64,000 bases of DNA from Streptococcus pneumoniae (GTDB lineage Bacteria; Bacillota; Bacilli; Lactobacillales; Streptococcaceae), in contig NZ_CRPU01000002.1 in assembly GCF_001096185.1 (NCBI RefSeq), positions 1 to 64,000 of the forward strand. The letters run 5' to 3'. Every line of letters starts with the position of its first letter. The first letter of the stretch is position 1. Below are positions 1 through 64,000 of this stretch, one piece after another. The position numbers and the translations under genes were made by a program. Below the pieces are notes generated by a model. That model saw only the letters and a list, made by a program, of their open reading frames with translations. It ran no database searches and was not told the DNA's origin.

Positions 1-622
1 AGGCTCTTTGTCAACTGTAGTGGGTTGAAGTCAGCTAAGCTCGAGAAAGGACAAATTTCGTCCTTTCTTTTTTGATGTTCAAAGCGATAAAAATCCGTTT
101 TTTGAAGTTTTCAAAGTTTCGAAAACCAAAGGCATTGCGCTTGATAAGTTTGATGAGATTATTGGTTGCTTCCAGTTTGGCATTAGAATAGTGTAGTTGA
201 AGGGCGTTGATAATCTTTTCTTTATCTTTGAGGAAGGTTTTAAAGACAGTCTGAAAAATAGGATGAACCTGCTTAAGATTGTCCTCGATAAGTCCGAAAA
301 ATTTCTCTGGTTCCTTATTCTGGAAGTGAAAAAGCAAGAGCTGATAGAGTTGATAGTGGTGTTTCAAGTCTTCCGAATAACTCAAAAGCTTGTTTAAAAT
401 CTCTTTATTGGTTAAGTGCATACGAAAAGTAGGACGATAAAATCGCTTATCACTCAGTTTACGGCTATCCTGTTGTATGAGCTTCCAGTAGCGCTTGATA
501 GCCTTGTATTCATGGGATTTTCGATGAAACTGATTCATGATTTGGACACGCACACGACTCATAGCACGGCTAAGATGTTGTACAATGTGAAAGCGATCAA
601 GAACGATTTTAGCATTCGGGAG

Positions 623-647
623 TGAAACAGTCTGGGAGACTGTTTCA
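623..647. repeat. Short palindrome inserted in transposase (copy 2)
   Basis: Arms TGAAACAGTC (623-632) and GACTGTTTCA (638-647) surround a 5-nt loop. The arms are the same as those at 863-892. The palindrome sits in a segment of about 50 bp with no counterpart expected in the transposase. In-frame homology (AKQL) stops just before it and resumes (PNAKIVLDRFH in another frame) just after it. Confidence 0.7.
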
Positions 648-862
648 GCCTGAGCCTAGAAATTTGAAAGCGAAGCTGTTTAGCCAAGTCATAGTAAGGG
701 CTAAACAGATCCATAGTAATGATTTTGACGCGACATCGGACGGCTCCTCTATCATATTTAAGAAAGTGATCTCGGATGACAGCTTGTGTTCTACCTTCAA
801 GAACAGTGATGATATCGAGCTTTTCAAAATCTTGCGCAATAAAGCTCATCTCCATCTCCCGA

Positions 863-892
863 TTGAAACAGTCACTCCCCGGACTGTTTCAA
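863..892. repeat. Short palindrome inserted in transposase (copy 1)
   Basis: Arms TTGAAACAGTC (863-873) and GACTGTTTCAA (882-892) are perfect 11-bp inverted repeats around an 8-nt C-rich loop. The palindrome interrupts the conserved transposase sequence just after the SWD residues and shifts the frame. A second copy of the same arms lies at 623-647, so this is a repeated small element and not a chance hairpin. Confidence 0.7.
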
Positions 893-1438
893 CGTCCCAA
901 GACATAATCTCAGGCAGATTTCTAAAATTACACTCAAAGTGGAAGTCATTGAGCTTTCGAATGACAGTTGAAGTTGAAATGGCCAGCTGATGGGCAATAT
1001 CGGTCATAGAAATCTTCTCAATCAACTTTTGCGCAATTTTTTGGTTGATAATACGAGGAATTTGGTGATTCTTCTTGACGATAGAAGTTTCAGCGACCAT
1101 CATTTTAGAACAGTGATAACACTTGAAACGACGCTTTCTAAGGAGAATTCTAGTAGGCATACCAGTCGTTTCAAGATAAGGAATTTTAGAAGGTTTTTGA
1201 AAGTCATATTTCTTCAATTGATTTCCGCACTCAGGGCAAGATGGGGCGTCGTAGTCCAGTTTGGCGATGATTTCCTTGTGTGTATCCTTATTGATGATGT
1301 CTAAAATCTGGATATTAGGGTCTTTAATGTCTAGTAATTTTGTGATAAAATGTAATTGTTCCATATGATTCTTTCTAATGAGTTGTTTTGTCGCTTTTCA
1401 TTATAGATCTTATGGGACTTTTTTTCTACACAAAAATA

Positions 1439-1488
1439 GGCTCCATAATATCTATAGTGGATTTACCCACTACAAATATTATAGAGCC
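1439..1488. repeat. Subterminal inverted repeat at the IS end
   Basis: The terminal 50 bp fold on themselves. GGCTCCATAATATCTATAGTGG (1439 onward) is nearly complementary to the end-in sequence starting at 1488. The hairpin lies upstream of the transposase start (1364), where it would block transcription entering the IS from flanking DNA. That role is inferred from position. Confidence 0.6.
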
Positions 1489-1489
1489 G

Positions 1490-1517
1490 AAAAAGGCTGA
1501 GATCTGGTGTCTCAGTC
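1490..1517 (-). terminator. Rho-independent terminator of treR
   Basis: Read on the minus strand, GACTGAGA and TCTCAGCC form an 8-bp stem (one G-T pair) around a 7-nt loop, followed by TTTTT. It begins immediately after the treR stop codon. Confidence 0.8.
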
Positions 1518-1519
1518 TT

Positions 1520-2230
1520 TTATTTCTTGCGTTTTGCAAAATCAACAAAGTGAAATTTTTCTAATTTATGCCGACTTTCGGTAAATTGAAATTGGCGCCC
1601 GTCTTGGAGATAGACTTTTGATTTAATCGAAACGACATAAGGGTCTTTGCCAATGTCCATGAGAATCTTGTCTCGGTCATTTGAGTGGTCAATAGTTATT
1701 TCCTTTTGAGCATAATCAATAAGGAGTTTGAGGTCGTCCTCTATATAAGAATAGATGGACTGCTCAGCAATTTGCCGAGTGATATTTGGGATGAGTTCCA
1801 TATCCAGATAGTCCGTATCCAGAACGGATACCAGATCATCCACCACACGCTGGCGGACCACCTTCCAAACCATACGAAACTCTGGGAAGCCAGTTATTAG
1901 TGAGGATTTTTTATCAATAATAATCTTGTCCAGACTGACCACGTTGGTTTTAGAGTGCAGTCCAAGTTCTTGAACTAGTTCTTGGTAGCTTGTTAGGTTG
2001 GATACAGGGAAATTGACGGTTTCTTCTTTGACGACTTGAGAACCTTGCCCCCGTATCTTTTTGATCAATCCTTCCTCTTGGAGGAGAGACAGAGCCTTTC
2101 GGACGGTATCACGACTCACTTGATATTGTTCCATGAGGTCATGCTCGCTAGGAAGGAACTCTCCGACAATGTAAGTCTCGTTTTGAATGGTTTCTTTGAT
2201 TTGCTTAAATAGTTGTTGGTATTTCTTCAT
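1520..2230 (-). CDS. treR: Trehalose operon repressor TreR (GntR family)
   Basis: A 236-residue GntR/HutC-type regulator. Residues 1-70 form the winged helix-turn-helix, with LPSEHDLMEQYQVSRDTVRKA as the recognition region and IRGQGSQV as the wing. The rest is a UbiC transcription regulator-associated (UTRA) ligand domain, with RQRVVDD and the terminal EFTESRH-like strand (here QFTESRHKLEKF). It is divergent from the trehalose PTS gene treP. TreR proteins of this family bind trehalose-6-phosphate and repress treP-treC. Candidate operators lie in front of treP at 2422-2494. The intergenic space contains a BOX repeat close to the treR start. Family and context agree, so the assignment is firm. 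Confidence 0.93.
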   Translation of the reverse strand: MKKYQQLFKQIKETIQNETYIVGEFLPSEHDLMEQYQVSRDTVRKALSLLQEEGLIKKIRGQGSQVVKEETVNFPVSNLTSYQELVQELGLHSKTNVVSLDKIIIDKKSSLITGFPEFRMVWKVVRQRVVDDLVSVLDTDYLDMELIPNITRQIAEQSIYSYIEDDLKLLIDYAQKEITIDHSNDRDKILMDIGKDPYVVSIKSKVYLQDGRQFQFTESRHKLEKFHFVDFAKRKK

Positions 2231-2240
2231 TTGGCTTCCT

Positions 2241-2336
2241 TATACTCTTCGAAAATCTCTTCAAACCACGTCAGCGTCGCCTTACCGTACTCAAGTACAG
2301 CTTCCTAGTTTGCTCTTTGATTTTCATTGAGTATTA
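2241..2336. repeat. BOX element (boxA-boxC type, no boxB)
   Basis: The sequence starts with a boxA-like TATACTCTTCGAAAATCTC and CGTCAGCGTCGCCTTACCG and ends with boxC-like TTTGATTTTCATTGAGTA. The boxA part matches the reverse complement of the classical BOX fingerprinting sequence. The boxB modules (present in the copy at 35716) are missing here. It lies 10 bp upstream of the treR start, so treR transcripts must start in or beyond it. Confidence 0.85.
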
Positions 2337-2421
2337 AATGGCTTTTTAGTCTAGTTCAATGAACGCCTGTATCTATTTTACCATACAAGTGCTAGAAAAT
2401 TTACAAAAAAATCCTCTTTTT

Positions 2422-2494
2422 ATACCAAACAAGTTGCAGACAAGTTTGGTATCGTTTACAATAGAACTATCAAGTCAAACTTGTTTTGACAAGT
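2422..2494 (+). promoter_or_regulatory. treP promoter with two palindromic operator candidates
   Basis: The -35 TTGCAG (2434-2439) and -10 TACAAT (2457-2462) are separated by 17 bp. The -35 sits inside a perfect inverted repeat ATACCAAAC/GTTTGGTAT (2422-2430 and 2444-2452). A second palindrome, ACTTGTTTTGACAAGT (2479-2494), lies just downstream of the -10. Both contain ACAAGT/ACTTG-type half-sites, so these are the likely TreR operators (inference). Confidence 0.75.
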
Positions 2495-2508
2495 ATAAGG
2501 AGAATCAA

Positions 2509-4476
2509 ATGGGAAAATTTGAACAAGAAGCCAAGGATCTGCTTCAGGCAATCGGAGGCAAAGACAATGTGACTGCCGTCACTCACTGTGCGACACGGAT
2601 GCGGTTTGTTTTAGGAGATGATAAGAAGGCTAATGTCAAGGCTATCGAATCAATTCCAGCTGTTAAAGGAACCTTTACAAATGCAGGTCAATTTCAGGTA
2701 ATCATTGGAAATGACGTGCCCATCTTTTATAATGATTTTACAGCTGTTTCAGGTATTGAGGGTGTTTCTAAAGAAGCAGCCAAGTCTGCAGCTAAGAGTA
2801 ATCAAAACGTGGTTCAACGTGTCATGACCACTCTGGCGGAAATCTTTACTCCGATTATTCCAGCCTTGATTGTTGGTGGATTGATCCTCGGTTTCCGTAA
2901 TGTCTTGGAAGGTGTGCATTGGTCTATGTTGGATGGCAAGACCATCACGGAATCCTCTCAGTTTTGGGCAGGGGTTAATCACTTCCTCTGGTTGCCGGGT
3001 GAAGCTATCTTCCAGTTCTTACCAGTAGGGATTACCTGGTCTGTCTCTCGTAAGATGGGAACCAGCCAAATCTTGGGAATTGTTCTCGGAATCTGTTTGG
3101 TATCGCCTCAGTTGCTCAATGCCTATGCGGTTGCTTCAACGCCAGCAGCTGATATTGCGGCAAACTGGGTTTGGAATTTTGGTTACTTTACTGTTAATCG
3201 TATCGGTTACCAAGCCCAAGTTATTCCAGCCTTGCTTGCAGGTTTGAGTCTGTCTTATCTTGAAATTTTCTGGCGCAAGCATATCCCAGAAGTCATTTCT
3301 ATGATTTTTGTACCTTTCTTGTCATTGATTCCAGCCTTGATTTTGGCTCATACTGTCTTGGGGCCAATCGGTTGGACAATTGGACAAGGACTTTCATCAG
3401 TTGTATTGGCAGGTTTGACGGGTCCAGTTAAATGGCTCTTTGGTGCAATTTTTGGTGCCCTCTACGCTCCCTTTGTCATCACTGGTCTGCACCATATGAC
3501 CAATGCCATTGATACACAATTGATTGCGGATGCTGGTGGCACTGCCCTCTGGCCTATGATTGCTCTTTCTAATATTGCTCAAGGTTCAGCCGTGTTTGCC
3601 TATTATTTCATGCACCGTCATGATGAGCGTGAGGCTCAGGTTTCACTTCCTGCGACCATTTCAGCCTATCTCGGTGTTACAGAACCAGCCCTCTTTGGGG
3701 TCAATGTCAAATACATCTATCCATTTGTAGCTGGAATGACTGGTTCAGCCCTTGCAGGCATGTTATCAGTTACTTTTAATGTGACTGCGGCTTCTATTGG
3801 TATCGGTGGTTTGCCAGGTATCCTCTCTATTCAACCTCAATACATGCTACCATTTGCAGGAACTATGTTAGTCGCTATTCTTGTTCCAATGATCTTGACT
3901 TTCTTCTTCCGCAAGGCAGGTCTCTTTACAAAAACAGAGGACGATACGGACTTGCAGGCAGAATTCGTGGCACAAGAAGAAGCAGAATTTGTGACTCATG
4001 AGCCAGTTGCCCTTGCTCCTGTAGAAATTGTCAGCCCACTTGAAGGACAAGTAAAAGAACTAAGTCAAGCAACTGATCCAGTCTTTGCTTCAGGTGTCAT
4101 GGGGCAAGGTCTGGTCATTGAACCAAGCCAAGGTGAGTTGACCTCTCCAGTCAATGGGATAGTGACGCTTCTTTTCCCTACCAAGCATGCCATCGGTATT
4201 GTCTCTGACGAGGGGGTGGAATTGCTCATTCACATCGGTATGGATACAGTAGGTCTTGATGGCAAAGGATTTGAAAGTCTTGTAGCCCAAGGAGATCATG
4301 TCACAGTTGGTCAGAAACTGATTCGTTTTGATATGGATGTCATTAAGGCTGCAGGTCTTGTGACAGAAACTCCTGTCATTATTACCAATCAAGATGCTTA
4401 TACAGCGACTATCACTGGAACGTATCCGACAACGATCCAAGCTGGAGAAGCTCTCATGGTCGCAACACGAATCTAA
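2509..4476 (+). CDS. treP: PTS trehalose-specific transporter EIIBCA
   Basis: Phosphotransferase permease that takes up trehalose as trehalose-6-phosphate. The domain order is EIIB (residues 1-85, phospho-cysteine C27 in THCATRMRF), membrane EIIC (about 105-465, many hydrophobic helices) and a fused EIIA glucose-type domain (about 500-655, phospho-histidine near H575 in LLIHIGMD). The start is set at 2509 because AAGGAG lies 8 bases upstream and EIIB homology begins at once; the frame is open back to 2359 but overlaps the promoter and has no ribosome site. The product is 655 residues, full length for an EIIBCA. It is co-directional with treC, which hydrolyses the phosphorylated product. Confidence 0.95.
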   Translation: MGKFEQEAKDLLQAIGGKDNVTAVTHCATRMRFVLGDDKKANVKAIESIPAVKGTFTNAGQFQVIIGNDVPIFYNDFTAVSGIEGVSKEAAKSAAKSNQNVVQRVMTTLAEIFTPIIPALIVGGLILGFRNVLEGVHWSMLDGKTITESSQFWAGVNHFLWLPGEAIFQFLPVGITWSVSRKMGTSQILGIVLGICLVSPQLLNAYAVASTPAADIAANWVWNFGYFTVNRIGYQAQVIPALLAGLSLSYLEIFWRKHIPEVISMIFVPFLSLIPALILAHTVLGPIGWTIGQGLSSVVLAGLTGPVKWLFGAIFGALYAPFVITGLHHMTNAIDTQLIADAGGTALWPMIALSNIAQGSAVFAYYFMHRHDEREAQVSLPATISAYLGVTEPALFGVNVKYIYPFVAGMTGSALAGMLSVTFNVTAASIGIGGLPGILSIQPQYMLPFAGTMLVAILVPMILTFFFRKAGLFTKTEDDTDLQAEFVAQEEAEFVTHEPVALAPVEIVSPLEGQVKELSQATDPVFASGVMGQGLVIEPSQGELTSPVNGIVTLLFPTKHAIGIVSDEGVELLIHIGMDTVGLDGKGFESLVAQGDHVTVGQKLIRFDMDVIKAAGLVTETPVIITNQDAYTATITGTYPTTIQAGEALMVATRI

Positions 4477-4492
4477 TCAAAATAGTACAAAT

Positions 4493-4520
4493 AGGGACGG
4501 AAGACAGCTTCCTCCCTTTT
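4493..4520 (+). terminator. Intercistronic hairpin between treP and treC
   Basis: AGGGAcGGAAG and CTTCCTCCCT pair with one bulge and are followed by TTTTAT. This could act as a leaky terminator or an RNA-stability hairpin that lowers or separates treC expression from treP. Confidence 0.5.
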
Positions 4521-4539
4521 ATCAGAAAAGGAGAAACAG

Positions 4540-6165
4540 ATGACACTTGATAAAGGAAAAGTAGTCTATCAAATCTATCCAAAATCTTACAAAGACACCA
4601 CTGGCAATGGTATTGGGGACTTACGTGGGATTATCGAAAAAATCCCCTATTTAGCCAAACTAGGTGTGGAGATGATCTGGCTCAATCCATTCTATCCAAG
4701 CCCTCAACGGGATAATGGTTACGATATTTCAGATTATATGGCAGTAGATCCTCTTTTTGGTGATATGGCTGATTTTGAGGAAATGGTGCGTGTCGGTCAA
4801 GAGAACAAGATTGACTTTATGCTGGATATGGTACTCAATCATTGTTCGACAGAGCATGAATGGTTTCAGAAAGCCCTAGCTGGTGACAAGTATTATCAAG
4901 ACTTTTTCTTCGTCCAAGACCAACCAACAGACTGGCAGTCTAAGTTTGGTGGCTCTGCTTGGGCACCTTTCGGGGATACGGGGAAATACTACCTTCACCT
5001 CTTTGATGAGACCCAGGCTGACCTTAACTGGCTCAATCCCAATGTCCGTAAGGAGCTTTTCAAGGTTGTTAATTTCTGGCGCGACAAGGGTGTCAAAGGT
5101 TTCCGATTTGATGTGATCAATTTGATTGGCAAGGATGATGTCTTAGTGGATTGCCCTGAAAATGAAGGAAAGCCAGCTTATACAGACAAGCCCATTGTTC
5201 ATGACTATTTGCGTATGATGAACCAAGCCACTTTTGGATCAGACGATAGCTTTATGACAGTTGGGGAAATGTCCTCTACCACCATGGAAAACTGTGTCCT
5301 CTATTCGTCTCCTGACCGTCAGGAATTATCCATGACCTTTAATTTTCATCACCTCAAGGTAGACTATAAGGATGGACAAAAGTGGACCGTGGCTCCCTTT
5401 GATTTTGAAGAATTGAAAAGTCTTTACCATAGCTGGGGCAAGGAGATGAGTGATAAAGGCGGTTGGAGCGCTCTCTTCTGGAACAATCACGACCAACCAC
5501 GCGCTTTGAACCGTTTTGTGGATATTCAAAACTTCCGCAAGGAAGGAGCCACCATGCTGGCAGCCAGCATTCACCTGTCACGTGGAACACCTTATATCTA
5601 TATGGGCGAGGAAATCGGGATGATTGACCCAGACTATGATTCGATGGCTGATTATGTGGATGTCGAATCGCTCAATGCTTATCAAATGCTCTTAAAAGAA
5701 GGAAAAAGCCAGGAAGAAGCCTTCCAGATTATTCAAGCTAAGTCGCGTGATAATTCACGAATTCCCATGCAGTGGGATTCTTCGGAAAATGCAGGATTTT
5801 CAACAGGTACTCCATGGTTGAAAGCTGGTAAATCCTATAAAGATATCAACGTTGAAAATGAAATCCAAGGTCCGATTTTTACCTTCTACCAAGACTTGAT
5901 TCGACTTCGCAAAGAAATGCCTATCATCTCAGAAGGAAGTTACAAACCAGCCTTTGAAGATAGCAAGCAAGTCTATGCTTTTGAACGTCAGTATGAGGAT
6001 GAAAAGTTACTGGTGCTCAATAACTTTTATGCCACAGAAGTGGAAATGGATTTACCAGTAGCCTACCAAAATGGACAGATTTTACTTTCAAACTATGAAG
6101 ATGCAGAAGTGTCTGAAAAAATTCTACTCAAACCTTACCAGACACTGGCTATCTATGTAAATTAA
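4540..6165 (+). CDS. treC: Alpha,alpha-phosphotrehalase (GH13)
   Basis: Hydrolyses trehalose-6-phosphate to glucose and glucose-6-phosphate in the cytoplasm. The 541-residue protein has the GH13 (oligo-1,6-glucosidase-like) barrel. The opening is VVYQIYPKSYKD. The nucleophile is D191 in GFRFDVINL, the acid/base is E243 in VGEMSS, and the third carboxylate is D318 in NNHDQPR. A C-terminal beta domain follows (about 460-541). AAAGGAG precedes the ATG. The gene lies 63 bp downstream of treP and is presumably co-transcribed with it under TreR. A dextran glucosidase would look similar, but the treR-treP context decides it. Confidence 0.93.
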   Translation: MTLDKGKVVYQIYPKSYKDTTGNGIGDLRGIIEKIPYLAKLGVEMIWLNPFYPSPQRDNGYDISDYMAVDPLFGDMADFEEMVRVGQENKIDFMLDMVLNHCSTEHEWFQKALAGDKYYQDFFFVQDQPTDWQSKFGGSAWAPFGDTGKYYLHLFDETQADLNWLNPNVRKELFKVVNFWRDKGVKGFRFDVINLIGKDDVLVDCPENEGKPAYTDKPIVHDYLRMMNQATFGSDDSFMTVGEMSSTTMENCVLYSSPDRQELSMTFNFHHLKVDYKDGQKWTVAPFDFEELKSLYHSWGKEMSDKGGWSALFWNNHDQPRALNRFVDIQNFRKEGATMLAASIHLSRGTPYIYMGEEIGMIDPDYDSMADYVDVESLNAYQMLLKEGKSQEEAFQIIQAKSRDNSRIPMQWDSSENAGFSTGTPWLKAGKSYKDINVENEIQGPIFTFYQDLIRLRKEMPIISEGSYKPAFEDSKQVYAFERQYEDEKLLVLNNFYATEVEMDLPVAYQNGQILLSNYEDAEVSEKILLKPYQTLAIYVN

Positions 6166-6173
6166 ACTCAGCA

Positions 6174-6210
6174 AGAAGCCCTCCTTTTTCAGAAAAGCAG
6201 GGTTCTTTTT
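6174..6210 (+). terminator. Terminator after treC
   Basis: GAAGCCCTCCTTTT pairs imperfectly with AAAAGCAGGGTTC across a short loop and is followed by TTTTT. It closes the trehalose operon. Confidence 0.75.
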
Positions 6211-6240
6211 GCTCTCTATTCCATCCCTGAAAGCGTAAAA

Positions 6241-6274
6241 CAAACTAGTCAGGGTGGCTAGTTTGTGGTATAAT
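6241..6274 (+). promoter_or_regulatory. Extended -10 promoter of the YneF-like gene, with upstream palindrome
   Basis: TGGTATAAT (6266-6274) is an extended -10. The -35 is poor. The inverted repeat AAACTAG/CTAGTTT (6242-6248 and 6257-6263) sits just upstream where the -35 would be. It could be an operator or an upstream terminator stem; no regulator can be named. Confidence 0.6.
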
Positions 6275-6307
6275 GAAAGAGACTCAAAAAGAAACAGGAG
6301 AAATATG

Positions 6308-6556
6308 ATGGATTTACTATTAGCAATTGTATTGATTGTGCTAGCTTTTCTAGGAGGAGCTCTTGGAGGAATGTACTTGGTTCGTAAGCAAATTGAAAAA
6401 GAATTTGCTGACAACCCGCGTTTGAATGCTGAAGCAGTTCGTACTCTTTTGAGTGCAAATGGTCAAAAACCAAGCGAAGCTAAGGTACAACAAGTTTACC
6501 ACCAAATCATCCGCCAACAAAAGGCAGCCCTTGCTAACAATAAAAAGAAAAAATAA
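6308..6556 (+). CDS. yneF: YneF-like small membrane protein (UPF0154)
   Basis: An 82-residue protein with one N-terminal transmembrane helix (residues 2-24, [19 protein letters not shown]). A charged cytoplasmic tail contains [25 protein letters not shown], a conserved UPF0154 stretch, and ends in KKKK. Its function is unknown. The second of two adjacent ATGs (6305, 6308) is chosen because AGGAG at 6296-6300 is then 7 bases away. It is a single-gene unit with its own promoter and a stem-loop at 6565-6590. Confidence 0.85.
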
Positions 6557-6558
6557 AT

Positions 6559-6631
6559 AAGGAAAAGTCTGGGATGAAAGTTCCAGACTTCTCACTATGT
6601 TGGTTATGGTTTAGGATGAGACTTTTTCCTT
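6559..6631. repeat. Nested inverted repeat after yneF (possible terminator)
   Basis: An inner stem AAGTCTGG/CCAGACTT (6565-6572 and 6583-6590) lies at the left side of a larger imperfect inverted repeat, AAGGAAAAGTCT to AGACTTTTTCCTT (6559-6631). The two folds are mutually exclusive. The sequence may be a dispersed repeat of the genus, but only one copy is present here. Confidence 0.5.
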
Positions 6632-6754
6632 GCATTCTATTGATATTTGATTATGATTAAGAGAGATAGTTGTTGCTTAGGCTGTCATTCGGTTCATAAG
6701 GATCAATAATCATAATGAACTATCAATCAGAAAAAAGACTAGAAAGAAGACTGT

Positions 6755-7549
6755 ATGGATAATCGACCAATTGGTTTTTTGGATTCGGGTGTCGGAGGCT
6801 TGACCGTTGTGCGCGAGCTCATGCGCCAGCTTCCCCATGAAGAAATCGTCTATATTGGAGATTCGGCACGGGCACCTTACGGGCCCCGTCCTGCTGAGCA
6901 AATTCGTGAATATACTTGGCAGTTGGTCAACTTTCTTTTGACCAAGGATGTCAAAATGATTGTCATTGCTTGTAACACTGCGACTGCGGTCGTTTGGGAA
7001 GAAATCAAGGCTCAACTAGACATTCCCGTCCTAGGTGTAATTTTGCCAGGAGCTTCAGCAGCCATCAAGTCCAGCCAAGGTGGGAAAATCGGAGTGATTG
7101 GAACACCCATGACGGTACAATCAGACATCTATCGTCAGAAAATCCATGATCTGGATCCGGACTTACAGGTGGAGAGTTTGGCCTGTCCCAAGTTTGCTCC
7201 CTTGGTGGAGTCGGGGGCCCTGTCAACCAGTGTCACCAAGAAAGTGGTCTATGAAACCCTGCGTCCCTTGGTTGGTAAGGTGGACAGTTTAATCTTAGGA
7301 TGTACCCACTATCCACTCCTCAGACCTATTATTCAAAATGTCATGGGACCAAAGGTTCAGCTCATCGATAGTGGAGCAGAGTGCGTACGGGACATCTCAG
7401 TCTTACTTAATTATTTTGAAATCAATCGTGGTCGCGATGCTGGACCACTCCATCACCGTTTTTACACAACAGCCAGCAGCCAAAGTTTTGCACAAATTGG
7501 TGAAGAATGGCTGGAAAAAGAGATTCATGTGGAGCATGTAGAATTATGA
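6755..7549 (+). CDS. murI: Glutamate racemase
   Basis: Converts L-glutamate to D-glutamate for peptidoglycan, using two cysteines. These are C73 in ACNTATA and C183 in GCTHYPLL; D10 in FLDSGVGG is the conserved aspartate. The 264 residues are full length. It is the first gene of a run to 12470 in which most neighbours overlap. The stop overlaps the next start as ATGA (7546-7549), so translation of the two is probably coupled. Confidence 0.96.
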
Positions 7550-8517
7550 CAAATAAAATTTATGAATATAAGGATGAACAGGACTGGTATGTCGGGTCCT
7601 ATGGTATTTTTGGTGGCGTCCGGACGTTGACGGATGATGACTTGGATTTTCCTCTATTGGAGTTTGCCCAAAGATTTCGAGATGAGGATCGAGGTTTTCC
7701 TGTTTCTGTTACTGTTTTACGCTATGGTTCTCTCTACCGTTTATTGTCTTTTGTGGTAGATATCCTCAACCAAGAAATGGGACGAAATGTGGAAATCATC
7801 CAACGTCAGGGGGCTTTTCTCTTAGTTGAAAATGGGCAACTCCTGCATGTAGAATTGCCTAAAGAAGGGGTCAATGTTCATGATTTCTTTGAGACAAGCA
7901 AGGTCAGAGAAACTCTGCTCATTGCGACTCGTAACGAGGGCAAGACCAAGGAATTCCGAGCTATCTTTGACAAGCTAGGCTACGATGTGGAAAATCTTAA
8001 TGACTATCCTGACTTGCCTGAAGTAGCTGAAACAGGCATGACCTTCGAAGAAAATGCCCGCCTCAAGGCAGAAACCATTTCTCAATTAACGGGCAAGATG
8101 GTTCTGGCAGATGATTCTGGACTTAAAGTTGATGTCCTTGGTGGCTTGCCAGGTGTCTGGTCAGCTCGTTTCGCAGGTGTGGGAGCTACTGACCGTGAAA
8201 ACAATGCCAAACTCTTGCACGAATTGGCCATGGTCTTTGAACTCAAGGACCGCTCGGCTCAATTCCATACAACCCTAGTTGTAGCCAGTCCAAACAAGGA
8301 AAGCTTGGTTGTTGAAGCAGACTGGCCTGGCTACATTAACTTTGAACCTAAGGGTGAAAATGGATTTGGTTACGACCCTCTCTTCCTTGTAGGAGAGACA
8401 GGCAAGTCCTCAGCTGAATTAACCCTTGAAGAAAAAAATAGTCAATCTCACCGTGCCTTAGCCGTTAAGAAACTTTTGGAGGTATTTCCATCATGGCAAA
8501 GCAAACCATCATTGTAA
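7546..8517 (+). CDS. rdgB: dITP/XTP pyrophosphatase (RdgB/HAM1) with N-terminal extension
   Basis: A 323-residue protein. Residues from about 126 are a complete non-canonical purine NTP pyrophosphatase, with [11 protein letters not shown], the catalytic [17 protein letters not shown] and SHRALA. It cleanses dITP and XTP from the nucleotide pool. The first 125 residues are an extra domain ([25 protein letters not shown]) seen in streptococcal members as I recall; its role is unknown. The start at 7546 uses the ATGA overlap with murI. The 3' end overlaps the next gene by 25 bp. Confidence 0.92.
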
Positions 8518-9014
8518 TGAGCGATTCCCATGGCGATAGCTTGATTGTGGAAGAAATCCGTGATCGCTATGTAGGCAAAGTTGATGCCGTTTTTCATAAC
8601 GGCGATTCTGAACTGCGTCCTGATTCTCCCCTTTGGGAAGGCATCCGTGTTGTTAAAGGGAATATGGACTTCTATGCAGGTTACCCAGAACGTTTGGTGA
8701 CCGAGCTTGGTTCGACCAAGATTATCCAAACCCATGGTCACTTGTTTGACATCAATTTCAACTTTCAAAAGTTGGACTACTGGGCTCAGGAAGAAGAAGC
8801 CGATATCTGCCTCTATGGTCACTTGCATGTGCCAAGCGCTTGGATGGAAGGCAAGACTCTCTTTCTAAATCCAGGCTCAATCAGTCAACCACGTGGGACC
8901 ATCAGAGAATGTCTCTATGCTCGTGTGGAGATTGATGACAGTTATTTCAAAGTGGACTTTTTAACACGAGACCATGAGGTGTATCCAGGCTTGTCCAAGG
9001 AGTTTAGCCGATGA
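8493..9014 (+). CDS. YfcE/MJ0936-type metallophosphoesterase
   Basis: A 173-residue single-domain calcineurin-like phosphodiesterase. The metal ligands appear in order: DSHGD (residues 10-14), NGDSE (about 36), GNMD (about 57), THGH (about 80) and YGHLHVP (about 109). The family hydrolyses small phosphodiesters in vitro; the physiological substrate is not known. It starts inside the rdgB 3' end and ends with an ATGA overlap onto the next gene. Confidence 0.9.
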
Positions 9015-9472
9015 TTGCCAAGGAGTTTGAGACTTTCTTGTTGGGGCAGGAAGAAACTTTTTTGACTCCTGCTGAAAATCTAGCTGTGTTGATTGATACC
9101 CACAATGCAGATCACGCGACCCTCTTGCTCAGTCAGATGACCTATACTCGTGTTCCTGTTGTGACAGATGAAAAACAGTTTGTTGGGACGATTGGGCTCA
9201 GAGATATTATGGCTTATCAGATGGAGCATGACTTGAGTCAAGAAATCATGGCAGATACGGATATCGTTCATATGACGAGAACCGACGTAGCGGTCGTCTC
9301 GCCTGACTTTACCATTACGGAGGTCTTGCACAAGCTGGTAGATGAGTCTTTCTTACCGGTTGTGGATGCGTCTGGTATTTTCCAAGGAATTATCACGCGC
9401 AAGTCTATCCTCAAGGCAGTCAATGCCCTCTTGCATGACTTTAGTAAGGAATATGAGATTCGATGCAAATGA
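9011..9472 (+). CDS. cbpB: CBS-domain protein, CbpB/DarB-like
   Basis: A 153-residue protein of two CBS motifs (about 20-75 and 85-140). VLIDTHNADHATLLLSQ and the following RVPVVT form the first, and TEVLHKLVDESFLPVVDASG the second. Members called CbpB or DarB bind cyclic di-AMP and sense its level through Rel in other Firmicutes. That function is inferred here from family resemblance only. It overlaps both neighbours by 4 bp. Confidence 0.8.
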   Translation: MIAKEFETFLLGQEETFLTPAENLAVLIDTHNADHATLLLSQMTYTRVPVVTDEKQFVGTIGLRDIMAYQMEHDLSQEIMADTDIVHMTRTDVAVVSPDFTITEVLHKLVDESFLPVVDASGIFQGIITRKSILKAVNALLHDFSKEYEIRCK

Positions 9473-10203
9473 GAGACAGGATTTCAGCCTTTTTAGAAGA
9501 AAAGCAGGGCTTATCTGCCAATTCCAAGCAGTCCTATAAGTATGATCTGGAACAATTTTTAGATTTGGTAGGCGAGCGGATTTCTGAAACTAGTCTCAAG
9601 ATTTACCAAGCCCAGCTAGCCAATCTAAAAATCAGCGCTCAGAAGAGAAAGATTTCGGCCTGTAACCAATTTCTCTACTTTCTCTATCAAAAAGGAGAAG
9701 TGGACAGCTTTTATCGTTTGGAATTAGCTAAACAAGCTGAAAAGAAGACCGAAAAGCCAGAACTGTTAGACCTAGACTCTTTTTGGCAAGAAAGCGACTA
9801 TCCAGAGGGTCGCTTGCTAGCACTCTTAATCCTAGAAATGGGGCTCTTGCCGAGTGAGATTTTAGCTCTAAAGGTTGCGGATATCAATCTGGATTTTCAG
9901 GTGTTGCGAATCAAGAAGGCTTCCCAACAGAGGATTGTCAGCATTCCCACGACCTTGCTTTCAGAATTGGAACCCTTGATGGGCCAGACCTATCTCTTTG
10001 AAAGGGGAGGGAAAGCCTATTCCCGTCAGTGGGCCTTTCGTCAGCTAGAGTCCTTTGTCAAGGAGAAAGGTTTTCCATCCTTATCAGCTCAAGCCTTGCG
10101 GGAACAGTTCATTCTACGACAAATTGAAAACAAGGTCGATTTGTACGAAATTGCAAAAAAATTAGGATTAAAAACAGTCCTGACCTTAGAAAAATATAGA
10201 TAA
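9469..10203 (+). CDS. xerDL: XerD-like tyrosine recombinase-fold protein, probably inactive
   Basis: A 244-residue protein with the N-terminal SAM-like domain ([22 protein letters not shown]) and a C-terminal tyrosine-recombinase fold. The first catalytic arginine of the usual GLRVSEL motif is leucine here (GLLPSEIL). The second box is ALREQF instead of HxLRHxF, though the terminal LEKYR tyrosine remains. Such XerD-like proteins are not the chromosome-dimer resolvase. ATG 9469 is preferred to 9463 because it gives the ATGA overlap with cbpB. It sits directly before scpA, a gene order I recall from streptococci. Confidence 0.82.
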
Positions 10204-10931
10204 TGGATATTAAATTAAAAGATTTTGAAGGGCCCTTGGACTTGCTCTTGCACCTGGTTTCTAAGTACCAGATGGATATCTACGATGTGCCTATTACGGA
10301 AGTCATCGAACAGTATCTAGCCTATGTCTCAACCCTGCAGGCTATGCGTCTGGAAGTGACGGGCGAGTACATGGTCATGGCCAGTCAGCTCATGCTGATC
10401 AAGAGCCGCAAGCTTCTTCCAAAGGTAGCGGAAGTGACCGATTTGGAGGATGACCTGGAGCAGGATCTTCTCTCTCAAATCGAAGAATACCGCAAGTTCA
10501 AGCTCTTGGGTGAGCACTTGGAAGCCAAGCACCAAGAACGGGCCCAGCACTATTCCAAAGCGCCGACAGAGTTGATTTACGAAGATGCAGAGCTTGTGCA
10601 TGACAAGACGACCATTGACCTCTTTTTGGCTTTTTCAAATATCCTAGCCAAGAAAAAAGAGGAGTTTGCACAGAATCACACGACTATCTTGCGGGATGAG
10701 TATAAGATTGAGGACATGATGGTCATCGTAAAAGAGTCTTTGACTGGACGAGAACAATTGCGCTTGCAGGATTTGTTCAAGGAAGCCCAGAATCTCCAAG
10801 AGGTCATCACTCTCTTTTTGGCAACCCTAGAGTTAATCAAAACCCAGGAGCTGATCCTCGTGCAAGAAGAGAGTTTCGGAGATATCTATCTCATGGAAAA
10901 GAAGGAAGAAAGTCAAGTGGCCCAAAGCTAG
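10203..10931 (+). CDS. scpA: Segregation and condensation protein A
   Basis: Kleisin subunit that bridges SMC heads in chromosome condensation. The 242 residues start with the family signature [27 protein letters not shown]. There is a central variable region (about 80-110, acidic) and a C-terminal winged helix with [17 protein letters not shown]. The ATG overlaps the preceding TAA (10201-10203). It works with ScpB, encoded 18 bp downstream. Confidence 0.96.
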
Positions 10932-10949
10932 ACTTGATAGAGAGGAAAG

Positions 10950-11519
10950 ATGAGTACTTTAGCAAAAATAGAAGCGCTCTTGTTTGTAGCGGGTGAAGAT
11001 GGGATTAGAGTCCGCCAGTTAGCTGAACTCCTCTCTCTGCCACCGACAGGCATCCAACAGAGTTTAGAAAAATTAGCCCAGAAGTATGAAAAGGACCCGG
11101 ATTTCAGTTTGGCTTTGATTGAGACAAGTGGTGCTTATAGATTGGTGACCAAGCCTCAATTTGCAGCGATTTTGAAGGAATATTCCAAAGCTCCCATCAA
11201 CCAGAGTTTATCTCGGGCTGCCCTTGAGACCTTGTCCATCATTGCCTATAAACAGCCCATCACACGGATAGAGATTGATGCCATCCGTGGGGTCAACTCG
11301 AGTGGGGCCTTGGCAAAGTTGCAGGCCTTTGACTTGATACGAGAAGACGGGAAAAAAGAAGTGTTGGGTCGCCCCAACCTCTATGTGACTACAGATTATT
11401 TCCTAGATTACATGGGAATTAACCATTTGGAAGAATTACCAGTGATTGATGAGCTTGAGATTCAAGCCCAAGAAAGCCAATTATTTGGTGAAAGGATAGA
11501 AGAAGATGAGAATCAATAA
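10950..11519 (+). CDS. scpB: Segregation and condensation protein B
   Basis: Partner of ScpA in the SMC condensin. The 189 residues contain two winged helices: [22 protein letters not shown] near the N-terminus and [23 protein letters not shown] in the middle. [18 protein letters not shown] follows. The start has GAGAGGA upstream. The 3' end overlaps rluB by 14 bp. Confidence 0.96.
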
Positions 11520-12228
11520 GTATATTGCCCACGCAGGTGTGGCCAGTAGGAGAAAAGCAGAAGAGCTGATCAAGCAAGGCTTGGTGACGGTTAACGGCCA
11601 AGTGGTGCGTGAACTAGCAACCACTATCAAATCAGGCGACAAGGTTGAAGTTGAAGGCCAGCCTATCTACAACGAAGAAAAGGTCTATTATCTGCTTAAC
11701 AAACCACGCGGTGTCATTTCCAGTGTGATAGATGACAAGGGTCGCAAGACGGTTGTCGACCTCTTGCCCAACGTGAAAGAGCGTATCTACCCTGTAGGTC
11801 GTTTGGACTGGGATACATCAGGGGTCTTGATTTTGACCAATGATGGGGACTTTACAGACGAGATGATTCACCCTCGTAATGAGATTGACAAGGTTTATGT
11901 CGCGCGTGTTAAAGGTGTGGCCAATAAGGACAATCTCCGCCCCTTGACCCGTGGTCTTGAGATTGATGGTAAGAAAACCAAGCCGGCTGTTTATGAAATT
12001 CTCAAAGTGGACCCAGTCAAAAATCGCTCTGTGGTGCAGTTGACCATCCATGAAGGGCGTAACCATCAGGTTAAAAAGATGTTTGAAGCTGTTGGTCTCC
12101 AAGTAGATAAACTGTCTCGGACTCGTTTCGGACACCTAGACTTGACAGGACTCCGTCCAGGAGAATCCCGTCGTCTTAATAAAAAAGAAATCAGCCAACT
12201 ACATACCATGGCTGTAACCAAGAAATAA
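11506..12228 (+). CDS. rluB: 23S rRNA pseudouridine synthase RluB-type
   Basis: A 240-residue RsuA/RluB-family enzyme that isomerises uridine in 23S rRNA. The N-terminal S4 RNA-binding domain is [21 protein letters not shown]. The catalytic aspartate is in [17 protein letters not shown] and the later family motif is [16 protein letters not shown]. The start lies inside scpB, with AGGATAGAAG as ribosome site. The TAATG junction couples it to yidD. Confidence 0.93.
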
Positions 12229-12470
12229 TGAAACGAATTTTGATAGCGCCTGTGCGCTTTTACCAACGTTTTATCTCCCCAGCCTTTCCACCCTCTTGTC
12301 GCTTTGAGCCGACTTGTTCCAACTACATGATTCAGGCTATTGAAAAACATGGTTTCAAGGGTGTTTTGATGGGCTTGGCTCGGATTTTACGTTGCCATCC
12401 CTGGTCGAAAACAGGTAAGGACCCCGTCCCAGACCATTTTTCACTCAAACGAAATCAAGAAGGGGAATGA
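12228..12470 (+). CDS. yidD: Membrane protein insertion efficiency factor YidD
   Basis: An 80-residue member of the YidD family (formerly haemolysin-like DUF37). It has [32 protein letters not shown] and ARILRCHPW, with all three conserved cysteines. It lies at the membrane face and assists YidC. It starts at the rluB stop (TAATG) and ends the operon just before a strong bidirectional terminator. Confidence 0.93.
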
Positions 12471-12492
12471 GGTTAGGCAAACAGATTTCAAA

Positions 12493-12549
12493 ATGATAAA
12501 AACGCATCCTATCAGGTTTGAGTGAGCTTGATAGGATGCGTTTTATCAT
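12493..12549. terminator. Bidirectional terminator between yidD and piuA
   Basis: Near-perfect 20-bp arms (about 12493-12514 and 12529-12549) contain AACGCATCCTATCA and its complement. They have A-rich and T-rich outer ends, so they can terminate both the plus-strand yidD operon and the minus-strand piu operon. Confidence 0.92.
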
Positions 12550-12578
12550 GTAAAGATGTTAGTTGAGTTTGAAACAAT

Positions 12579-13544
12579 TTATTTCAAAGCTTTTTGTGCG
12601 TCTTCAATCATGAGTTTGGTTGATTCAAGTCCGCCTCCGCTTAGATACCAGAGGTCTGGTGTTAGTTGGATAATCTTACCATTTTTAGCTGCAGGAGTTT
12701 CAGCGATAAGGGCATTTTCTAGGACGCCATCGTTGCTAGAGTTGTCCCCACCGATGGCAAGGGTACGGTTGATGACAAAGAGAATGTCGGGATTGATTTC
12801 TTTGACACTTTCAAAGCTGACTTCTTGTCCGTGGCGTGAGTCTTCAAATTGAGTATCAGTTGGCTTGAATTTCAAGGTTTGATACAAGAAAGAGAAACGA
12901 GATTGGGCACCAAAGGCAGCCATTTTTCCTTCGTTGAGGAGGATAGCAAGGGCTTTTTTGTCAGAACTTTCGTTTTTAGTTGCGACTTCTTGGATGCTCT
13001 TGTCTAGCTTGGCCAATTCTTCCTTGGCTTTCTGTGTACCAGTTTCACCAAAGGCGCCTGCTAAGGATTCAATGTTGGTCTTAGTTGAAGTCCAGTAGTC
13101 ATCTTTGCCTGCTTGAAAGAGAACAGTCGGAGCGATTTCGTTGAACTTATCTACGAATTTTTGGGTACGTGGTGAAGCGATAATTAAATCTGGTTCAAGA
13201 GCAGCAAGGGCTTCTAGGTCTGGCTCAACCATAGAACCAACATTTTTAACTTTTCCAGCTAGGTCTTTAAGATAAGTCGGAACAGTTTTTGTAGGCATTC
13301 CGACGATATTCTTTTCAAAACCTAAAGCGCGAATGGTATCCGCAGCACCGAGGTCAAAGGTCACAATCTTTTCAGGGACTTTTGAAAGTGTGACTACACC
13401 TAGTGAACTTTTAATGGTCACCTCTGTTGGAGAAGAGCTACTTGACTCCGTCTTACTAGTGCTTGAGTTTGTACTACATGCACCAAGTAGGAGCAAGAAG
13501 CTGGCCGCTAGGGCAGTGAGATAAAGTTTAAGGGATGTTTTCAT
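12579..13544 (-). CDS. piuA: Iron-compound ABC transporter substrate-binding lipoprotein PiuA
   Basis: A 321-residue class III (FecB/FhuD-type) binding protein. The lipoprotein signal peptide ends in LLLLGAC, giving Cys23, followed by an S/T-rich linker (24-42). The sequence matches pneumococcal PiuA as I remember it. It captures iron complexes (haem and siderophore-type ligands have been proposed for Piu) at the outer membrane face and hands them to PiuBC. It is the last gene of piuBCDA, separated from piuD by 98 bp with a stem-loop. Confidence 0.93.
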   Translation of the reverse strand: MKTSLKLYLTALAASFLLLLGACSTNSSTSKTESSSSSPTEVTIKSSLGVVTLSKVPEKIVTFDLGAADTIRALGFEKNIVGMPTKTVPTYLKDLAGKVKNVGSMVEPDLEALAALEPDLIIASPRTQKFVDKFNEIAPTVLFQAGKDDYWTSTKTNIESLAGAFGETGTQKAKEELAKLDKSIQEVATKNESSDKKALAILLNEGKMAAFGAQSRFSFLYQTLKFKPTDTQFEDSRHGQEVSFESVKEINPDILFVINRTLAIGGDNSSNDGVLENALIAETPAAKNGKIIQLTPDLWYLSGGGLESTKLMIEDAQKALK

Positions 13545-13581
13545 GATTTCTCCTTTTTAAAATGTGATAACGATTTAGGGA

Positions 13582-13612
13582 ATCTCTTAGATATGCTTGT
13601 TAGCTAAGAGAT
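13582..13612 (-). promoter_or_regulatory. Intercistronic stem-loop between piuD and piuA
   Basis: Perfect 9-bp arms ATCTCTTAG (13582-13590) and CTAAGAGAT (13604-13612). There is no long U-run after the stem on the minus strand. It fits an RNA-processing or stability element that lets the binding protein be made in excess over the permease (inference). Confidence 0.55.
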
Positions 13613-13642
13613 AGAGCTTCCTTTAACAGGGGCTCAGAATGG

Positions 13643-14395
13643 CTAGCTATAGATACAGATCTTTTTGCCATTGATATCAGCTAGCGTGATGGGAATCTCA
13701 TATAGTTGACTGAGCAGGTCGGCCTGCATGATTTGATTTGTCGTTCCTTTGCAAAAGACTTGGCCGTCCTTGAAGGCGACAATTTCATCTGCATACTGGC
13801 TGGCCATGTTAATATCGTGGAGGACGATGATAATGGTCTTTCCGAGTTCTTCCACCAGTCGCTTGAGAATCTGCATCATACTGACGCTTTGCTTGATGTC
13901 GAGATTGTTGAGTGGTTCGTCCAGCAAGATAAAGTCCGTATCCTGGGCCAGTACCATAGCGATAAAGACGCGCTGGAGCTGGCCTCCAGACAGGCTATCG
14001 ATGTAGCGGTCTTTTAAGTTGGTCAGTTCCAGATAGGTCAGGGTTTCTCGAATTTTTTCCCAATCTTCTGGTCTCAGTCGACCTCGGCTGTAGGGAAAAC
14101 GTCCAAAACTGACCAGTTCTTCAACCTTCAATTTGGCTTGGTAATTAATCTTCTGCTTTAGGATGGTCAGTTCTTTGGCTAGTTCTTGCGAATTCCAACT
14201 TTCGATTTCACGACCTTTGATACTGAGAATTCCCTGATCCTTCTTGGTCAGTCTGCTCATGATGGAGAGGAGAGTCGATTTTCCAGCACCATTTGGACCA
14301 ATGAATGCTGTCAGTTTCTGAGGACTGATTTCAAGCGAAATGCCTTGCAAAATATCCTGTTTTTGAATGGATTTGTCAATGTTTTCCAGTTTCAC
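13643..14395 (-). CDS. piuD: Iron-compound ABC transporter ATPase PiuD
   Basis: A 250-residue FecE/FhuC-type ATPase. Walker A is GPNGAGKST (about 33-41), the signature is LSGGQLQR, Walker B is FILLDEPLNNLD and the switch histidine is in VLHDINMA. It powers the PiuB/PiuC permease. The start overlaps the piuC stop by 4 bp. Confidence 0.94.
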   Translation of the reverse strand: MKLENIDKSIQKQDILQGISLEISPQKLTAFIGPNGAGKSTLLSIMSRLTKKDQGILSIKGREIESWNSQELAKELTILKQKINYQAKLKVEELVSFGRFPYSRGRLRPEDWEKIRETLTYLELTNLKDRYIDSLSGGQLQRVFIAMVLAQDTDFILLDEPLNNLDIKQSVSMMQILKRLVEELGKTIIIVLHDINMASQYADEIVAFKDGQVFCKGTTNQIMQADLLSQLYEIPITLADINGKKICIYS

Positions 14396-15348
14396 CGACG
14401 CGCCCTCCTGTAGAGTAAGATAAAGAATAAGAGACCACCTACGCTCTCGATGATCATGCTGATGCGAATTTCTAGTGCAAAGACTCGTTCAATGAGGGCT
14501 TGTCCCAAGGTCAAACTGATAAATCCAACCAGAATGGCTACGACAAAGAGTAACTTGTGCCGATAGTCTTTGACGATTAGGTAGGTGAGGTTGGCCAACA
14601 TAAAGCCGAAGAAGGCCATAGGCCCTACCAAGGCAGTAGCCGTTGAGGTCAAAAGCACGATGCCCCAGAGGAGTTCTTTCTGTTCTTTTTCAACATCGAG
14701 TCCCAATATCTGAGCCGTTTCTCTTTGTAGGTGTAAGACATCCAGAATGACTGCTTTCCGAAAGAAAAAGATTGTCAAAGCAAGGATAATCAGAGAACCG
14801 ATGGCTAGGATGGAAGTGTTGAGATGTTGAAAGGAGGCAAAGAGACTGTTCTGCAGTTTATCATATTCATTTGGATCCATCAAGACCTGAAGGAAGGTAC
14901 TGATATTTCGAAAGAGACTTCCGAGGGCTAGACAGATTAGCAGGATGAAGACCAGGTCTTGTTTCATCAGTGTCTTCAAGTAGCCTTGTAAGGCAAGAAA
15001 GAAGAGGGATTGAAGCAGAAGCAAAACTAGGAATTCTAAGATAGGAGACTTCTCAAGCTGTAGAAACTTGCTTTCAAAAACCAGTAGCAGAGTTTGCAGT
15101 AGGACATAGAAGGATTCGATTCCTAAAATACTAGGTGTCAGGAAACGATTTTCCGTCAGGGTTTGAAAACTAATGGTCGAAATCCCTGTCGCGATGGCTA
15201 CCAAGAGATAAACGATGATCTTTTGGGAACGCAACTTCCAAGCAAAGGCAGACAGGTGTGTGATGGGCCAAAAGTAGAGAAGACAAGCTCCGATGGCCAG
15301 AATAATGAGAAGGCAGAAGAGCTTGGTATGTTTGCTTTTAAACTGCAT
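14392..15348 (-). CDS. piuC: Iron-compound ABC transporter permease PiuC
   Basis: A 318-residue FecCD-family permease with about nine membrane segments. The ATPase-contact region is DVLHLQRETAQILGLDVEKEQ. The start is placed at MQFKSKHTKLF (15348), 11 bp inside piuB, because GGAGAGGGGGA lies upstream. The frame stays open further upstream, into piuB coding sequence. It pairs with PiuB as a heterodimeric channel. Confidence 0.9.
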   Translation of the reverse strand: MQFKSKHTKLFCLLIILAIGACLLYFWPITHLSAFAWKLRSQKIIVYLLVAIATGISTISFQTLTENRFLTPSILGIESFYVLLQTLLLVFESKFLQLEKSPILEFLVLLLLQSLFFLALQGYLKTLMKQDLVFILLICLALGSLFRNISTFLQVLMDPNEYDKLQNSLFASFQHLNTSILAIGSLIILALTIFFFRKAVILDVLHLQRETAQILGLDVEKEQKELLWGIVLLTSTATALVGPMAFFGFMLANLTYLIVKDYRHKLLFVVAILVGFISLTLGQALIERVFALEIRISMIIESVGGLLFFILLYRRARR

Positions 15349-16297
15349 CTTTTCGTCCCCCTCTCCATAGAAGTAGGATAAAGACGAGGCTACCAATGAT
15401 TCCTAGTAGAAGACTGACAGACAGTTCATAGGGCCGAATTAGAACTCGGGATAGGATATCGCAAGCCAGCACCAGATTGGCACCGACCAGTGCGACCATG
15501 AGTTTGGTTTGACTTAGATTATCTCCGTAGCGCTTGCGAACAAGATTGGGAACGATAACTCCGAGAAATGGCAAGCCACCCACGGTAATCATGGTGACAC
15601 TTGTCGTTAGTGCCACCAGAAAGAGGGCCAGTTTTTCAAGTAGGGAGTAGGAAATCCCCAAACTTTCGCTAGTTTCTTTTCCTAGATTCATGATGGTGAA
15701 GGTTTGGGACAATTTCCAAACGGCTATCAGGATAATGAGGCCTAAGAAGAGCCATTCATACTGATGAGTCTGAATCATGGAGAAGGAGCCTTGGGTCCAA
15801 GCTGTCATACTCTGAACCAGATTGAAACGATAGGCGATAACTTCTGTCACAGAACCGATAATTCCACTATAGATGATCCCAATCAGAGGCAACATCCACC
15901 TTTCCTTTACAGAGAAAATAGTCATAAAGGCTAGGAAGAAGAGAGTAAATATGATGGATGAAACAAAAGCGAAGAGCATTTTTTGTGTCAGACTAGCCGA
16001 CGGAAAGACAAAGAGGCTCAATACCATTCCTAGTTTGGCAGCTTCAGTGGTTCCAACTGTACTCGGTGCAGCAAACTGATTTTGAGTGATAGTCTGCATG
16101 AGAAGTCCTGCCATACTCATACTAGAGGCAGTTAGGAGAATGCTAATCGTCCTTGGAAGACGAGACTCTTGAAAGAGGAGCCAAGCTTCATGATCCAGAG
16201 CAAAAAGTTTTCCCCATGAAAAATCACTGGTCCCAATGCTAATAGAGAGAAAGACTAGGAGTAGAAGTAAGCCAATTAAATAATGAGAAAGTTTCAT
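15338..16297 (-). CDS. piuB: Iron-compound ABC transporter permease PiuB
   Basis: A 319-residue FecCD-family permease and the first gene of the piu operon. It has a membrane-spanning N-terminus (YLIGLLLLLVFLSISIG) and the conserved GLLMQTITQNQFAAPSTVG and GGLPFLGVIVPNLVRKRYG motifs. The start at 16297 is chosen because AAGGAC lies 8 bases upstream; an upstream ATG at 16312 has no ribosome site. Confidence 0.9.
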   Translation of the reverse strand: MKLSHYLIGLLLLLVFLSISIGTSDFSWGKLFALDHEAWLLFQESRLPRTISILLTASSMSMAGLLMQTITQNQFAAPSTVGTTEAAKLGMVLSLFVFPSASLTQKMLFAFVSSIIFTLFFLAFMTIFSVKERWMLPLIGIIYSGIIGSVTEVIAYRFNLVQSMTAWTQGSFSMIQTHQYEWLFLGLIILIAVWKLSQTFTIMNLGKETSESLGISYSLLEKLALFLVALTTSVTMITVGGLPFLGVIVPNLVRKRYGDNLSQTKLMVALVGANLVLACDILSRVLIRPYELSVSLLLGIIGSLVFILLLWRGGRKDAV

Positions 16298-16320
16298 ACC
16301 CCGTCCTTTCATGTAGATTT

Positions 16321-16375
16321 GGTATCGAAAGATACCTGCGGATATTACTGTAACACGATTTTTTTAATCTGTCAA
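16321..16375 (-). promoter_or_regulatory. piuB promoter and leader hairpin
   Basis: On the minus strand, -35 TTGACA (16370-16375) and -10 TACAGT (16347-16352) are spaced by 17 bp. A small hairpin GGTATC-TTTC-GATACC lies in the leader (16321-16336), just before the ribosome site. The iron-responsive regulator site could not be identified. Confidence 0.75.
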
Positions 16376-16393
16376 TAAATTTTCTGACAATTT

Positions 16394-16432
16394 AATAAAT
16401 AAAACAAGGAGAGAGCGCCAGGACCTTCTCCT
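16394..16432 (-). terminator. Weak terminator after galE
   Basis: Read on the minus strand, AGGAGA (16427-16432) pairs with TCTCCT (16407-16412) over a 14-nt loop and is followed by TGTTTTATTTATT. The stem is short, so this is only a candidate. Confidence 0.45.
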
Positions 16433-16440
16433 CTGTTATC

Positions 16441-17439
16441 CTATTCCAAAATGTTTTTGCCTTCTTTAACACGCCAATGATAATCTGATAAAATAATATC
16501 TTCGAGGGAGTAGCTAGCTTGCCAGTCAAGATATTGTTTAGCTTTTGATGCGTCTGCTAGGACGCTAGCTGGGTCACCAGCACGGCGAGCAACAATTTCG
16601 TGTGGTATTTTTTGATTCAGTAATTCTTCAGCAGTTTTAAAGATTTCTTTGACGGTATAGCCTTTTTCAGTTCCCAAGTTAAAGATTTGAGAAGAACTGT
16701 TTTCTTGAAATAGGTAGTTCATTCCTTTAACATGAGCCTGTGCAAGGTCCAAGACATGAATGTAATCTCGAATACATGAACCATCACGTGTATCGTAGTC
16801 ATCTCCAAATATTTTTAGGCTATCATTTTGTCCCAATGCGGTTTTGTTGATATTGGGAATGATATGAGTTGGATTTTTCACGCGCAGACCGTTTGAAGCA
16901 TCCATTTCAGCCCCAGCTACATTAAAGTAACGGAAAATGACATATTTCCAGTCGTAGCGATTGGCCATCCAGTAAATCATTCGTTCACCCATCAGTTTTG
17001 TTTCTGCATAAGGATTGACAGGGTCGAGCAGGGTATCTTCAGTTGCTGGCTTGTCAATACAGTTATTACCATAGAGGGAAGCAGTCGAAGAGAACATGAT
17101 TTTTTGAATGCCAACTTCAGATAAGACTTTGAGAACTTGGTTCATACCAGCAACATTGGCAGTGAAGTATTTACTTGGATTTTCAATACTTTCGCTCACA
17201 ACAATCTCACCCGCACAATGGAGAACAGCATCAATCTGATTTTCTTCCAAATAAGCTTTTAAGGCACTAGCATCATAAACATCCAGTTGTTTAAAGCTAG
17301 CACGATTATCTACAGCTGAACGATTTCCTGTAGAGAGATTATCGAGAACATGTACCTGATAGCCAGCATTTAAAAGAGCTTTAACGGTATGGGAGCCAAT
17401 GTAGCCAGCTCCACCTGTAACAAGAATTGTTTTGGTCAT
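16441..17439 (-). CDS. galE: UDP-glucose 4-epimerase (first copy)
   Basis: A 332-residue extended short-chain dehydrogenase. The NAD motif is TGGAGYIGSHT, with a serine in FSSTASLYG and the catalytic YxxxK in NPYAETK. It interconverts UDP-galactose and UDP-glucose. It is transcribed alone on the minus strand from its own promoter, away from galK-galT (25524-28202). A second, only distantly similar GalE is encoded at 47402. Confidence 0.92.
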   Translation of the reverse strand: MTKTILVTGGAGYIGSHTVKALLNAGYQVHVLDNLSTGNRSAVDNRASFKQLDVYDASALKAYLEENQIDAVLHCAGEIVVSESIENPSKYFTANVAGMNQVLKVLSEVGIQKIMFSSTASLYGNNCIDKPATEDTLLDPVNPYAETKLMGERMIYWMANRYDWKYVIFRYFNVAGAEMDASNGLRVKNPTHIIPNINKTALGQNDSLKIFGDDYDTRDGSCIRDYIHVLDLAQAHVKGMNYLFQENSSSQIFNLGTEKGYTVKEIFKTAEELLNQKIPHEIVARRAGDPASVLADASKAKQYLDWQASYSLEDIILSDYHWRVKEGKNILE

Positions 17440-17467
17440 GATTTTTTCCTTTTTCTAGTTTTGTACT

Positions 17468-17496
17468 ATTTTAAAGAAAGAAGAAAGGAAAGTCAA
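17468..17496 (-). promoter_or_regulatory. galE promoter
   Basis: On the minus strand, -35 TTGACT (17491-17496) and -10 TAAAAT (17468-17473) have exactly 17 bp between them. They lie about 30 bp upstream of the galE start. Confidence 0.8.
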
Positions 17497-17699
17497 CTAT
17501 TTTCTGTAAATTCCATGAAAATTCTGAACGATTTTGGTGTCAGATTGTTTTGTGTTTGGAAATAAAGCTTCGGGTTAATCTTGGAATTTTTTTAGATTTC
17601 ACTTCATATGCAAGAGAATACTATCCTTTTCTAAGATAGAGAAAGACGAAGATACTAACTTAGAAATCCACCTTCCCGCTATCCTTCTCCTATAAAAAG

Positions 17700-17708
17700 T
17701 GGTAAAAT
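17700..17708 (+). promoter_or_regulatory. Extended -10 upstream of pepA
   Basis: TGGTAAAAT (17700-17708) is an extended -10, 24 bp before the pepA ATG, with GAAGGA as ribosome site in between. No good -35 is present. The rest of the 293-bp galE-pepA gap shows nothing else I can name. Confidence 0.55.
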
Positions 17709-17732
17709 GGATGAAAGAAAGAAGGAACTGAA

Positions 17733-18797
17733 ATGACAACATTATTTTCAAAAATCAAAGAAGTAACGGAACTTGCTGCGATCTCAGGTCATGAAGCACC
17801 TGTCCGTGCTTATCTTCGTGAAAAGTTGACACCGAACGTGGATGAAGTGGTGACAGATGGCTTGGGTGGTATTTTTGGTATCAAACATTCAGAAGCTACA
17901 GATGCACCGCGTGTCTTGGTCGCTTCTCACATGGACGAAGTTGGATTTATGGTCAGCGAAATTAAGCCAGATGGTACCTTCCGTGTCGTTGAAATCGGTG
18001 GTTGGAACCCAATGGTTGTCAGCAGCCAACGTTTTAAACTCTTAACTCGAGACGGTCGTGAAATTCCTGTGATTTCGGGTTCTGTTCCGCCACATTTGAC
18101 TCGTGGTAAGGGTGGGCCAACTATGCCTGCTATTGCAGATATCGTCTTTGATGGCGGTTTTGCGGATAAGGCTGAGGCAGAAAGCTTTGGCATCCGTCCT
18201 GGCGACACCATCGTACCAGATAGTTCGGCAATCTTGACAGCTAATGAAAAAAATATCATCTCAAAAGCTTGGGACAATCGCTATGGAGTTCTCATGGTGA
18301 GCGAGTTGGCAGAAGCTCTTTCAGGTCAAAAGCTCGGAAATGAACTCTATCTTGGCTCTAACGTCCAAGAAGAGGTTGGTCTTCGTGGTGCTCATACTTC
18401 CACAACTAAATTTGCTCCAGAAGTTTTCCTAGCAGTTGACTGCTCACCTGCTGGCGATGTCTATGGAGGTCAAGGTAAGATTGGAGATGGAACCTTGATT
18501 CGTTTCTATGACCCAGGTCACTTGCTTCTCCCAGGGATGAAGGATTTCCTTTTGACAACTGCTGAAGAAGCTGGAATCAAGTACCAATACTACTGTGGTA
18601 AAGGAGGAACGGATGCAGGTGCAGCTCATCTGAAAAATGGCGGTGTTCCATCTACAACAATCGGTGTTTGCGCTCGTTATATCCACTCTCATCAAACCCT
18701 CTACGCTATGGATGACTTCCTAGAAGCGCAAGCTTTCTTACAAGCCTTGGTGAAAAAATTGGATCGTTCAACGGTTGATTTGATTAAAAATTATTAA
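17733..18797 (+). CDS. pepA: Glutamyl aminopeptidase (M42 family)
   Basis: A 354-residue metalloaminopeptidase of the M42 group that forms tetrahedral dodecamers and removes N-terminal Glu/Asp. Metal and catalytic positions are visible in SHMDEVGFMV (His/Asp), DNRYG, NVQEEVGLRGA (catalytic Glu pair), AVDCSPAGD and the late YIHSHQT histidine. It is a cytoplasmic peptide-recycling enzyme. It is followed after 20 bp by a small gene, probably on the same transcript. Confidence 0.93.
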   Translation: MTTLFSKIKEVTELAAISGHEAPVRAYLREKLTPNVDEVVTDGLGGIFGIKHSEATDAPRVLVASHMDEVGFMVSEIKPDGTFRVVEIGGWNPMVVSSQRFKLLTRDGREIPVISGSVPPHLTRGKGGPTMPAIADIVFDGGFADKAEAESFGIRPGDTIVPDSSAILTANEKNIISKAWDNRYGVLMVSELAEALSGQKLGNELYLGSNVQEEVGLRGAHTSTTKFAPEVFLAVDCSPAGDVYGGQGKIGDGTLIRFYDPGHLLLPGMKDFLLTTAEEAGIKYQYYCGKGGTDAGAAHLKNGGVPSTTIGVCARYIHSHQTLYAMDDFLEAQAFLQALVKKLDRSTVDLIKNY

Positions 18798-18817
18798 ACA
18801 TAAGGGAGGTGGTAGGG

Positions 18818-19114
18818 ATGGTAGAACCAAACCTAGAAAGCCTTGTAAAAGATCTTTACAATCATGCTCGACATGATTTGAGTGAAGATTTAGTTGCTGC
18901 TCTCCTAGAGACTGCTAAAAAACTGCCTACTACAAATGAGCAATTGCTGGCAGTTCGTCTCTCAGGCCTGGTCAATCGTGAATTGCTCAAGAATCCCAAA
19001 CATCCGGCACCTGAGTTGCTCAACTTGGCTCGTTTTATCAAGAGAGAAGAAACCAAGTACAGAGGAACCGCAGCTTCTGCGCTTATGTATGGGGAGATTT
19101 TTAAAATGCTTTGA
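18818..19114 (+). CDS. Small helical protein, possible bacteriocin immunity protein
   Basis: A 98-residue soluble, helix-rich protein without signal or membrane segment. The pattern (LESLVKDLYNHARHD at the start, RLSGLVNRELLKN in the middle, ALMYGEIFKML at the end) resembles the four-helix enterocin-A-immunity type. I place it there from memory of annotation style, not by strong motifs. The start is the ATG at 18818, 7 bases after GGGAGGT; a GTG at 18809 is too close to that site. Its stop codon is part of the terminator stem. No bacteriocin gene is adjacent. Confidence 0.6.
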   Translation: MVEPNLESLVKDLYNHARHDLSEDLVAALLETAKKLPTTNEQLLAVRLSGLVNRELLKNPKHPAPELLNLARFIKREETKYRGTAASALMYGEIFKML

Positions 19115-19140
19115 TTCCATTGTGGGTCAAAGCATTTTTT
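19103..19140 (+). terminator. Terminator of pepA and the small gene
   Basis: Perfect 12-bp arms AAAATGCTTTGA (19103-19114) and TCAAAGCATTTT (19127-19138) with a T-run. The first arm contains the stop codon of the preceding gene. Confidence 0.92.
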
Positions 19141-19621
19141 GTAAGACCTATCTCGTGAGCGCTCAAATAGTAGTAACAAGGAATCATGAGAAATTAGCCG
19201 AGACCATAGTAGTGATGAAACTTCTGTAATGGAAGTGGATCCAAGTGAGGAATCGTCAAACGGTAGGGTATAGGCTGTTTGAAGGGTGCTATGAGAAAGA
19301 TAGGGTAAGGTGAAATTAAATACGAACAAATTGATTGGGAAATTCAAATCGCTTTCTATCAATGTTTTAGAAGATACAGTGCCCTAGTCCAACTTCAATA
19401 TACTATAAAAGAATAGATGGAAGCAATTATGATTTACTTCTATCTTTAAAATAAATGGTCTGATAGGAAAAATGTGTCCTCTCATAAAATATAGTATAGT
19501 ACAGATGGAAGGCTTTTGTAGACTGGAGGACGAAGGAGTTTAGAAACTCTCCTTAAAAGTTAGTTGAGACGGAGTATGGTGATGTAAATCATTATCAAAA
19601 ATTATTTCTAAATCGAAATAG
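19141..19621. other. Non-coding stretch, no recognisable feature
   Basis: About 480 bases between the terminator and the MarR-gene promoter. There is no gene with a credible ribosome site, no BOX element and no clear palindrome. It may hold decayed coding sequence, but no family could be recognised. Confidence 0.5.
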
Positions 19622-19650
19622 TTGACAATTATAATGATAAGTATTATAAT
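19622..19650 (+). promoter_or_regulatory. Promoter of the MarR-family gene
   Basis: A consensus pair: TTGACA (19622-19627), 17 bp, TATAAT (19645-19650). The spacer contains ATAATGATAAGTATTAT, a partly palindromic AT-rich stretch that could be the autoregulatory operator (inference). Confidence 0.85.
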
Positions 19651-19691
19651 GTTTTTTATTCGTATCGATATAGAAATAAATTGGAGGTGTT

Positions 19692-20135
19692 ATGAAAGAT
19701 AGTCATTTGCTAGCCCATCATATTCGTTTGTTGAATGGACGGATTTTTCAAAAGTTACTGAGCCAAGATCCTGAGGCTCTTTATAGGGGTGAACAGGGTA
19801 AGATTTTAGCGGTTTTATGGAATAGTGAGACAGGCTCTGCAACTGCAACAGATATTGCGCTTGCGACTGGGCTTGCGAATAATACGCTGACGACTATGAT
19901 AAAAAAGCTAGAGGAACAAAAGCTTGTAATTGTTAGTCCGTGTGGAAAAGACAAGCGTAAGAAGTATTTAGTTTTAACGGAGTTGGGCAAGTCCCAGAAA
20001 GAAGTGGGACATCGTGTCAGTCAGAAATTGGATACGATCTTTTACAAAGGTTTTTCAGAGGAAGAAATTCGTCAGTTTGAAGCTTTTCAAGAAAGAATTT
20101 TGGCGAATCTGAAAGAGAAGGCAAAAGAGGATTAA
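19692..20135 (+). CDS. MarR-family transcriptional regulator
   Basis: A 147-residue winged-helix regulator. ATDIALATGLANNTLTTMIKKLEEQKLVIVSPCGKDKRKKYLVLTELG spans the helix-turn-helix and the DKRKK wing (about 55-100), between N- and C-terminal dimerisation helices. GGAGGT precedes the ATG. It sits upstream of proV-proWX, separated by a gene remnant. It could control this choline/betaine transporter or itself; the ligand is unknown. Confidence 0.88.
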   Translation: MKDSHLLAHHIRLLNGRIFQKLLSQDPEALYRGEQGKILAVLWNSETGSATATDIALATGLANNTLTTMIKKLEEQKLVIVSPCGKDKRKKYLVLTELGKSQKEVGHRVSQKLDTIFYKGFSEEEIRQFEAFQERILANLKEKAKED

Positions 20136-20211
20136 AATAGATCGAATTAGCTGTTTATAAGCAAAGGTCACTTTTGACTTTATTTTCCAACTCTTAGGAC
20201 AAGGAAACTAA

Positions 20212-20361
20212 GTGGTTAGCTATGGTCAGACTCAGATTGATGGCCTTGCTTATGCCCAGTACCATATCTTCCGTTTAGAGAACGGGAAAATTGTGGAGCA
20301 TTGGGACAATAAGGAAGTCATGCCTAAGGTAGAAGACTTGACCAATCGAGGGAAGTTTTAA
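20212..20361 (+). pseudogene. 3' remnant of an NTF2/SnoaL-like protein
   Basis: Fifty codons after an in-frame stop read through AYAQYHIFRLENGKIVEHWDNKE and end at TAA (20359-20361). This is the typical C-terminal strand pattern of SnoaL-like (NTF2-fold) proteins, which are usually around 120 residues. There is no start with a ribosome site and no upstream homology, so only the tail survives. It lies between the MarR gene and proV. Confidence 0.65.
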
Positions 20362-20374
20362 ATGAGGACACAGA

Positions 20375-22616
<2,242 letters not shown>

Positions 22617-22675
22617 TGGGGCAGAGACTTTAAGCAAACTGAACTCAGTTTCCTTAAACGACTATATAGAAGAAT

Positions 22676-22703
22676 GCTCAGATAATTTTGTCTGGGCTTT
22701 TTT
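22676..22703 (+). terminator. Terminator of proV-proWX
   Basis: GCTCAGA (22676-22682) pairs with TCTGGGC (22691-22697, with G-T pairs) and is followed by TTTTTT. Confidence 0.75.
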
Positions 22704-22767
22704 GATTGTTGAAAAGATAAAAAACTCAGTAACCTAGAAATAAGACAACTGAAGCTTTACTCTATAT

Positions 22768-23304
22768 TCAATTTTTAGGAATGAGAAGGTCTAGATAAAA
22801 TTGGACAACTTCCTGGTCTGTGAAATCTTGACCTTTTTTGAGCCACCAGGTCAATGTTTCGATAAAGTTAGTTACGACAAAATGTTGGAGGTAAGAAGTA
22901 GGTAGACTTGGGTGAGTTTGCTTCAAATCAGCAGCCAGCATGGGATAGACGTGGTGCTCCAGTTCTTTATGAAGTTGGCGAAGGAAGTAGTCATTTTTGG
23001 AGAATAGCAGACTGGTGATATGGTCTTGGTTTTTCTGAAAATGAAGAAAGAGATGGGCGAGATAAACCTTAGTTGAAATGGATTTTTCTCTTTCAAAAAG
23101 ATGATGGAAGAGGTAGCGGCAGAGCTGGTCCAGAAGAAGCTCCTTACTCTCATAGTGACAGTAAAAGGTGGATCGTCCCACATCTGCGAGATCAATGATA
23201 TCCTGAACAGTAGTGGCCTCGTAGCCCTTAGCATTCAAAAGTTGTATAAAAGCTTGATAGATGGCTTTTTTGGTTTTGCTGATACGGCGGTCAATGTTAG
23301 TCAT
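22768..23304 (-). CDS. sczA: TetR-family zinc-responsive activator SczA
   Basis: A 178-residue TetR protein with an N-terminal helix-turn-helix (TTVQDIIDLADVGRSTFYCHYESKELL, about 30-58). It is divergent from czcD. In the pneumococcus SczA activates czcD when zinc is high, and this arrangement is the same. The palindrome at 23391-23407 is the likely binding site. The name rests on synteny and recalled sequence. Confidence 0.87.
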   Translation of the reverse strand: MTNIDRRISKTKKAIYQAFIQLLNAKGYEATTVQDIIDLADVGRSTFYCHYESKELLLDQLCRYLFHHLFEREKSISTKVYLAHLFLHFQKNQDHITSLLFSKNDYFLRQLHKELEHHVYPMLAADLKQTHPSLPTSYLQHFVVTNFIETLTWWLKKGQDFTDQEVVQFYLDLLIPKN

Positions 23305-23390
23305 ATGGACACTTGAGGCAAATTGTTCAGAACTGAATAAAGCTGACGTTTTGCTTCTATCCTTTCTTTGAGTTTTAGTGGATAATGATA

Positions 23391-23407
23391 ATGAACAAGG
23401 TGTTCAT
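23391..23407 (+). promoter_or_regulatory. Palindromic operator upstream of czcD
   Basis: ATGAACA (23391-23397) and TGTTCAT (23401-23407) are perfect 7-bp arms separated by AGG. A weaker related half-site pair (TTCAGAACTGAA) lies about 60 bp upstream, nearer sczA. This fits the SczA control region between the two genes. Confidence 0.7.
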
Positions 23408-23436
23408 AAATCTATTATAACAAAGGAATGAGAAAT

Positions 23437-24294
23437 ATGAAGGCAAAATATGCTGTTTGGGTGGCTTTTTTCTTAAATTTGACTTATGCCATTGTTGAGT
23501 TTATTGCAGGTGGAGTATTTGGTTCTAGCGCTGTTCTTGCTGACTCTGTGCATGACTTGGGAGATGCGATTGCAATTGGAATATCAGCTTTTCTAGAAAC
23601 AATCTCTAATCGTGAAGAAGACAATCAGTACACCTTGGGCTATAAGCGGTTTAGCCTGCTAGGAGCCTTGGTAACAGCTGTGATTCTCGTAACAGGCTCT
23701 GTTCTAGTCATTTTGGAAAATGTCACGAAGATTTTGCATCCGCAACCAGTCAATGATGAGGGGATTCTCTGGTTAGGAATTATTGCGATTACTATCAATC
23801 TGTTAGCGAGTCTGGTGGTTGGTAAGGGAAAGACAAAGAATGAGTCTATTCTGAGTCTTCATTTTCTGGAAGATACGCTAGGGTGGGTAGCTGTTATCCT
23901 GATGGCGATTGTTCTTCGATTTACGGACTGGTATATCCTAGATCCTCTTTTGTCCCTTGTCATTTCTTTCTTTATTCTTTCAAAAGCCCTTCCACGTTTT
24001 TGGTCTACACTCAAGATTTTCTTGGATGCTGTGCCAGAAGGTCTTGATATCAAGCAAGTAAAGAGTGGCCTGGAGCGATTGGACAATGTGGCCAGCCTTA
24101 ATCAGCTTAATCTCTGGACTATGGATGGTTTGGAAAAAAATGCCATTGTCCATGTTTGTTTAAAAGAGATGGAGCATATGGAAACTTGTAAAGAGTCTAT
24201 TCGAATTTTCCTCAAAGATTGTGGCTTTCAAAATATTACCATTGAAGTTGATGCTGACCTAGAAAGTCACCAAACACATAAGCGAAAGGTGTGA
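23437..24294 (+). CDS. czcD: Zinc/cation efflux protein CzcD (CDF family)
   Basis: A 285-residue cation diffusion facilitator with six membrane helices (about 5-190) and a cytoplasmic C-terminal metal-binding domain. The HxxxD zinc-site motifs are in SVHDLGDA (helix 2) and HFLEDTLGW (helix 5). It exports Zn2+ by proton antiport and protects against zinc. The ATG at 23437 is chosen because AAAGGA then sits at a normal distance; the ATG at 23428 overlaps that site. Confidence 0.92.
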   Translation: MKAKYAVWVAFFLNLTYAIVEFIAGGVFGSSAVLADSVHDLGDAIAIGISAFLETISNREEDNQYTLGYKRFSLLGALVTAVILVTGSVLVILENVTKILHPQPVNDEGILWLGIIAITINLLASLVVGKGKTKNESILSLHFLEDTLGWVAVILMAIVLRFTDWYILDPLLSLVISFFILSKALPRFWSTLKIFLDAVPEGLDIKQVKSGLERLDNVASLNQLNLWTMDGLEKNAIVHVCLKEMEHMETCKESIRIFLKDCGFQNITIEVDADLESHQTHKRKV

Positions 24295-24355
24295 GTTGGA
24301 GCGGAATCATAGAGATTATTAGAGAAACAGCCTTGCTAGAGGTCGTTTTGTAATT

Positions 24356-25378
<1,023 letters not shown>

Positions 25379-25401
25379 TTAGTATATCATATTTTTCTGT
25401 A

Positions 25402-25467
25402 TTTTACTGATAGTTTAGTAAAATTTTAGTAAAAAGGATTGACCTTGGAAAATCCCTTGGATACAAT
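25402..25467 (+). promoter_or_regulatory. galK promoter with GalR operator candidate
   Basis: -35 TTGACC (25439-25444), 17 bp, -10 TACAAT (25462-25467). Upstream, TTTTACT (25402-25408) and AGTAAAA (25417-25423) form an inverted repeat. A further AGTAAAA (25428-25434) repeats the half-site next to the -35. This suits binding by the adjacent GalR (inference). Confidence 0.75.
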
Positions 25468-25484
25468 AGAAGAAAACGATTACA

Positions 25485-25502
25485 CGTTAAGGTGGCTTAA
25501 CG
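25485..25502 (+). promoter_or_regulatory. Leader hairpin of galK
   Basis: CGTTAAG-GTGG-CTTAACG is a perfect 7-bp stem with a 4-nt loop in the 5' untranslated region, 21 bp before the galK start. It could also be a DNA operator. Confidence 0.5.
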
Positions 25503-25523
25503 GACAGTCAAAGGAGAATTCAT

Positions 25524-26702
25524 ATGACACAACATCTTACTGCTGAAGCTCTTCGCAAAGACTTTCTTGCTGTTTTTGGTCAAGAAGCAGACCAAACTTT
25601 CTTTTCACCAGGTCGTATCAATTTGATTGGTGAGCACACAGACTACAACGGTGGGCACGTTTTTCCAGCGGCTATTTCCTTGGGAACTTACGGTGCAGCT
25701 CGCAAGCGTGACGACCAAGTCTTGCGTTTCTACTCAGCTAACTTTGAGGACAAGGACATTATCGAAGTGCCTCTCGCTGACCTCAAGTTTGAAAAAGAGC
25801 ACAACTGGACCAATTATCCAAAAGGAGTTCTTCATTTCTTGCAAGAAGCTGGGCACGTGATTGATAAAGGTTTTGATTTTTATGTTTATGGGAATATCCC
25901 AAATGGTGCTGGATTGTCTTCTTCAGCATCCTTGGAACTTTTGACAGGAGTCGTGGCAGAGCATCTCTTTGATTTAAAACTAGAGCGTCTCGATTTGGTT
26001 AAAATCGGAAAACAAACAGAAAACAACTTTATCGGAGTCAACTCTGGCATTATGGACCAGTTTGCCATCGGTATGGGAGCTGACCAACGTGCAATTTACC
26101 TAGATACCAATACTTTAGAATACGACTTGGTGCCACTTGATTTGAAGGACAATGTCGTTGTTATCATGAACACTAACAAACGCCGTGAATTGGCGGACTC
26201 TAAATACAATGAACGTCGTGCTGAGTGTGAAAAAGCAGTGGAAGAATTGCAAGCAGCTTTAGATATTCAGACCTTGGGTGAATTGGATGAGTGGGCCTTT
26301 GACCAATACAGCTATCTGATTAAAGATGAAAATCGTTTGAAACGTGCTCGCCATGCTGTGCTTGAAAACCAACGTACCCTCAAAGCTCAAGCAGCCCTTC
26401 AGGCAGGAGATTTGAAAACATTTGGTCGTTTGATGAATGCGTCACACGTTTCCCTAGAGCATGACTATGAAGTAACTGGTTTGGAATTGGATACTCTTGT
26501 TCATACAGCTTGGGCACAAGAAGGAGTTCTCGGTGCTCGCATGACAGGGGCAGGTTTTGGCGGATGTGCCATTGCTTTGGTGCAAAAATATGCTGTTGAT
26601 TCCTTTAAGGAAGCTGTTGGCAAACACTACGAGGAAGTAGTTGGCTACGCTCCAAGCTTCTATATCGCTGAAGTTGCAGGTGGCACTCGCGTCCTTGATT
26701 AG
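25524..26702 (+). CDS. galK: Galactokinase
   Basis: A 392-residue GHMP kinase that phosphorylates galactose to galactose-1-phosphate. The galactokinase signature [15 protein letters not shown] is at about 29-43, the ATP-binding [13 protein letters not shown] at about 127-139, and [14 protein letters not shown] near residue 345. AAAGGAG precedes the ATG. It is followed after 18 bp by galT. Confidence 0.96.
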
Positions 26703-26720
26703 TCAAAAGGAGGCTCTATA

Positions 26721-28202
26721 GTGACCTTAGTAGATAAATTTGTAACACATGTCATTGCAGAAAGTACATATGAGGAAATGGATCGAATCTACCTGACCAA
26801 TCGTGTCTTGGCACGAGTGGGAGATGGTGTTTTGGCAGTTGAGACCAATCTGGATAAATTGATTGACCTCAAGGACCAGCTGGTTGAGGAAGCCGTTCGA
26901 TTAGAGACAATTGAGGATAGTCAGACTGCGCGTGAAATCCTTGGTGCTGAACTGATGGACTTGGTGACTCCTTGTCCTAGTCAGGTCAATCGTGACTTTT
27001 GGGCAACCTACGCCCAATCTCCTGAGCAAGCGATAGAGGATTTTTACCAACTCAGTCAGAAGAATGACTACATCAAACTCAAGGCCATTGCTAAAAATAT
27101 CGCTTATCGTGTTCCGTCTGATTACGGAGAGCTTGAAATTACCATCAATCTCTCTAAGCCTGAAAAGGATCCCAAAGAGATTGCGGCTGCCAAGTTGGTG
27201 CAAGCTAGTAATTATCCTCAGTGTCAGCTTTGTCTAGAGAATGAGGGCTACCATGGTCGAGTTAACCACCCAGCCCGTAGCAATCACCGTATTATCCGCT
27301 TTGAAATGGCTGGTCAGGAGTGGGGCTTCCAGTATTCTCCCTATGCTTATTTTAATGAGCACTGTATTTTCTTAGATGGCCAGCATCGTCCCATGGCCAT
27401 TAGTCGTCAGAGTTTTGAACGTCTGTTGGCTATCGTAGAGCAGTTTCCAGGCTATTTTGCAGGGTCTAATGCAGACCTGCCGATTGTGGGGGGGTCTATT
27501 CTAACTCATGATCACTATCAGGGAGGCCGTCACGTATTTCCTATGGAATTGGCTCCCTTGCAAAAGACTTTCCGATTTGCTGGTTTTGAGCAGGTCAAGG
27601 CTGGAATTGTCAAGTGGCCAATGTCAGTGTTGCGTTTGACTTCGGATTCTAAAGAAGATTTGATCAACTTGGCTGATAAGATTTTGCAGGGATGGCGCCA
27701 GTATTCAGATCCTGCAGTGCAGATTTTGGCAGAGACTGATGGGACACCACATCACACCATCACACCCATTGCCCGTAAGCGTGATGGACAGTTTGAGTTG
27801 GACTTAGTCTTGCGGGACAATCAGACTTCTGCAGAACATCCTGATGGCATCTATCATCCCCACAAGGATGTCCAACATATCAAGAAGGAAAATATCGGCT
27901 TGATTGAGGTCATGGGCTTGGCAATCTTGCCACCACGTCTGAAAGAAGAAGTGGAGCAAGTCGCTAGCTATCTTGTAGGAGAAGCTGTTACAGTTGCCGA
28001 TTATCATCAGGAATGGGCAGACCAACTCAAAGTCCAACATCCAAACCTAACAGATAAAGAAAAAGTCCTTGAAATCGTCAAGGACTCTGTGGGGGCTATC
28101 TTTGCGCGTGTACTTGAGGATGCAGGAGTCTACAAGCAGACGGAACAAGGACAGACAGCCTTTATGCTCTTTGTGGAACAGGTCGGAATTTTACCAAACT
28201 AG
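26721..28202 (+). CDS. galT: Galactose-1-phosphate uridylyltransferase (Firmicutes class)
   Basis: A 493-residue GalT of the Gram-positive type, longer than the enterobacterial enzyme. It transfers UMP from UDP-glucose to galactose-1-phosphate. Conserved blocks are [47 protein letters not shown] and [13 protein letters not shown]. It starts with GTG at 26721 right after AAAAGGAGG. With galK it forms the main Leloir operon. A second, frameshifted copy is at 45913. Confidence 0.95.
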
Positions 28203-28271
28203 GAGCTTTCTCCTTGCACAGTACTATAAAAAGTAGTATCATAGTGTCGTTTGAAATATCAGGAGGAAATG

Positions 28272-28676
28272 ATGAAAGATTTTCACTTTGATGCTATATC
28301 AGCTTTTGAAAATTATGAAATTAAAGAGATGAAAGATGGTCACGTTGTGGTGACGACAAAAGTAGTGAACTCGTCGCTCAACTACTATGGCAATGCCCAT
28401 GGTGGCTATCTCTTTACCCTTTGTGATCAGATTAGTGGTTTGGTGCTCATCTCGCTAGGATTAGACGTAGTGACGCTTCAGTCTTCTATCAACTACCTCA
28501 AAGCAGGAAAACTCGACGATGTGCTGACCATTAAAGGAGAATGTGTCCATCAAGGTTGCACAACCTGTGTAGTGGATGTGGATATCACCAATCAGGAAGG
28601 TAGAAATGTCTGCAAGGCAACCTTTACCATGTTTGTCACAGGCCAGAGGTCAGAAGACAGACAGGTGAGGATATAG
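28272..28676 (+). CDS. PaaI-type thioesterase (hotdog fold)
   Basis: A 134-residue hotdog-fold acyl-CoA thioesterase-like protein. NYYGNAHGGYLFTLCDQISG carries the conserved G-G and Asp of the 4HBT/PaaI group, followed by the TLQSSINYLK strand. AGGAGG at 28261-28266 supports ATG 28272 (an ATG at 28269 is too close). The substrate is unknown. It closes with a terminator shared with the converging pbuX. Confidence 0.85.
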   Translation: MKDFHFDAISAFENYEIKEMKDGHVVVTTKVVNSSLNYYGNAHGGYLFTLCDQISGLVLISLGLDVVTLQSSINYLKAGKLDDVLTIKGECVHQGCTTCVVDVDITNQEGRNVCKATFTMFVTGQRSEDRQVRI

Positions 28677-28683
28677 AGAAACA

Positions 28684-28707
28684 AAAAAGAGGTTCGCACC
28701 TCTTTTT
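28684..28707. terminator. Bidirectional terminator between thioesterase gene and pbuX
   Basis: AAAAGAGGT-TCGC-ACCTCTTTTT is a perfect stem with A and T tails on both sides, lying between two convergent genes. Confidence 0.9.
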
Positions 28708-28708
28708 C

Positions 28709-29971
28709 TTATTTCTTTTTATGATTTAGTACCGCATTGAGGACAATGGCGAGTAGGCTGGCTACAACGATTCCGTTTGAGAAGAACATTTGGAAGGCTG
28801 TCGGCATGCTGACAAAGAGATTGCTGTTATTTAGACCGACACCTGCAGCGATTGAAACAGCTGCGATAAGGAAGTTATGTTCATTGTTAGCAAAGTCAAC
28901 ACGGGCGAGGATTTGCATCCCTTGAATCGATACAAAACCAAACATCACCAGCATGGCACCACCGAGGACAGGGCTTGGAATGATTTGGGCAAGGGCGCCA
29001 AACTTAGGAAGGAGTCCAAGGAGAACCAGGAAACCAGCCGCGTAGTAGATTGGCAGGCGAGTCTTGATACCTGATAATTTAACCAAACCAACGTTTTGTG
29101 AAAATCCTGTGTACGGGAAGGTATTAAAGATTCCTCCGAGAAGTACGGCCAAACCTTCTGCGCGGTAACCGTTGCGAAGGCGCGTGCTGTCGATTGGGTC
29201 TTTCGTGATATCAGACAAGGCTAGATAGACACCAGTAGACTCAACCATAGACACCGTTGCGATGATACACATCATGACAATCGATGAGATTTCAAAGGTT
29301 GGCATCCCAAAGTAGAGTGGAGTTGGGACATGGACAAGTGGTGCTGCTGCAACTGGAGAGAAATCAACCAAGCCCATGGTAGCAGCAATGGCTGTTCCAA
29401 CAACTAGACCAATCAAAATGGAGATAGATTTGATAAATCCTTTGGTAAAGATGTTAATCAAGAGGATAATCAGAACAGTAATAGCGGCCAGCAAGAGACT
29501 TTGACCAGTTGGCTCTGGAACGTTATTTCCCATATTTCCAATAGCGACAGGAATCAAGGTTAAACCAATCGTGGTAATAACAGATCCTGTTACGATAGAT
29601 GGGAAGAGATTGGCCACTTTTGAGAAGATGCCTGAAACAAGAACCACGTAAATCCCTGATGCGATAAGGGCACCAAACATAGCGCCACTTCCATGGCTTT
29701 GCCCAATCATAATCAAAGGAGCGACCGATTGGAAAGCAACTCCTAGAACGACTGGTAGTCCAATACCAAAGTATTTGTTGAGTTGGAGTTGGAGGAAGGT
29801 TGCCACCCCACACATGAAGATATCTGTAGAAATCAGGTAGGTCAACTGCTCAGCTGAATAGCCAAGAGCTGTCGCAATCATGATGGGAACCAGGATGGAT
29901 CCTGAGTACATAGCTAGTAAGTGCTGCAAGCCAAGAACGGCTGCTTGCGAGTGTTTTTCTTGAGTTTGCAT
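28709..29971 (-). CDS. pbuX: Xanthine permease
   Basis: A 420-residue NCS2-family purine permease with about 12-14 membrane segments. It shows VLGLQHLLAMYSGSILVPIMIATALG near the N-terminus and the motif stretch GGIFNTFPYTGFSQNVGLV. It is downstream of xpt with a one-base overlap at 29971, the usual xpt-pbuX salvage operon under guanine riboswitch control. It imports xanthine (possibly also guanine). Confidence 0.93.
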   Translation of the reverse strand: MQTQEKHSQAAVLGLQHLLAMYSGSILVPIMIATALGYSAEQLTYLISTDIFMCGVATFLQLQLNKYFGIGLPVVLGVAFQSVAPLIMIGQSHGSGAMFGALIASGIYVVLVSGIFSKVANLFPSIVTGSVITTIGLTLIPVAIGNMGNNVPEPTGQSLLLAAITVLIILLINIFTKGFIKSISILIGLVVGTAIAATMGLVDFSPVAAAPLVHVPTPLYFGMPTFEISSIVMMCIIATVSMVESTGVYLALSDITKDPIDSTRLRNGYRAEGLAVLLGGIFNTFPYTGFSQNVGLVKLSGIKTRLPIYYAAGFLVLLGLLPKFGALAQIIPSPVLGGAMLVMFGFVSIQGMQILARVDFANNEHNFLIAAVSIAAGVGLNNSNLFVSMPTAFQMFFSNGIVVASLLAIVLNAVLNHKKK

Positions 29972-30552
29972 TAGAGATCTGCCTCCTTAAATACGACCTG
30001 ACCATTTTCAAAACGATCCAAACGAGCGAGTGATAGAACAGGGTAGCCTGCTTTTTCAAGCAAATCACGGCCATCTTGGAAGGATTTTTCAATCACAATA
30101 CCGATAGCTTCGACTGTTGCTCCAGCCTGTTCAATGATTTGAATCAATCCTTTGGCAGCTTGGCCATTAGCAAGGAAATCGTCGATAATCAAAACCTTGT
30201 CCTCTGGTGAGAGGAATTTTCCAGCGATAGAAACGGTGCTGGTCACTTGCTTGGTAAAGGAGTAAACTTCAGCAGTTAAGATTCCTTCGTTCATAGTGAT
30301 GTTTTTAGCTTTTTTAGCGAAAATCATGGGAACGTTTAAGGCTTCCGCTGTAAAAACGGCTGGGGCAATACCCGACGCTTCAATGGTCACGACTTTGGTA
30401 ATACCAGCAGAAGCAAATTTTTCCGCAAAAACCTTACCGATTTCTCGCATCAAGCTAAAGTCAACTTGGTGGGTTAAAAAGGAATCTACTTTGAGAATGT
30501 TGTCACCCAAGATATGCCCATCCTTGAGGATGCGCTCTTCTAATAATTTCAT
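29971..30552 (-). CDS. xpt: Xanthine phosphoribosyltransferase
   Basis: A 193-residue type I phosphoribosyltransferase that turns xanthine into XMP. The PRPP loop is [18 protein letters not shown] and the start [31 protein letters not shown] is typical. TAGGAGGT precedes the ATG on the minus strand. The transcript begins near 31030 and carries a guanine riboswitch plus an extra structured segment before the gene. Confidence 0.95.
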
Positions 30553-30628
30553 AAGACCTCCTAAAGTCTAAAAGCCAGTTTACTTGTTGTTTAAATGTTT
30601 CTATAGTGATCCAGTTTGCTAGTACTAT

Positions 30629-30807
30629 ATATTTGATAAAACTAGTACGAGCGAAGCGAGTTTTATCAAATATTTCCCGCCGTAGTGGGATCATAGACAA
30701 TAAGCTTGTTATTGTCTATGACGGGATTTTTGAGACTTTTGGCTCAAAAATTAGGGATGAAATTCCGAAGGAAGTTGCTCCCGTCCGCACTAATTAAGGG
30801 AAATATT
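30629..30807 (-). repeat. Highly structured multi-hairpin element in the xpt leader
   Basis: About 180 bp holding nested perfect inverted repeats. The 15-bp arms ATATTTGATAAAACT/AGTTTTATCAAATAT are at 30629-30643 and 30659-30673. The 13-bp arms TCATAGACAATAA/TTATTGTCTATGA are at 30691-30703 and 30709-30721. The 8-bp arms TTTTTGAG/CTCAAAAA are at 30727-30734 and 30743-30750. AATTAG/CTAATT is at 30749-30754 and 30790-30795. An enclosing AATATTTCCC/GGGAAATATT is at 30669-30678 and 30798-30807. It lies between the riboswitch terminator and xpt. It could be a small non-autonomous mobile element or a structured RNA; I cannot name it. Confidence 0.7.
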
Positions 30808-30854
30808 AAAAATATTTAGTTTACACTTAAAGGCGTGCTTTAACAAAAATATTC

Positions 30855-30886
30855 AAAAAGGACCTACTTAAACTTTAAGTAAGTCC
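30855..30886 (-). terminator. Riboswitch-controlled terminator of xpt
   Basis: On the minus strand GGACTTACTTAAA pairs with TTTAAGTAGGTCC, followed by TTTTT. The stem reuses the ACTTACTT sequence, which can otherwise pair with AAGTAAGT at the 3' side of the aptamer P1 helix. That gives a ligand-dependent switch. Confidence 0.88.
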
Positions 30887-30930
30887 CCAAAATAGGCATG
30901 GCAAAAACGACCATACCTCACTGCTGACTT

Positions 30931-30993
30931 ACTTATTGTTAGGTGTTCCGGCACCTTGTAGAAACGTCGTGCCAATTCACGACATAAACAAGT
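30931..30993 (-). promoter_or_regulatory. Guanine riboswitch aptamer upstream of xpt
   Basis: On the minus strand: P1 ACTTGTT/AATAAGT, P2 TCGTG-AATTGG-CACGA, J2/3 GTTTCTAC, P3 AGGTG-CCGGAA-CACCT, then AACAAT. The cytosine in AACAAT aligns with C74 of the B. subtilis xpt aptamer, which selects guanine. U22, U47 and U51 equivalents are kept. Loop nucleotides GG and CC can form the kissing contact. The A21-U75 pair of the model is U-A here. Ligand binding should favour the terminator at 30855-30886 and switch off xpt-pbuX. Confidence 0.9.
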
Positions 30994-31035
30994 AAAATGA
31001 TATTTAATTTAAAATAGGCTTGAGCCAATGTTTTT

Positions 31036-31064
31036 ATTTTACACTAAATAACTTTAGAAATCAA
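31036..31064 (-). promoter_or_regulatory. xpt-pbuX promoter
   Basis: On the minus strand, -35 TTGATT (31059-31064), 17 bp, -10 TAAAAT (31036-31041), about 35 bp upstream of the riboswitch. Confidence 0.7.
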
Positions 31065-31160
31065 ATATTTTGTTAGTGTTTTGGTTTTAAAAAGCGAACA
31101 AATATAATAAAAATGGGCAAAAATTAACTTATTGGCTAACATTTAGAAGGTTTTTCCATC

Positions 31161-31208
31161 ATAAAAGGGCATATTATTAGGTTTTTAAACACCTGACAAT
31201 ATGCCTCT
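31161..31208 (-). terminator. Terminator of exoA and the glyoxalase-like gene
   Basis: On the minus strand GGCATATT (31198-31205) pairs with AATATGCC (31168-31175). An inner AGGTGTTTAAAAACCT stem is present, and the outer stem is followed by CTTTTAT. Confidence 0.75.
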
Positions 31209-31245
31209 TTCTAACTTTAAAGACTTTTTCCCAATCTTTATTATT

Positions 31246-31632
31246 CTACTCGCTAAATCTTAAAAAATAGCCATCTGGATCCAAAACTGCAAATTCATGA
31301 GGGTAGATAAAGCTATCTCCTACTCGAAATTCTCTTCTTGTCAGCGGACGATGGATAGGATAGTCAGCTTCCAGCAGTTTTTGGTGGAGCTGAGGGACAT
31401 CTTCAATCCCAAAGGAAATATTGACACCGCGCCCGAAAGGATAGGTCAGCTGAGCTAATTCTTCTGCGCTGCCTTCTTCTAGCATAAGTTGGCAGTCTTC
31501 AAGCGAGAGGAAGAGAAATTTCTCCTCTGGACGCTCGTATTCGACAGAGAATCCCAACAAGTCGCAGTAGAAGTGGCGCGACTGTTCGAGGTCAGACACC
31601 ACAAATTCGGGAATGACAGGCTGATAGTCCAT
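31246..31632 (-). CDS. Glyoxalase/bleomycin-resistance-fold protein
   Basis: A 128-residue vicinal-oxygen-chelate protein with two repeated beta-alpha-beta modules. PEFVVSDLEQSRHFYCDLLGFSVEYE is the first; INISFGIEDVPQLHQKLLEADYPIHR and FAVLDPDGYFLRFSE form the second. The single-domain length fits bleomycin-binding-type proteins, but whether it gives resistance or is an enzyme is not visible. It lies 11 bp after exoA on the same strand. Confidence 0.82.
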   Translation of the reverse strand: MDYQPVIPEFVVSDLEQSRHFYCDLLGFSVEYERPEEKFLFLSLEDCQLMLEEGSAEELAQLTYPFGRGVNISFGIEDVPQLHQKLLEADYPIHRPLTRREFRVGDSFIYPHEFAVLDPDGYFLRFSE

Positions 31633-31643
31633 CGGATTCCTCC

Positions 31644-32471
31644 TTAAAGTTCAATTTCCAAGACAATCGGTGTATGGTCTTGGCGCGCACCAGAGTCAAT
31701 CATATCAGACTTGGTCACCTTGTCAGCCACGCGGTTGCTGGTCAGCCAGTAGTCGATTCTCCAGCCTGTATTGTTGATTTTAGAAGTCTTGCTGCGTTGT
31801 GCCCACCAAGTGTAGCGTTCTGGGACATCACCGTGAATGTAGCGGAAGGTGTCGGTAAATCCAGTTGCCAAAAGGTTGGTAAATCCAGCACGTTCCTCGT
31901 CGGTAAATCCTGGTGAATGGCGGTTGCTAGCAGGATTTGCAAGGTCGATTTCATTGTGGGCTACATTGTAGTCACCGGTCGCAAGGACTGGTTTTTCTTT
32001 GTCTAGTTCAGCCAAATACTCCGCATATTTGACATCCCAGACTTGACGTTCTTCCAAACGTTTGAGTCCATCGCCAGCATTTGGTGTGTAAACTTGGGTA
32101 ACGAAAAATTTATCAAATTCTAGAGTGATGATACGACCTTCCAAGTCCATGGTAGAAGGGGCACCGATTTCTGGGAAAGTGACAGTGGGTGTGAGTTCTT
32201 TCTTATAGAGGAACATGGTTCCAGCATAGCCTTTACGAGCAGGCTCTTGGGAAGAGCGCCACGTGTTTTCGTAGTCTGGGAAGAGTTCTTCTAAAATTTC
32301 CAAGTGTTTCTTTGTAGGGCCCTTGGCAGAAAGCTTGGTTTCTTGGATAGCAATGATATCAGCATTTTCTGCCACAAGGGTTTGTAGGACTTCTTGGGAC
32401 AATTTAGCACGAGCTGAGTCACTCGTTAGGGCAGCGTTTAGGGAATCAATATTCCATGAGATAAGTTTCAT
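31644..32471 (-). CDS. exoA: Exodeoxyribonuclease III / AP endonuclease ExoA
   Basis: A 275-residue EEP-family enzyme that cuts at abasic sites and has 3'-exonuclease activity. Motifs in order: LISWNIDSLNA (Asn), IQETKL (catalytic Glu), YTPNAGDGL, ATGDYNVAHNEID (Asp/Asn), GWRIDYWL and the final RQDHTPIVLEI (Asp-His). It matches the pneumococcal ExoA as recalled. Confidence 0.94.
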   Translation of the reverse strand: MKLISWNIDSLNAALTSDSARAKLSQEVLQTLVAENADIIAIQETKLSAKGPTKKHLEILEELFPDYENTWRSSQEPARKGYAGTMFLYKKELTPTVTFPEIGAPSTMDLEGRIITLEFDKFFVTQVYTPNAGDGLKRLEERQVWDVKYAEYLAELDKEKPVLATGDYNVAHNEIDLANPASNRHSPGFTDEERAGFTNLLATGFTDTFRYIHGDVPERYTWWAQRSKTSKINNTGWRIDYWLTSNRVADKVTKSDMIDSGARQDHTPIVLEIEL

Positions 32472-32522
32472 AAAGTTACCTTTTTCATTCAGATTATAGA
32501 TTTTATTATACCAAAAAAAGGC

Positions 32523-32554
32523 CTATTTCCCCAACGTATGGTTTGAAAAATCAC
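32523..32554. repeat. 32-bp direct repeat, left copy (contains a decayed promoter)
   Basis: Identical over 32 bp to 34528-34559. It begins CTATTTCCCCAACGTATGGT. The end contains TTGAAA (32543-32548), which with TATCAT (32566-32571) 17 bp downstream makes a weak promoter, parallel to the good promoter at the right copy. The two copies bracket the CPBP-SdpR-SdpI cassette. Confidence 0.9.
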
Positions 32555-32591
32555 TCTTTAGACTTTATCATGAGAAAATAAAAATCCCCCA

Positions 32592-32672
32592 AACTATTTA
32601 GAAAAAAATCTAAATAGTTCTTGTGTTTAGAATAGAAAGGTGTATAATGTTATTTAGAAAAACATCTAAATA
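32592..32672 (+). promoter_or_regulatory. Promoter with two identical-type palindromic operators
   Basis: The -35 TTGTGT (32621-32626) and -10 TATAAT (32643-32648), spaced 16 bp, are flanked by two palindromes with the same arms. AACTATTTAGA/TCTAAATAGTT is at 32592-32602 and 32609-32619. TATTTAGA/TCTAAATA is at 32651-32658 and 32665-32672. The ArsR/SdpR-type repressor encoded two genes downstream is the obvious binder (inference), giving autorepression. Confidence 0.82.
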
Positions 32673-32690
32673 GAAAGTGAAGTTACATAT

Positions 32691-33590
32691 ATGTCAAATA
32701 AGAGAACAATCCTTCTTTTTGTGGTCTTGGCTTATGCCCTTGCTTGGATAATATGGTTGGCACTATGGATAGGTGGTGTTGGTCTAAATTCTCCATGGAG
32801 TCAGCTTGCTAGTATTGTAGCCATGTGGATGCCTGCGCTTGCAGTCTTTCTCTTAGGGAAAATCACGAATCAACCTAGTGGAATCAAATCTAAATTAGTC
32901 GTGAATCTCAAGAAGAACTGGCACTTTTACTTACTAGCTATCTGGTTCCCAGCAGTTATCAGTTTTTTAGGAGCAGGACTTTATTTTCTTGTATTTCCTA
33001 GCAATTTCAGCCTTGGTTTTGAATCTATTCAAGCCATCTTACAAGAAAAAGGAGTCCTTCAATCACCGTTCCCCTTATCTTTCTTGGCCTTGATTCAAAT
33101 CCTAGGTAGTTTGACCTACGCTCCTTTTCTTAATAGTTTCTTTGCATTGGGAGAGGAAATTGGTTGGCGTGGCTATCTTTACCCAGCTCTAAGAGGACGC
33201 TTTTCACTAGTCCAGACTCATGTCTTGCTTGGTCTCATTTGGAGTCTTTGGCATCTACCAATCAATTTGCAAGGCTATAATTATGGACTATCTTATTTTG
33301 CTTATCCTGTTTTGGGAGTTGTCGCCATGTTTCTATTTTGTTTTAGCCTAGGAATATTGTTAAGCTGGTTGTTGGAAAAGACAGGTTCTATCTGGGCTTC
33401 TGCCCTATTTCATGGGGCAATCAATGCAACTGCAGGTATTGGGTTACTCTTTCAATTACCAGGAGAAAAAGTTTCAAGCCTCTTGATTTTAGGCCCATCA
33501 CCGACCGGAATGCTATCAGTTCTACCTTGCTTATTCCTAGCCTTGCTAATATTACAAAGGGAAAGGAGGAACCATGAGTTTTGCAAATAG
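32691..33590 (+). CDS. CPBP-family intramembrane metalloprotease
   Basis: A 299-residue membrane protein with about eight hydrophobic helices. The CPBP (Abi) catalytic motifs are present: GEEIGWRGYLYP (EExxxR, about residue 158), LWHLPIN (His, about 190) and FHGAINAT (His, about 245). Bacterial CPBP proteins are often linked to bacteriocin maturation or self-immunity. It is the first gene of a three-gene operon and overlaps the ArsR gene by 17 bp. Confidence 0.87.
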   Translation: MSNKRTILLFVVLAYALAWIIWLALWIGGVGLNSPWSQLASIVAMWMPALAVFLLGKITNQPSGIKSKLVVNLKKNWHFYLLAIWFPAVISFLGAGLYFLVFPSNFSLGFESIQAILQEKGVLQSPFPLSFLALIQILGSLTYAPFLNSFFALGEEIGWRGYLYPALRGRFSLVQTHVLLGLIWSLWHLPINLQGYNYGLSYFAYPVLGVVAMFLFCFSLGILLSWLLEKTGSIWASALFHGAINATAGIGLLFQLPGEKVSSLLILGPSPTGMLSVLPCLFLALLILQRERRNHEFCK

Positions 33591-33861
33591 TTTTAAAGCC
33601 TTATCTCATCCAGTTAGGAGAGAGATTTTAAATTTACTCAAAGCAGGTAGATTATCTGCAGGAGAAATTGCCAGTTATTTCGAGTTGACAGGTGCAACGA
33701 TTTCACATCATCTCACGATTTTGAAAGCAGCGGATTTGATTCATGAAATGAAAGAAAAAAACTTTATTTATTATGAGTTAAATACATCGGTTTTAGAGGA
33801 TATAATGGTTTGGTTAGCAGATCTGAAAGGAGATCATTTTGATGAAGATAAAAATCAATAA
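33574..33861 (+). CDS. ArsR-family repressor, SdpR-like
   Basis: A 95-residue winged-helix repressor. The sequence KALSHPVRREILNLLKAGRLSAGEIASYFELTGATISHHLTILKAADLI spans the helix-turn-helix. There are no metal-binding cysteines, which fits the SdpR autorepressor subgroup better than metal sensors. It lies inside a CPBP-SdpR-SdpI operon, with AAAGGAGG as ribosome site. The palindromes at 32592-32672 are its likely targets. Confidence 0.88.
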   Translation: MSFANSFKALSHPVRREILNLLKAGRLSAGEIASYFELTGATISHHLTILKAADLIHEMKEKNFIYYELNTSVLEDIMVWLADLKGDHFDEDKNQ

Positions 33862-34483
33862 GAAATTGGTATTATTTATGAGCATTCTCATCCTACTACC
33901 TTCCCTTGTAGGTTGTGTTTTCTGGAATCAATTACCAGAGGAGATACCCACTCATTTTAATCTACTGGGTCAAGCAGATGGCTACAATCATAAAATGTTT
34001 GCTATCTTTGGATTACCTACTCTCATGCTTTTGATGCATTGGTTGCTTCTATTTTTAATGATTAAGGATCCTAAATCTAGCAATATCAGTTCAAAAATAC
34101 AAGTTTTGATTTACTGGATTATTCCTTTTGTATCTTGTCTATCAATGATTTCTATATACGGAGAATCTTTGGGTTATTCCATGATGAGTGGGCTACTAGC
34201 TCAGATTTTTATGGGAGTCGTGATGATCGTAATTGGAAATTATCTACCAAAAACACATCGAAATTATATAATCGGTATTCGACTACCGTGGACCTTGGAG
34301 AATGATGAGAACTGGAGAAAAACGCATCGCCTAGCTGGAAAAATTTGGGTATTAGGAGGATTGTTATTGTTTCTAAATTCCTTTGTGCAACTGTATGTTT
34401 ACTGGGTATTCTTCTTGACACTTTTCTTTGTAGTGATAATTCCTAGTGTCTATTCTTATCAATTATCAAAATTAGAATCTTGA
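33842..34483 (+). CDS. SdpI-family membrane protein (immunity-type)
   Basis: A 213-residue polytopic protein. The N-terminal DUF1648-like segment has LPEEIPTHFNLLGQADGYNHKMF, and the C-terminal SdpI part has IGIRLPWTLENDENWRKTHRLAGKIWVLGG, the family signature. It has six predicted membrane segments. In B. subtilis SdpI confers immunity to the SdpC toxin and works with SdpR. No SdpC-like toxin gene is adjacent here. ATG 33842 is 9 bases after AGGAG; it overlaps the SdpR-like gene. Confidence 0.88.
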   Translation: MKIKINKKLVLFMSILILLPSLVGCVFWNQLPEEIPTHFNLLGQADGYNHKMFAIFGLPTLMLLMHWLLLFLMIKDPKSSNISSKIQVLIYWIIPFVSCLSMISIYGESLGYSMMSGLLAQIFMGVVMIVIGNYLPKTHRNYIIGIRLPWTLENDENWRKTHRLAGKIWVLGGLLLFLNSFVQLYVYWVFFLTLFFVVIIPSVYSYQLSKLES

Positions 34484-34527
34484 AACAGGTATTTGAGTCA
34501 TTAGTTAGAGAAGTTGGTCTGATAAGT

Positions 34528-34559
34528 CTATTTCCCCAACGTATGGTTTGAAAAATCAC
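34528..34559. repeat. 32-bp direct repeat, right copy
   Basis: Same 32 bp as at 32523-32554. Here it forms the upstream half of a good promoter for the next gene, so this copy probably marks the ancestral exoA-flanking sequence and the cassette was inserted with duplication. Confidence 0.9.
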
Positions 34560-34576
34560 CCTCTTTCGTTTATAAT
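34548..34576 (+). promoter_or_regulatory. Promoter of the DUF3290/DUF421 pair
   Basis: -35 TTGAAA (34548-34553), 17 bp, -10 TATAAT (34571-34576), 33 bp before the ATG at 34610. Confidence 0.8.
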
Positions 34577-34609
34577 GAAGAATGATTTTATGAAAGGGAG
34601 TGAAAATAA

Positions 34610-35065
34610 ATGAAATTTTACTCATATGACTATGTGCTTAGCCAAATCAGTCAGCAAAATGGCATCATGATTGGCTTTGGGATTGTGCTCCTAGCTATCA
34701 CAGGATTTTTTGCTTTTAAGGCCTATCGTGATAAAAAGGGTACCAAGTTTCGGGAATTGGTCATGATTTTGGCCCTGACTTTAGTGGCCATGCTTTTGGT
34801 GACAATTTCAAAATACCAGACCAATCAAGCCTCTAACAATCAATTTCAAACCTCCCTTCATTTCATAGAGGTTGTTTCCAAAGACTTGGGAGTGGATAAA
34901 TCAGAAGTTTACGTCAATACTTCAGCTGCCACTGATGGAGCGCTTGTCAAGGTAGGTTCAAATGTCTATCGTGCTATGAACGGGAGCCAACCAGACAAGT
35001 ATCTTTTAGAGAAAATAGAATTGCATCAAACAGACGCTATTGAATTGGTGGAGGTAAACAAATGA
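34610..35065 (+). CDS. DUF3290 membrane protein
   Basis: A 151-residue protein of unknown function. It has two N-terminal membrane helices (about 19-38 and 48-66) and a soluble C-terminal domain (about 80-151, SLHFIEVVSKDLGVDKSEVYVNTS). GAAAGGGAG precedes the ATG. The stop overlaps the next start by 4 bp. DUF3290 proteins are commonly encoded beside DUF421 proteins, as here, which suggests a joint membrane complex (inference). Confidence 0.85.
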   Translation: MKFYSYDYVLSQISQQNGIMIGFGIVLLAITGFFAFKAYRDKKGTKFRELVMILALTLVAMLLVTISKYQTNQASNNQFQTSLHFIEVVSKDLGVDKSEVYVNTSAATDGALVKVGSNVYRAMNGSQPDKYLLEKIELHQTDAIELVEVNK

Positions 35066-35697
35066 CACTCAATTATATGGAAATTTTAATCAAACTGGCC
35101 TTGGGTCTCTTCTCGCTTGTTTTTGTTATCAATGTGACAGGAAAAGGAAACCTAGCGCCTAACTCTGCGACAGACCAAATTCAGAACTATGTTCTTGGTG
35201 GTATCATCGGTGGGGTGATTTACAATAGTTCAATCAGCATTCTCCAGTATGCAGTGATTTTGATGATGTGGACGATTTTGGTCTTGACCCTCAAGTGGCT
35301 CAATAATAATGTTCGCTTTGTCAAACGCTTGATTGATGGGAAACCAACTCTCCTCATCAAAAATGGGCAGATTGACCCAGAAGCCTGTCGTTCAGTTGGT
35401 TTGTCTGCGGCAGATGTAGCCCTCAAACTTCGTAGTCAAGGGATTTTTCAGATGAAGCAAGTTAAACGAGCTGTGCAGGAGCAAAATGGCCAACTCATCG
35501 TGGTCCAAATGGGGGATGAAAATCCTAAGTATCCGGTTGTGACTGACGGTGTCATCCAAGTCGATGTCTTGGAATCGATTGGCCGTAGCGAAGAGTGGCT
35601 GCTTGATAATCTCAGCAAACAAGGGCATGAAAATGTAGCCAACATCTTTATCGCTGAGTATGACAAGGGTGCCGTCACAGTCGTAACCTATGAATAA
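35062..35697 (+). CDS. DUF421 (YetF-like) membrane protein
   Basis: A 211-residue protein. Three membrane helices fill the first 85 residues and a soluble domain follows (RLIDGKPTLLIKNGQIDPEACRSVGLSAADVALKLRSQG), the hallmark of the YetF/DUF421 family. Its role is unknown; YetF-like proteins in bacilli are linked to stress or germination. It is translationally coupled to the DUF3290 gene. Confidence 0.87.
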   Translation: MTLNYMEILIKLALGLFSLVFVINVTGKGNLAPNSATDQIQNYVLGGIIGGVIYNSSISILQYAVILMMWTILVLTLKWLNNNVRFVKRLIDGKPTLLIKNGQIDPEACRSVGLSAADVALKLRSQGIFQMKQVKRAVQEQNGQLIVVQMGDENPKYPVVTDGVIQVDVLESIGRSEEWLLDNLSKQGHENVANIFIAEYDKGAVTVVTYE

Positions 35698-35715
35698 GAA
35701 AAACCTGGGGTCTTG

Positions 35716-35864
35716 TACTCTTCGAAAATCTCTTCAAACTGCGTCAACGTCGCCTTGTCGTATGTAGGTTACTGACTTCGTCAGTTCTATCTACAACCTC
35801 AAAGCAGTGCTTTGAGCAGCCTGCGGCTAGTTTCCTAGTTTGCTCTTTGATTTTCATTGAGTCT
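35716..35864. repeat. BOX element (boxA-boxB-boxC)
   Basis: It has boxA (TACTCTTCGAAAATCTC to GTCGCCTTGTCGTA), one boxB module (CTGACTTCGTCAG hairpin and CTCAAAGCAGTGCTTTGAG hairpin), and boxC ending TTTGATTTTCATTGAGT. It lies between the DUF421 gene and the ABC exporter pair, so the exporter promoter is in or downstream of it. Confidence 0.9.
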
Positions 35865-35902
35865 TGGCCTCAGGTTTCCATTTGCAATCAGAAAGGGATT
35901 TT

Positions 35903-37648
35903 ATGTCCATTATTCAAAAACTTTGGTGGTTTTTCAAGTTAGAAAAACGCCGTTATCTAGTCGGAATTGTGGCCCTGATCTTGGTTTCCGTCCTCAATCT
36001 CATTCCACCTATGGTCATGGGGCGGGTAATTGATGCTATTATATCGGGACAATTAACCCAGCAGGACCTCCTTCTTGACCTATTTTACCTGCTTCTTGCA
36101 GCCTTTGGGATGTACTATCTGCGCTATGTGTGGCGTATGTATATCCTTGGGACTTCCTACCGTTTGGGACAGATTATGCGGTCTCGTTTGTTTGAGCATT
36201 TTACAAAAATGTCTCCAGCCTTTTATCAAACCTATCGTACAGGGGACCTGATGGCACACGCAACCAACGATATCAATGCCTTGACTCGTTTAGCAGGTGG
36301 CGGTGTCATGTCTGCGGTGGATGCCTCAATCACGGCTTTAGTGACCTTGCTGACCATGCTCTTTAGCATTTCATGGCAGATGACCTTGGTTGCCATTCTG
36401 CCCCTGCCTTTTATGGCTTATGCGACCAGTCGTTTAGGGAGAAAGACTCATAAGGCTTTCGGAGAATCGCAAGCTGCCTTTTCTGAACTCAATAACAAGG
36501 TGCAGGAGTCCGTATCAGGTATTAAAGTGACCAAGTCTTTCGGTTACCAGGCGGACGAGTTGAAGTCCTTTCAGGCAGTCAATGAATTAACCTTCCAAAA
36601 GAACCTGCAAACCATGAAATACGATAGTCTCTTTGACCCTATGGTTCTCTTATTTGTTGGTTCCTCCTATGTTTTAACCCTCTTGGTCGGCTCTTTGATG
36701 GTTCAGGAGGGGCAGATTACAGTTGGTAATCTGGTCACCTTTATCAGCTATTTGGATATGTTGGTTTGGCCTCTTATGGCCATCGGCTTCCTCTTTAATA
36801 TTACCCAGCGAGGGAAGGTTTCCTACCAGCGGATTGAGGAACTGTTGTCTCAGAAATCACCTGTACAAGACCCTGAGTTTCCTTTAGATGGCATTGAAAA
36901 TGGGCGATTGGAGTACACCATTGATAGCTTTGCCTTTGAAGATGAAGAGACACTGACGGATATTCACTTTAGTCTAGAAAAAGGGCAAACATTGGGCTTG
37001 GTCGGCCAGACAGGCTCTGGGAAAACATCTTTGATCAAGCTCCTCTTGCGTGAATACGATGTGGATAAGGGTGCTATTTACCTAAACGGTCACGATATTC
37101 GGGACTATCGTTTGATAGACCTTCGCAGTCTCATGGGCTATGTTCCTCAGGACCAGTTTCTCTTTGCGACTTCAATCTTAGACAATATTCGCTTTGGAAA
37201 TCCTAATTTACCACTTTCAGCAGTCGAGGAAGCGACGAAGTTAGCCCAAGTTTATCAAGACATTGTAGACATGCCTCAAGGATTTGATACGCTGATTGGT
37301 GAAAAAGGAGTCAGTCTTTCTGGAGGTCAAAAGCAGCGTCTAGCCATGAGTCGGGCTATGATTTTAGACCCTGATATCTTGATTTTGGATGATTCTTTGT
37401 CGGCCGTGGATGCCAAGACGGAGTATGCGATTATCGACAACCTCAAGGAAACGCGAAAGGACAAAACAACCATTATCACTGCCCATCGCCTCAGTGCGGT
37501 TGTTCATGCAGATCTGATCTTGGTTCTGCAAAATGGTCAAATTATCGAACGGGGCAGGCACGAAGATCTGCTAGCCATGGATGGCTGGTATGCTCAAACC
37601 TACCAGTCTCAGCAGCTGGAAATGAAGGGAGAAGAAGATGCAGAATAA
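35903..37648 (+). CDS. Heterodimeric ABC exporter subunit 1 (degenerate Walker B)
   Basis: A 581-residue half-transporter. Six membrane helices (about 15-310) precede an ATPase with Walker A GQTGSGKT, signature SLSGGQKQR and Walker B ILILDDSLSAVD. Asp stands at the catalytic Glu position, a mark of the non-hydrolysing site in heterodimeric exporters such as LmrCD/EfrAB types. ATG 35903 follows AAAGGGA; the frame is open further upstream into the BOX element but has no ribosome site. It overlaps its partner by 11 bp. The substrate is unknown (drug or lipid-like). Confidence 0.9.
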   Translation: MSIIQKLWWFFKLEKRRYLVGIVALILVSVLNLIPPMVMGRVIDAIISGQLTQQDLLLDLFYLLLAAFGMYYLRYVWRMYILGTSYRLGQIMRSRLFEHFTKMSPAFYQTYRTGDLMAHATNDINALTRLAGGGVMSAVDASITALVTLLTMLFSISWQMTLVAILPLPFMAYATSRLGRKTHKAFGESQAAFSELNNKVQESVSGIKVTKSFGYQADELKSFQAVNELTFQKNLQTMKYDSLFDPMVLLFVGSSYVLTLLVGSLMVQEGQITVGNLVTFISYLDMLVWPLMAIGFLFNITQRGKVSYQRIEELLSQKSPVQDPEFPLDGIENGRLEYTIDSFAFEDEETLTDIHFSLEKGQTLGLVGQTGSGKTSLIKLLLREYDVDKGAIYLNGHDIRDYRLIDLRSLMGYVPQDQFLFATSILDNIRFGNPNLPLSAVEEATKLAQVYQDIVDMPQGFDTLIGEKGVSLSGGQKQRLAMSRAMILDPDILILDDSLSAVDAKTEYAIIDNLKETRKDKTTIITAHRLSAVVHADLILVLQNGQIIERGRHEDLLAMDGWYAQTYQSQQLEMKGEEDAE

Positions 37649-39380
37649 GAAAGAACAATGGACTGTATTGAAGCGCTTGATGTCTTATCTCCAGCCTTAT
37701 GGACTCCTGACCTTTTTGGCCCTCAGTTTTCTCCTAGCGACTACGGTCATCAAAAGTGTCATTCCCCTTGTGGCTTCCCACTTTATCGACCAGTATCTCA
37801 GCAATCTCAATCAACTCGCTGTGACCGTTTTGCTGGTCTACTATGGCCTTTATATCCTTCAAACTCTAGTTCAGTATGTTGGCAATCTTCTCTTTGCGCG
37901 TGTGTCTTACAGTATTGTTAGGGATATTCGTCGCGATGCCTTTGCCAATATGGAGAAGCTGGGCATGTCTTATTTTGATAAGACGCCAGCAGGATCTATC
38001 GTCTCTCGTTTGACAAATGACACCGAGACCATCAGCGATATGTTTTCAGGGATTTTATCTAGCTTTATCTCAGCAGTTTTCATCTTTCTGACAACCCTTT
38101 ATACCATGTTGGTGCTGGATTTTCGTTTGACAGCATTAGTCTTGCTCTTTCTCCCCTTGATTTTCCTTTTGGTCAATCTCTATCGGAAAAAATCAGTGAA
38201 AATCATTGAGAAAACCAGAAGTCTCTTGTCAGATATCAATAGCAAGCTGGCTGAAAACATCGAGGGAATCAGAATAATCCAGGCCTTTAATCAAGAGAAG
38301 CGCCTACAGTCAGAGTTTGATGAAATCAACCAAGAACACTTGGTCTATGCCAACCGTTCTGTAGCCTTGGATGCCCTCTTTTTGCGTCCTGCCATGAGTT
38401 TGCTGAAACTCTTAGGTTATGCGGTCTTGATGGCCTACTTTGGCTATCGTGGACTTTATCTGGGAATAACAGCCGGGACCATGTATGCCTTTATCCAGTA
38501 CATAAACCGCCTTTTTGACCCCTTGATTGAAGTAACGCAAAACTTTTCAACCCTGCAAACGTCTATGGTTTCTGCAGGTCGTGTCTTTGCCTTGATTGAC
38601 GAGAGGACCTATGAGCCCCTTCAAGAAAATGGGCAGGCTAAAGTCAAAGAAGGCAATATCCGTTTTGAAAATGTGTGTTTCTCATATGACGGTAAACACC
38701 AGATTCTGGATGATATTTCCTTTTCGGTTAACAAGGGGGAAACCATTGCCTTTGTGGGTCATACAGGTTCTGGGAAATCTTCGATTATCAATGTCCTCAT
38801 GCGCTTTTATGAATTTCAGTCAGGGCGAGTTCTCTTGGATGATGTGGATATCCGGTGCTACAGTCAGGAAGAGTTGAGAAAAAACATCGGTCTGGTCTTG
38901 CAGGATCCCTTCCTCTATCATGGAACTATTAAGTCCAATATCGCCATGTACCAAAATCTTAGTGATGAGCAGGTACAGGCTGCAGCTGCTTTCGTGGATG
39001 CAGATTCCTTTATTCAAGAACTTCCTCTAAGCTATGATACTCCTGTGTCTGAGCGTGGTTCGAGCTTCTCTACTGGGCAGCGCCAGCTTCTTGCCTTTGC
39101 TAGAACAGTCGCCAGTCAGCCTAAAATCCTGATTTTGGATGAAGCGACAGCCAATATTGACTCTGAAACAGAAAGCTTAGTTCAAGCTTCACTAGCTAAG
39201 ATGAGACAGGGACGAACAACCATTGCTATCGCCCACCGCCTTTCGACCATCCAAGATGCCAACTGTATCTACGTTTTGGACAAGGGGCGCATTATCGAGA
39301 GTGGAACCCATGAGGAACTCTTGGCTCTGGGTGGAACCTACCACAAGATGTATAGCTTGCAGGTCGGGGCCATGTCTTAA
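37638..39380 (+). CDS. Heterodimeric ABC exporter subunit 2
   Basis: A 580-residue half-transporter that pairs with the preceding gene product. It has a membrane domain (about 15-310) and an ATPase with Walker A GHTGSGKSS, a degenerate signature SFSTGQRQ and a full Walker B ILILDEATANID with the catalytic Glu. Together the two subunits form one complete ATP site (this Walker B with the partner LSGGQ) and one degenerate site. Confidence 0.9.
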   Translation: MQNKKEQWTVLKRLMSYLQPYGLLTFLALSFLLATTVIKSVIPLVASHFIDQYLSNLNQLAVTVLLVYYGLYILQTLVQYVGNLLFARVSYSIVRDIRRDAFANMEKLGMSYFDKTPAGSIVSRLTNDTETISDMFSGILSSFISAVFIFLTTLYTMLVLDFRLTALVLLFLPLIFLLVNLYRKKSVKIIEKTRSLLSDINSKLAENIEGIRIIQAFNQEKRLQSEFDEINQEHLVYANRSVALDALFLRPAMSLLKLLGYAVLMAYFGYRGLYLGITAGTMYAFIQYINRLFDPLIEVTQNFSTLQTSMVSAGRVFALIDERTYEPLQENGQAKVKEGNIRFENVCFSYDGKHQILDDISFSVNKGETIAFVGHTGSGKSSIINVLMRFYEFQSGRVLLDDVDIRCYSQEELRKNIGLVLQDPFLYHGTIKSNIAMYQNLSDEQVQAAAAFVDADSFIQELPLSYDTPVSERGSSFSTGQRQLLAFARTVASQPKILILDEATANIDSETESLVQASLAKMRQGRTTIAIAHRLSTIQDANCIYVLDKGRIIESGTHEELLALGGTYHKMYSLQVGAMS

Positions 39381-39401
39381 TACTCTTTGATTTTCATTGA
39401 G
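39380..39401. repeat. BOX remnant
   Basis: ATACTCTTTGATTTTCATTGAG joins the first bases of boxA to the end of boxC. It is a collapsed BOX copy immediately after the exporter stop codon. Confidence 0.6.
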
Positions 39402-39456
39402 CGTAAGAAGGAAATCCTTCAAATTACAGATTTCTTTCACCGCCTTTTCCATTTTG

Positions 39457-39465
39457 TGGTATAAT
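39457..39465 (+). promoter_or_regulatory. Extended -10 promoter of the sugar transferase gene
   Basis: TGGTATAAT (39457-39465) is an extended -10. A second TATAAT lies at 39485-39490, nearer the gene but without a -35. Either could serve the transferase/aminotransferase pair. Confidence 0.55.
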
Positions 39466-39510
39466 GAAAAATGTTGACAAATAGTATAATAAAAACAAAG
39501 GAGAAACAGC

Positions 39511-40203
39511 ATGCTGAAATGGGAAGACTTGCCCGTGGAAATGAAATCAAGCGAGGTTGAGTCTTACTACCAGCTTGTCTCTAAAAGGAAGGGTTCGCTG
39601 ATTTTCAAGCGTTGCTTGGACTGGGTTTTGGCCTTGGTCTTACTGGTTCTGGCATCTCCCATCTTTCTCATCTTGAGCATTTGGATCAAGTTGGATAGCA
39701 AGGGGCCAGTCATTTACAAGCAAGAGCGCGTGACCCAGTATAACCGTCGGTTCAAGATTTGGAAGTTCCGTACCATGGTGACGGATGCAGACAAAAAAGG
39801 AAGTTTGGTGACTTCTGCTAACGATAGTCGCATTACCAAGGTTGGCAATTTTATCCGCCGTGTGCGTTTGGACGAACTGCCTCAGTTGGTCAATGTTCTT
39901 AAAGGTGAGATGTCCTTTGTAGGGACGCGTCCTGAAGTGCCACGCTACACAGAGCAGTATAGCCCTGAAATGATGGCAACCTTGCTTTTGCCAGCAGGGA
40001 TTACCTCTCCAGCTAGCATTCACTACAAGGATGAGGACACTATTATCAGTCAAATGACGGAGAAAGGTTTGTCGGTTGACCAAGCCTATGTCGAACACGT
40101 CCTTCCTGAAAAGATGCGCTATAACCTCGCCTATCTCCGAGAGTTTAGTTTCCTTGGAGACATCAAAATCATGTTTCAAACCGTGTTTGAAGTACTAAAA
40201 TAA
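39511..40203 (+). CDS. Undecaprenyl-phosphate AATGal-type sugar-1-phosphate transferase
   Basis: A 230-residue polyisoprenyl-phosphate sugar-1-phosphate transferase (PglC/WbaP catalytic core). It has one N-terminal membrane helix (about 33-57). Core motifs are KQERVTQYNRRFKIWKFRTM and LDELPQLVNVLKGEMSFVGTRPEVP. The pneumococcal homologue is assigned to the first membrane step of teichoic-acid repeat synthesis, attaching AATGal-1-phosphate to the lipid carrier. Pairing with the aminotransferase next door supports that. Other diamino-sugar glycans remain possible. Confidence 0.82.
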   Translation: MLKWEDLPVEMKSSEVESYYQLVSKRKGSLIFKRCLDWVLALVLLVLASPIFLILSIWIKLDSKGPVIYKQERVTQYNRRFKIWKFRTMVTDADKKGSLVTSANDSRITKVGNFIRRVRLDELPQLVNVLKGEMSFVGTRPEVPRYTEQYSPEMMATLLLPAGITSPASIHYKDEDTIISQMTEKGLSVDQAYVEHVLPEKMRYNLAYLREFSFLGDIKIMFQTVFEVLK

Positions 40204-40245
40204 AGTAGTCATGAGAAAATGAGTACAGATAAAAGGAGCAAATCA

Positions 40246-41472
40246 ATGCCAAATTACAATATTCCATTTTCACCACCCGATATTACGGAAGCAGAAATTG
40301 CTGAAGTAGCGGATACCCTGCGTTCTGGTTGGATCACAACAGGTCCTAAGACAAAAGAACTGGAGCGTCGCTTGTCTCAATACACACAGACGCCTAAGAC
40401 TGTCTGCCTTAACTCTGCGACAGCAGCTCTTGAGTTGATTTTGCGTGTCTTGGAAGTGGGACCTGGTGATGAAGTCATCGTTCCAGCTATGACCTATACA
40501 GCTTCATGTAGTGTCATCACTCACGTAGGAGCAACCCCTGTCATGGTAGATATCCAAGCAGATACGTTTGAGATGGACTATGACTTATTGGAGCAAGCTA
40601 TCACTGAGAAAACTAAGGTGATTATCCCAGTAGAGCTCGCAGGGATTGTTTGCGATTATGATCGTTTGTTCCAAGTAGTGGAAAAGAAACGTGACCTTTT
40701 TACTGCTTCAAGCAAGTGGCAAAAGGCCTTTAACCGTATTGTGATTGTTTCTGATAGTGCCCATGCTTTGGGATCTACTTATAAAGGACAACCGGCTGGT
40801 TCTATCGCTGACTTTACTTCTTTCTCATTCCATGCTGTTAAGAACTTTACAACGGCAGAAGGTGGAAGTGCGACTTGGAAAGCCAATCCAGCGATTGACG
40901 ACGAAGAGATGTACAAGGAATTCCAAATTCTTTCCCTTCACGGGCAAACTAAGGATGCTCTTGCTAAGATGCAGCTGGGTTCATGGGAATACGATATCGT
41001 CACACCAGCCTACAAGTGCAATATGACCGATATCATGGCTTCCCTTGGTTTGGTACAATTAGACCGCTATTCAAGTTTGTTGCAACGTCGTAAGGACATT
41101 GTGGACCGCTATGATCGTGGTTTTGCAGGTTCTCGTATCCATCCATTGGCACACAAGACTGATACTGTAGAATCTTCACGCCACCTCTACATCACCCATG
41201 TAGAAGAAGCAAGCTTAGAAGAACGCAACCTCATCATCCAAGAATTGGCTAAAGCAGGAATTGCAAGTAACGTACACTACAAACCGCTTCCGCTCTTGAC
41301 AGCCTATAAGAATCTTGGCTTTGATATGGCGAATTATCCTAAGGCCTATGCCTTCTTTGAGAATGAAATTACGCTCCCTCTTCATACTAAACTAAGCGAT
41401 GAAGAAGTGGATTATATCATTGAGACTTTCAAAACAGTTTCTGAAAAAGTACTAGCTTCATCAAAAAAATGA
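40246..41472 (+). CDS. DegT/DnrJ/EryC1 sugar aminotransferase (AATGal pathway)
   Basis: A 408-residue PLP-dependent nucleotide-sugar aminotransferase. The lysine for the Schiff base is in SFHAVKNFTTAEGGSA. The N-terminal IPFSPPDITEAEIAEVADTLRSGWITTGPKT and the late GIASNVHYKPLPLL are family signatures. It probably makes the 4-amino group of UDP-AATGal for teichoic acid, supplying the transferase encoded upstream. AAAGGAG supports ATG 40246 over an upstream in-frame ATG at 40219. Confidence 0.85.
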   Translation: MPNYNIPFSPPDITEAEIAEVADTLRSGWITTGPKTKELERRLSQYTQTPKTVCLNSATAALELILRVLEVGPGDEVIVPAMTYTASCSVITHVGATPVMVDIQADTFEMDYDLLEQAITEKTKVIIPVELAGIVCDYDRLFQVVEKKRDLFTASSKWQKAFNRIVIVSDSAHALGSTYKGQPAGSIADFTSFSFHAVKNFTTAEGGSATWKANPAIDDEEMYKEFQILSLHGQTKDALAKMQLGSWEYDIVTPAYKCNMTDIMASLGLVQLDRYSSLLQRRKDIVDRYDRGFAGSRIHPLAHKTDTVESSRHLYITHVEEASLEERNLIIQELAKAGIASNVHYKPLPLLTAYKNLGFDMANYPKAYAFFENEITLPLHTKLSDEEVDYIIETFKTVSEKVLASSKK

Positions 41473-42235
41473 CAAACTACAGTCAAGTAATAGTGATTCT
41501 GTTTCTAAAAAGTCTAATTGAGTGTAAAACTGTTGTTTTCAATTGAAAGTCCTATAGTAAAATGAAATAAAAACAGGACAAATCAATCAGGATAGTCAAA
41601 TTAATTTCTAGCAATATTTTAGAAGCAAAGGTGTACTCTTATAGTTTCAATATACTGTATGGTTTGAAATGAGATGTGAGCAATTTGGTGTAGCATTTAG
41701 AATTTTTATTAGGCATCATTTAGAAAATGTAGTGTCTTGTTCTAGTTTTCAATTCACCCTATTTTTTGAAAGACGCGAGTTTCCACGATGAGGTTGTGGA
41801 AACTCGCGTCTTTCTTTTTTGTTTTCAGAATATTGTTCAAAGTTTTGAGACTATTTTTCATGTTCTAGTCATTCTTTTGAAATAATCTATAAAACACGTG
41901 TCTACAATGATTTATATGTCCTATTCCAGTATTTTAGAAGAACTGCGTTTATTTTTATAGAGCTTGAATCTAGCTTTTATAGAAAATCTATTTAAGAAAT
42001 ATATTGTATTGTTTTGATTTCAATCCGCTATATGAACGATATTCATGTAAATATACCTGGCGAATGCTTGCATGACAAGATATTTGTTCTTGTATTTATA
42101 AATTAGTATTTTACGAGATGTCAACATGCTTTAAATACAGTGAATAGGATATTTTTATATTCAAGCTAAGAAAGATAGTAATCACTTTTGAATGGAAGGT
42201 TAAAGAATTATTAGAAGTATGGTTAGATATATAAA
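41473..42235. other. AT-rich intergenic stretch upstream of pfbA
   Basis: About 760 bases without a gene. It contains the strong terminator at 41769-41818, some 300 bp after the aminotransferase stop, and otherwise AT-rich sequence with no ORF that has a ribosome site. The distance between gene and terminator suggests that a gene between them has been lost or decayed (inference). Confidence 0.5.
41769..41818 (+). terminator. Strong terminator
   Basis: Perfect 18-bp arms (41769-41786 and 41796-41813, AAAGACGCGAGTTTCCAC and complement) with a 9-nt loop, followed by CTTTTT. Confidence 0.92.
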
Positions 42236-42333
42236 TGGTCACGCTTTCACAATTTTGATATTTTATTGTGTTATTCCTTGACAATTTTGATTTAAAAATA
42301 TATTATAAAGAAAATGACAGCGGTGTCATTTTC
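42236..42333 (+). promoter_or_regulatory. pfbA promoter with cre-like site and LacI-type operator
   Basis: -35 TTGACA (42278-42283), 17 bp, -10 TATTAT (42301-42306). Just after the -10, the palindrome GAAAATGACA-GCGG-TGTCATTTTC (42310-42333) contains TGACAGCGGTGTCA. This differs by one base from the operator at 48560-48573. A catabolite-repression-like site TGAAAGCGTGACCA (minus strand, 42236-42249) lies 28 bp upstream of the -35. The LacI-family protein at 54564 is the proposed repressor. Confidence 0.8.
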
Positions 42334-42392
42334 TGGTATGGAATTTATATGAATATTAAATTAGGACATAATATTTTTAATTGGAGGCTAAT

Positions 42393-44471
42393 ATGAAATC
42401 TTTTCAACAAAATGAGGTTTTCTCTATTCGTAAGTCTAAGGTGGGAGTTTGCTCAGTTCTCTTAGCGGTTTTATTTATTGGAACACAAAGTGTTTTAGCT
42501 AATGAAGTAGTTGGTGAAACTTCTTCGTCTAAAGATAATATGCAAATGAACTCTTTGTTGAGTAGCACATCTACATCATTATCTGCGGAACCCCATTCTG
42601 ATACTCTCAGTCTTGATAACAATTCAAGTTTAAGTACTGATAATAATGGAGGAGTGAGTATTAATCAAAATAAACCTGATATAACAAATGATACTATGAT
42701 GGGTAACATCTCTGGGATGGAAGTGAATACTATTTTAAGTACTAATCTGAACGAACACGTAGCTTTGAATGTTAAAGATTATGGAGCAATAGGTGACGGG
42801 GTTAATGATGATCGACAAGCAATTCAAGATACAATAGATGCTGCAGCTAAAGGACTAGGTGGAGGAAATGTATATTTTCCTGAAGGAACTTATTTAGTAA
42901 AAGAAATTGTTTTTTTAAAAAGTCATACACACTTAGAATTGAATGAGAAAGCTACAATTCTAAATGGTATAAATATTAAGAATCACCCTTCCATTGTTTT
43001 TATGACAGGTTTATTTACGGATGATGGTGCGCAAGTAGAATGGGGCCCAACAGAAGATATTAGTTATTCTGGTGGTACTATTGATATGAACGGTGCTTTG
43101 AATGAAGAAGGAACTAAAGCAAAAAATCTACCACTTATAAATTCTTCAGGTGCATTTGCTATTGGGAATTCAAATAACGTAACTATAAAAAATGTAACAT
43201 TCAAGGATAGTTATCAAGGGCATGCTATTCAAATTGCAGGTTCGAAAAATGTATTAGTCGATAATTCTCGTTTTCTTGGTCAAGCTTTACCTAAAACTAT
43301 GAAAGATGGGCAAATTATAAGTAAGGAGAGTATTCAGATTGAACCATTGACTAGAAAAGGTTTTCCTTATGCTTTGAATGATGATGGGAAAAAATCTGAA
43401 AATGTGACTATTCAAAATTCATATTTTGGTAAAAGTGATAAATCTGGAGAATTAGTAACAGCAATTGGTACACACTATCAAACATTGTCGACACAGAACC
43501 CCTCTAATATTAAAATTTTAAATAATCATTTTGATAACATGATGTATTCTGGTGTACGTTTTACAGGATTTACTGATATTTTAATTAAAGGAAATAGATT
43601 TGATAAGAAAGTAAAAGGAGAAAGTGTACATTATAGAGAAAATGGTGCAGCCTTAATAAATGCTTTTAGTTATAAAAATGTAAAAGATGAACTTGATTTA
43701 AATAAGAAAGTCGTTATTACTGAAAATACATTTTATATTTCTGATCCTAAAACAAAGGCTATTAGAGTAGCAAAAGATAGTGCAGAATATTTAGGAAAAG
43801 TATCAGATATTACTGTAACAAAAAATGTAATTAATAATAATTCTAAGGAAACAGAACAACCAAATATTGAATTATTACGAGTTAGTGATAATTTAGTAGT
43901 GTCAGAGAATAGTATATTCGGTGGTAAAGAAGGAATTGTTATTGAGGATTCAAAGGGTAAAATAACCGTTTTAAATAACCAATTTTATAATTTATCCGGT
44001 AAGTATATATCATTCATCAAATCTAATGCAAATGGGAAAGAACCTGTTATACGTGATAGCGATGGTAATTTCAATATTGTAACGGAGAATGGGCTTTACA
44101 AAATTGTAACAAATAACTTAAGTGATAAAAACGAAAAAGAAAAAAACAAAGAGGAAAAACAATCTAATTCAAATAATGTAATTGATAGTAACCAGAAGAA
44201 CGGAGAGTTTAACTCAAGTAAAGATAATAGACAAATGAATGACAAGATCGACAATAAACAAGATAATAAGACAGAAGAAGTAAACTATAAAATAGTTGGA
44301 GATGGCAGAGAAACTGAAAATCATATTAATAAATCTAAAGAAATAGTAGATGTAAAACAAAAATTACCAAAGACTGGTTCGAACAAGATTATGGAACTAT
44401 TCTTAACAGTGACAGGAATTGGTTTACTTTTGACACTAAAAGGGTTGAAGTATTATGGTAAAGATAAATAA
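42393..44471 (+). CDS. pfbA: LPXTG-anchored beta-helix surface protein PfbA-like
   Basis: A 692-residue cell-wall protein. The signal peptide is of the YSIRK type (FSIRKSKVGVCSVLLAVLFIG, residues 10-30), followed by an S/N-rich stretch. From about 125 there is a pectate-lyase-3 right-handed beta-helix (NVKDYGAIGDGVNDDRQAIQ). From about 550 there is a K/N/E-rich wall-spanning region, then LPKTG (about 658-662), a hydrophobic helix and a charged tail. It resembles pneumococcal PfbA, reported to bind plasmin(ogen) and fibronectin. The fold also suggests glycan binding or cleavage. TTGGAGG precedes ATG 42393. Confidence 0.87.
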   Translation: MKSFQQNEVFSIRKSKVGVCSVLLAVLFIGTQSVLANEVVGETSSSKDNMQMNSLLSSTSTSLSAEPHSDTLSLDNNSSLSTDNNGGVSINQNKPDITNDTMMGNISGMEVNTILSTNLNEHVALNVKDYGAIGDGVNDDRQAIQDTIDAAAKGLGGGNVYFPEGTYLVKEIVFLKSHTHLELNEKATILNGINIKNHPSIVFMTGLFTDDGAQVEWGPTEDISYSGGTIDMNGALNEEGTKAKNLPLINSSGAFAIGNSNNVTIKNVTFKDSYQGHAIQIAGSKNVLVDNSRFLGQALPKTMKDGQIISKESIQIEPLTRKGFPYALNDDGKKSENVTIQNSYFGKSDKSGELVTAIGTHYQTLSTQNPSNIKILNNHFDNMMYSGVRFTGFTDILIKGNRFDKKVKGESVHYRENGAALINAFSYKNVKDELDLNKKVVITENTFYISDPKTKAIRVAKDSAEYLGKVSDITVTKNVINNNSKETEQPNIELLRVSDNLVVSENSIFGGKEGIVIEDSKGKITVLNNQFYNLSGKYISFIKSNANGKEPVIRDSDGNFNIVTENGLYKIVTNNLSDKNEKEKNKEEKQSNSNNVIDSNQKNGEFNSSKDNRQMNDKIDNKQDNKTEEVNYKIVGDGRETENHINKSKEIVDVKQKLPKTGSNKIMELFLTVTGIGLLLTLKGLKYYGKDK

Positions 44472-45201
44472 AATTTGTTCGATACAAGGAAGTTCCGCAG
44501 AAAATGAGGATACTGTAGGTTCACAAAATCAGTATTTTTGGATTATTGATGGAGCTACAGATTTATATAATTCTAAAGAGGAGATAGGTTATTCAGTCTC
44601 AGAAGTTGTACATATTTTATCAGAAAGTTTGTCGGTTAATTGTAAAGAATCAAAAACTCTTAAACAAATATTTGAAACTGCTTTACTCGAGGTTAAAGAT
44701 GAAATCGGTTTAAACTCATATGAATTAACAGAGTATTATCGCTTACCAACATTTGCTTTTATATTTGCTAAACTTTCAGAAAAAAAGTTGGAGTATATGA
44801 TGCTAGGTGACTGCGTCATGTTAGTAAACGAAATGGAAATAACTGATCATAGAGTAGATAACTTATTTGAAAAAGGGAAAAATGAGATAAAAGATTCAAA
44901 TGGTACAAATAGTGTTTTAAATAAAAAAATTATTTTACAAAAAATCAGAAAATTATCTAATCAACCGAGTGGGTACTGGATAGGTTCGTTGGATGAGAGA
45001 TTTTTAGACCATGCTATTATTAATCAAATAGATGTTACTAGTGAACAAATTGTTTTAATGAGCGATGGCTTTTATGAATTCTATCAAAATAATCAAAATA
45101 AAACTTTTGAAGAGTTAATTAAGATGAGATTTAATTCTTCTGCTATTGATCCAATCTATGGAAAGAAGGATGATGCAAGTATTCTAGTAATTGATGTTTG
45201 A
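44455..45201 (+). CDS. PP2C-like protein phosphatase
   Basis: A 248-residue protein with the PP2C metal-site pattern. It has ENEDTVG (about 16-22), WIIDGATDL (Asp32, in place of DGhGG), MLGDCVM (about 122), LMSDGFYEF (about 204) and the terminal KKDDASILVID. It lacks membrane or signal segments. It starts 17 bp inside pfbA, so it is translationally coupled. The target is unknown. Being in an operon with a PhoU-like protein and sugar enzymes suggests a regulatory role in this pathway (inference). Confidence 0.75.
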   Translation: MVKINKICSIQGSSAENEDTVGSQNQYFWIIDGATDLYNSKEEIGYSVSEVVHILSESLSVNCKESKTLKQIFETALLEVKDEIGLNSYELTEYYRLPTFAFIFAKLSEKKLEYMMLGDCVMLVNEMEITDHRVDNLFEKGKNEIKDSNGTNSVLNKKIILQKIRKLSNQPSGYWIGSLDERFLDHAIINQIDVTSEQIVLMSDGFYEFYQNNQNKTFEELIKMRFNSSAIDPIYGKKDDASILVIDV

Positions 45202-45258
45202 TATATTGTTTAAAATATTAATTGTTACTATTGAACTTTGTTAAGAAGAGGTACCTAA

Positions 45259-45900
45259 ATGTTAAGGTTATATTTAGAAAATGAAATTATAGAATTATCA
45301 AATAATTTAGAGACCATTTGGGTATCTGTGCTTGATAAATATGAGAAGTTATTTGAATATTTATCAAATGAAGAACGAGTAGAATTGATTAAAGAAGATT
45401 TAATCATAAATGAGTCAGTTCTAAATATAGATAAAAAAGGATATGAGTTAATTTGTTTACAACATCCTGTTTCATATGACTTAAGAAGAATTATTAGTGT
45501 AATAAAAATATCAACTGACATTGAACGTATTGGGGATAGAATTGTTGAAATTTTAAAAAATCTACAGATTATTCAAAATAATGAAATGTTGAAGAAAATT
45601 ATTTCAGAAATAAAAATACTTCATGAAGATATCGGACTGCATATGAATAGGGCTATATCTTGTTATAGAGAGGAACAATCTGGATGTTTAGATATGGTTG
45701 TTATACAAAAACAGAATGAGATAGAAGAGCTTAGTATAAATATTGAAAAGAAAATAATGAATTACATATTTGAAGATGATGGGAACGTTTCTGAAGTAAT
45801 TGGTGCTTTGGATATTATTCATCACCTTGATAAAATTGCTCATACTACGCAATCAATTTATAAATGGATAATGTATAGAAAATATGGGAACATAAATTAG
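45259..45900 (+). CDS. PhoU-like regulator
   Basis: A 213-residue all-helical protein of the PhoU family. The signature CLQHPVSYDLRRIISVIKISTDIERIGDRIVEI occurs once clearly (about 70-103). A degenerate second repeat is near the C-terminus (EVIGALDIIHHLDKIAHTTQSI). PhoU proteins modulate phosphate uptake and metal-dependent signalling. No pst phosphate transporter is next to it. It is in the pfbA operon, AT-rich like its neighbours. Confidence 0.82.
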   Translation: MLRLYLENEIIELSNNLETIWVSVLDKYEKLFEYLSNEERVELIKEDLIINESVLNIDKKGYELICLQHPVSYDLRRIISVIKISTDIERIGDRIVEILKNLQIIQNNEMLKKIISEIKILHEDIGLHMNRAISCYREEQSGCLDMVVIQKQNEIEELSINIEKKIMNYIFEDDGNVSEVIGALDIIHHLDKIAHTTQSIYKWIMYRKYGNIN

Positions 45901-45912
45901 AAAGAAAAATAT

Positions 45913-47389
45913 ATGAAAACAATTATTGATAATTTTGTTGATAGAGTAATTGAATACGGAATGTATAATGAAATTGACAAAATATATGTGAAAAATAGAG
46001 TACTAGCGTTAATAGGTGAGGAGGGAACTGATTGCATTTCCGATGAAAATGACCTGAAACTAATAAAAGATTACTTAGTGGAAATCGCCTTAAAAAACGG
46101 TAAAATTAAAGATTTAATCGAGGAAAAGGAATGTTTAGGAGCAGAGTTAATGAATTTCATAGTTCCTTTACCTAGTCGATTAAATGATATTTTTTGGAGT
46201 TCATATGATATATCACCTCAAGAAGCAGTTGAAGAGTTTTATAAGTTAAGTAAAGATAGTGATTATATTAAAACTTCTGCTATTGCTAAGAATATTGAGT
46301 TTAGAGCATCAACTAAATACGGAGAGCTAGAGATTACGATAAATTTGTCAAAACCCGAAAAAGATCCAAAAACAATTGCTGCTGAAAAATTAGTAAAAGC
46401 AACTAATTATCCCAAATGTTTACTATGTATGGAAAATGAAGGATATCAGGGGCGAATAAATTATCCAGCACGTTCGAATCATAGAATTATTCGGTTGAAA
46501 CTTGGTGACGAAGTATGGGGATTCCAGTATTCTCCCTACTCATACTTTAATGAGCATGCGATATTTTTAAATAGTCAACATGTACCAATGGCTATTACCT
46601 CTAAAACATTTGAACAATTATTGGAGATTGTTGATATTTTGCCAGGATATTTTGCTGGTTCAAATTCTGATCTTCCTATCTCAGGAGGCTCCATTCTTAG
46701 TCATAACCACTACCAGGGAGGGAAACATATTTTCCCAATGGAAAAAGCAAAATTTGAGAGTGAATTTCGTTTTAAAGACTTTGAGGATGTTAATGCTGGT
46801 ATTGTAAAATGGCCAATGTCAGTAATTAGGTTACAAAGTGAAAATAAAAATCGCTTGTTAGATTTAGCTACTAAAATTCTAAATAAGTGGAGAGAATATT
46901 CAGATTTAGAAGTAGACATCATTGCTATGACTGAAGATGTCTCACACCATACGGTGACTCCTATTGCTCGTAAAGTGGACGGGAGATACGAATTAGATAT
47001 TGTTCTAAGAGATAATCATACTACTGAACAATACCCAGATGGTGTTTTCCATCCTCATCAAGATGTACAACATATTAAAAAAGGAAAATATCGGGTTAAT
47101 CGAAGTGATGGGACTTGCGATATTACCACCTCGTTTGAAACCAGAGTTAGAAGAAGTTGGAAAATATCTTTTAGGAGAGGATAACGCAATTGCGGATTAT
47201 CATTTAGAATGGGCCGACCAATTGAAAGAAAAATATCCTCGCATTAATAAAGAAGAGGTTAATAGCGTAGTTCAACACGAAGTAGGACAAGTGTTTGCGA
47301 GAGTTCTGGAAGATGCAGGAGTTTATAAGAATACACCGTCTGGGCATGAAGCGTTTATGAGATTTGTTAAATCAGTTGGAATTAATTAG
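45913..47389 (+). pseudogene. galT2: Second GalT, broken by a one-base frameshift
   Basis: Very similar throughout to the GalT at 26721 (for example [26 protein letters not shown] and [21 protein letters not shown]). The first frame runs 45913-47184. At 47083-47084 the sequence AAAAAAGGAAAATATC has one more G than the AAAAAAGAAAATATC expected from [12 protein letters not shown]. Homology continues in the next frame to the stop at 47389. Corrected, it would be about 491 residues. Either a real inactivation or a sequencing error at a homopolymer junction. Confidence 0.85.
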
Positions 47390-47401
47390 GAGGAAACCCA
47401 A

Positions 47402-48412
47402 ATGGCAATATTGGTAACAGGCGGTGCTGGTTATATTGGTAGCCATACCGTAGTAGAATTACTAAATTTAGGAAAGGAAGTCGTCATTGTCGACAACCTT
47501 TCGAACTCTAGCATCTTGGTGTTAGACCGTATTGAAGCAATTACAGGAATACGTCCCGTGTTTTACGAATTAGATGTTTGTGATAAACAAGCATTGAGAA
47601 AGGTATTTGAACAAGAATCGATTGATGCTGCAATTCATTTTGCAGGTTATAAAGCTGTCGGAGAATCCGTGCAAAAGCCTGTGATGTACTACAAAAATAA
47701 TATTATGAGTACATTGGCACTTGTTGAAGTGATGTCAGAATTTAATGTTAAAAAGATTGTCTTTTCTTCAAGTGCGACTGTATATGGAATTAACAATCAG
47801 TCACCTCTAATTGAGACGATGCAAACAAGTGCGACAAATCCTTATGGGTATACGAAAGTGATGCTTGAGCAAATTTTAAAAGATGTTCATGTGGCAGATT
47901 CAGAATGGAGTATTGCGTTGCTTCGTTATTTCAATCCAATTGGTGCTCATGAGTCTGGTTTGATTGGGGAAGATCCCTCAGGAATTCCTAACAACTTGAT
48001 GCCTTATATTGCACAAGTAGCGGTAGGTAAGTTGTCAGAGCTAAGTGTGTTCGGAAATGATTATGATACGCTTGATGGTACTGGTGTGCGTGATTATATC
48101 CATGTAGTAGATTTAGCAATAGGACATATAAAAGCTTTAGAAAAAGTATCTGAAAACACAGATGTTTATATCTATAACCTAGGCTCGGGAGAAGGTACTA
48201 GTGTATTACAACTTGTAAATACATTTGAAAGTGTTAATAAGATCCCTATTCCTTATAAAATAGTTCCAAGACGTTCAGGAGACGTTGCAACTTGTTATGC
48301 AAATGCAGACAAAGCGTATAAGGAATTAAATTGGAGGACAACAAAATCAATAGAAGACATGTGCAGAGACACATGGAATTGGCAATCAAAAAATCCTAAT
48401 GGATATAACTGA
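47402..48412 (+). CDS. galE2: UDP-glucose 4-epimerase (second copy)
   Basis: A 336-residue epimerase of the classical GalE type. It has TGGAGYIGSHT, FSSSATVYG, the catalytic YxxxK in NPYGYTK, LRYFNPIGAHESG and DYIHVVDLA. It is clearly distinct from the galE at 16441 and closer to textbook GalE. It follows galT2 by 12 bp with AGGAGG upstream and ends the pfbA operon. Together with GalT2 it would convert galactose-1-phosphate to UDP-glucose. Confidence 0.93.
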   Translation: MAILVTGGAGYIGSHTVVELLNLGKEVVIVDNLSNSSILVLDRIEAITGIRPVFYELDVCDKQALRKVFEQESIDAAIHFAGYKAVGESVQKPVMYYKNNIMSTLALVEVMSEFNVKKIVFSSSATVYGINNQSPLIETMQTSATNPYGYTKVMLEQILKDVHVADSEWSIALLRYFNPIGAHESGLIGEDPSGIPNNLMPYIAQVAVGKLSELSVFGNDYDTLDGTGVRDYIHVVDLAIGHIKALEKVSENTDVYIYNLGSGEGTSVLQLVNTFESVNKIPIPYKIVPRRSGDVATCYANADKAYKELNWRTTKSIEDMCRDTWNWQSKNPNGYN

Positions 48413-48507
48413 TGCTACCTTTAGTATGAGTTCTGTGTTTTAGATAAATTACTTAACCTTTTAATGACATGCATATTAAATGAAAGATAAATTTTTTTAA
48501 AAAAATT

Positions 48508-48573
48508 TGTGAAAGCGCTTGACAAAGTAAACGGTTTCGTTATATAATATAAGCATAGATGACACCGGTGTCA
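48508..48573 (+). promoter_or_regulatory. Promoter of the ABC importer operon with cre-like site and LacI-type operator
   Basis: -35 TTGACA (48519-48524), 18 bp, -10 TATAAT (48543-48548). Downstream lies the perfect 14-bp palindrome TGACACCGGTGTCA (48560-48573). A cre-like TGTGAAAGCGCTTGACA (48508-48524) overlaps the -35. The palindrome recurs with one change in front of pfbA (42315-42328), placing both operons under one LacI-type regulator (inference). Confidence 0.85.
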
Positions 48574-48596
48574 AATATAAAAAAGAGGGTCTTTAT

Positions 48597-49256
48597 ATGA
48601 AAAACCTAACAAAAATTAAGTTCAAAGAAAATGGAGAATTTAATCATTTTCCAGGAAATACTGTTGTAGCAAATCTTTATACTAAACAAGATTTGATGGA
48701 AGTTGTTGATATTATTCAATCACGTTATAGAGAATTACCATTTATCGATAAGTTTACTTTAACTCCAAGGAATTCTATTCACATGACTGTAATTGAATTG
48801 TTGTGCCATGAAAATCGTGAAACGGAGTTTTGGAGCAGTAATCTTCCTCTTGATACACCTTTACAGGAAATACATGATTACTTTGCTAAACAACTTGAAA
48901 TTTTTCCATTGTTGGATGAAGAAATTCATATGCGTGTGACTGAAATGGGAAAACAAAACATACTAGTTGAACCTGCAGATGAAGCTTCTGCAAAGAGATT
49001 AGAAGAAATTCGTACTTATGTTTCAGAAAAAGCAGGTGTTCGTTTCCCTAATCATGATAGATATCAATTCCATATTTCAATTGGATATCTTCGGATTCCT
49101 CTAACCGAAGAGGAGGAAGAAGAGTTTACTAAAGTCAGAGCAGAATTAACTGAAATTTTATTAGAGAAGATTCCAACTATTACTGTAAACCGTATTGACT
49201 ATACTGTATTTGAAGATATGAGACAATTTGTTCCATATCACGAAAAATTTAAATAA
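48597..49256 (+). CDS. 2H phosphoesterase-superfamily protein (DUF1868-like)
   Basis: A 219-residue cytoplasmic protein with the paired HxT/HxS motifs of 2H phosphoesterases: SIHMTVIELL (about residue 62) and YQFHISIGYL (about 160). The spacing and the RRNS-like TPRNSIHMT start match the DUF1868 group. 2H enzymes open cyclic phosphates or cleave 2',3'-type phosphodiesters on RNA and small molecules. It is the first gene of the importer operon, which suggests it processes a phosphorylated substrate (inference). Confidence 0.78.
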   Translation: MKNLTKIKFKENGEFNHFPGNTVVANLYTKQDLMEVVDIIQSRYRELPFIDKFTLTPRNSIHMTVIELLCHENRETEFWSSNLPLDTPLQEIHDYFAKQLEIFPLLDEEIHMRVTEMGKQNILVEPADEASAKRLEEIRTYVSEKAGVRFPNHDRYQFHISIGYLRIPLTEEEEEEFTKVRAELTEILLEKIPTITVNRIDYTVFEDMRQFVPYHEKFK

Positions 49257-49280
49257 AATAATAAAAAAGGAGAACTTATC

Positions 49281-50348
49281 ATGAAAAAAATGAAAGTTTG
49301 GTCTACTGTACTTGCAACGGGAGTTGCTCTTACTACACTTGCTGCTTGCTCTGGAGGTTCAAATTCTACGACTGCTTCTTCATCTGAAGAAAAAGCTGAT
49401 AAAAGTCAAGAATTAGTAATCTATTCGAACTCAGTCTCAAATGGTCGTGGTGATTGGTTAACTGCTAAAGCAAAAGAAGCTGGTTTTAATATAAAAATGG
49501 TTGATATTCCTGGCGCTCAATTAGCAGACCGTGTTATTGCCGAGAAGAATAATGCAGTTGCAGATATGGTATTTGGAATTGGTGCTGTTGATTCAAATAA
49601 AATTAGAGATCAAAAATTACTAGTACAGTACAAGCCTAAATGGTTAGATAAAATTGATCAATCTTTATCAGATAAAGATAATTATTATAATCCTGTGATT
49701 GTTCAACCATTAGTTTTAATTGGGGCGCCTGATGTAAAAGAAATGCCTAAAGATTGGACGGAATTAGGTAGTAAGTATAAAGGTAAATATTCAATTTCTG
49801 GTCTTCAAGGTGGTACAGGACGGGCAATTCTAGCAAGTATCTTAGTTCGATACCTTGATGATAAAGGTGAATTAGGTGTTTCCGAAAAAGGTTGGGAAGC
49901 AGCAAAAGAATATTTGAAAAATGCATACACTCTTCAAAAGGGAGAAAGTTCAATTGTTAAGATGTTAGACAAAGAAGATCCAATACAATATGGAATGATG
50001 TGGGGTTCTGGTGCATTAGTTGGACAAAAAGAACAAAATGTTGTTTTCAAAGTTATGACTCCTGAGATTGGTGTACCATTTGTAACTGAACAAACTATGG
50101 TTTTAAGCACTAGTAAAAAACAAGCGTTAGCTAAAGAATTTATTGATTGGTTTGGTCAATCAGAAATTCAAGTAGAATATAGTAAGAACTTTGGATCTAT
50201 TCCTGCAAATAAAGATGCCCTAACAGAGTTACCTGAAGATACGAAAAAATTTGTTGATCAAGTGAAACCACAAAATATTGACTGGGAAGCTGTTGGAAAA
50301 CATTTGGATGAATGGGTAGAAAAAGCTGAATTAGAATACGTACAATAA
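49281..50348 (+). CDS. ABC importer substrate-binding lipoprotein (Fe3+/phosphonate/sugar-phosphate type)
   Basis: A 355-residue lipoprotein with lipobox LTTLAAC (Cys23) and an S/T-rich linker. The mature part is a type II binding protein of the AfuA/FbpA/PotD-like group (ELVIYSNSVSNGRGDWLTAKAKEAGFNIKMVDIPGAQLADRVIAEKN). Characterised relatives bind ferric iron, 2-aminoethylphosphonate or hexose phosphates. The residues do not settle which. The surrounding GalT/GalE and 2H phosphoesterase genes point to a phosphorylated sugar (inference); iron uptake is the main alternative. Confidence 0.85.
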   Translation: MKKMKVWSTVLATGVALTTLAACSGGSNSTTASSSEEKADKSQELVIYSNSVSNGRGDWLTAKAKEAGFNIKMVDIPGAQLADRVIAEKNNAVADMVFGIGAVDSNKIRDQKLLVQYKPKWLDKIDQSLSDKDNYYNPVIVQPLVLIGAPDVKEMPKDWTELGSKYKGKYSISGLQGGTGRAILASILVRYLDDKGELGVSEKGWEAAKEYLKNAYTLQKGESSIVKMLDKEDPIQYGMMWGSGALVGQKEQNVVFKVMTPEIGVPFVTEQTMVLSTSKKQALAKEFIDWFGQSEIQVEYSKNFGSIPANKDALTELPEDTKKFVDQVKPQNIDWEAVGKHLDEWVEKAELEYVQ

Positions 50349-50373
50349 GAAATAAGAGTTAATTTTTATGTCC

Positions 50374-50423
50374 AAGTCTCTCTATTATTTCTAAATTTAT
50401 AGAAGAAATAAAGAGAGGCTTTT
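50374..50423 (+). terminator. Intercistronic attenuator after the binding-protein gene
   Basis: AAGTCTCTCT with TATTTCT pairs with AGAAATA and AAGAGAGGCTT around a loop of about 10 nt, followed by TTTGG. Such hairpins keep binding-protein mRNA in excess over the ATPase and permease. Confidence 0.65.
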
Positions 50424-50450
50424 GGTTTAGTAATAGAGGGAGTTAGTGAG

Positions 50451-51461
50451 ATGATTAAATTTGATAATATTCAAATTAAATATGGTGATTTTGTTGCAAT
50501 TGATAATCTGAATTTAGATATTCATGAAGGCGAATTCTTTACCTTTCTTGGACCTTCTGGATGTGGTAAATCAACTACTTTGAGAGCATTGGTAGGTTTT
50601 TTAGATCCATCATCAGGAAGTATTGAAGTTAATGGAACAGACGTTACTCATTTGGAGCCGGAAAAACGTGGAATTGGTATTGTATTTCAATCTTATGCCC
50701 TATTTCCAACTATGACTGTTTTTGATAATATTGCATTTGGTTTAAAAGTTAAGAAGGTAGCTCCAGATGTTATTAAAGCAAAAGTATCAGCAGTAGCAGC
50801 AAAAATTAAGATCTCTGATCAACAGTTACAGCGTAATGTATCAGAACTATCTGGGGGTCAACAACAACGTGTAGCATTAGCTCGTGCTCTAGTTCTTGAA
50901 CCTAAAATCCTATGTTTAGATGAACCATTGTCAAACCTTGACGCAAAATTACGTGTAGATTTGAGAAAAGAGTTGAAAAGACTTCAGAAAGAACTAGGTA
51001 TTACTACTTTATATGTTACTCATGATCAAGAAGAAGCCTTGACTTTATCTGATAGAATTGCAGTCTTTAACAATGGATACATCGAACAGGTCGGTACACC
51101 AGTAGAGATTTATCATAATTCTCAAACTGAATTTGTATGTGATTTCATTGGAGATATTAACGTTTTGACCGATGAAACAGTCCACGAAGTATTACTGAAA
51201 AATGCTAGCGTTTTCTTGGAAGATAAAAAAGGATACATTCGATTAGAGAAAGTTCGATTCAATCGTGAAACTGAACAAGATTTTATTCTAAAAGGGACAA
51301 TTATTGATGTTGAGTTTTCTGGAGTTACAATTCACTATACAATAAAAGTTTCTGAGAGTCAGATTCTTAATGTAACAAGTATTGATAGTCAGGCTGCTAT
51401 TAGATCTGTCGGAGAAAGTGTGGAATTATTTATCACACCATCAGACGTTCTGCAATTTTAA
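50451..51461 (+). CDS. ABC importer ATPase (AfuC/PotA-like)
   Basis: A 336-residue ATPase. Walker A is GPSGCGKST (about 35-43), the Q-loop is [16 protein letters not shown], the signature is [15 protein letters not shown], Walker B is [16 protein letters not shown] and the switch is [10 protein letters not shown]-terminal TOBE-type domain follows (about 240-336). It energises the two-domain permease encoded 11 bp downstream. Confidence 0.93.
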
Positions 51462-51472
51462 GGAGGTGCAGT

Positions 51473-53164
51473 ATGCGTCATAAATTAAATTTAAAAGATT
51501 GGCTTATTCGTTTAGGGTTAATCTGGTTCTTAGTAACATTTATTATTTATCCAAACTTTGATCTAGTAGTGAATGTATTTGTAAAAGGAGGAGAATTTTC
51601 CCTTGATGCTGTACATCGTGTTCTAAAATCTCAGAGGGCACTTCAGAGTATTATGAACAGTTTTAAGTTAGCATTTTCACTCATTATTACAGTTAATGTC
51701 GTAGGTATTCTTTGTGTTCTATTTACAGAGTACTTTGATATTAAAGGTGCTAAAATTTTAAAATTAGGTTATATGACCTCTTTAATTTATGGAGGAGTGG
51801 TTTTAGCGACTGGATATAAATTTGTCTATGGTCCTTATGGATTGATAACAAAATTTTTACAAAATGTTATCCCTTCTTTAGACCCTAACTGGTTTATTGG
51901 GTATGGTGCAGTCTTATTCATTATGACATTTTCAGGAACTGCTAATCATACATTGTTTTTAACAAATACAATTCGAAGCGTTGACTATCACACTATTGAG
52001 GCTGCTCGAAATATGGGAGCAAAACCATTTACTGTTTTCCGAAAAGTAGTGTTACCAACCTTAATTCCAACTCTATTTGCACTTACTATTATGGTTTTTC
52101 TTAGTGGTTTATCTGCAGTAGCAGCACCCATGATTGTTGGTGGTAAAGAATTTCAAACTATAAATCCAATGATTATTACATTTGCAGGGATGGGGAATTC
52201 TCGTGATTTAGCTGCCCTACTTGCAATTATTTTAGGTATTGCAACTACAATTTTGCTTACTATCATGAATAAGATAGAAAAAGGTGGAAATTATATTTCT
52301 ATCTCTAAGACTAAAGCGCCTCTTAAAAAACAAAAAATTGCGTCTAAGCCTTGGAATATCATTGCTCACATTGTAGCATATGGATTGTTCACAGTTTTCA
52401 TGCTTCCACTAATTTTTATAGTATTATACTCATTTACAGATCCAGTTGCAATTCAAACAGGTAACTTAACATTATCAAACTTTACTTTAGAAAATTATCG
52501 CCTATTCTTTAGTAATAGTGCGGCATTCTCTCCATTCTTGGTCAGCTTTATTTATTCTATTATCGCTGCGACAACAGCAACAATTCTCGCAGTTGTATTT
52601 GCTCGAGTTGTCAGAAAACATAAAGCTCGTTTTGATTTCTTATTTGAATATGGTGCTCTACTTCCTTGGTTACTACCAAGTACACTTTTAGCAGTAAGTT
52701 TATTATTTACTTTTAATCAGCCACAATTTCTTGTCTTGAATCAGATTTTGGTAGGTAGTTTGGTAATTCTACTTATTGCATATATAGTTGTAAAAATCCC
52801 ATTTTCTTATAGAATGGTACGTGCTATTTTATTTAGTGTTGATGATGAGATGGAAGATGCAGCAAGAAGTATGGGTGCTTCACCTTTTTATACTATGATG
52901 AAGGTTATCATTCCATTTATTTTACCGGTTGTTCTCTCTGTTATTGCTTTAAACTTTAACTCTTTATTAACTGACTTCGACTTATCTGTATTTCTTTACC
53001 ATCCATTAGCTCAACCACTGGGTATAACTATTCGTTCAGCAGGTGATGAAACAGCAACTTCAAATGCTCAAGCACTTGTATTCGTTTATACTATTGTATT
53101 AATGATAATTTCTGGTTCTGTTTTATACTTTACTCAGAGACCAGTTAGTAGAAAAAGGAAATAA
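51473..53164 (+). CDS. ABC importer permease, two fused transmembrane domains
   Basis: A 563-residue protein with two binding-protein-dependent permease domains in tandem, each with an EAA loop: [20 protein letters not shown] (about 175) and [20 protein letters not shown] (about 465). About twelve membrane helices are present. This single-chain arrangement is typical of the AfuB/FbpB/PhnV-type systems. AAGGAGG precedes the start. Confidence 0.92.
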
Positions 53165-53166
53165 TA

Positions 53167-53877
53167 ATGCAAGCAACAAGCTTAGGACTATCATATATCG
53201 AAATTGTATTAAGAATTGTACTTTCATTAGTTATTGGTGGTGTAATTGGTTTAGAGAGAGGAAGTAAATCTCAACCAGCAGGTATTCGTACACATAGTAT
53301 TGTTTGTCTGGCTGCATGTTTAATTATGATGACTAATGAGTATGTATCTTATAAATTTGGTACAGGAGATCCTACACGCTTAGGTGCGCAGGTTATATCA
53401 GGTGTTGGTTTTCTTGGGGCTGGAACAATACTTATTACAGATAAAAAGAAAATAACTGGTTTAACAACTGCAGCCGGAATATGGGCTTCAGCTGGAATCG
53501 GTCTAGCTATTGGTGTTGGTTTTTATGAAGGAGCCATACTAGGAGCAATGTCTGTTTGGAGTGTTATAACTATGTTCCAACCTTTAAAAAAATATCTTCA
53601 AAGTCGTTCAAAGATAATCGAATTGTATATCGTTGTTAGATCTACAGAGGCATATAATCGGGTACTAGTATACTGTGCTGAGAATGGCATTAGAATGACT
53701 GATTCTAGAACTGCATTTGGAGATGTTAATTCAGAAAGAATTGAATATTTTGATGTTCCAGACAAAAAAATCGCGTCATTTATTACTCTGGAATTATCAG
53801 GTAGATTTGAGCACCTTAAACTAATGGAAGAAATTGCTAATATTGTTGGTGTGATTTATGTTGAGGAAATCAGCTAA
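53167..53877 (+). CDS. MgtC/SapB-family membrane protein
   Basis: A 236-residue protein. The N-terminal half holds the MgtC membrane domain (GGVIGLERGSKSQPAGIRTHSIVCLAA; GVGFLGAGTIL; TTAAGIWASAGIGLAIGVG), and a soluble ACT-like C-terminal domain follows (about 150-236). MgtC proteins aid growth in low magnesium and restrain ATP synthase and phosphate uptake in enterobacteria. It starts 2 bp after the permease and closes the importer operon. Confidence 0.9.
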   Translation: MQATSLGLSYIEIVLRIVLSLVIGGVIGLERGSKSQPAGIRTHSIVCLAACLIMMTNEYVSYKFGTGDPTRLGAQVISGVGFLGAGTILITDKKKITGLTTAAGIWASAGIGLAIGVGFYEGAILGAMSVWSVITMFQPLKKYLQSRSKIIELYIVVRSTEAYNRVLVYCAENGIRMTDSRTAFGDVNSERIEYFDVPDKKIASFITLELSGRFEHLKLMEEIANIVGVIYVEEIS

Positions 53878-53886
53878 TCTAGGGAT

Positions 53887-53925
53887 AAACAAAGGGACGG
53901 ATTATTCTAGTCCTTTTGTTTTCTT
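53887..53925 (+). terminator. Terminator of the importer operon
   Basis: AAACAAAGGGAC (53887-53898) pairs with GTCCTTTTGTTT (53910-53921) and is followed by TCTTT, 10 bp after the mgtC-like stop. Confidence 0.8.
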
Positions 53926-53944
53926 TAAATAATAAGAAATATAA

Positions 53945-54043
53945 GGGCACATCTAAAAACTCAATTTCAATACTTTTAAACATTGATGTATCAACGTTTT
54001 CTGAGCAATAAAAATAGAAAATCGGTAGTTTTTAGAGGTGTCC
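53945..54043. mobile_element. 99-bp MITE with 17-bp terminal inverted repeats
   Basis: The ends GGGCACATCTAAAAACT (53945-53961) and, inverted, GGACACCTCTAAAAACT (54027-54043) match at 15 of 17 positions. ATAA is present directly outside both ends (53941-53944 and 54044-54047), as expected of a target duplication. The interior is AT-rich and non-coding. The ends resemble those of IS5-type elements, though the parent element is not in this window. Confidence 0.8.
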
Positions 54044-54439
54044 ATAATAATTTTTGAAGAAAAGGATCTAACTAATTTGAGAGTATATAAAGTGGATTTT
54101 GATGCAGGAAAAATAACTTATTTTGATGACTATAATCTCATACAGGTATACCACTTCCATTCATTTTATGATGTTTGTGAGATGGTGTTCGCTTGTCATT
54201 TACCATTTGAAGAAATGCTTAGAAATGTTATTGTTAAGGAGAAAGCTGTTCCCATATTAGAGTGTTATATTGAACAGATAATGAATACATTTATAAATAC
54301 AGAAGGATTTACTGAAAATGATTCCTTGGAATTTTCAGGTAGTGTATTTTCTTATCCGGTGATTTGTAATGCAGTTTACAAAATAGTACAAAACAGTGAA
54401 TTGAATTGTAAAATTTATGTTACTAGTACTGAAAGTTAA
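54038..54439 (+). CDS. Hypothetical protein, start supplied by the MITE
   Basis: A 133-residue acidic soluble protein with no recognised domain (FEEKDLTNLRVYKVDFDAGKITYFDDYN; aromatic-rich VYHFHSFYDVCEMVF). The frame opens with GTG at 54038, which lies inside the terminal repeat of the MITE, and only AGAGG just upstream could act as a poor ribosome site. The native start may have been removed or replaced by the insertion. A start further in is unlikely because no ATG precedes residue 60. It could be 5'-truncated and silent. Confidence 0.5.
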   Translation: MSIIIFEEKDLTNLRVYKVDFDAGKITYFDDYNLIQVYHFHSFYDVCEMVFACHLPFEEMLRNVIVKEKAVPILECYIEQIMNTFINTEGFTENDSLEFSGSVFSYPVICNAVYKIVQNSELNCKIYVTSTES

Positions 54440-54503
54440 TGTAGATTTAGTGAAGTATTTCCTCCAGATGTAAACTAGATTAAAAGATTAGAATGTAATT
54501 TTC

Positions 54504-54532
54504 TTGTTAAAATAATTTAAATATTGTATAGT
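54504..54532 (+). promoter_or_regulatory. Promoter of the LacI-family regulator
   Basis: -35 TTGTTA (54504-54509), 17 bp, -10 TATAGT (54527-54532), 31 bp before the ATG. No TGACACC-type operator is present here, so the regulator does not appear to control itself through that site. Confidence 0.65.
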
Positions 54533-54563
54533 TATAGTGAAGGTTTATGACAGGAGTATTTTA

Positions 54564-55559
54564 ATGGAAAAAGGGAAAAAGGTAACGATATATGATATTG
54601 CACGTTTGTCTGGTTTTTCTCCAAAGACAGTTTCACGTGTAATAAATGGAGGGAATAGAGTAAAACCTGAGACTTATAATGCCATAAAAAAAGTCATTGA
54701 TGAGTTATCCTATATTCCAAATGCCTATGCTCAGAATTTAACGAAGAAAGAAACCACGAATATTTTAATATCTGTGAAGAAGATTGATTCTTTTCCTTTA
54801 ATCTGGTTTCAAACACTTTTAGATAAAGTTTTACAAACTTGTAGACAATTTGGAGTAAATGCTATTGTTGAATATTTTGGAGAGGAAGATTCGATTAGTA
54901 ATTCAATTATTTCAAGTATTGGTAGCCTTGTAGATGGAGTGATTGTCTTTTATGAGGGGGAGAATGATATTCGAATCCAATATTTAAAGAAAAATAATAT
55001 GCCTTTCATTGTCTTTGGAGAGTCTCAAACACCTGGAGTAGTTTACGTATCTAACAATAACTTTCAAGCTACTTATGATATGATGAAAGTAGTTTTGGAA
55101 AAGAATTTTAAAGATATGTGGTTACTTATGGGAGGTGAGTCTTATGTAAATAAGGATCGAGAGAGAGGAGTGAGAACTTTTTTAAAGGATAATAATTATT
55201 CTATGGATTTGAAGGTAGTTTATGGTTTAACTACAATAGAGTCAGTTTATTCCTTTGCTGTGAATGATTTGTCTTTTGGAAATTATCCAGATATTATATT
55301 TGTTTCAGGCGATGAAAAAGTTCAGGGACTAATTCGTGCGTGTTACGAAAAAGGAATAGCGATTCCGGATAATATATCCGTTGTTGGATTTGATAATATT
55401 CCAATTTCACAGTATTACACTCCTGCTTTATCTACAATTTCTCCTAATTATGTTAAATTAGCTCAAGAAATGATTGAAGGGGTATTAGCAATTATAAAGG
55501 GGGAAAGTGTCACATCTGTTGAAGTTTCTACTAAACTTGTTAGGAGACAGAGTTTCTAG
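54564..55559 (+). CDS. LacI-family regulator of the pfbA/importer regulon
   Basis: A 331-residue LacI-type regulator. The helix-turn-helix VTIYDIARLSGFSPKTVSRVINGG is at residues 7-30, the hinge YIPNAYAQNLTKK follows, and the sugar-binding-like domain ends with PDNISVVGFDNIPISQYYTPALSTI. AGGAG precedes ATG 54564; the frame extends to an upstream start without a ribosome site. It is the only such regulator near the two TGACACCGGTGTCA-like operators at 42315 and 48560. That makes it their likely repressor (inference). The effector is unknown. Confidence 0.87.
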   Translation: MEKGKKVTIYDIARLSGFSPKTVSRVINGGNRVKPETYNAIKKVIDELSYIPNAYAQNLTKKETTNILISVKKIDSFPLIWFQTLLDKVLQTCRQFGVNAIVEYFGEEDSISNSIISSIGSLVDGVIVFYEGENDIRIQYLKKNNMPFIVFGESQTPGVVYVSNNNFQATYDMMKVVLEKNFKDMWLLMGGESYVNKDRERGVRTFLKDNNYSMDLKVVYGLTTIESVYSFAVNDLSFGNYPDIIFVSGDEKVQGLIRACYEKGIAIPDNISVVGFDNIPISQYYTPALSTISPNYVKLAQEMIEGVLAIIKGESVTSVEVSTKLVRRQSF

Positions 55560-55669
55560 TATTGTTTAATTCTTGAAAATCCTAATGGAAAAGATGGAGT
55601 GTTCTAAAGTAAGTTCTGTTTAGCATCTATTCAGTTTCTATTGAGTTGGATCCAATTTCTAACAAGTGG

Positions 55670-55714
55670 GACATTTTCACGTTCGATTTACTAAAGACAT
55701 TATCACATTCGAAT
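55670..55714 (+). repeat. Pair of 19-bp imperfect direct repeats upstream of the trp promoter
   Basis: GACATTTTCACGTTCGATT (55670-55688) recurs as GACATTATCACATTCGAAT (55696-55714) with 4 differences and a 26-bp period. It ends 32 bp before the -35 of the T-box transcript, so it could be a binding site for a regulator. Confidence 0.55.
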
Positions 55715-55746
55715 CACACATCTTTCAAAAAAATCGTAAAAAAGTC

Positions 55747-55775
55747 TTGACAAAGAAAAAACAAAGTATTAAAAT
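55747..55775 (+). promoter_or_regulatory. Promoter of the first T-box transcript
   Basis: -35 TTGACA (55747-55752), 17 bp, -10 TAAAAT (55770-55775). Confidence 0.85.
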
Positions 55776-55784
55776 AAGTTCAAC

Positions 55785-55987
55785 AAATCAGAAAAGTAAC
55801 TATTTTTGATCTTCAGGGAGCCTGTGGTGATTGTGAACAGGTGGTTGGAAGTAGTGAAAGTGGGCTGATTTTAAAAATGAATTTGAAACAATGAAAATTC
55901 GGTGCGCACACCTTACAGTGCAACTTGTTGTTAGACAAGGCAGAGATGTAAAGGGGATAGTCCCTTTATAATTGAGGTGGCACCGCG
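55785..55987 (+). promoter_or_regulatory. T-box riboswitch 1 (tryptophan), upstream of the extra trpB
   Basis: The conserved T-box sequence AATTGAGGTGGCACCGCG is at 55970-55987. It is preceded by a long structured leader with GAAAAGTAACT (Stem I entry) and followed by a terminator. A UGG codon in the Stem I region (for example within GAAAGTGGGCTG, about 55855) is the likely specifier for tRNA-Trp, although several UGG triplets occur. Uncharged tRNA-Trp would stabilise the antiterminator and allow trpB expression. Confidence 0.85.
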
Positions 55988-55995
55988 TTACTAAC

Positions 55996-56035
55996 GCCCT
56001 CACACGGAAGTAGATTCCGTGTGTGGGCTTTTTTT
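55996..56035 (+). terminator. T-box 1 terminator
   Basis: GCCCTCACACGGAA (55996-56009) pairs with TTCCGTGTGTGGGC (56015-56028), followed by TTTTTTT. It competes with the antiterminator containing the T-box sequence. Confidence 0.9.
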
Positions 56036-56071
56036 ACATCTTGAAATCAATACTGAAAGAGGAAAAGTTTT

Positions 56072-57250
56072 ATGACAACTAAAGGTTATTTTGGACAATT
56101 TGGTGGTAGTTTTGTACCGGAGCCGATTCAGGCTTTGTTGGATGAGTTGGAAGTGACATTTGACAAGTACAAGGATGATCCAGAGTTTTTGGCAGAATTT
56201 CGCCATTACTTGAAGGATTATTCAGGTCGCGAAACACCGCTCTATTTTGCAGAAAGTTTGACAGAACACTTAGGTGGCGCTAAGATTTATCTCAAGCGCG
56301 AAGACCTTAACCATCTTGGTTCTCACAAACTCAATAACGTTTTAGGACAAATTCTTTTGGCCAAACGCATGGGCAAAAAACGAGTAATCGCAGAAACAGG
56401 AGCTGGTCAGCACGGTGTTGCGACTGCAGCTGCTGCAGCTAAGTTTGGTATGGCCTGTGATGTCTACATGGGGGCAGAAGATGTGGAACGTCAACGTCTC
56501 AATGTTTTCCGTATGGAGATGATGGGAGCAACTGTTCATGCAGTTGAAACAGGGACTCGTACCCTCAAAGATGCGGTTGATGCAGCCTTTGGAGCATGGA
56601 TGAATGACCTTGAAGCTTTCTATGTTTTAGGATCTGCTGTAGGACCACACCCTTATCCTACTATTGTCCATGAGTTCCAAAAGGTCATCAGTGAAGAATC
56701 TCGTCGTCAAATCTTGGAAAAAGAAGGACGCTTGCCAGACTATGTTATTGCCTGTGTAGGTGGTGGTTCCAATGCCATTGGTGCTTTTTCTCAGTATGTG
56801 GCTGATGAAGAAGTCAAATTGGTTGGGGTTGAAGCTGCTGGTCACGGACTTGATACAGATAAGCACGCAGCTACTATGACAAAAGGTAGCATCGGAATTG
56901 TCGACGGAATGAAGACCTATGCAGTCTTTAAAGAAGATGGAGAGCTGGCTCCAGTTTACTCTATCTCAGCTGGATTGGACTATCCAGGGGTTGGCCCAGA
57001 ACACGCCTACTTCAAAGATTCAGGTCGCGTGGAATATGTGGCTGCGACAGACGAAGAAGCTGTTCAGGCTCTCCTCCTTCTCAGCAAGACTGAAGGAATT
57101 ATCCCAGCGATTGAAAGTTCGCATGCTATCGCAGAAGCGGTTAAACGTGCACCGAAACTAAGTAAAGATGAGATTATCATCATCAATGTCTCTGGTCGTG
57201 GGGACAAGGACGTAGCTGCGATTGCAGACTACCTAGAAGCTAAAAAATAA
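56072..57250 (+). CDS. trpB2: Extra tryptophan synthase beta chain (TrpB paralogue)
   Basis: A 392-residue complete TrpB. The PLP lysine is in [10 protein letters not shown], with catalytic Glu in AETGAGQHG, the phosphate loop [10 protein letters not shown] and [14 protein letters not shown]. It differs much from the operon TrpB at 61811 (for example [13 protein letters not shown] and [11 protein letters not shown] here, against [13 protein letters not shown] and an unrelated stretch there). It is nearer the enterobacterial pattern as I recall it. It has no TrpA beside it, is expressed from its own tryptophan T-box, and stands ahead of the full trp operon. Likely role: scavenging indole plus serine, or boosting the last step. 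Confidence 0.88.
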
Positions 57251-57261
57251 AAGATGGAAAA

Positions 57262-57457
57262 ATTACAGTCCTTTCTCTCACAGAGAGCTTGTGGTTGCTG
57301 GAAACAAGCAGAGAAAGCTGTAAGGTTGGGTCCATTTGAAACAAGAGAAAAAAACATAATTCTCAAGGGAGTGCCCTTTATCGCACAGCCTGTTACAGGA
57401 GGTATCTGAGACAGGAATGAGAGATAGGAGAAATCCTATAATTGAGGTGGCACCGCG
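57262..57457 (+). promoter_or_regulatory. T-box riboswitch 2 (tryptophan), upstream of trpE
   Basis: A second AATTGAGGTGGCACCGCG at 57440-57457. Stem I begins at about 57270 (TTACAG pairs with CTGTAA at about 57318) and the specifier is probably TGG in GGTTGGGTCC (about 57325). Hairpin and antiterminator regions follow. No clear consensus promoter lies between trpB2 and this leader, so transcription may come through from trpB2 or from a weak internal promoter. Confidence 0.88.
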
Positions 57458-57464
57458 AATTTCG

Positions 57465-57497
57465 TCCTCACGCAAGTTATTTTGCGTGGGGATTTTT
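57465..57497 (+). terminator. T-box 2 terminator
   Basis: TCCTCACGCAA (57465-57475) pairs with TTGCGTGGGGA (57482-57492, one G-T pair), followed by TTTTT. Confidence 0.88.
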
Positions 57498-57543
57498 CAT
57501 ACAGTCACCACGGACTAGAAGTAGAACTGAAAGGGAAATTACA

Positions 57544-58905
57544 ATGGAACGAATCATTCATGGAGATGTCTTATCACCAATCTTGGCTTATATGCGCCTA
57601 AAGGGGCAACACAAGGTTATCTTAGAGAGTATTCCGAGAGACAAGGCAACAGCTCGTTTTTCTATCCTAGCTTATAATCCTGTTTTTGAGATTAAGTTTG
57701 AAAATGGAGTCCTTTATCAAAATGGTCAAGTGATTGATCGGGATCCCTTGGATTTCCTTTATGAAGTGACTCATAAGAGCCAGCACCATTCAGATCTACC
57801 TTTTGGTGGTGGGGCAATTGGCTTTGTGGGTTACGATATGATTTCGCTTTATGAAGAAATTGGTCAAATTCCTGAAGATACAATTGGAACGCCAGACATG
57901 CATTTCTTCGTCTATGAGAGTTACATGGTCTTTGACCACAAGAAGGAAAAAATTCATGTCATCGAGGATGCTCTTTATAGTGAGCGTAGTCAAGACGACT
58001 TGGAAAAAGCCTTGAACCAAGTGCTTGAGGAATTACGCATTCCTGCTCCAAATGAATTTGAAGACTTGGATCTATCTCCGCTGGACTTCAAACCGCATAT
58101 CGCTCCTCAGAAGTTTGAGGAAATGGTAGAAACGGCTCGTGACTTGATTCGAAATGGTGACATGTTCCAATGTGTACTCAGTCAGCGCTTCTCAGCAGAA
58201 GTTACTGGAAATCCATTTGACTTCTACAGAAATCTCCGCGTGACCAATCCTTCTAATTACCTTTATTTCTATGACTTTGGGGATTATCAAATCATCGGTG
58301 CCAGTCCAGAAAGTTTAGTTTCAGTTAAAAATGGCATCGTGACAACCAATCCGATTGCAGGGACACGACCAAGAGGTGCTACGGATGAAGAGGACAAGGC
58401 TTTGGCGACAGACCTGCTTTCGGATGAGAAGGAAACAGCAGAGCATCGAATGTTAGTAGACTTGGGACGTAATGATATCGGTCGCATCTCTGAAACGGCC
58501 AGTGTCCAAGTCACCAAGTATATGGAAGTGGAGTTCTTCCGCTATGTCATGCATTTGACCAGTGTGGTCAAGGGGCGTTTGCTTCCAGAACTCACTGCTA
58601 TGGATGCCTTGAAAGCAACACTTCCTGCTGGAACCGTTTCTGGAGCACCAAAGATTCGAGCGATGAGACGCATCTATGAACTGGAAACAGAAAAACGTGG
58701 CGTATACGCAGGAGCAATCGGCTACCTATCTGCGACGGGCGATATGGATTTGGCCATTGCCATCCGAACGATGATTCTCAAAAATCAAACAGCCTATGTG
58801 CAGGCTGGGGCAGGGATTGTCTACGACTCCATCGCCCAAAATGAATACCAAGAAACCATTAACAAGGCTAAATCTATGACTAGAATTGGAGAACTAAGAC
58901 CATGA
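57544..58905 (+). CDS. trpE: Anthranilate synthase component I
   Basis: A 453-residue chorismate-utilising enzyme that makes anthranilate with TrpG-supplied ammonia. The tryptophan feedback site lies around ILESIPRDKATARFS (about 24-38). The catalytic domain has GDMFQCVLSQRF, PIAGTRPRG, AEHRMLVDLGRNDIGR and AGAGIVYDS. The ATG at 57544 follows AAAGGG; the frame is open upstream through the terminator but is not translated. It overlaps trpG by 4 bp. Confidence 0.96.
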   Translation: MERIIHGDVLSPILAYMRLKGQHKVILESIPRDKATARFSILAYNPVFEIKFENGVLYQNGQVIDRDPLDFLYEVTHKSQHHSDLPFGGGAIGFVGYDMISLYEEIGQIPEDTIGTPDMHFFVYESYMVFDHKKEKIHVIEDALYSERSQDDLEKALNQVLEELRIPAPNEFEDLDLSPLDFKPHIAPQKFEEMVETARDLIRNGDMFQCVLSQRFSAEVTGNPFDFYRNLRVTNPSNYLYFYDFGDYQIIGASPESLVSVKNGIVTTNPIAGTRPRGATDEEDKALATDLLSDEKETAEHRMLVDLGRNDIGRISETASVQVTKYMEVEFFRYVMHLTSVVKGRLLPELTAMDALKATLPAGTVSGAPKIRAMRRIYELETEKRGVYAGAIGYLSATGDMDLAIAIRTMILKNQTAYVQAGAGIVYDSIAQNEYQETINKAKSMTRIGELRP

Positions 58906-59468
58906 TTTTATTGATTGATAACTATGATTCTTTTACCTATAACTTGGCCCAATACATTGGGAATTTTGCAGAGGTGCAAGTCTTGAGAAATGATGATTCC
59001 AAGCTGTATGAAGAAGCTGAAAAAGCAGATGGTCTGGTCTTTTCTCCTGGTCCTGGTTGGCCAGTTGATGCTGGAAAGATGGAAGACATGATTCGTGATT
59101 TTGCAGGTAAGAAACCGATTCTAGGGATTTGTTTGGGTCACCAAGCCATCGCAGAAGTCTTTGGTGGGAAGTTAGGCTTGGCACCAAAAGTCATGCATGG
59201 GAAACAGAGCAATATCAGCTTTGAAGCGCCATCTGTTTTGTATCAAGGCATTGAGGATGGCCGTGCGGTCATGCGTTACCATAGTATTTTAATTGAAGAA
59301 ATGCCAGAAGAGTTTGAAGTGACAGCTCGTTCGACTGATGATCAGGCCATTATGGGAATTCAACATAAAAACCTACCGATTTATGGCTTCCAATACCATC
59401 CAGAAAGTATCGGAACGCCAGATGGCTTGTCTTCTATTCGGAATTTTATTGAGAAGGTTGTAAAGTGA
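58902..59468 (+). CDS. trpG: Anthranilate synthase component II (glutamine amidotransferase)
   Basis: A 188-residue class I amidotransferase. [13 protein letters not shown] opens the protein. The nucleophile cysteine is in GICLGHQAI and the His-Glu pair in [13 protein letters not shown]. It supplies ammonia to TrpE. The start overlaps trpE as ATGA. Confidence 0.96.
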
Positions 59469-59478
59469 GGAAACTAGG

Positions 59479-60483
59479 ATGAAAGAGATTATTGAAAAAC
59501 TAGCAAAATTTGAAAATTTATCAGGTGTGGAAATGACGGATGTCATTGAGCGTATCGTAACTGGGCGTGTAACGGAGGCGCAGATTGCTTCTCTCCTTTT
59601 GGCTCTTAAGATGAAGGGGGAAACACCTGAAGAACGCACAGCTATTGCCCAAGTCATGAGAGGGCATGCCCAACATATTCCAACTGAAATTCATGATGTC
59701 ATGGACAACTGTGGTACAGGTGGGGACAAGTCTTTCAGCTTTAACATCTCTACAACTGCAGCTTTTGTCTTGGCTGGTGGCGGTGTCCACATGGCCAAGC
59801 ATGGTAACCGCTCGATTTCTTCTAAATCTGGTTCTGCAGATGTCCTCGAAGCCTTGGGCATCAATCTTGACCTCAAACCAGCTGAACTAGGTAAGGTCTT
59901 TGATAAAACTGGAATCGTCTTTCTCTTCGCTAAAAATATGCACCCAGCAATGAAATACATCATGCCAGCTCGTTTGGAATTGGGAATCCCAACGATTATG
60001 AACTTGACTGGTCCTCTGATTCACCCAATGGCTTTGGAAACACAGCTTCTTGGAATTAGTCGTCCAGAACTTCTAGAAAGTACAGCTCAGGTTTTGAAAA
60101 ATATGGGTCGCAAACGTGCCATCGTGGTTGCTGGACCAGAAGGATTGGATGAAGCTGGTTTGAATGGAACAACCAAGATTGCACTTCTTGAAAATGGCGA
60201 AATCACCTTATCAAGCTTTACTCCAGAGGATTTGGGAATGGAAGGCTACGCTATTGAAGATATTCGTGGAGGCAATGCTCAGGAAAATGCAGAAATTTTG
60301 CTTAGCGTTCTGAAAAATGAACCAAGTCCATTCTTGGAAACGACAGTTCTGAATGCTGGTCTTGGTTTCTATGCTAATGGTAAGGTAGCTAGCATTAAGG
60401 AAGGAGTTGCCTTGGCCCGTCAAGTGATTGCTAGTGGCAAGGCCCTTGAAAAACTCAGACTGTTACAGGAGTACCAAAAATGA
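59479..60483 (+). CDS. trpD: Anthranilate phosphoribosyltransferase
   Basis: A 334-residue enzyme that joins anthranilate to PRPP. Signature motifs are [17 protein letters not shown] (PRPP loop), [23 protein letters not shown] and [20 protein letters not shown] lies upstream of the ATG. It overlaps trpC by 4 bp. Confidence 0.96.
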
Positions 60484-61247
60484 GTCAGGAATTTTTAGCA
60501 CGAATCTTGGAGCAGAAGGCGCGTGAGGTCGAGCAGATGGAGCTGGAGGAAATCCAGCCCTTGCGCCAGACCTATCGTTTGGCTGACTTTTTGAAGCATC
60601 ATCAAGACCGCTTGCAGGTGATTGCAGAAGTTAAGAAAGCTAGCCCTAGTCTGGGAGATATCAATCTCGATGTGGATATTGTGCAACAGGCCCAGACTTA
60701 TGAAGCGAACGGAGCAGTGATGATTTCTGTTCTGACAGATGAAGTTTTCTTTAAAGGTCATTTGGATTATCTACGGGAGATTTCCAGTCAGGTACAGATT
60801 CCAACGCTCAACAAGGACTTTATCATCGATGAAAAGCAAATCATCCGCGCTCGCAATGCAGGTGCAACAGTCATCCTGCTCATTGTGGCTGCCTTGTCAG
60901 AAGAACGTCTTAAGGAACTTTATAACTATGCGACAGAGCTTGGTCTGGAAGTCTTGGTGGAAACTCACAATCTAGCTGAACTAGAAGTGGCTCACAGACT
61001 TGGTGCCCAGATTATCGGAGTCAATAACCGCAACTTGACCACCTTTGAAGTTGACTTACAAACCAGTGTAGACTTGGCTAAAAACTTCAAAGATAATTGC
61101 TTGTATATTTCTGAATCGGCTATTTTCACAGGGCAGGATGCAGAGCGAGTAGCACCATACTTTAACGGAATTTTAGTAGGGACAGCTCTCATGCAGGCAG
61201 AAGATGTAGCCCAGAGAATCAAGGAGTTACAGATTGACAAAGGTTAA
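60480..61247 (+). CDS. trpC: Indole-3-glycerol-phosphate synthase
   Basis: A 255-residue TIM barrel. [14 protein letters not shown] carries the catalytic lysine, LNKDFIID and [11 protein letters not shown] are core strands, and [10 protein letters not shown] and [14 protein letters not shown] are typical. It closes the indole ring from CdRP. It is separate from TrpF, as usual in Firmicutes. Confidence 0.96.
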
Positions 61248-61833
61248 AATTTGCGGATTATCGACCGAGGAAGCGGTGGAAACAGCCGTTTCAGCAGGAG
61301 CGGACTATATCGGTTTTGTCTTTGCACCTAGTAAAAGACAGGTGACCTTGGATCAGGCTGCTGAACTGGCAAAGCTCATTCCTGTAGATGTAAAAAAGGT
61401 TGGCGTATTTGTTTCACCAAGTCGGGCAGAACTGCTAGAAGCGATTGACAAAGTTGGTTTGGACTTGGTTCAAGTTCACGGTCAGGTGGCGGATGATTTG
61501 TTTGAGGATTTGCCTTGTGCCAGTATTCAGGCTGTGCAGGTGGATGGAGAGGGTCATGTGCCCAATTCTCAGGCAGACTATCTACTCTTTGATGCCCCTG
61601 TGGCTGGGAGTGGCCAGACCTTTGACTGGGCTCAACTGGATACGATTGGACTAGCTCAGCCCTTCTTTATCGCAGGTGGGCTTAAGGAAGACAATGTAGT
61701 AAAAGCAATTCAACACTTTACTCCCTATGCAGTAGATGTATCAAGCGGAGTAGAGACAGACGGACAAAAAGATCATGAAAAGATTAGAAGATTTATAGAG
61801 AGGGTAAAGAATGGCATATCAGGAACCAAATAA
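61234..61833 (+). CDS. trpF: Phosphoribosylanthranilate isomerase
   Basis: A 199-residue TIM barrel. The catalytic cysteine is in [31 protein letters not shown] and the late [14 protein letters not shown] (catalytic Asp) are present. It starts with TTG at 61234, 14 bp inside trpC, with AGGAG 8 bases upstream. No ATG fits the conserved N-terminus. Confidence 0.94.
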
Positions 61834-63034
61834 AGATGGATTTTACGGAAAATTCGGCGGACGTTTCGTCCCAGAAACATTGATGACAGCAGTTTTGGAG
61901 TTGGAGAAGGCCTACCGTGAAAGTCAGGCAGACCCAAGTTTCCAAGAGGAATTAAACCAACTTTTGCGCCAGTATGTGGGACGTGAAACTCCGCTTTACT
62001 ACGCAAAAAATTTGACTCAGCATATCGGCGGAGCCAAGATTTATCTCAAACGTGAAGACCTCAACCATACAGGTGCCCACAAGATTAACAATGCCTTAGG
62101 ACAAGTTTTGCTTGCCAAACGCATGGGTAAAAAGAAAATTATTGCTGAAACAGGTGCTGGTCAGCACGGTGTGGCAACAGCAACAGCTGCAGCCCTCTTT
62201 AACATGGAATGTACCATCTATATGGGTGAAGAGGATGTTAAACGCCAAGCTCTCAATGTGTTCCGAATGGAGCTTTTGGGAGCCAAGGTCGAGGCTGTAA
62301 CAGATGGTTCGCGCGTGCTCAAGGACGCAGTCAATGCGGCCCTTCGTTCATGGGTAGCTAATATCGATGATACCCACTATATCCTTGGTTCTGCCTTGGG
62401 ACCTCATCCATTCCCAGAAATCGTTCGTGACTTCCAAAGTGTCATCGGTAGAGAAGCTAAACAACAGTACCGTGACTTAACAGGTCAAGATTTACCAGAT
62501 GCCCTAGTAGCTTGTGTTGGTGGTGGTTCTAACGCTATCGGTCTCTTCCATCCATTTGTAGAAGATGAGTCTGTAGCTATGTATGGGGCTGAAGCGGCTG
62601 GACTTGGTGTGGATACAGAGCATCACGCAGCTACCTTGACCAAGGGTCGTCCAGGTGTCCTTCACGGTTCACTCATGGATGTGCTCCAAGATGCCCATGG
62701 TCAAATTCTTGAAGCCTTCTCTATCTCAGCAGGTTTGGACTATCCTGGTATCGGTCCAGAACATTCTCACTACCACGATATCAAGCGTGCTAGCTATGTT
62801 CCTGTGACTGACGAGGAAGCCTTGGAAGGATTCCAACTCTTGTCTCGCGTGGAAGGGATTATACCAGCCTTGGAATCTAGCCATGCTATCGCCTTTGCGG
62901 TGAAATTAGCCAAAGAACTTGGACCAGAAAAGTCTATGATTGTCTGCCTATCAGGTCGTGGGGATAAGGATGTGGTTCAAGTCAAGGACCGCTTGGAAGC
63001 AGATGCAGCAAAGAAGGGAGAAGCTCATGCCTAA
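61811..63034 (+). CDS. trpB: Tryptophan synthase beta chain (operon copy)
   Basis: A 407-residue TrpB of Gram-positive type. PLP lysine is in [10 protein letters not shown], with [19 protein letters not shown] and [16 protein letters not shown]. It pairs with TrpA, encoded with an 8-bp overlap. It starts 23 bp inside trpF. A divergent second TrpB is encoded at 56072. Confidence 0.96.
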
Positions 63035-63803
63035 GACACTAACAGAAAAATTAAACGCTATTAAAGCAGCTGGAAAAGGAATTTTCGTTCCCTATATCAT
63101 GGCTGGAGACCATGATATAGGTTTGGATGGTCTCGGAGAAACAATCCACTTTTTAGAAGATTTGGGTGTCTCTGCCATTGAAGTGGGTATTCCCTTTTCA
63201 GACCCTGTTGCAGATGGACCTGTTATCGAAGAAGCTGGCTTGCGCAGTCTAGCCCACGGGACCTCTACCCAGGCTCTGGTTGAAAACTTGAAAACCATTG
63301 AAACAGAGATTCCACTTGTCATCATGACCTACTTTAACCCCATCTTTCAGTACGGTGTGGAGAACTTTGTCAAAGATTTGGCACATACAGCGGTTAAGGG
63401 CTTGATTATTCCAGACCTTCCTCATGAGCATGCCAACTTTGTAGAGCCATTTTTGGCAGACACAGACATCGCCTTGATTCCTCTAGTTAGTTTGACGACA
63501 GGGATTGAGCGCCAGAAAGAATTGATTACAGGGGCAGAAGGTTTTGTCTATGCCGTTGCTATCAATGGGGTGACAGGGAAATCAGGCAATTACCGCGCAG
63601 ATTTGGACAAGCACTTGGCACAATTGCATCAAGTAGCCGACATCCCAGTCTTGACAGGTTTTGGTGTATCTAGTCAAGCTGATGTAGAACGCTTCAATGC
63701 GGTGTCAGATGGCGTCATTGTTGGTTCGAAAATAGTAAAAGCTCTCCACCAAGGAGAGTCGATTCAGGACTTTATCAAACAAGCAGTAGCTTACCAAAAA
63801 TAA
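63027..63803 (+). CDS. trpA: Tryptophan synthase alpha chain
   Basis: A 258-residue TIM barrel that releases indole from indole-glycerol phosphate. FVPYIMAGD opens it. The catalytic Glu is in [19 protein letters not shown] and the catalytic Asp in IPDLPHEH; the phosphate site is VTGKSG and GFGVSS. The ATG at 63027 overlaps trpB; GGGAG lies 9 bases upstream. The 3' end overlaps the convergent prepilin peptidase gene by 29 bp. Confidence 0.96.
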
Positions 63804-64000
63804 TTAAACAAGCAGCGAGCAGGAGGAAAGGCACAAAAGGAAGTCTTTCCTTTTTCTTTTGTAGGAGAAAGGCTAGAATCCCCATCGTCGAAGCAAACTG
63901 AATCAAGATGAGTAATTCGGTTGCGCTAAAGACGAGAGCACAAGAAGCTAAAAAGAGGAAATCCCCTGCTCCCATTCGGATATCGATAAAATGAGCCAAA
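63775..64000 (-). CDS. Type IV prepilin peptidase, C-terminal part (runs off the window)
   Basis: The last 75 or so residues of a polytopic protein. They include the GxGD aspartyl protease motif ([13 protein letters not shown]) and two or three more hydrophobic helices. In the pneumococcus the corresponding gene (cilC/pilD) processes competence pseudopilins. The 5' part lies beyond 64000. The convergent overlap with trpA leaves no room for a terminator between them. Confidence 0.82.

What the first reader, a model, noticed from the sequence alone, without database searches (positions are those of the whole stretch)
42236..55559. Two operons joined by one LacI-type operator: a PfbA/importer regulon
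TGACACCGGTGTCA (48560-48573) and the one-base variant TGACAGCGGTGTCA (42315-42328) each lie just after the -10 of a consensus promoter, and each has a cre-like site upstream. A LacI-family gene (54564) ends the region. Seen: the palindromes, promoters and gene order. Known: LacI repressors bind such sites. Inferred: the surface beta-helix protein PfbA, PP2C, PhoU-like protein, GalT2, GalE2, 2H phosphoesterase, importer and MgtC form one inducible pathway. PfbA has mainly been treated as an adhesin; here it looks like the outer part of a nutrient-acquisition system.
Basis: partly seen in the sequence, partly recalled or inferred. Interest (0 to 1): 0.78.

Follow-up and report, generated by a model that had tools for sequence, protein, structure and literature searches.

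The report
LacI regulon joining PfbA and importer
Two neighbouring gene groups in a pneumococcus-like Streptococcus, one for a surface "adhesin" and one for an importer thought to carry iron, appear to share a single repressor switch, and the genes look more like a kit for taking up a phosphate-linked sugar.

Summary
The palindromes lie where stated, 8 and 11 bases after the -10 of TTGACA/TATAAT promoters, and are the only matches with at most one mismatch in the genome. In 147 same-genus genomes all 13 with the LacI-family gene (two of them broken) have such a site, against 17 of 134 without it (Fisher p = 9e-11). One site per genome checked, a promoter lies just upstream in 13 of 13 against 0 of 17. 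PfbA occurs in 8 of 98 genomes, the same 8 that have the regulator. In Granulicatella the genes are rearranged into three units, each behind its own operator; in G021 galT and galE sit in the importer run. One published transcriptome moves both operons together (PMC5958418; weaker: PMC10887117). Very probably this is one LacI-repressed regulon. Its cargo is unproven. Of 28 related importers, 20 have a GDPD phosphodiesterase beside them; here a 2H phosphoesterase holds that place, with GalT and GalE but no galactokinase. I favour a phosphodiester or galactose-phosphate uptake route over the published iron label. In this genome galT is split by a frameshift.

The parts
42236..42249 (-). cre-like (CcpA) site upstream of the pfbA promoter
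   Evidence: 1 mismatch to TGNAANCGNTNNCA (consensus recalled); 19 of 2000 shuffles do as well
42278..42306 (+). pfbA promoter, TTGACA-17-TATTAT
   Evidence: 11 of 12 consensus bases
42315..42328 (.). operator 1, TGACAGCGGTGTCA
   Evidence: same 14 bases before pfbA in most relatives, other variants in L048 and L089
42393..44471 (+). pfbA: YSIRK signal, right-handed beta-helix, LPKTG anchor (anchor read from the translation)
   Evidence: PF12708, PF13229, PF04650; solved PfbA structures 4mr0 and 3zpp
44455..45201 (+). PP2C-like phosphatase
   Evidence: PF13672, E 3e-9
45259..45900 (+). PhoU-like protein (SPD_1614 type)
   Evidence: PF01895; below the cut-off of TIGR02135 phoU_full
45913..47389 (+). 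galT2 (hexose-1-phosphate uridylyltransferase), split here into two frames 45913-47184 and 47039-47389
   Evidence: one open frame in all 26 related loci that hold both parts, at least 7 of these being second copies of the same contig
47402..48412 (+). galE2, UDP-glucose 4-epimerase (name from the finding and literature; no family scan run on it)
   Evidence: tblastn matches of 76-100% identity in the related loci that hold it
48510..48523 (+). cre-like site overlapping the -35 of the importer promoter; a second one (2 mismatches, read by eye) lies in the spacer at 48527-48540
   Evidence: like sequence in relatives
48519..48548 (+). importer promoter, TTGACA-18-TATAAT
   Evidence: 12 of 12
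48560..48573 (.). operator 2, TGACACCGGTGTCA
48597..49256 (+). 2H phosphoesterase (DUF1868), HxT and HxS motifs present
   Evidence: PF08975, E 2.1e-43; solved relative 2fsq, E 1.6e-24
49281..50348 (+). importer substrate-binding lipoprotein (SPD_1609 type)
   Evidence: PF13343/PF13416; profile matches Fe3+-, 2-aminoethylphosphonate- and pyridoxal-phosphate-binding proteins
50451..51461 (+). importer ATPase
   Evidence: PF00005, TOBE
51473..53164 (+). importer permease, two permease domains fused
   Evidence: PF00528, two stretches
53167..53877 (+). MgtC/SapB family protein
   Evidence: PF02308
54038..54439 (+). small conserved ORF, no family
   Evidence: no match in Pfam or NCBIfam; 37-99% identical match in 23 of the 30 loci
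54564..55559 (+). LacI-family regulator (SP_1821 type), proposed repressor of both operons
   Evidence: PF00356 and PF13377; recognition helix SPKTVSRVIN identical in the 8 relatives compared

Best explanation
One locally encoded LacI-family repressor (54564-55559) controls two adjacent operons through a 14-bp palindrome, TGACAnCGnTGTCA, placed at the expected transcription start of each promoter; CcpA probably adds catabolite repression. Without inducer the repressor blocks both promoters; an inducer releases it and both operons rise together (regulon: about 0.93). The regulon most likely serves uptake of an extracellular phosphate-linked sugar. The surface beta-helix protein PfbA binds or processes the source polymer (inferred, 0.4). 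The lipoprotein-dependent importer brings in an organophosphate, probably a phosphodiester, rather than iron (0.6). The 2H phosphoesterase opens the diester inside the cell (0.5). GalT2 and GalE2 take the resulting galactose-1-phosphate into UDP-sugars and glucose-1-phosphate, which is why no galactokinase belongs to the set (0.45). PhoU-like, PP2C-like and MgtC proteins would manage the phosphate and magnesium load (0.35).
For: Operator: only two sites at up to 1 mismatch in the genome. All 13 regulator-bearing genomes of 147 carry it, against 17 of 134 others; 24 of the 25 sites in those 13 lie in this locus. A -10 ending 5-20 bases upstream in a promoter of at least 10/12: 13 of 13 against 0 of 17, best 9/12, one site per genome. 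Over 32 sites of 16 genomes 11 of 14 positions are invariant, though the sites were picked by likeness (2 mismatches or fewer). Recognition helix SPKTVSRVIN is the same in 8 relatives, down to 62% identity in the rest of the protein, and in none of the three other HTHs read from this genome, one of which differs by a single residue. Granulicatella elegans has three separate operators, before pp2c-galT, 2H-importer-mgtC and pfbA (L075). In G021 2H, SBP, ATPase, permease, mgtC, a 135-aa ORF, phoU-like, galT, galE and lacI form one run. PfbA is in exactly the 8 of 98 genomes with the regulator. SPD_1606-1610 and SPD_1613-16 rise together with arachidonic acid (PMC5958418); SPD_1614 and SPD_1607 both fall with DFMO (PMC10887117). 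Cargo: a GDPD adjoins 20 of 28 related importers, with no other match to that GDPD family in the same 487 kb and none in 14 loci of this regulon; one further locus has an Exo_endo_phos gene in that place. G283 has importer, GDPD, 2H and PP2C-like genes in one run.
Against: No binding, footprint or deletion data exist here. Many of the 13 genomes are close relatives, so the counts are not independent; in two of them the regulator is broken (G101 a remnant with a stop, G144 in two frames) while operators remain. The HTH region as a whole is not better conserved than the rest of the regulator (34/60 against 62% in G021), only its recognition helix. The binding protein's best profile matches are ferric-binding proteins (8k7n, 1xvx), and loss of SPD_1609 lowered cell iron in two papers, under iron depletion or in a piaA/piuA background (passages). 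galT-1 rose 49-fold in a galT-2 mutant on galactose, but lacD rose 87-fold too, so that may be general derepression. The mucin-induced genes named in the passages seen do not include this operon. PfbA showed no lyase activity on a panel naming seven polysaccharides. G098 has regulator, operator, 2H and importer but no PfbA and no galT/galE nearby, so the galactose part is not obligatory. G500 has the regulator but no 2H was found in its 510-contig assembly. Deleting spd_1614 gave no growth phenotype. In an RNase mutant table SPD_1614 alone of this set appears in the passage seen. 8 of 28 related importers have no GDPD beside them.
Confidence: 0.75

Rival explanations
1. Same regulon, but the importer is a ferric-iron transporter (AfuABC/FbpABC type), as published for SPD_1609 ('operon 804').
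For: Profile matches to FbpA-type proteins are the strongest. SPD_1609 deletion lowered iron under depletion or in a piaA/piuA background, and operon 804 rose in a piaA/piuA/pitA mutant (PMC4738293 and PMC6682666, passages). A 2026 paper names it afuA-C (PMC13317198, passages).
Against: Control looks to be by a LacI-family regulator with cre-like sites. The partners are GalT, GalE, 2H and, in relatives, GDPD. The paired tyrosine of YfuA/SfuA (ligand role recalled) aligns with Y237-G238 here, not YY, though the alignment has a gap at this point. Weaker matches in the same fold family bind 2-aminoethylphosphonate and pyridoxal phosphate by their names.
Confidence: 0.25
2. The cargo is 2-aminoethylphosphonate or another phosphonate.
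For: NCBIfam 2-aminoethylphosphonate models give the best score for each of the three importer parts; 4r6y is a profile match.
Against: All three scores are far below the curated cut-offs (61 against 310, 352 against 458, 100 against 593 bits). None of the proteins of the two operons scanned is a phosphonate-degrading enzyme (galE2 was not scanned).
Confidence: 0.08
3. The palindromes bind another regulator, and the LacI-family gene is a neighbour only.
For: No binding test exists. A palindrome with a central CG is typical of the LacI family in general (recalled), which includes CcpA and others; this genome has 6 LacI-type HTHs, one of them differing from this regulator by one residue in the recognition helix (SPTTVSRVIN).
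Against: 13 of 13 co-occurrence and co-conservation of the recognition helix with the operator. The three other HTHs read have different recognition residues (the remaining two were not read).
Confidence: 0.05
4. Chance palindromes without function.
For: At 3 mismatches the window count is not above chance.
Against:: position, sequence and spacing conserved across two families, including rearranged loci.
Confidence: 0.01

Closest known systems
Pneumococcal block SP_1821-SP_1836 / D39 SPD_1606-1617 (RD11 region; 'operon 804')
   Same: Same genes in the same order in the S. pneumoniae locus L064 from pp2c to the regulator, with the identical importer operator (that locus starts inside pp2c, so its pfbA operator was not seen). 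Described as a block typical of S. pneumoniae and S. pseudopneumoniae, with SP_1821 listed as a LacI-family regulator located with an ABC transporter (PMC6722419, passages).
   Different: In the passages read no paper names an operator or says that this regulator controls these operons; the importer is called an iron or phosphate transporter and PfbA an adhesin.
LacI-family local sugar regulons of lactic acid bacteria (RegPrecise set, PMC3616900, passages)
   Same: LacI-family regulators of carbohydrate genes, some shared with CcpA.
   Different: Content: surface beta-helix protein, 2H phosphoesterase, PhoU-like, PP2C, MgtC. Whether that paper's supplement lists this regulon could not be checked.
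GDPD-linked importers of the same order (20 of 28 loci)
   Same: Homologous SBP, ATPase and fused permease (permease 41-67% identical), some with MgtC and LacI-type HTH proteins.
   Different: Here 2H takes the GDPD's place, and GalT, GalE and PfbA are added.
AfuABC / FbpABC importers
   Same: Family of the binding protein and component layout.
   Different: Fused permease; YG instead of the paired tyrosine; genetic partners act on phosphoesters and galactose.

Membership tests
LacI/GalR-family repressor | N-terminal LacI HTH plus periplasmic-binding-protein-like sensor | tested here: met
   PF00356 E 1.5e-15, PF13377 E 1.7e-20
LacI/GalR-family repressor | Binds a palindrome with central CG overlapping or following the promoter | tested here: inconclusive
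   Such palindromes are present and track the gene; binding itself not testable here
LacI/GalR-family repressor | Released by a sugar-type effector | not testable with these tools
   galT-1 rises 49-fold in a galT-2 mutant on galactose (PMC4380338), which is suggestive only
CcpA regulon | Conserved cre sites at the promoters | tested here: inconclusive
   1 and 2 mismatches in the window; best cre-like match 1 to 3 mismatches over the 32 promoters, at varying places
FbpA-type ferric-binding protein | Sequence relationship | tested here: met
   Profile hits down to E 3.6e-19
FbpA-type ferric-binding protein | Paired tyrosine iron ligands (recalled) | tested here: inconclusive
   YG at the aligned place, but the alignment is gapped there
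2-aminoethylphosphonate importer (PhnSTUV) | Scores above NCBIfam curated cut-offs | tested here: not met
   All three components far below
2H phosphoesterase (PF08975) | Two HxT/S motifs and domain match | tested here: met
   E 2.1e-43; IHMT and FHIS read in the sequence
Polysaccharide lyase / glycosidase (PfbA) | Catalytic activity | not testable with these tools
   Fold-family relationship only; no activity found in PMC3718772 (passages)
PhoU (full, TIGR02135) | Score above cut-off | tested here: not met
   96 against 130 bits: PhoU-like

The most novel reading that the evidence does not exclude
The regulon is a galactose-1-phosphate salvage pathway that bypasses galactokinase. PfbA is a surface protein that grips or cleaves a phosphodiester-linked galactan (for example a streptococcal phosphoglycan). 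The importer takes up galactosyl-phosphodiesters or a cyclic galactose phosphate, the 2H enzyme opens these to galactose-1-phosphate, and GalT2/GalE2 feed it to glycolysis and capsule precursors. The published 'iron transporter' and 'adhesin' would then be parts of one nutrient pathway, induced by a galactose-phosphate signal.
Probability: 0.25. Interest if true: 0.82.

Novelty: new variant of a known kind. Interest (0 to 1): 0.58.

Why it matters
PfbA is studied as an adhesin and SPD_1609 as an iron lipoprotein, both for virulence. If one repressor switches both on for a particular nutrient, mutant phenotypes need to be re-read: for example, SPD_1607-1610 were 24.6- to 107.5-fold up or switched on in an aliB mutant (PMC6687184, passages), which looks like derepression of a silent operon. 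It also gives a directly testable substrate class for PfbA's unexplained basic groove and names the regulator to assay. The regulatory mechanism itself is ordinary.

Tried and rejected
Chance: rejected on conservation, position and co-occurrence. Stop-free frames as a way to tell real from chance sites: all 17 regulator-free sites examined lie in a stop-free frame of at least 100 aa, but so do 7 of the 13 regulator-linked ones, so this alone does not discriminate; the promoter test does. PF08975 across the phylum for more 2H contexts: only the query genome matched of 398. phmmer of the PP2C-like protein against solved structures: no hit. PP2C of the window against the PP2C-like genes beside distant 2H genes: weak (E 1e-4 for G283, 0.10 for G180), so the 2H-PP2C pairing (2 of 2 distant 2H genes) is suggestive only. 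Structure prediction of the binding protein was switched off. Mucin and free galactose as inducers were not supported by the passages read. No background rate of GDPD next to unrelated importers was measured; the only control is that no other match to this GDPD family (E up to 1e-15) lies in the 28 stretches. Only 2 of the 20 GDPD genes were scanned by Pfam; the rest are assigned by BLAST to those. For one search one site per genome was examined (30 of the 44 sites listed).

Full report
THE OBSERVATION. Both palindromes are present at the stated places. TGACACCGGTGTCA (48560-48573) follows a perfect TTGACA-18-TATAAT promoter by 11 bases, and TGACAGCGGTGTCA (42315-42328) follows TTGACA-17-TATTAT by 8 bases. 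At 3 mismatches the window count is not significantly above shuffles (3 against a mean of 1.39; 20 of 100 shuffles reach 3). At up to 1 mismatch the whole 2.1-Mb genome holds only these two. Cre-like sites lie at 42236-42249 (1 mismatch) and 48510-48523 (2 mismatches, across the -35); by count alone the second is weak, but a like sequence is kept in most streptococcal relatives.

DOES THE SITE TRACK THE REGULATOR? In 147 genomes of the genus, 30 have a site with at most 1 mismatch and 13 have the regulator at E up to 1e-40. All 13 are among the 30, leaving 17 of 134 regulator-free genomes with a site (Fisher p = 8.6e-11). In two of the 13 the regulator is broken: a remnant with a stop in G101, two frames in G144. 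Of the 25 sites in the 13 genomes, 24 lie in this locus; one (G062, contig 47) does not. I examined one site in each of the 30 genomes. A promoter of at least 10 of 12 bases with its -10 ending 5-20 bases before the site is found in 13 of 13 regulator genomes and 0 of 17 others (best 9 of 12). Many of the genomes are close relatives, so the p-value overstates independence; the rearranged loci below suffer less from this.

REARRANGED RELATIVES. In Granulicatella elegans (L075) the unit is split in three, and each piece has its own operator: pp2c-galT, 2H-importer-mgtC, and pfbA. The unnamed G462 (L090) shows the same and has a contig of the same length (1,743,361 bases), so I take it as the same genome. 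At its pp2c operator one search prints a best promoter of 10/12 lying 41 bases upstream; a second of 10/12 (TAGACA-17-TATGAT, 8 bases upstream) can be read. In G196 (L089), which the tool puts in the same genus as G462, two exact operators precede pfbA-pp2c-galT-galE and 2H-importer-mgtC. In Streptococcus G021 (L048) ten ORFs run in one direction: 2H, SBP, ATPase, permease, mgtC, a 135-aa ORF, phoU-like (26% identity), galT, galE, lacI, with an operator in front and pfbA divergent behind a weaker one (2 mismatches). In the S. infantis-type genome (L052/L073) a third operator precedes an mgtC paralogue (43% over 123 residues). In G098 only regulator, operator, 2H, importer and mgtC remain. G101 keeps only a regulator remnant, an operator and a 37-codon remnant of the start of that mgtC paralogue. 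Across 32 sites of 16 genomes, 11 positions of 14 never vary, position 14 varies once, and only positions 6 and 9 vary freely; the sites were picked by likeness to the palindrome (2 mismatches or fewer), which helps this figure. The recognition helix SPKTVSRVIN is the same in all 8 relatives compared while the rest of the protein falls to 62% identity; the HTH region as a whole is no better kept than the rest (34 of 60 in G021). Of six LacI-type HTHs in this genome four were read, and the other three differ, one by a single residue.

PFBA BELONGS TO THE UNIT. The PfbA beta-helix was found in 8 of 98 genomes of the genus, the same 8 of those 98 that have the regulator. G098 and G101 have the regulator (a remnant in G101) and no PfbA; G196, G462, G500 and G021 have both. 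PMC6710382 (passages) reports PfbA in mitis-group streptococci and Granulicatella, which agrees. In the order-wide search the regulator was in 6 of 395 genomes and a close 2H in 5 of those 6; G500, a 510-contig assembly whose regulator contig ends inside the ATPase gene, gave none.

PUBLISHED EXPRESSION. Passages only. With arachidonic acid SPD_1607-10 rose about 3.7-fold, SPD_1606 3-fold and SPD_1613-16 more than 4-fold; pfbA and galE-2 are not named there (PMC5958418). With DFMO SPD_1614 fell 6.7-fold and SPD_1607 2.7-fold (PMC10887117). SPD_1607-1610 rose 24.6- to 107.5-fold or were switched on in an aliB mutant (PMC6687184). Operon 804 rose in a piaA/piuA/pitA mutant (PMC4738293). galT-1 of this operon rose 49-fold in a galT-2 mutant on galactose, but lacD rose 87-fold as well (PMC4380338). 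Against: in a table of an RNase mutant SPD_1614 alone of this set appears in the passage seen (PMC8546594); in the biofilm study galT-1 is at 3.5 and galE-2 at 1.4 without the importer in the passage seen (PMC4592238). PMC6722419 lists SP_1821 as a LacI-family regulator located with an ABC transporter. In the passages read no paper gives an operator or says that this regulator controls these operons. The ten paper searches gave listings that I could follow only in part; the palindrome as a search term found no paper. The supplement of the regulon study PMC3616900 could not be opened, so a prior listing cannot be excluded.

WHAT THE IMPORTER CARRIES. The published view is iron. The binding protein's profile does match ferric-binding proteins best (8k7n, E 3.6e-19), but also proteins named as binders of 2-aminoethylphosphonate (4r6y) and pyridoxal phosphate (6wce), and 4r72, which I recall as the sugar-phosphate binder AfuA. 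At the place of the paired tyrosine seen in YfuA and SfuA the protein has Tyr-Gly, with a gap in the alignment. Genome context is more informative. A permease search of 395 genomes of the order gave 34 places, 6 of them in this regulon. I fetched all 28 others: 20 have a GDPD-type phosphodiesterase beside the importer, and no other match to that family lies in those 487 kb; none lies in 14 loci of this regulon. Two of the 20 were scanned by Pfam and are GDPD; the others are assigned by BLAST. Of the 8 without GDPD, L130 has an Exo_endo_phos gene; for L127, L132, L134, L137 and L145 the one to three neighbours scanned showed no phosphoesterase; L166 and L168 were not scanned. Some GDPD loci add a phosphatase (HAD in L126, metallophosphatase in L142, inositol-phosphatase type in L143). 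G283 has importer, GDPD, 2H and a PP2C-like gene in a row. In the regulon described here the 2H phosphoesterase holds the GDPD's place, and GalT and GalE, but no galactokinase, are present. The simplest reading is that a galactose-phosphate diester enters and yields galactose-1-phosphate directly. That step is inference; no call shows the substrate.

HOW IT PROBABLY WORKS. Shown by sequence: operators, promoters, their conservation and gene content. Inferred: the LacI protein represses both promoters, CcpA adds glucose repression, and an inducer related to galactose phosphate releases it. PfbA would hold or process the source polymer; its basic groove fits an acidic chain, but it had no lyase activity on a panel naming seven polymers (PMC3718772, passages). 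MgtC, PhoU-like and PP2C would balance phosphate and magnesium (weakest inference).

CAVEATS. galT2 is split by a frameshift in this genome, while it is one open frame in all 26 related loci that hold both parts, at least 7 of them second copies of the same contig; so this strain may lack the enzyme, or the assembly may err. In G039 (L050) phoU, galT and most of galE are missing from the locus. The galactose step is therefore not essential in every member.

VERDICT. The 'nutrient acquisition' reading of PfbA is plausible. My most likely cargo, a phosphodiester-linked sugar, departs from the iron label in print and is open to a direct binding test.

Noticed in passing
window 45913-47389: galT2 is split into two reading frames in this genome, while 26 of 26 related loci holding both parts have one open frame. 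Not mended; real loss or assembly error cannot be told.
   Followed up: partly
L126:4498-6531, L127:12259-14343, L128:5928-8027, L129:10526-12565, L131:3545-5734, L144:12100-14175: Large proteins (677-729 aa, one BLAST cluster) beside related importers; the three scanned have a LacI-type HTH, and two of these three also a solute-binding-protein domain (SBP_bac_8) as the probable sensor part.
   Followed up: partly
L052:16136-16149 and L073:11048-11061: The S. infantis-type locus carries an extra operator in front of an mgtC paralogue, extending the regulon there. L052 and L073 look like the same contig.
   Followed up: partly
L054:13208-13848: In G098 a second, partial or broken 2H copy lies between the operator and the full-length one.
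   Followed up: no
L050:8350-9193: In G039 phoU, galT and most of galE are missing, and the pp2c match runs into the galE end.
   Followed up: no
window 56072-57250: A trpB-like gene lies just after the regulator; in several relatives a second trpB match (57-59% identity) lies about 5 kb further on.
   Followed up: no
window 54038-54439: Small ORF of no known family between mgtC and the regulator, matched in 23 of 30 loci.
   Followed up: no
window 41768-41814: Strong 20-pair inverted repeat with T tail, a likely terminator that separates the pfbA operon from upstream genes.
   Followed up: no
L010, L011, L021, L022, L025, L026, L027: The same one-mismatch palindrome (TGACACAGGTGTCA or its complement) sits inside a 558-codon stop-free frame in 7 genomes without the regulator, probably a conserved coding coincidence.
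   Followed up: partly
   Followed up: no
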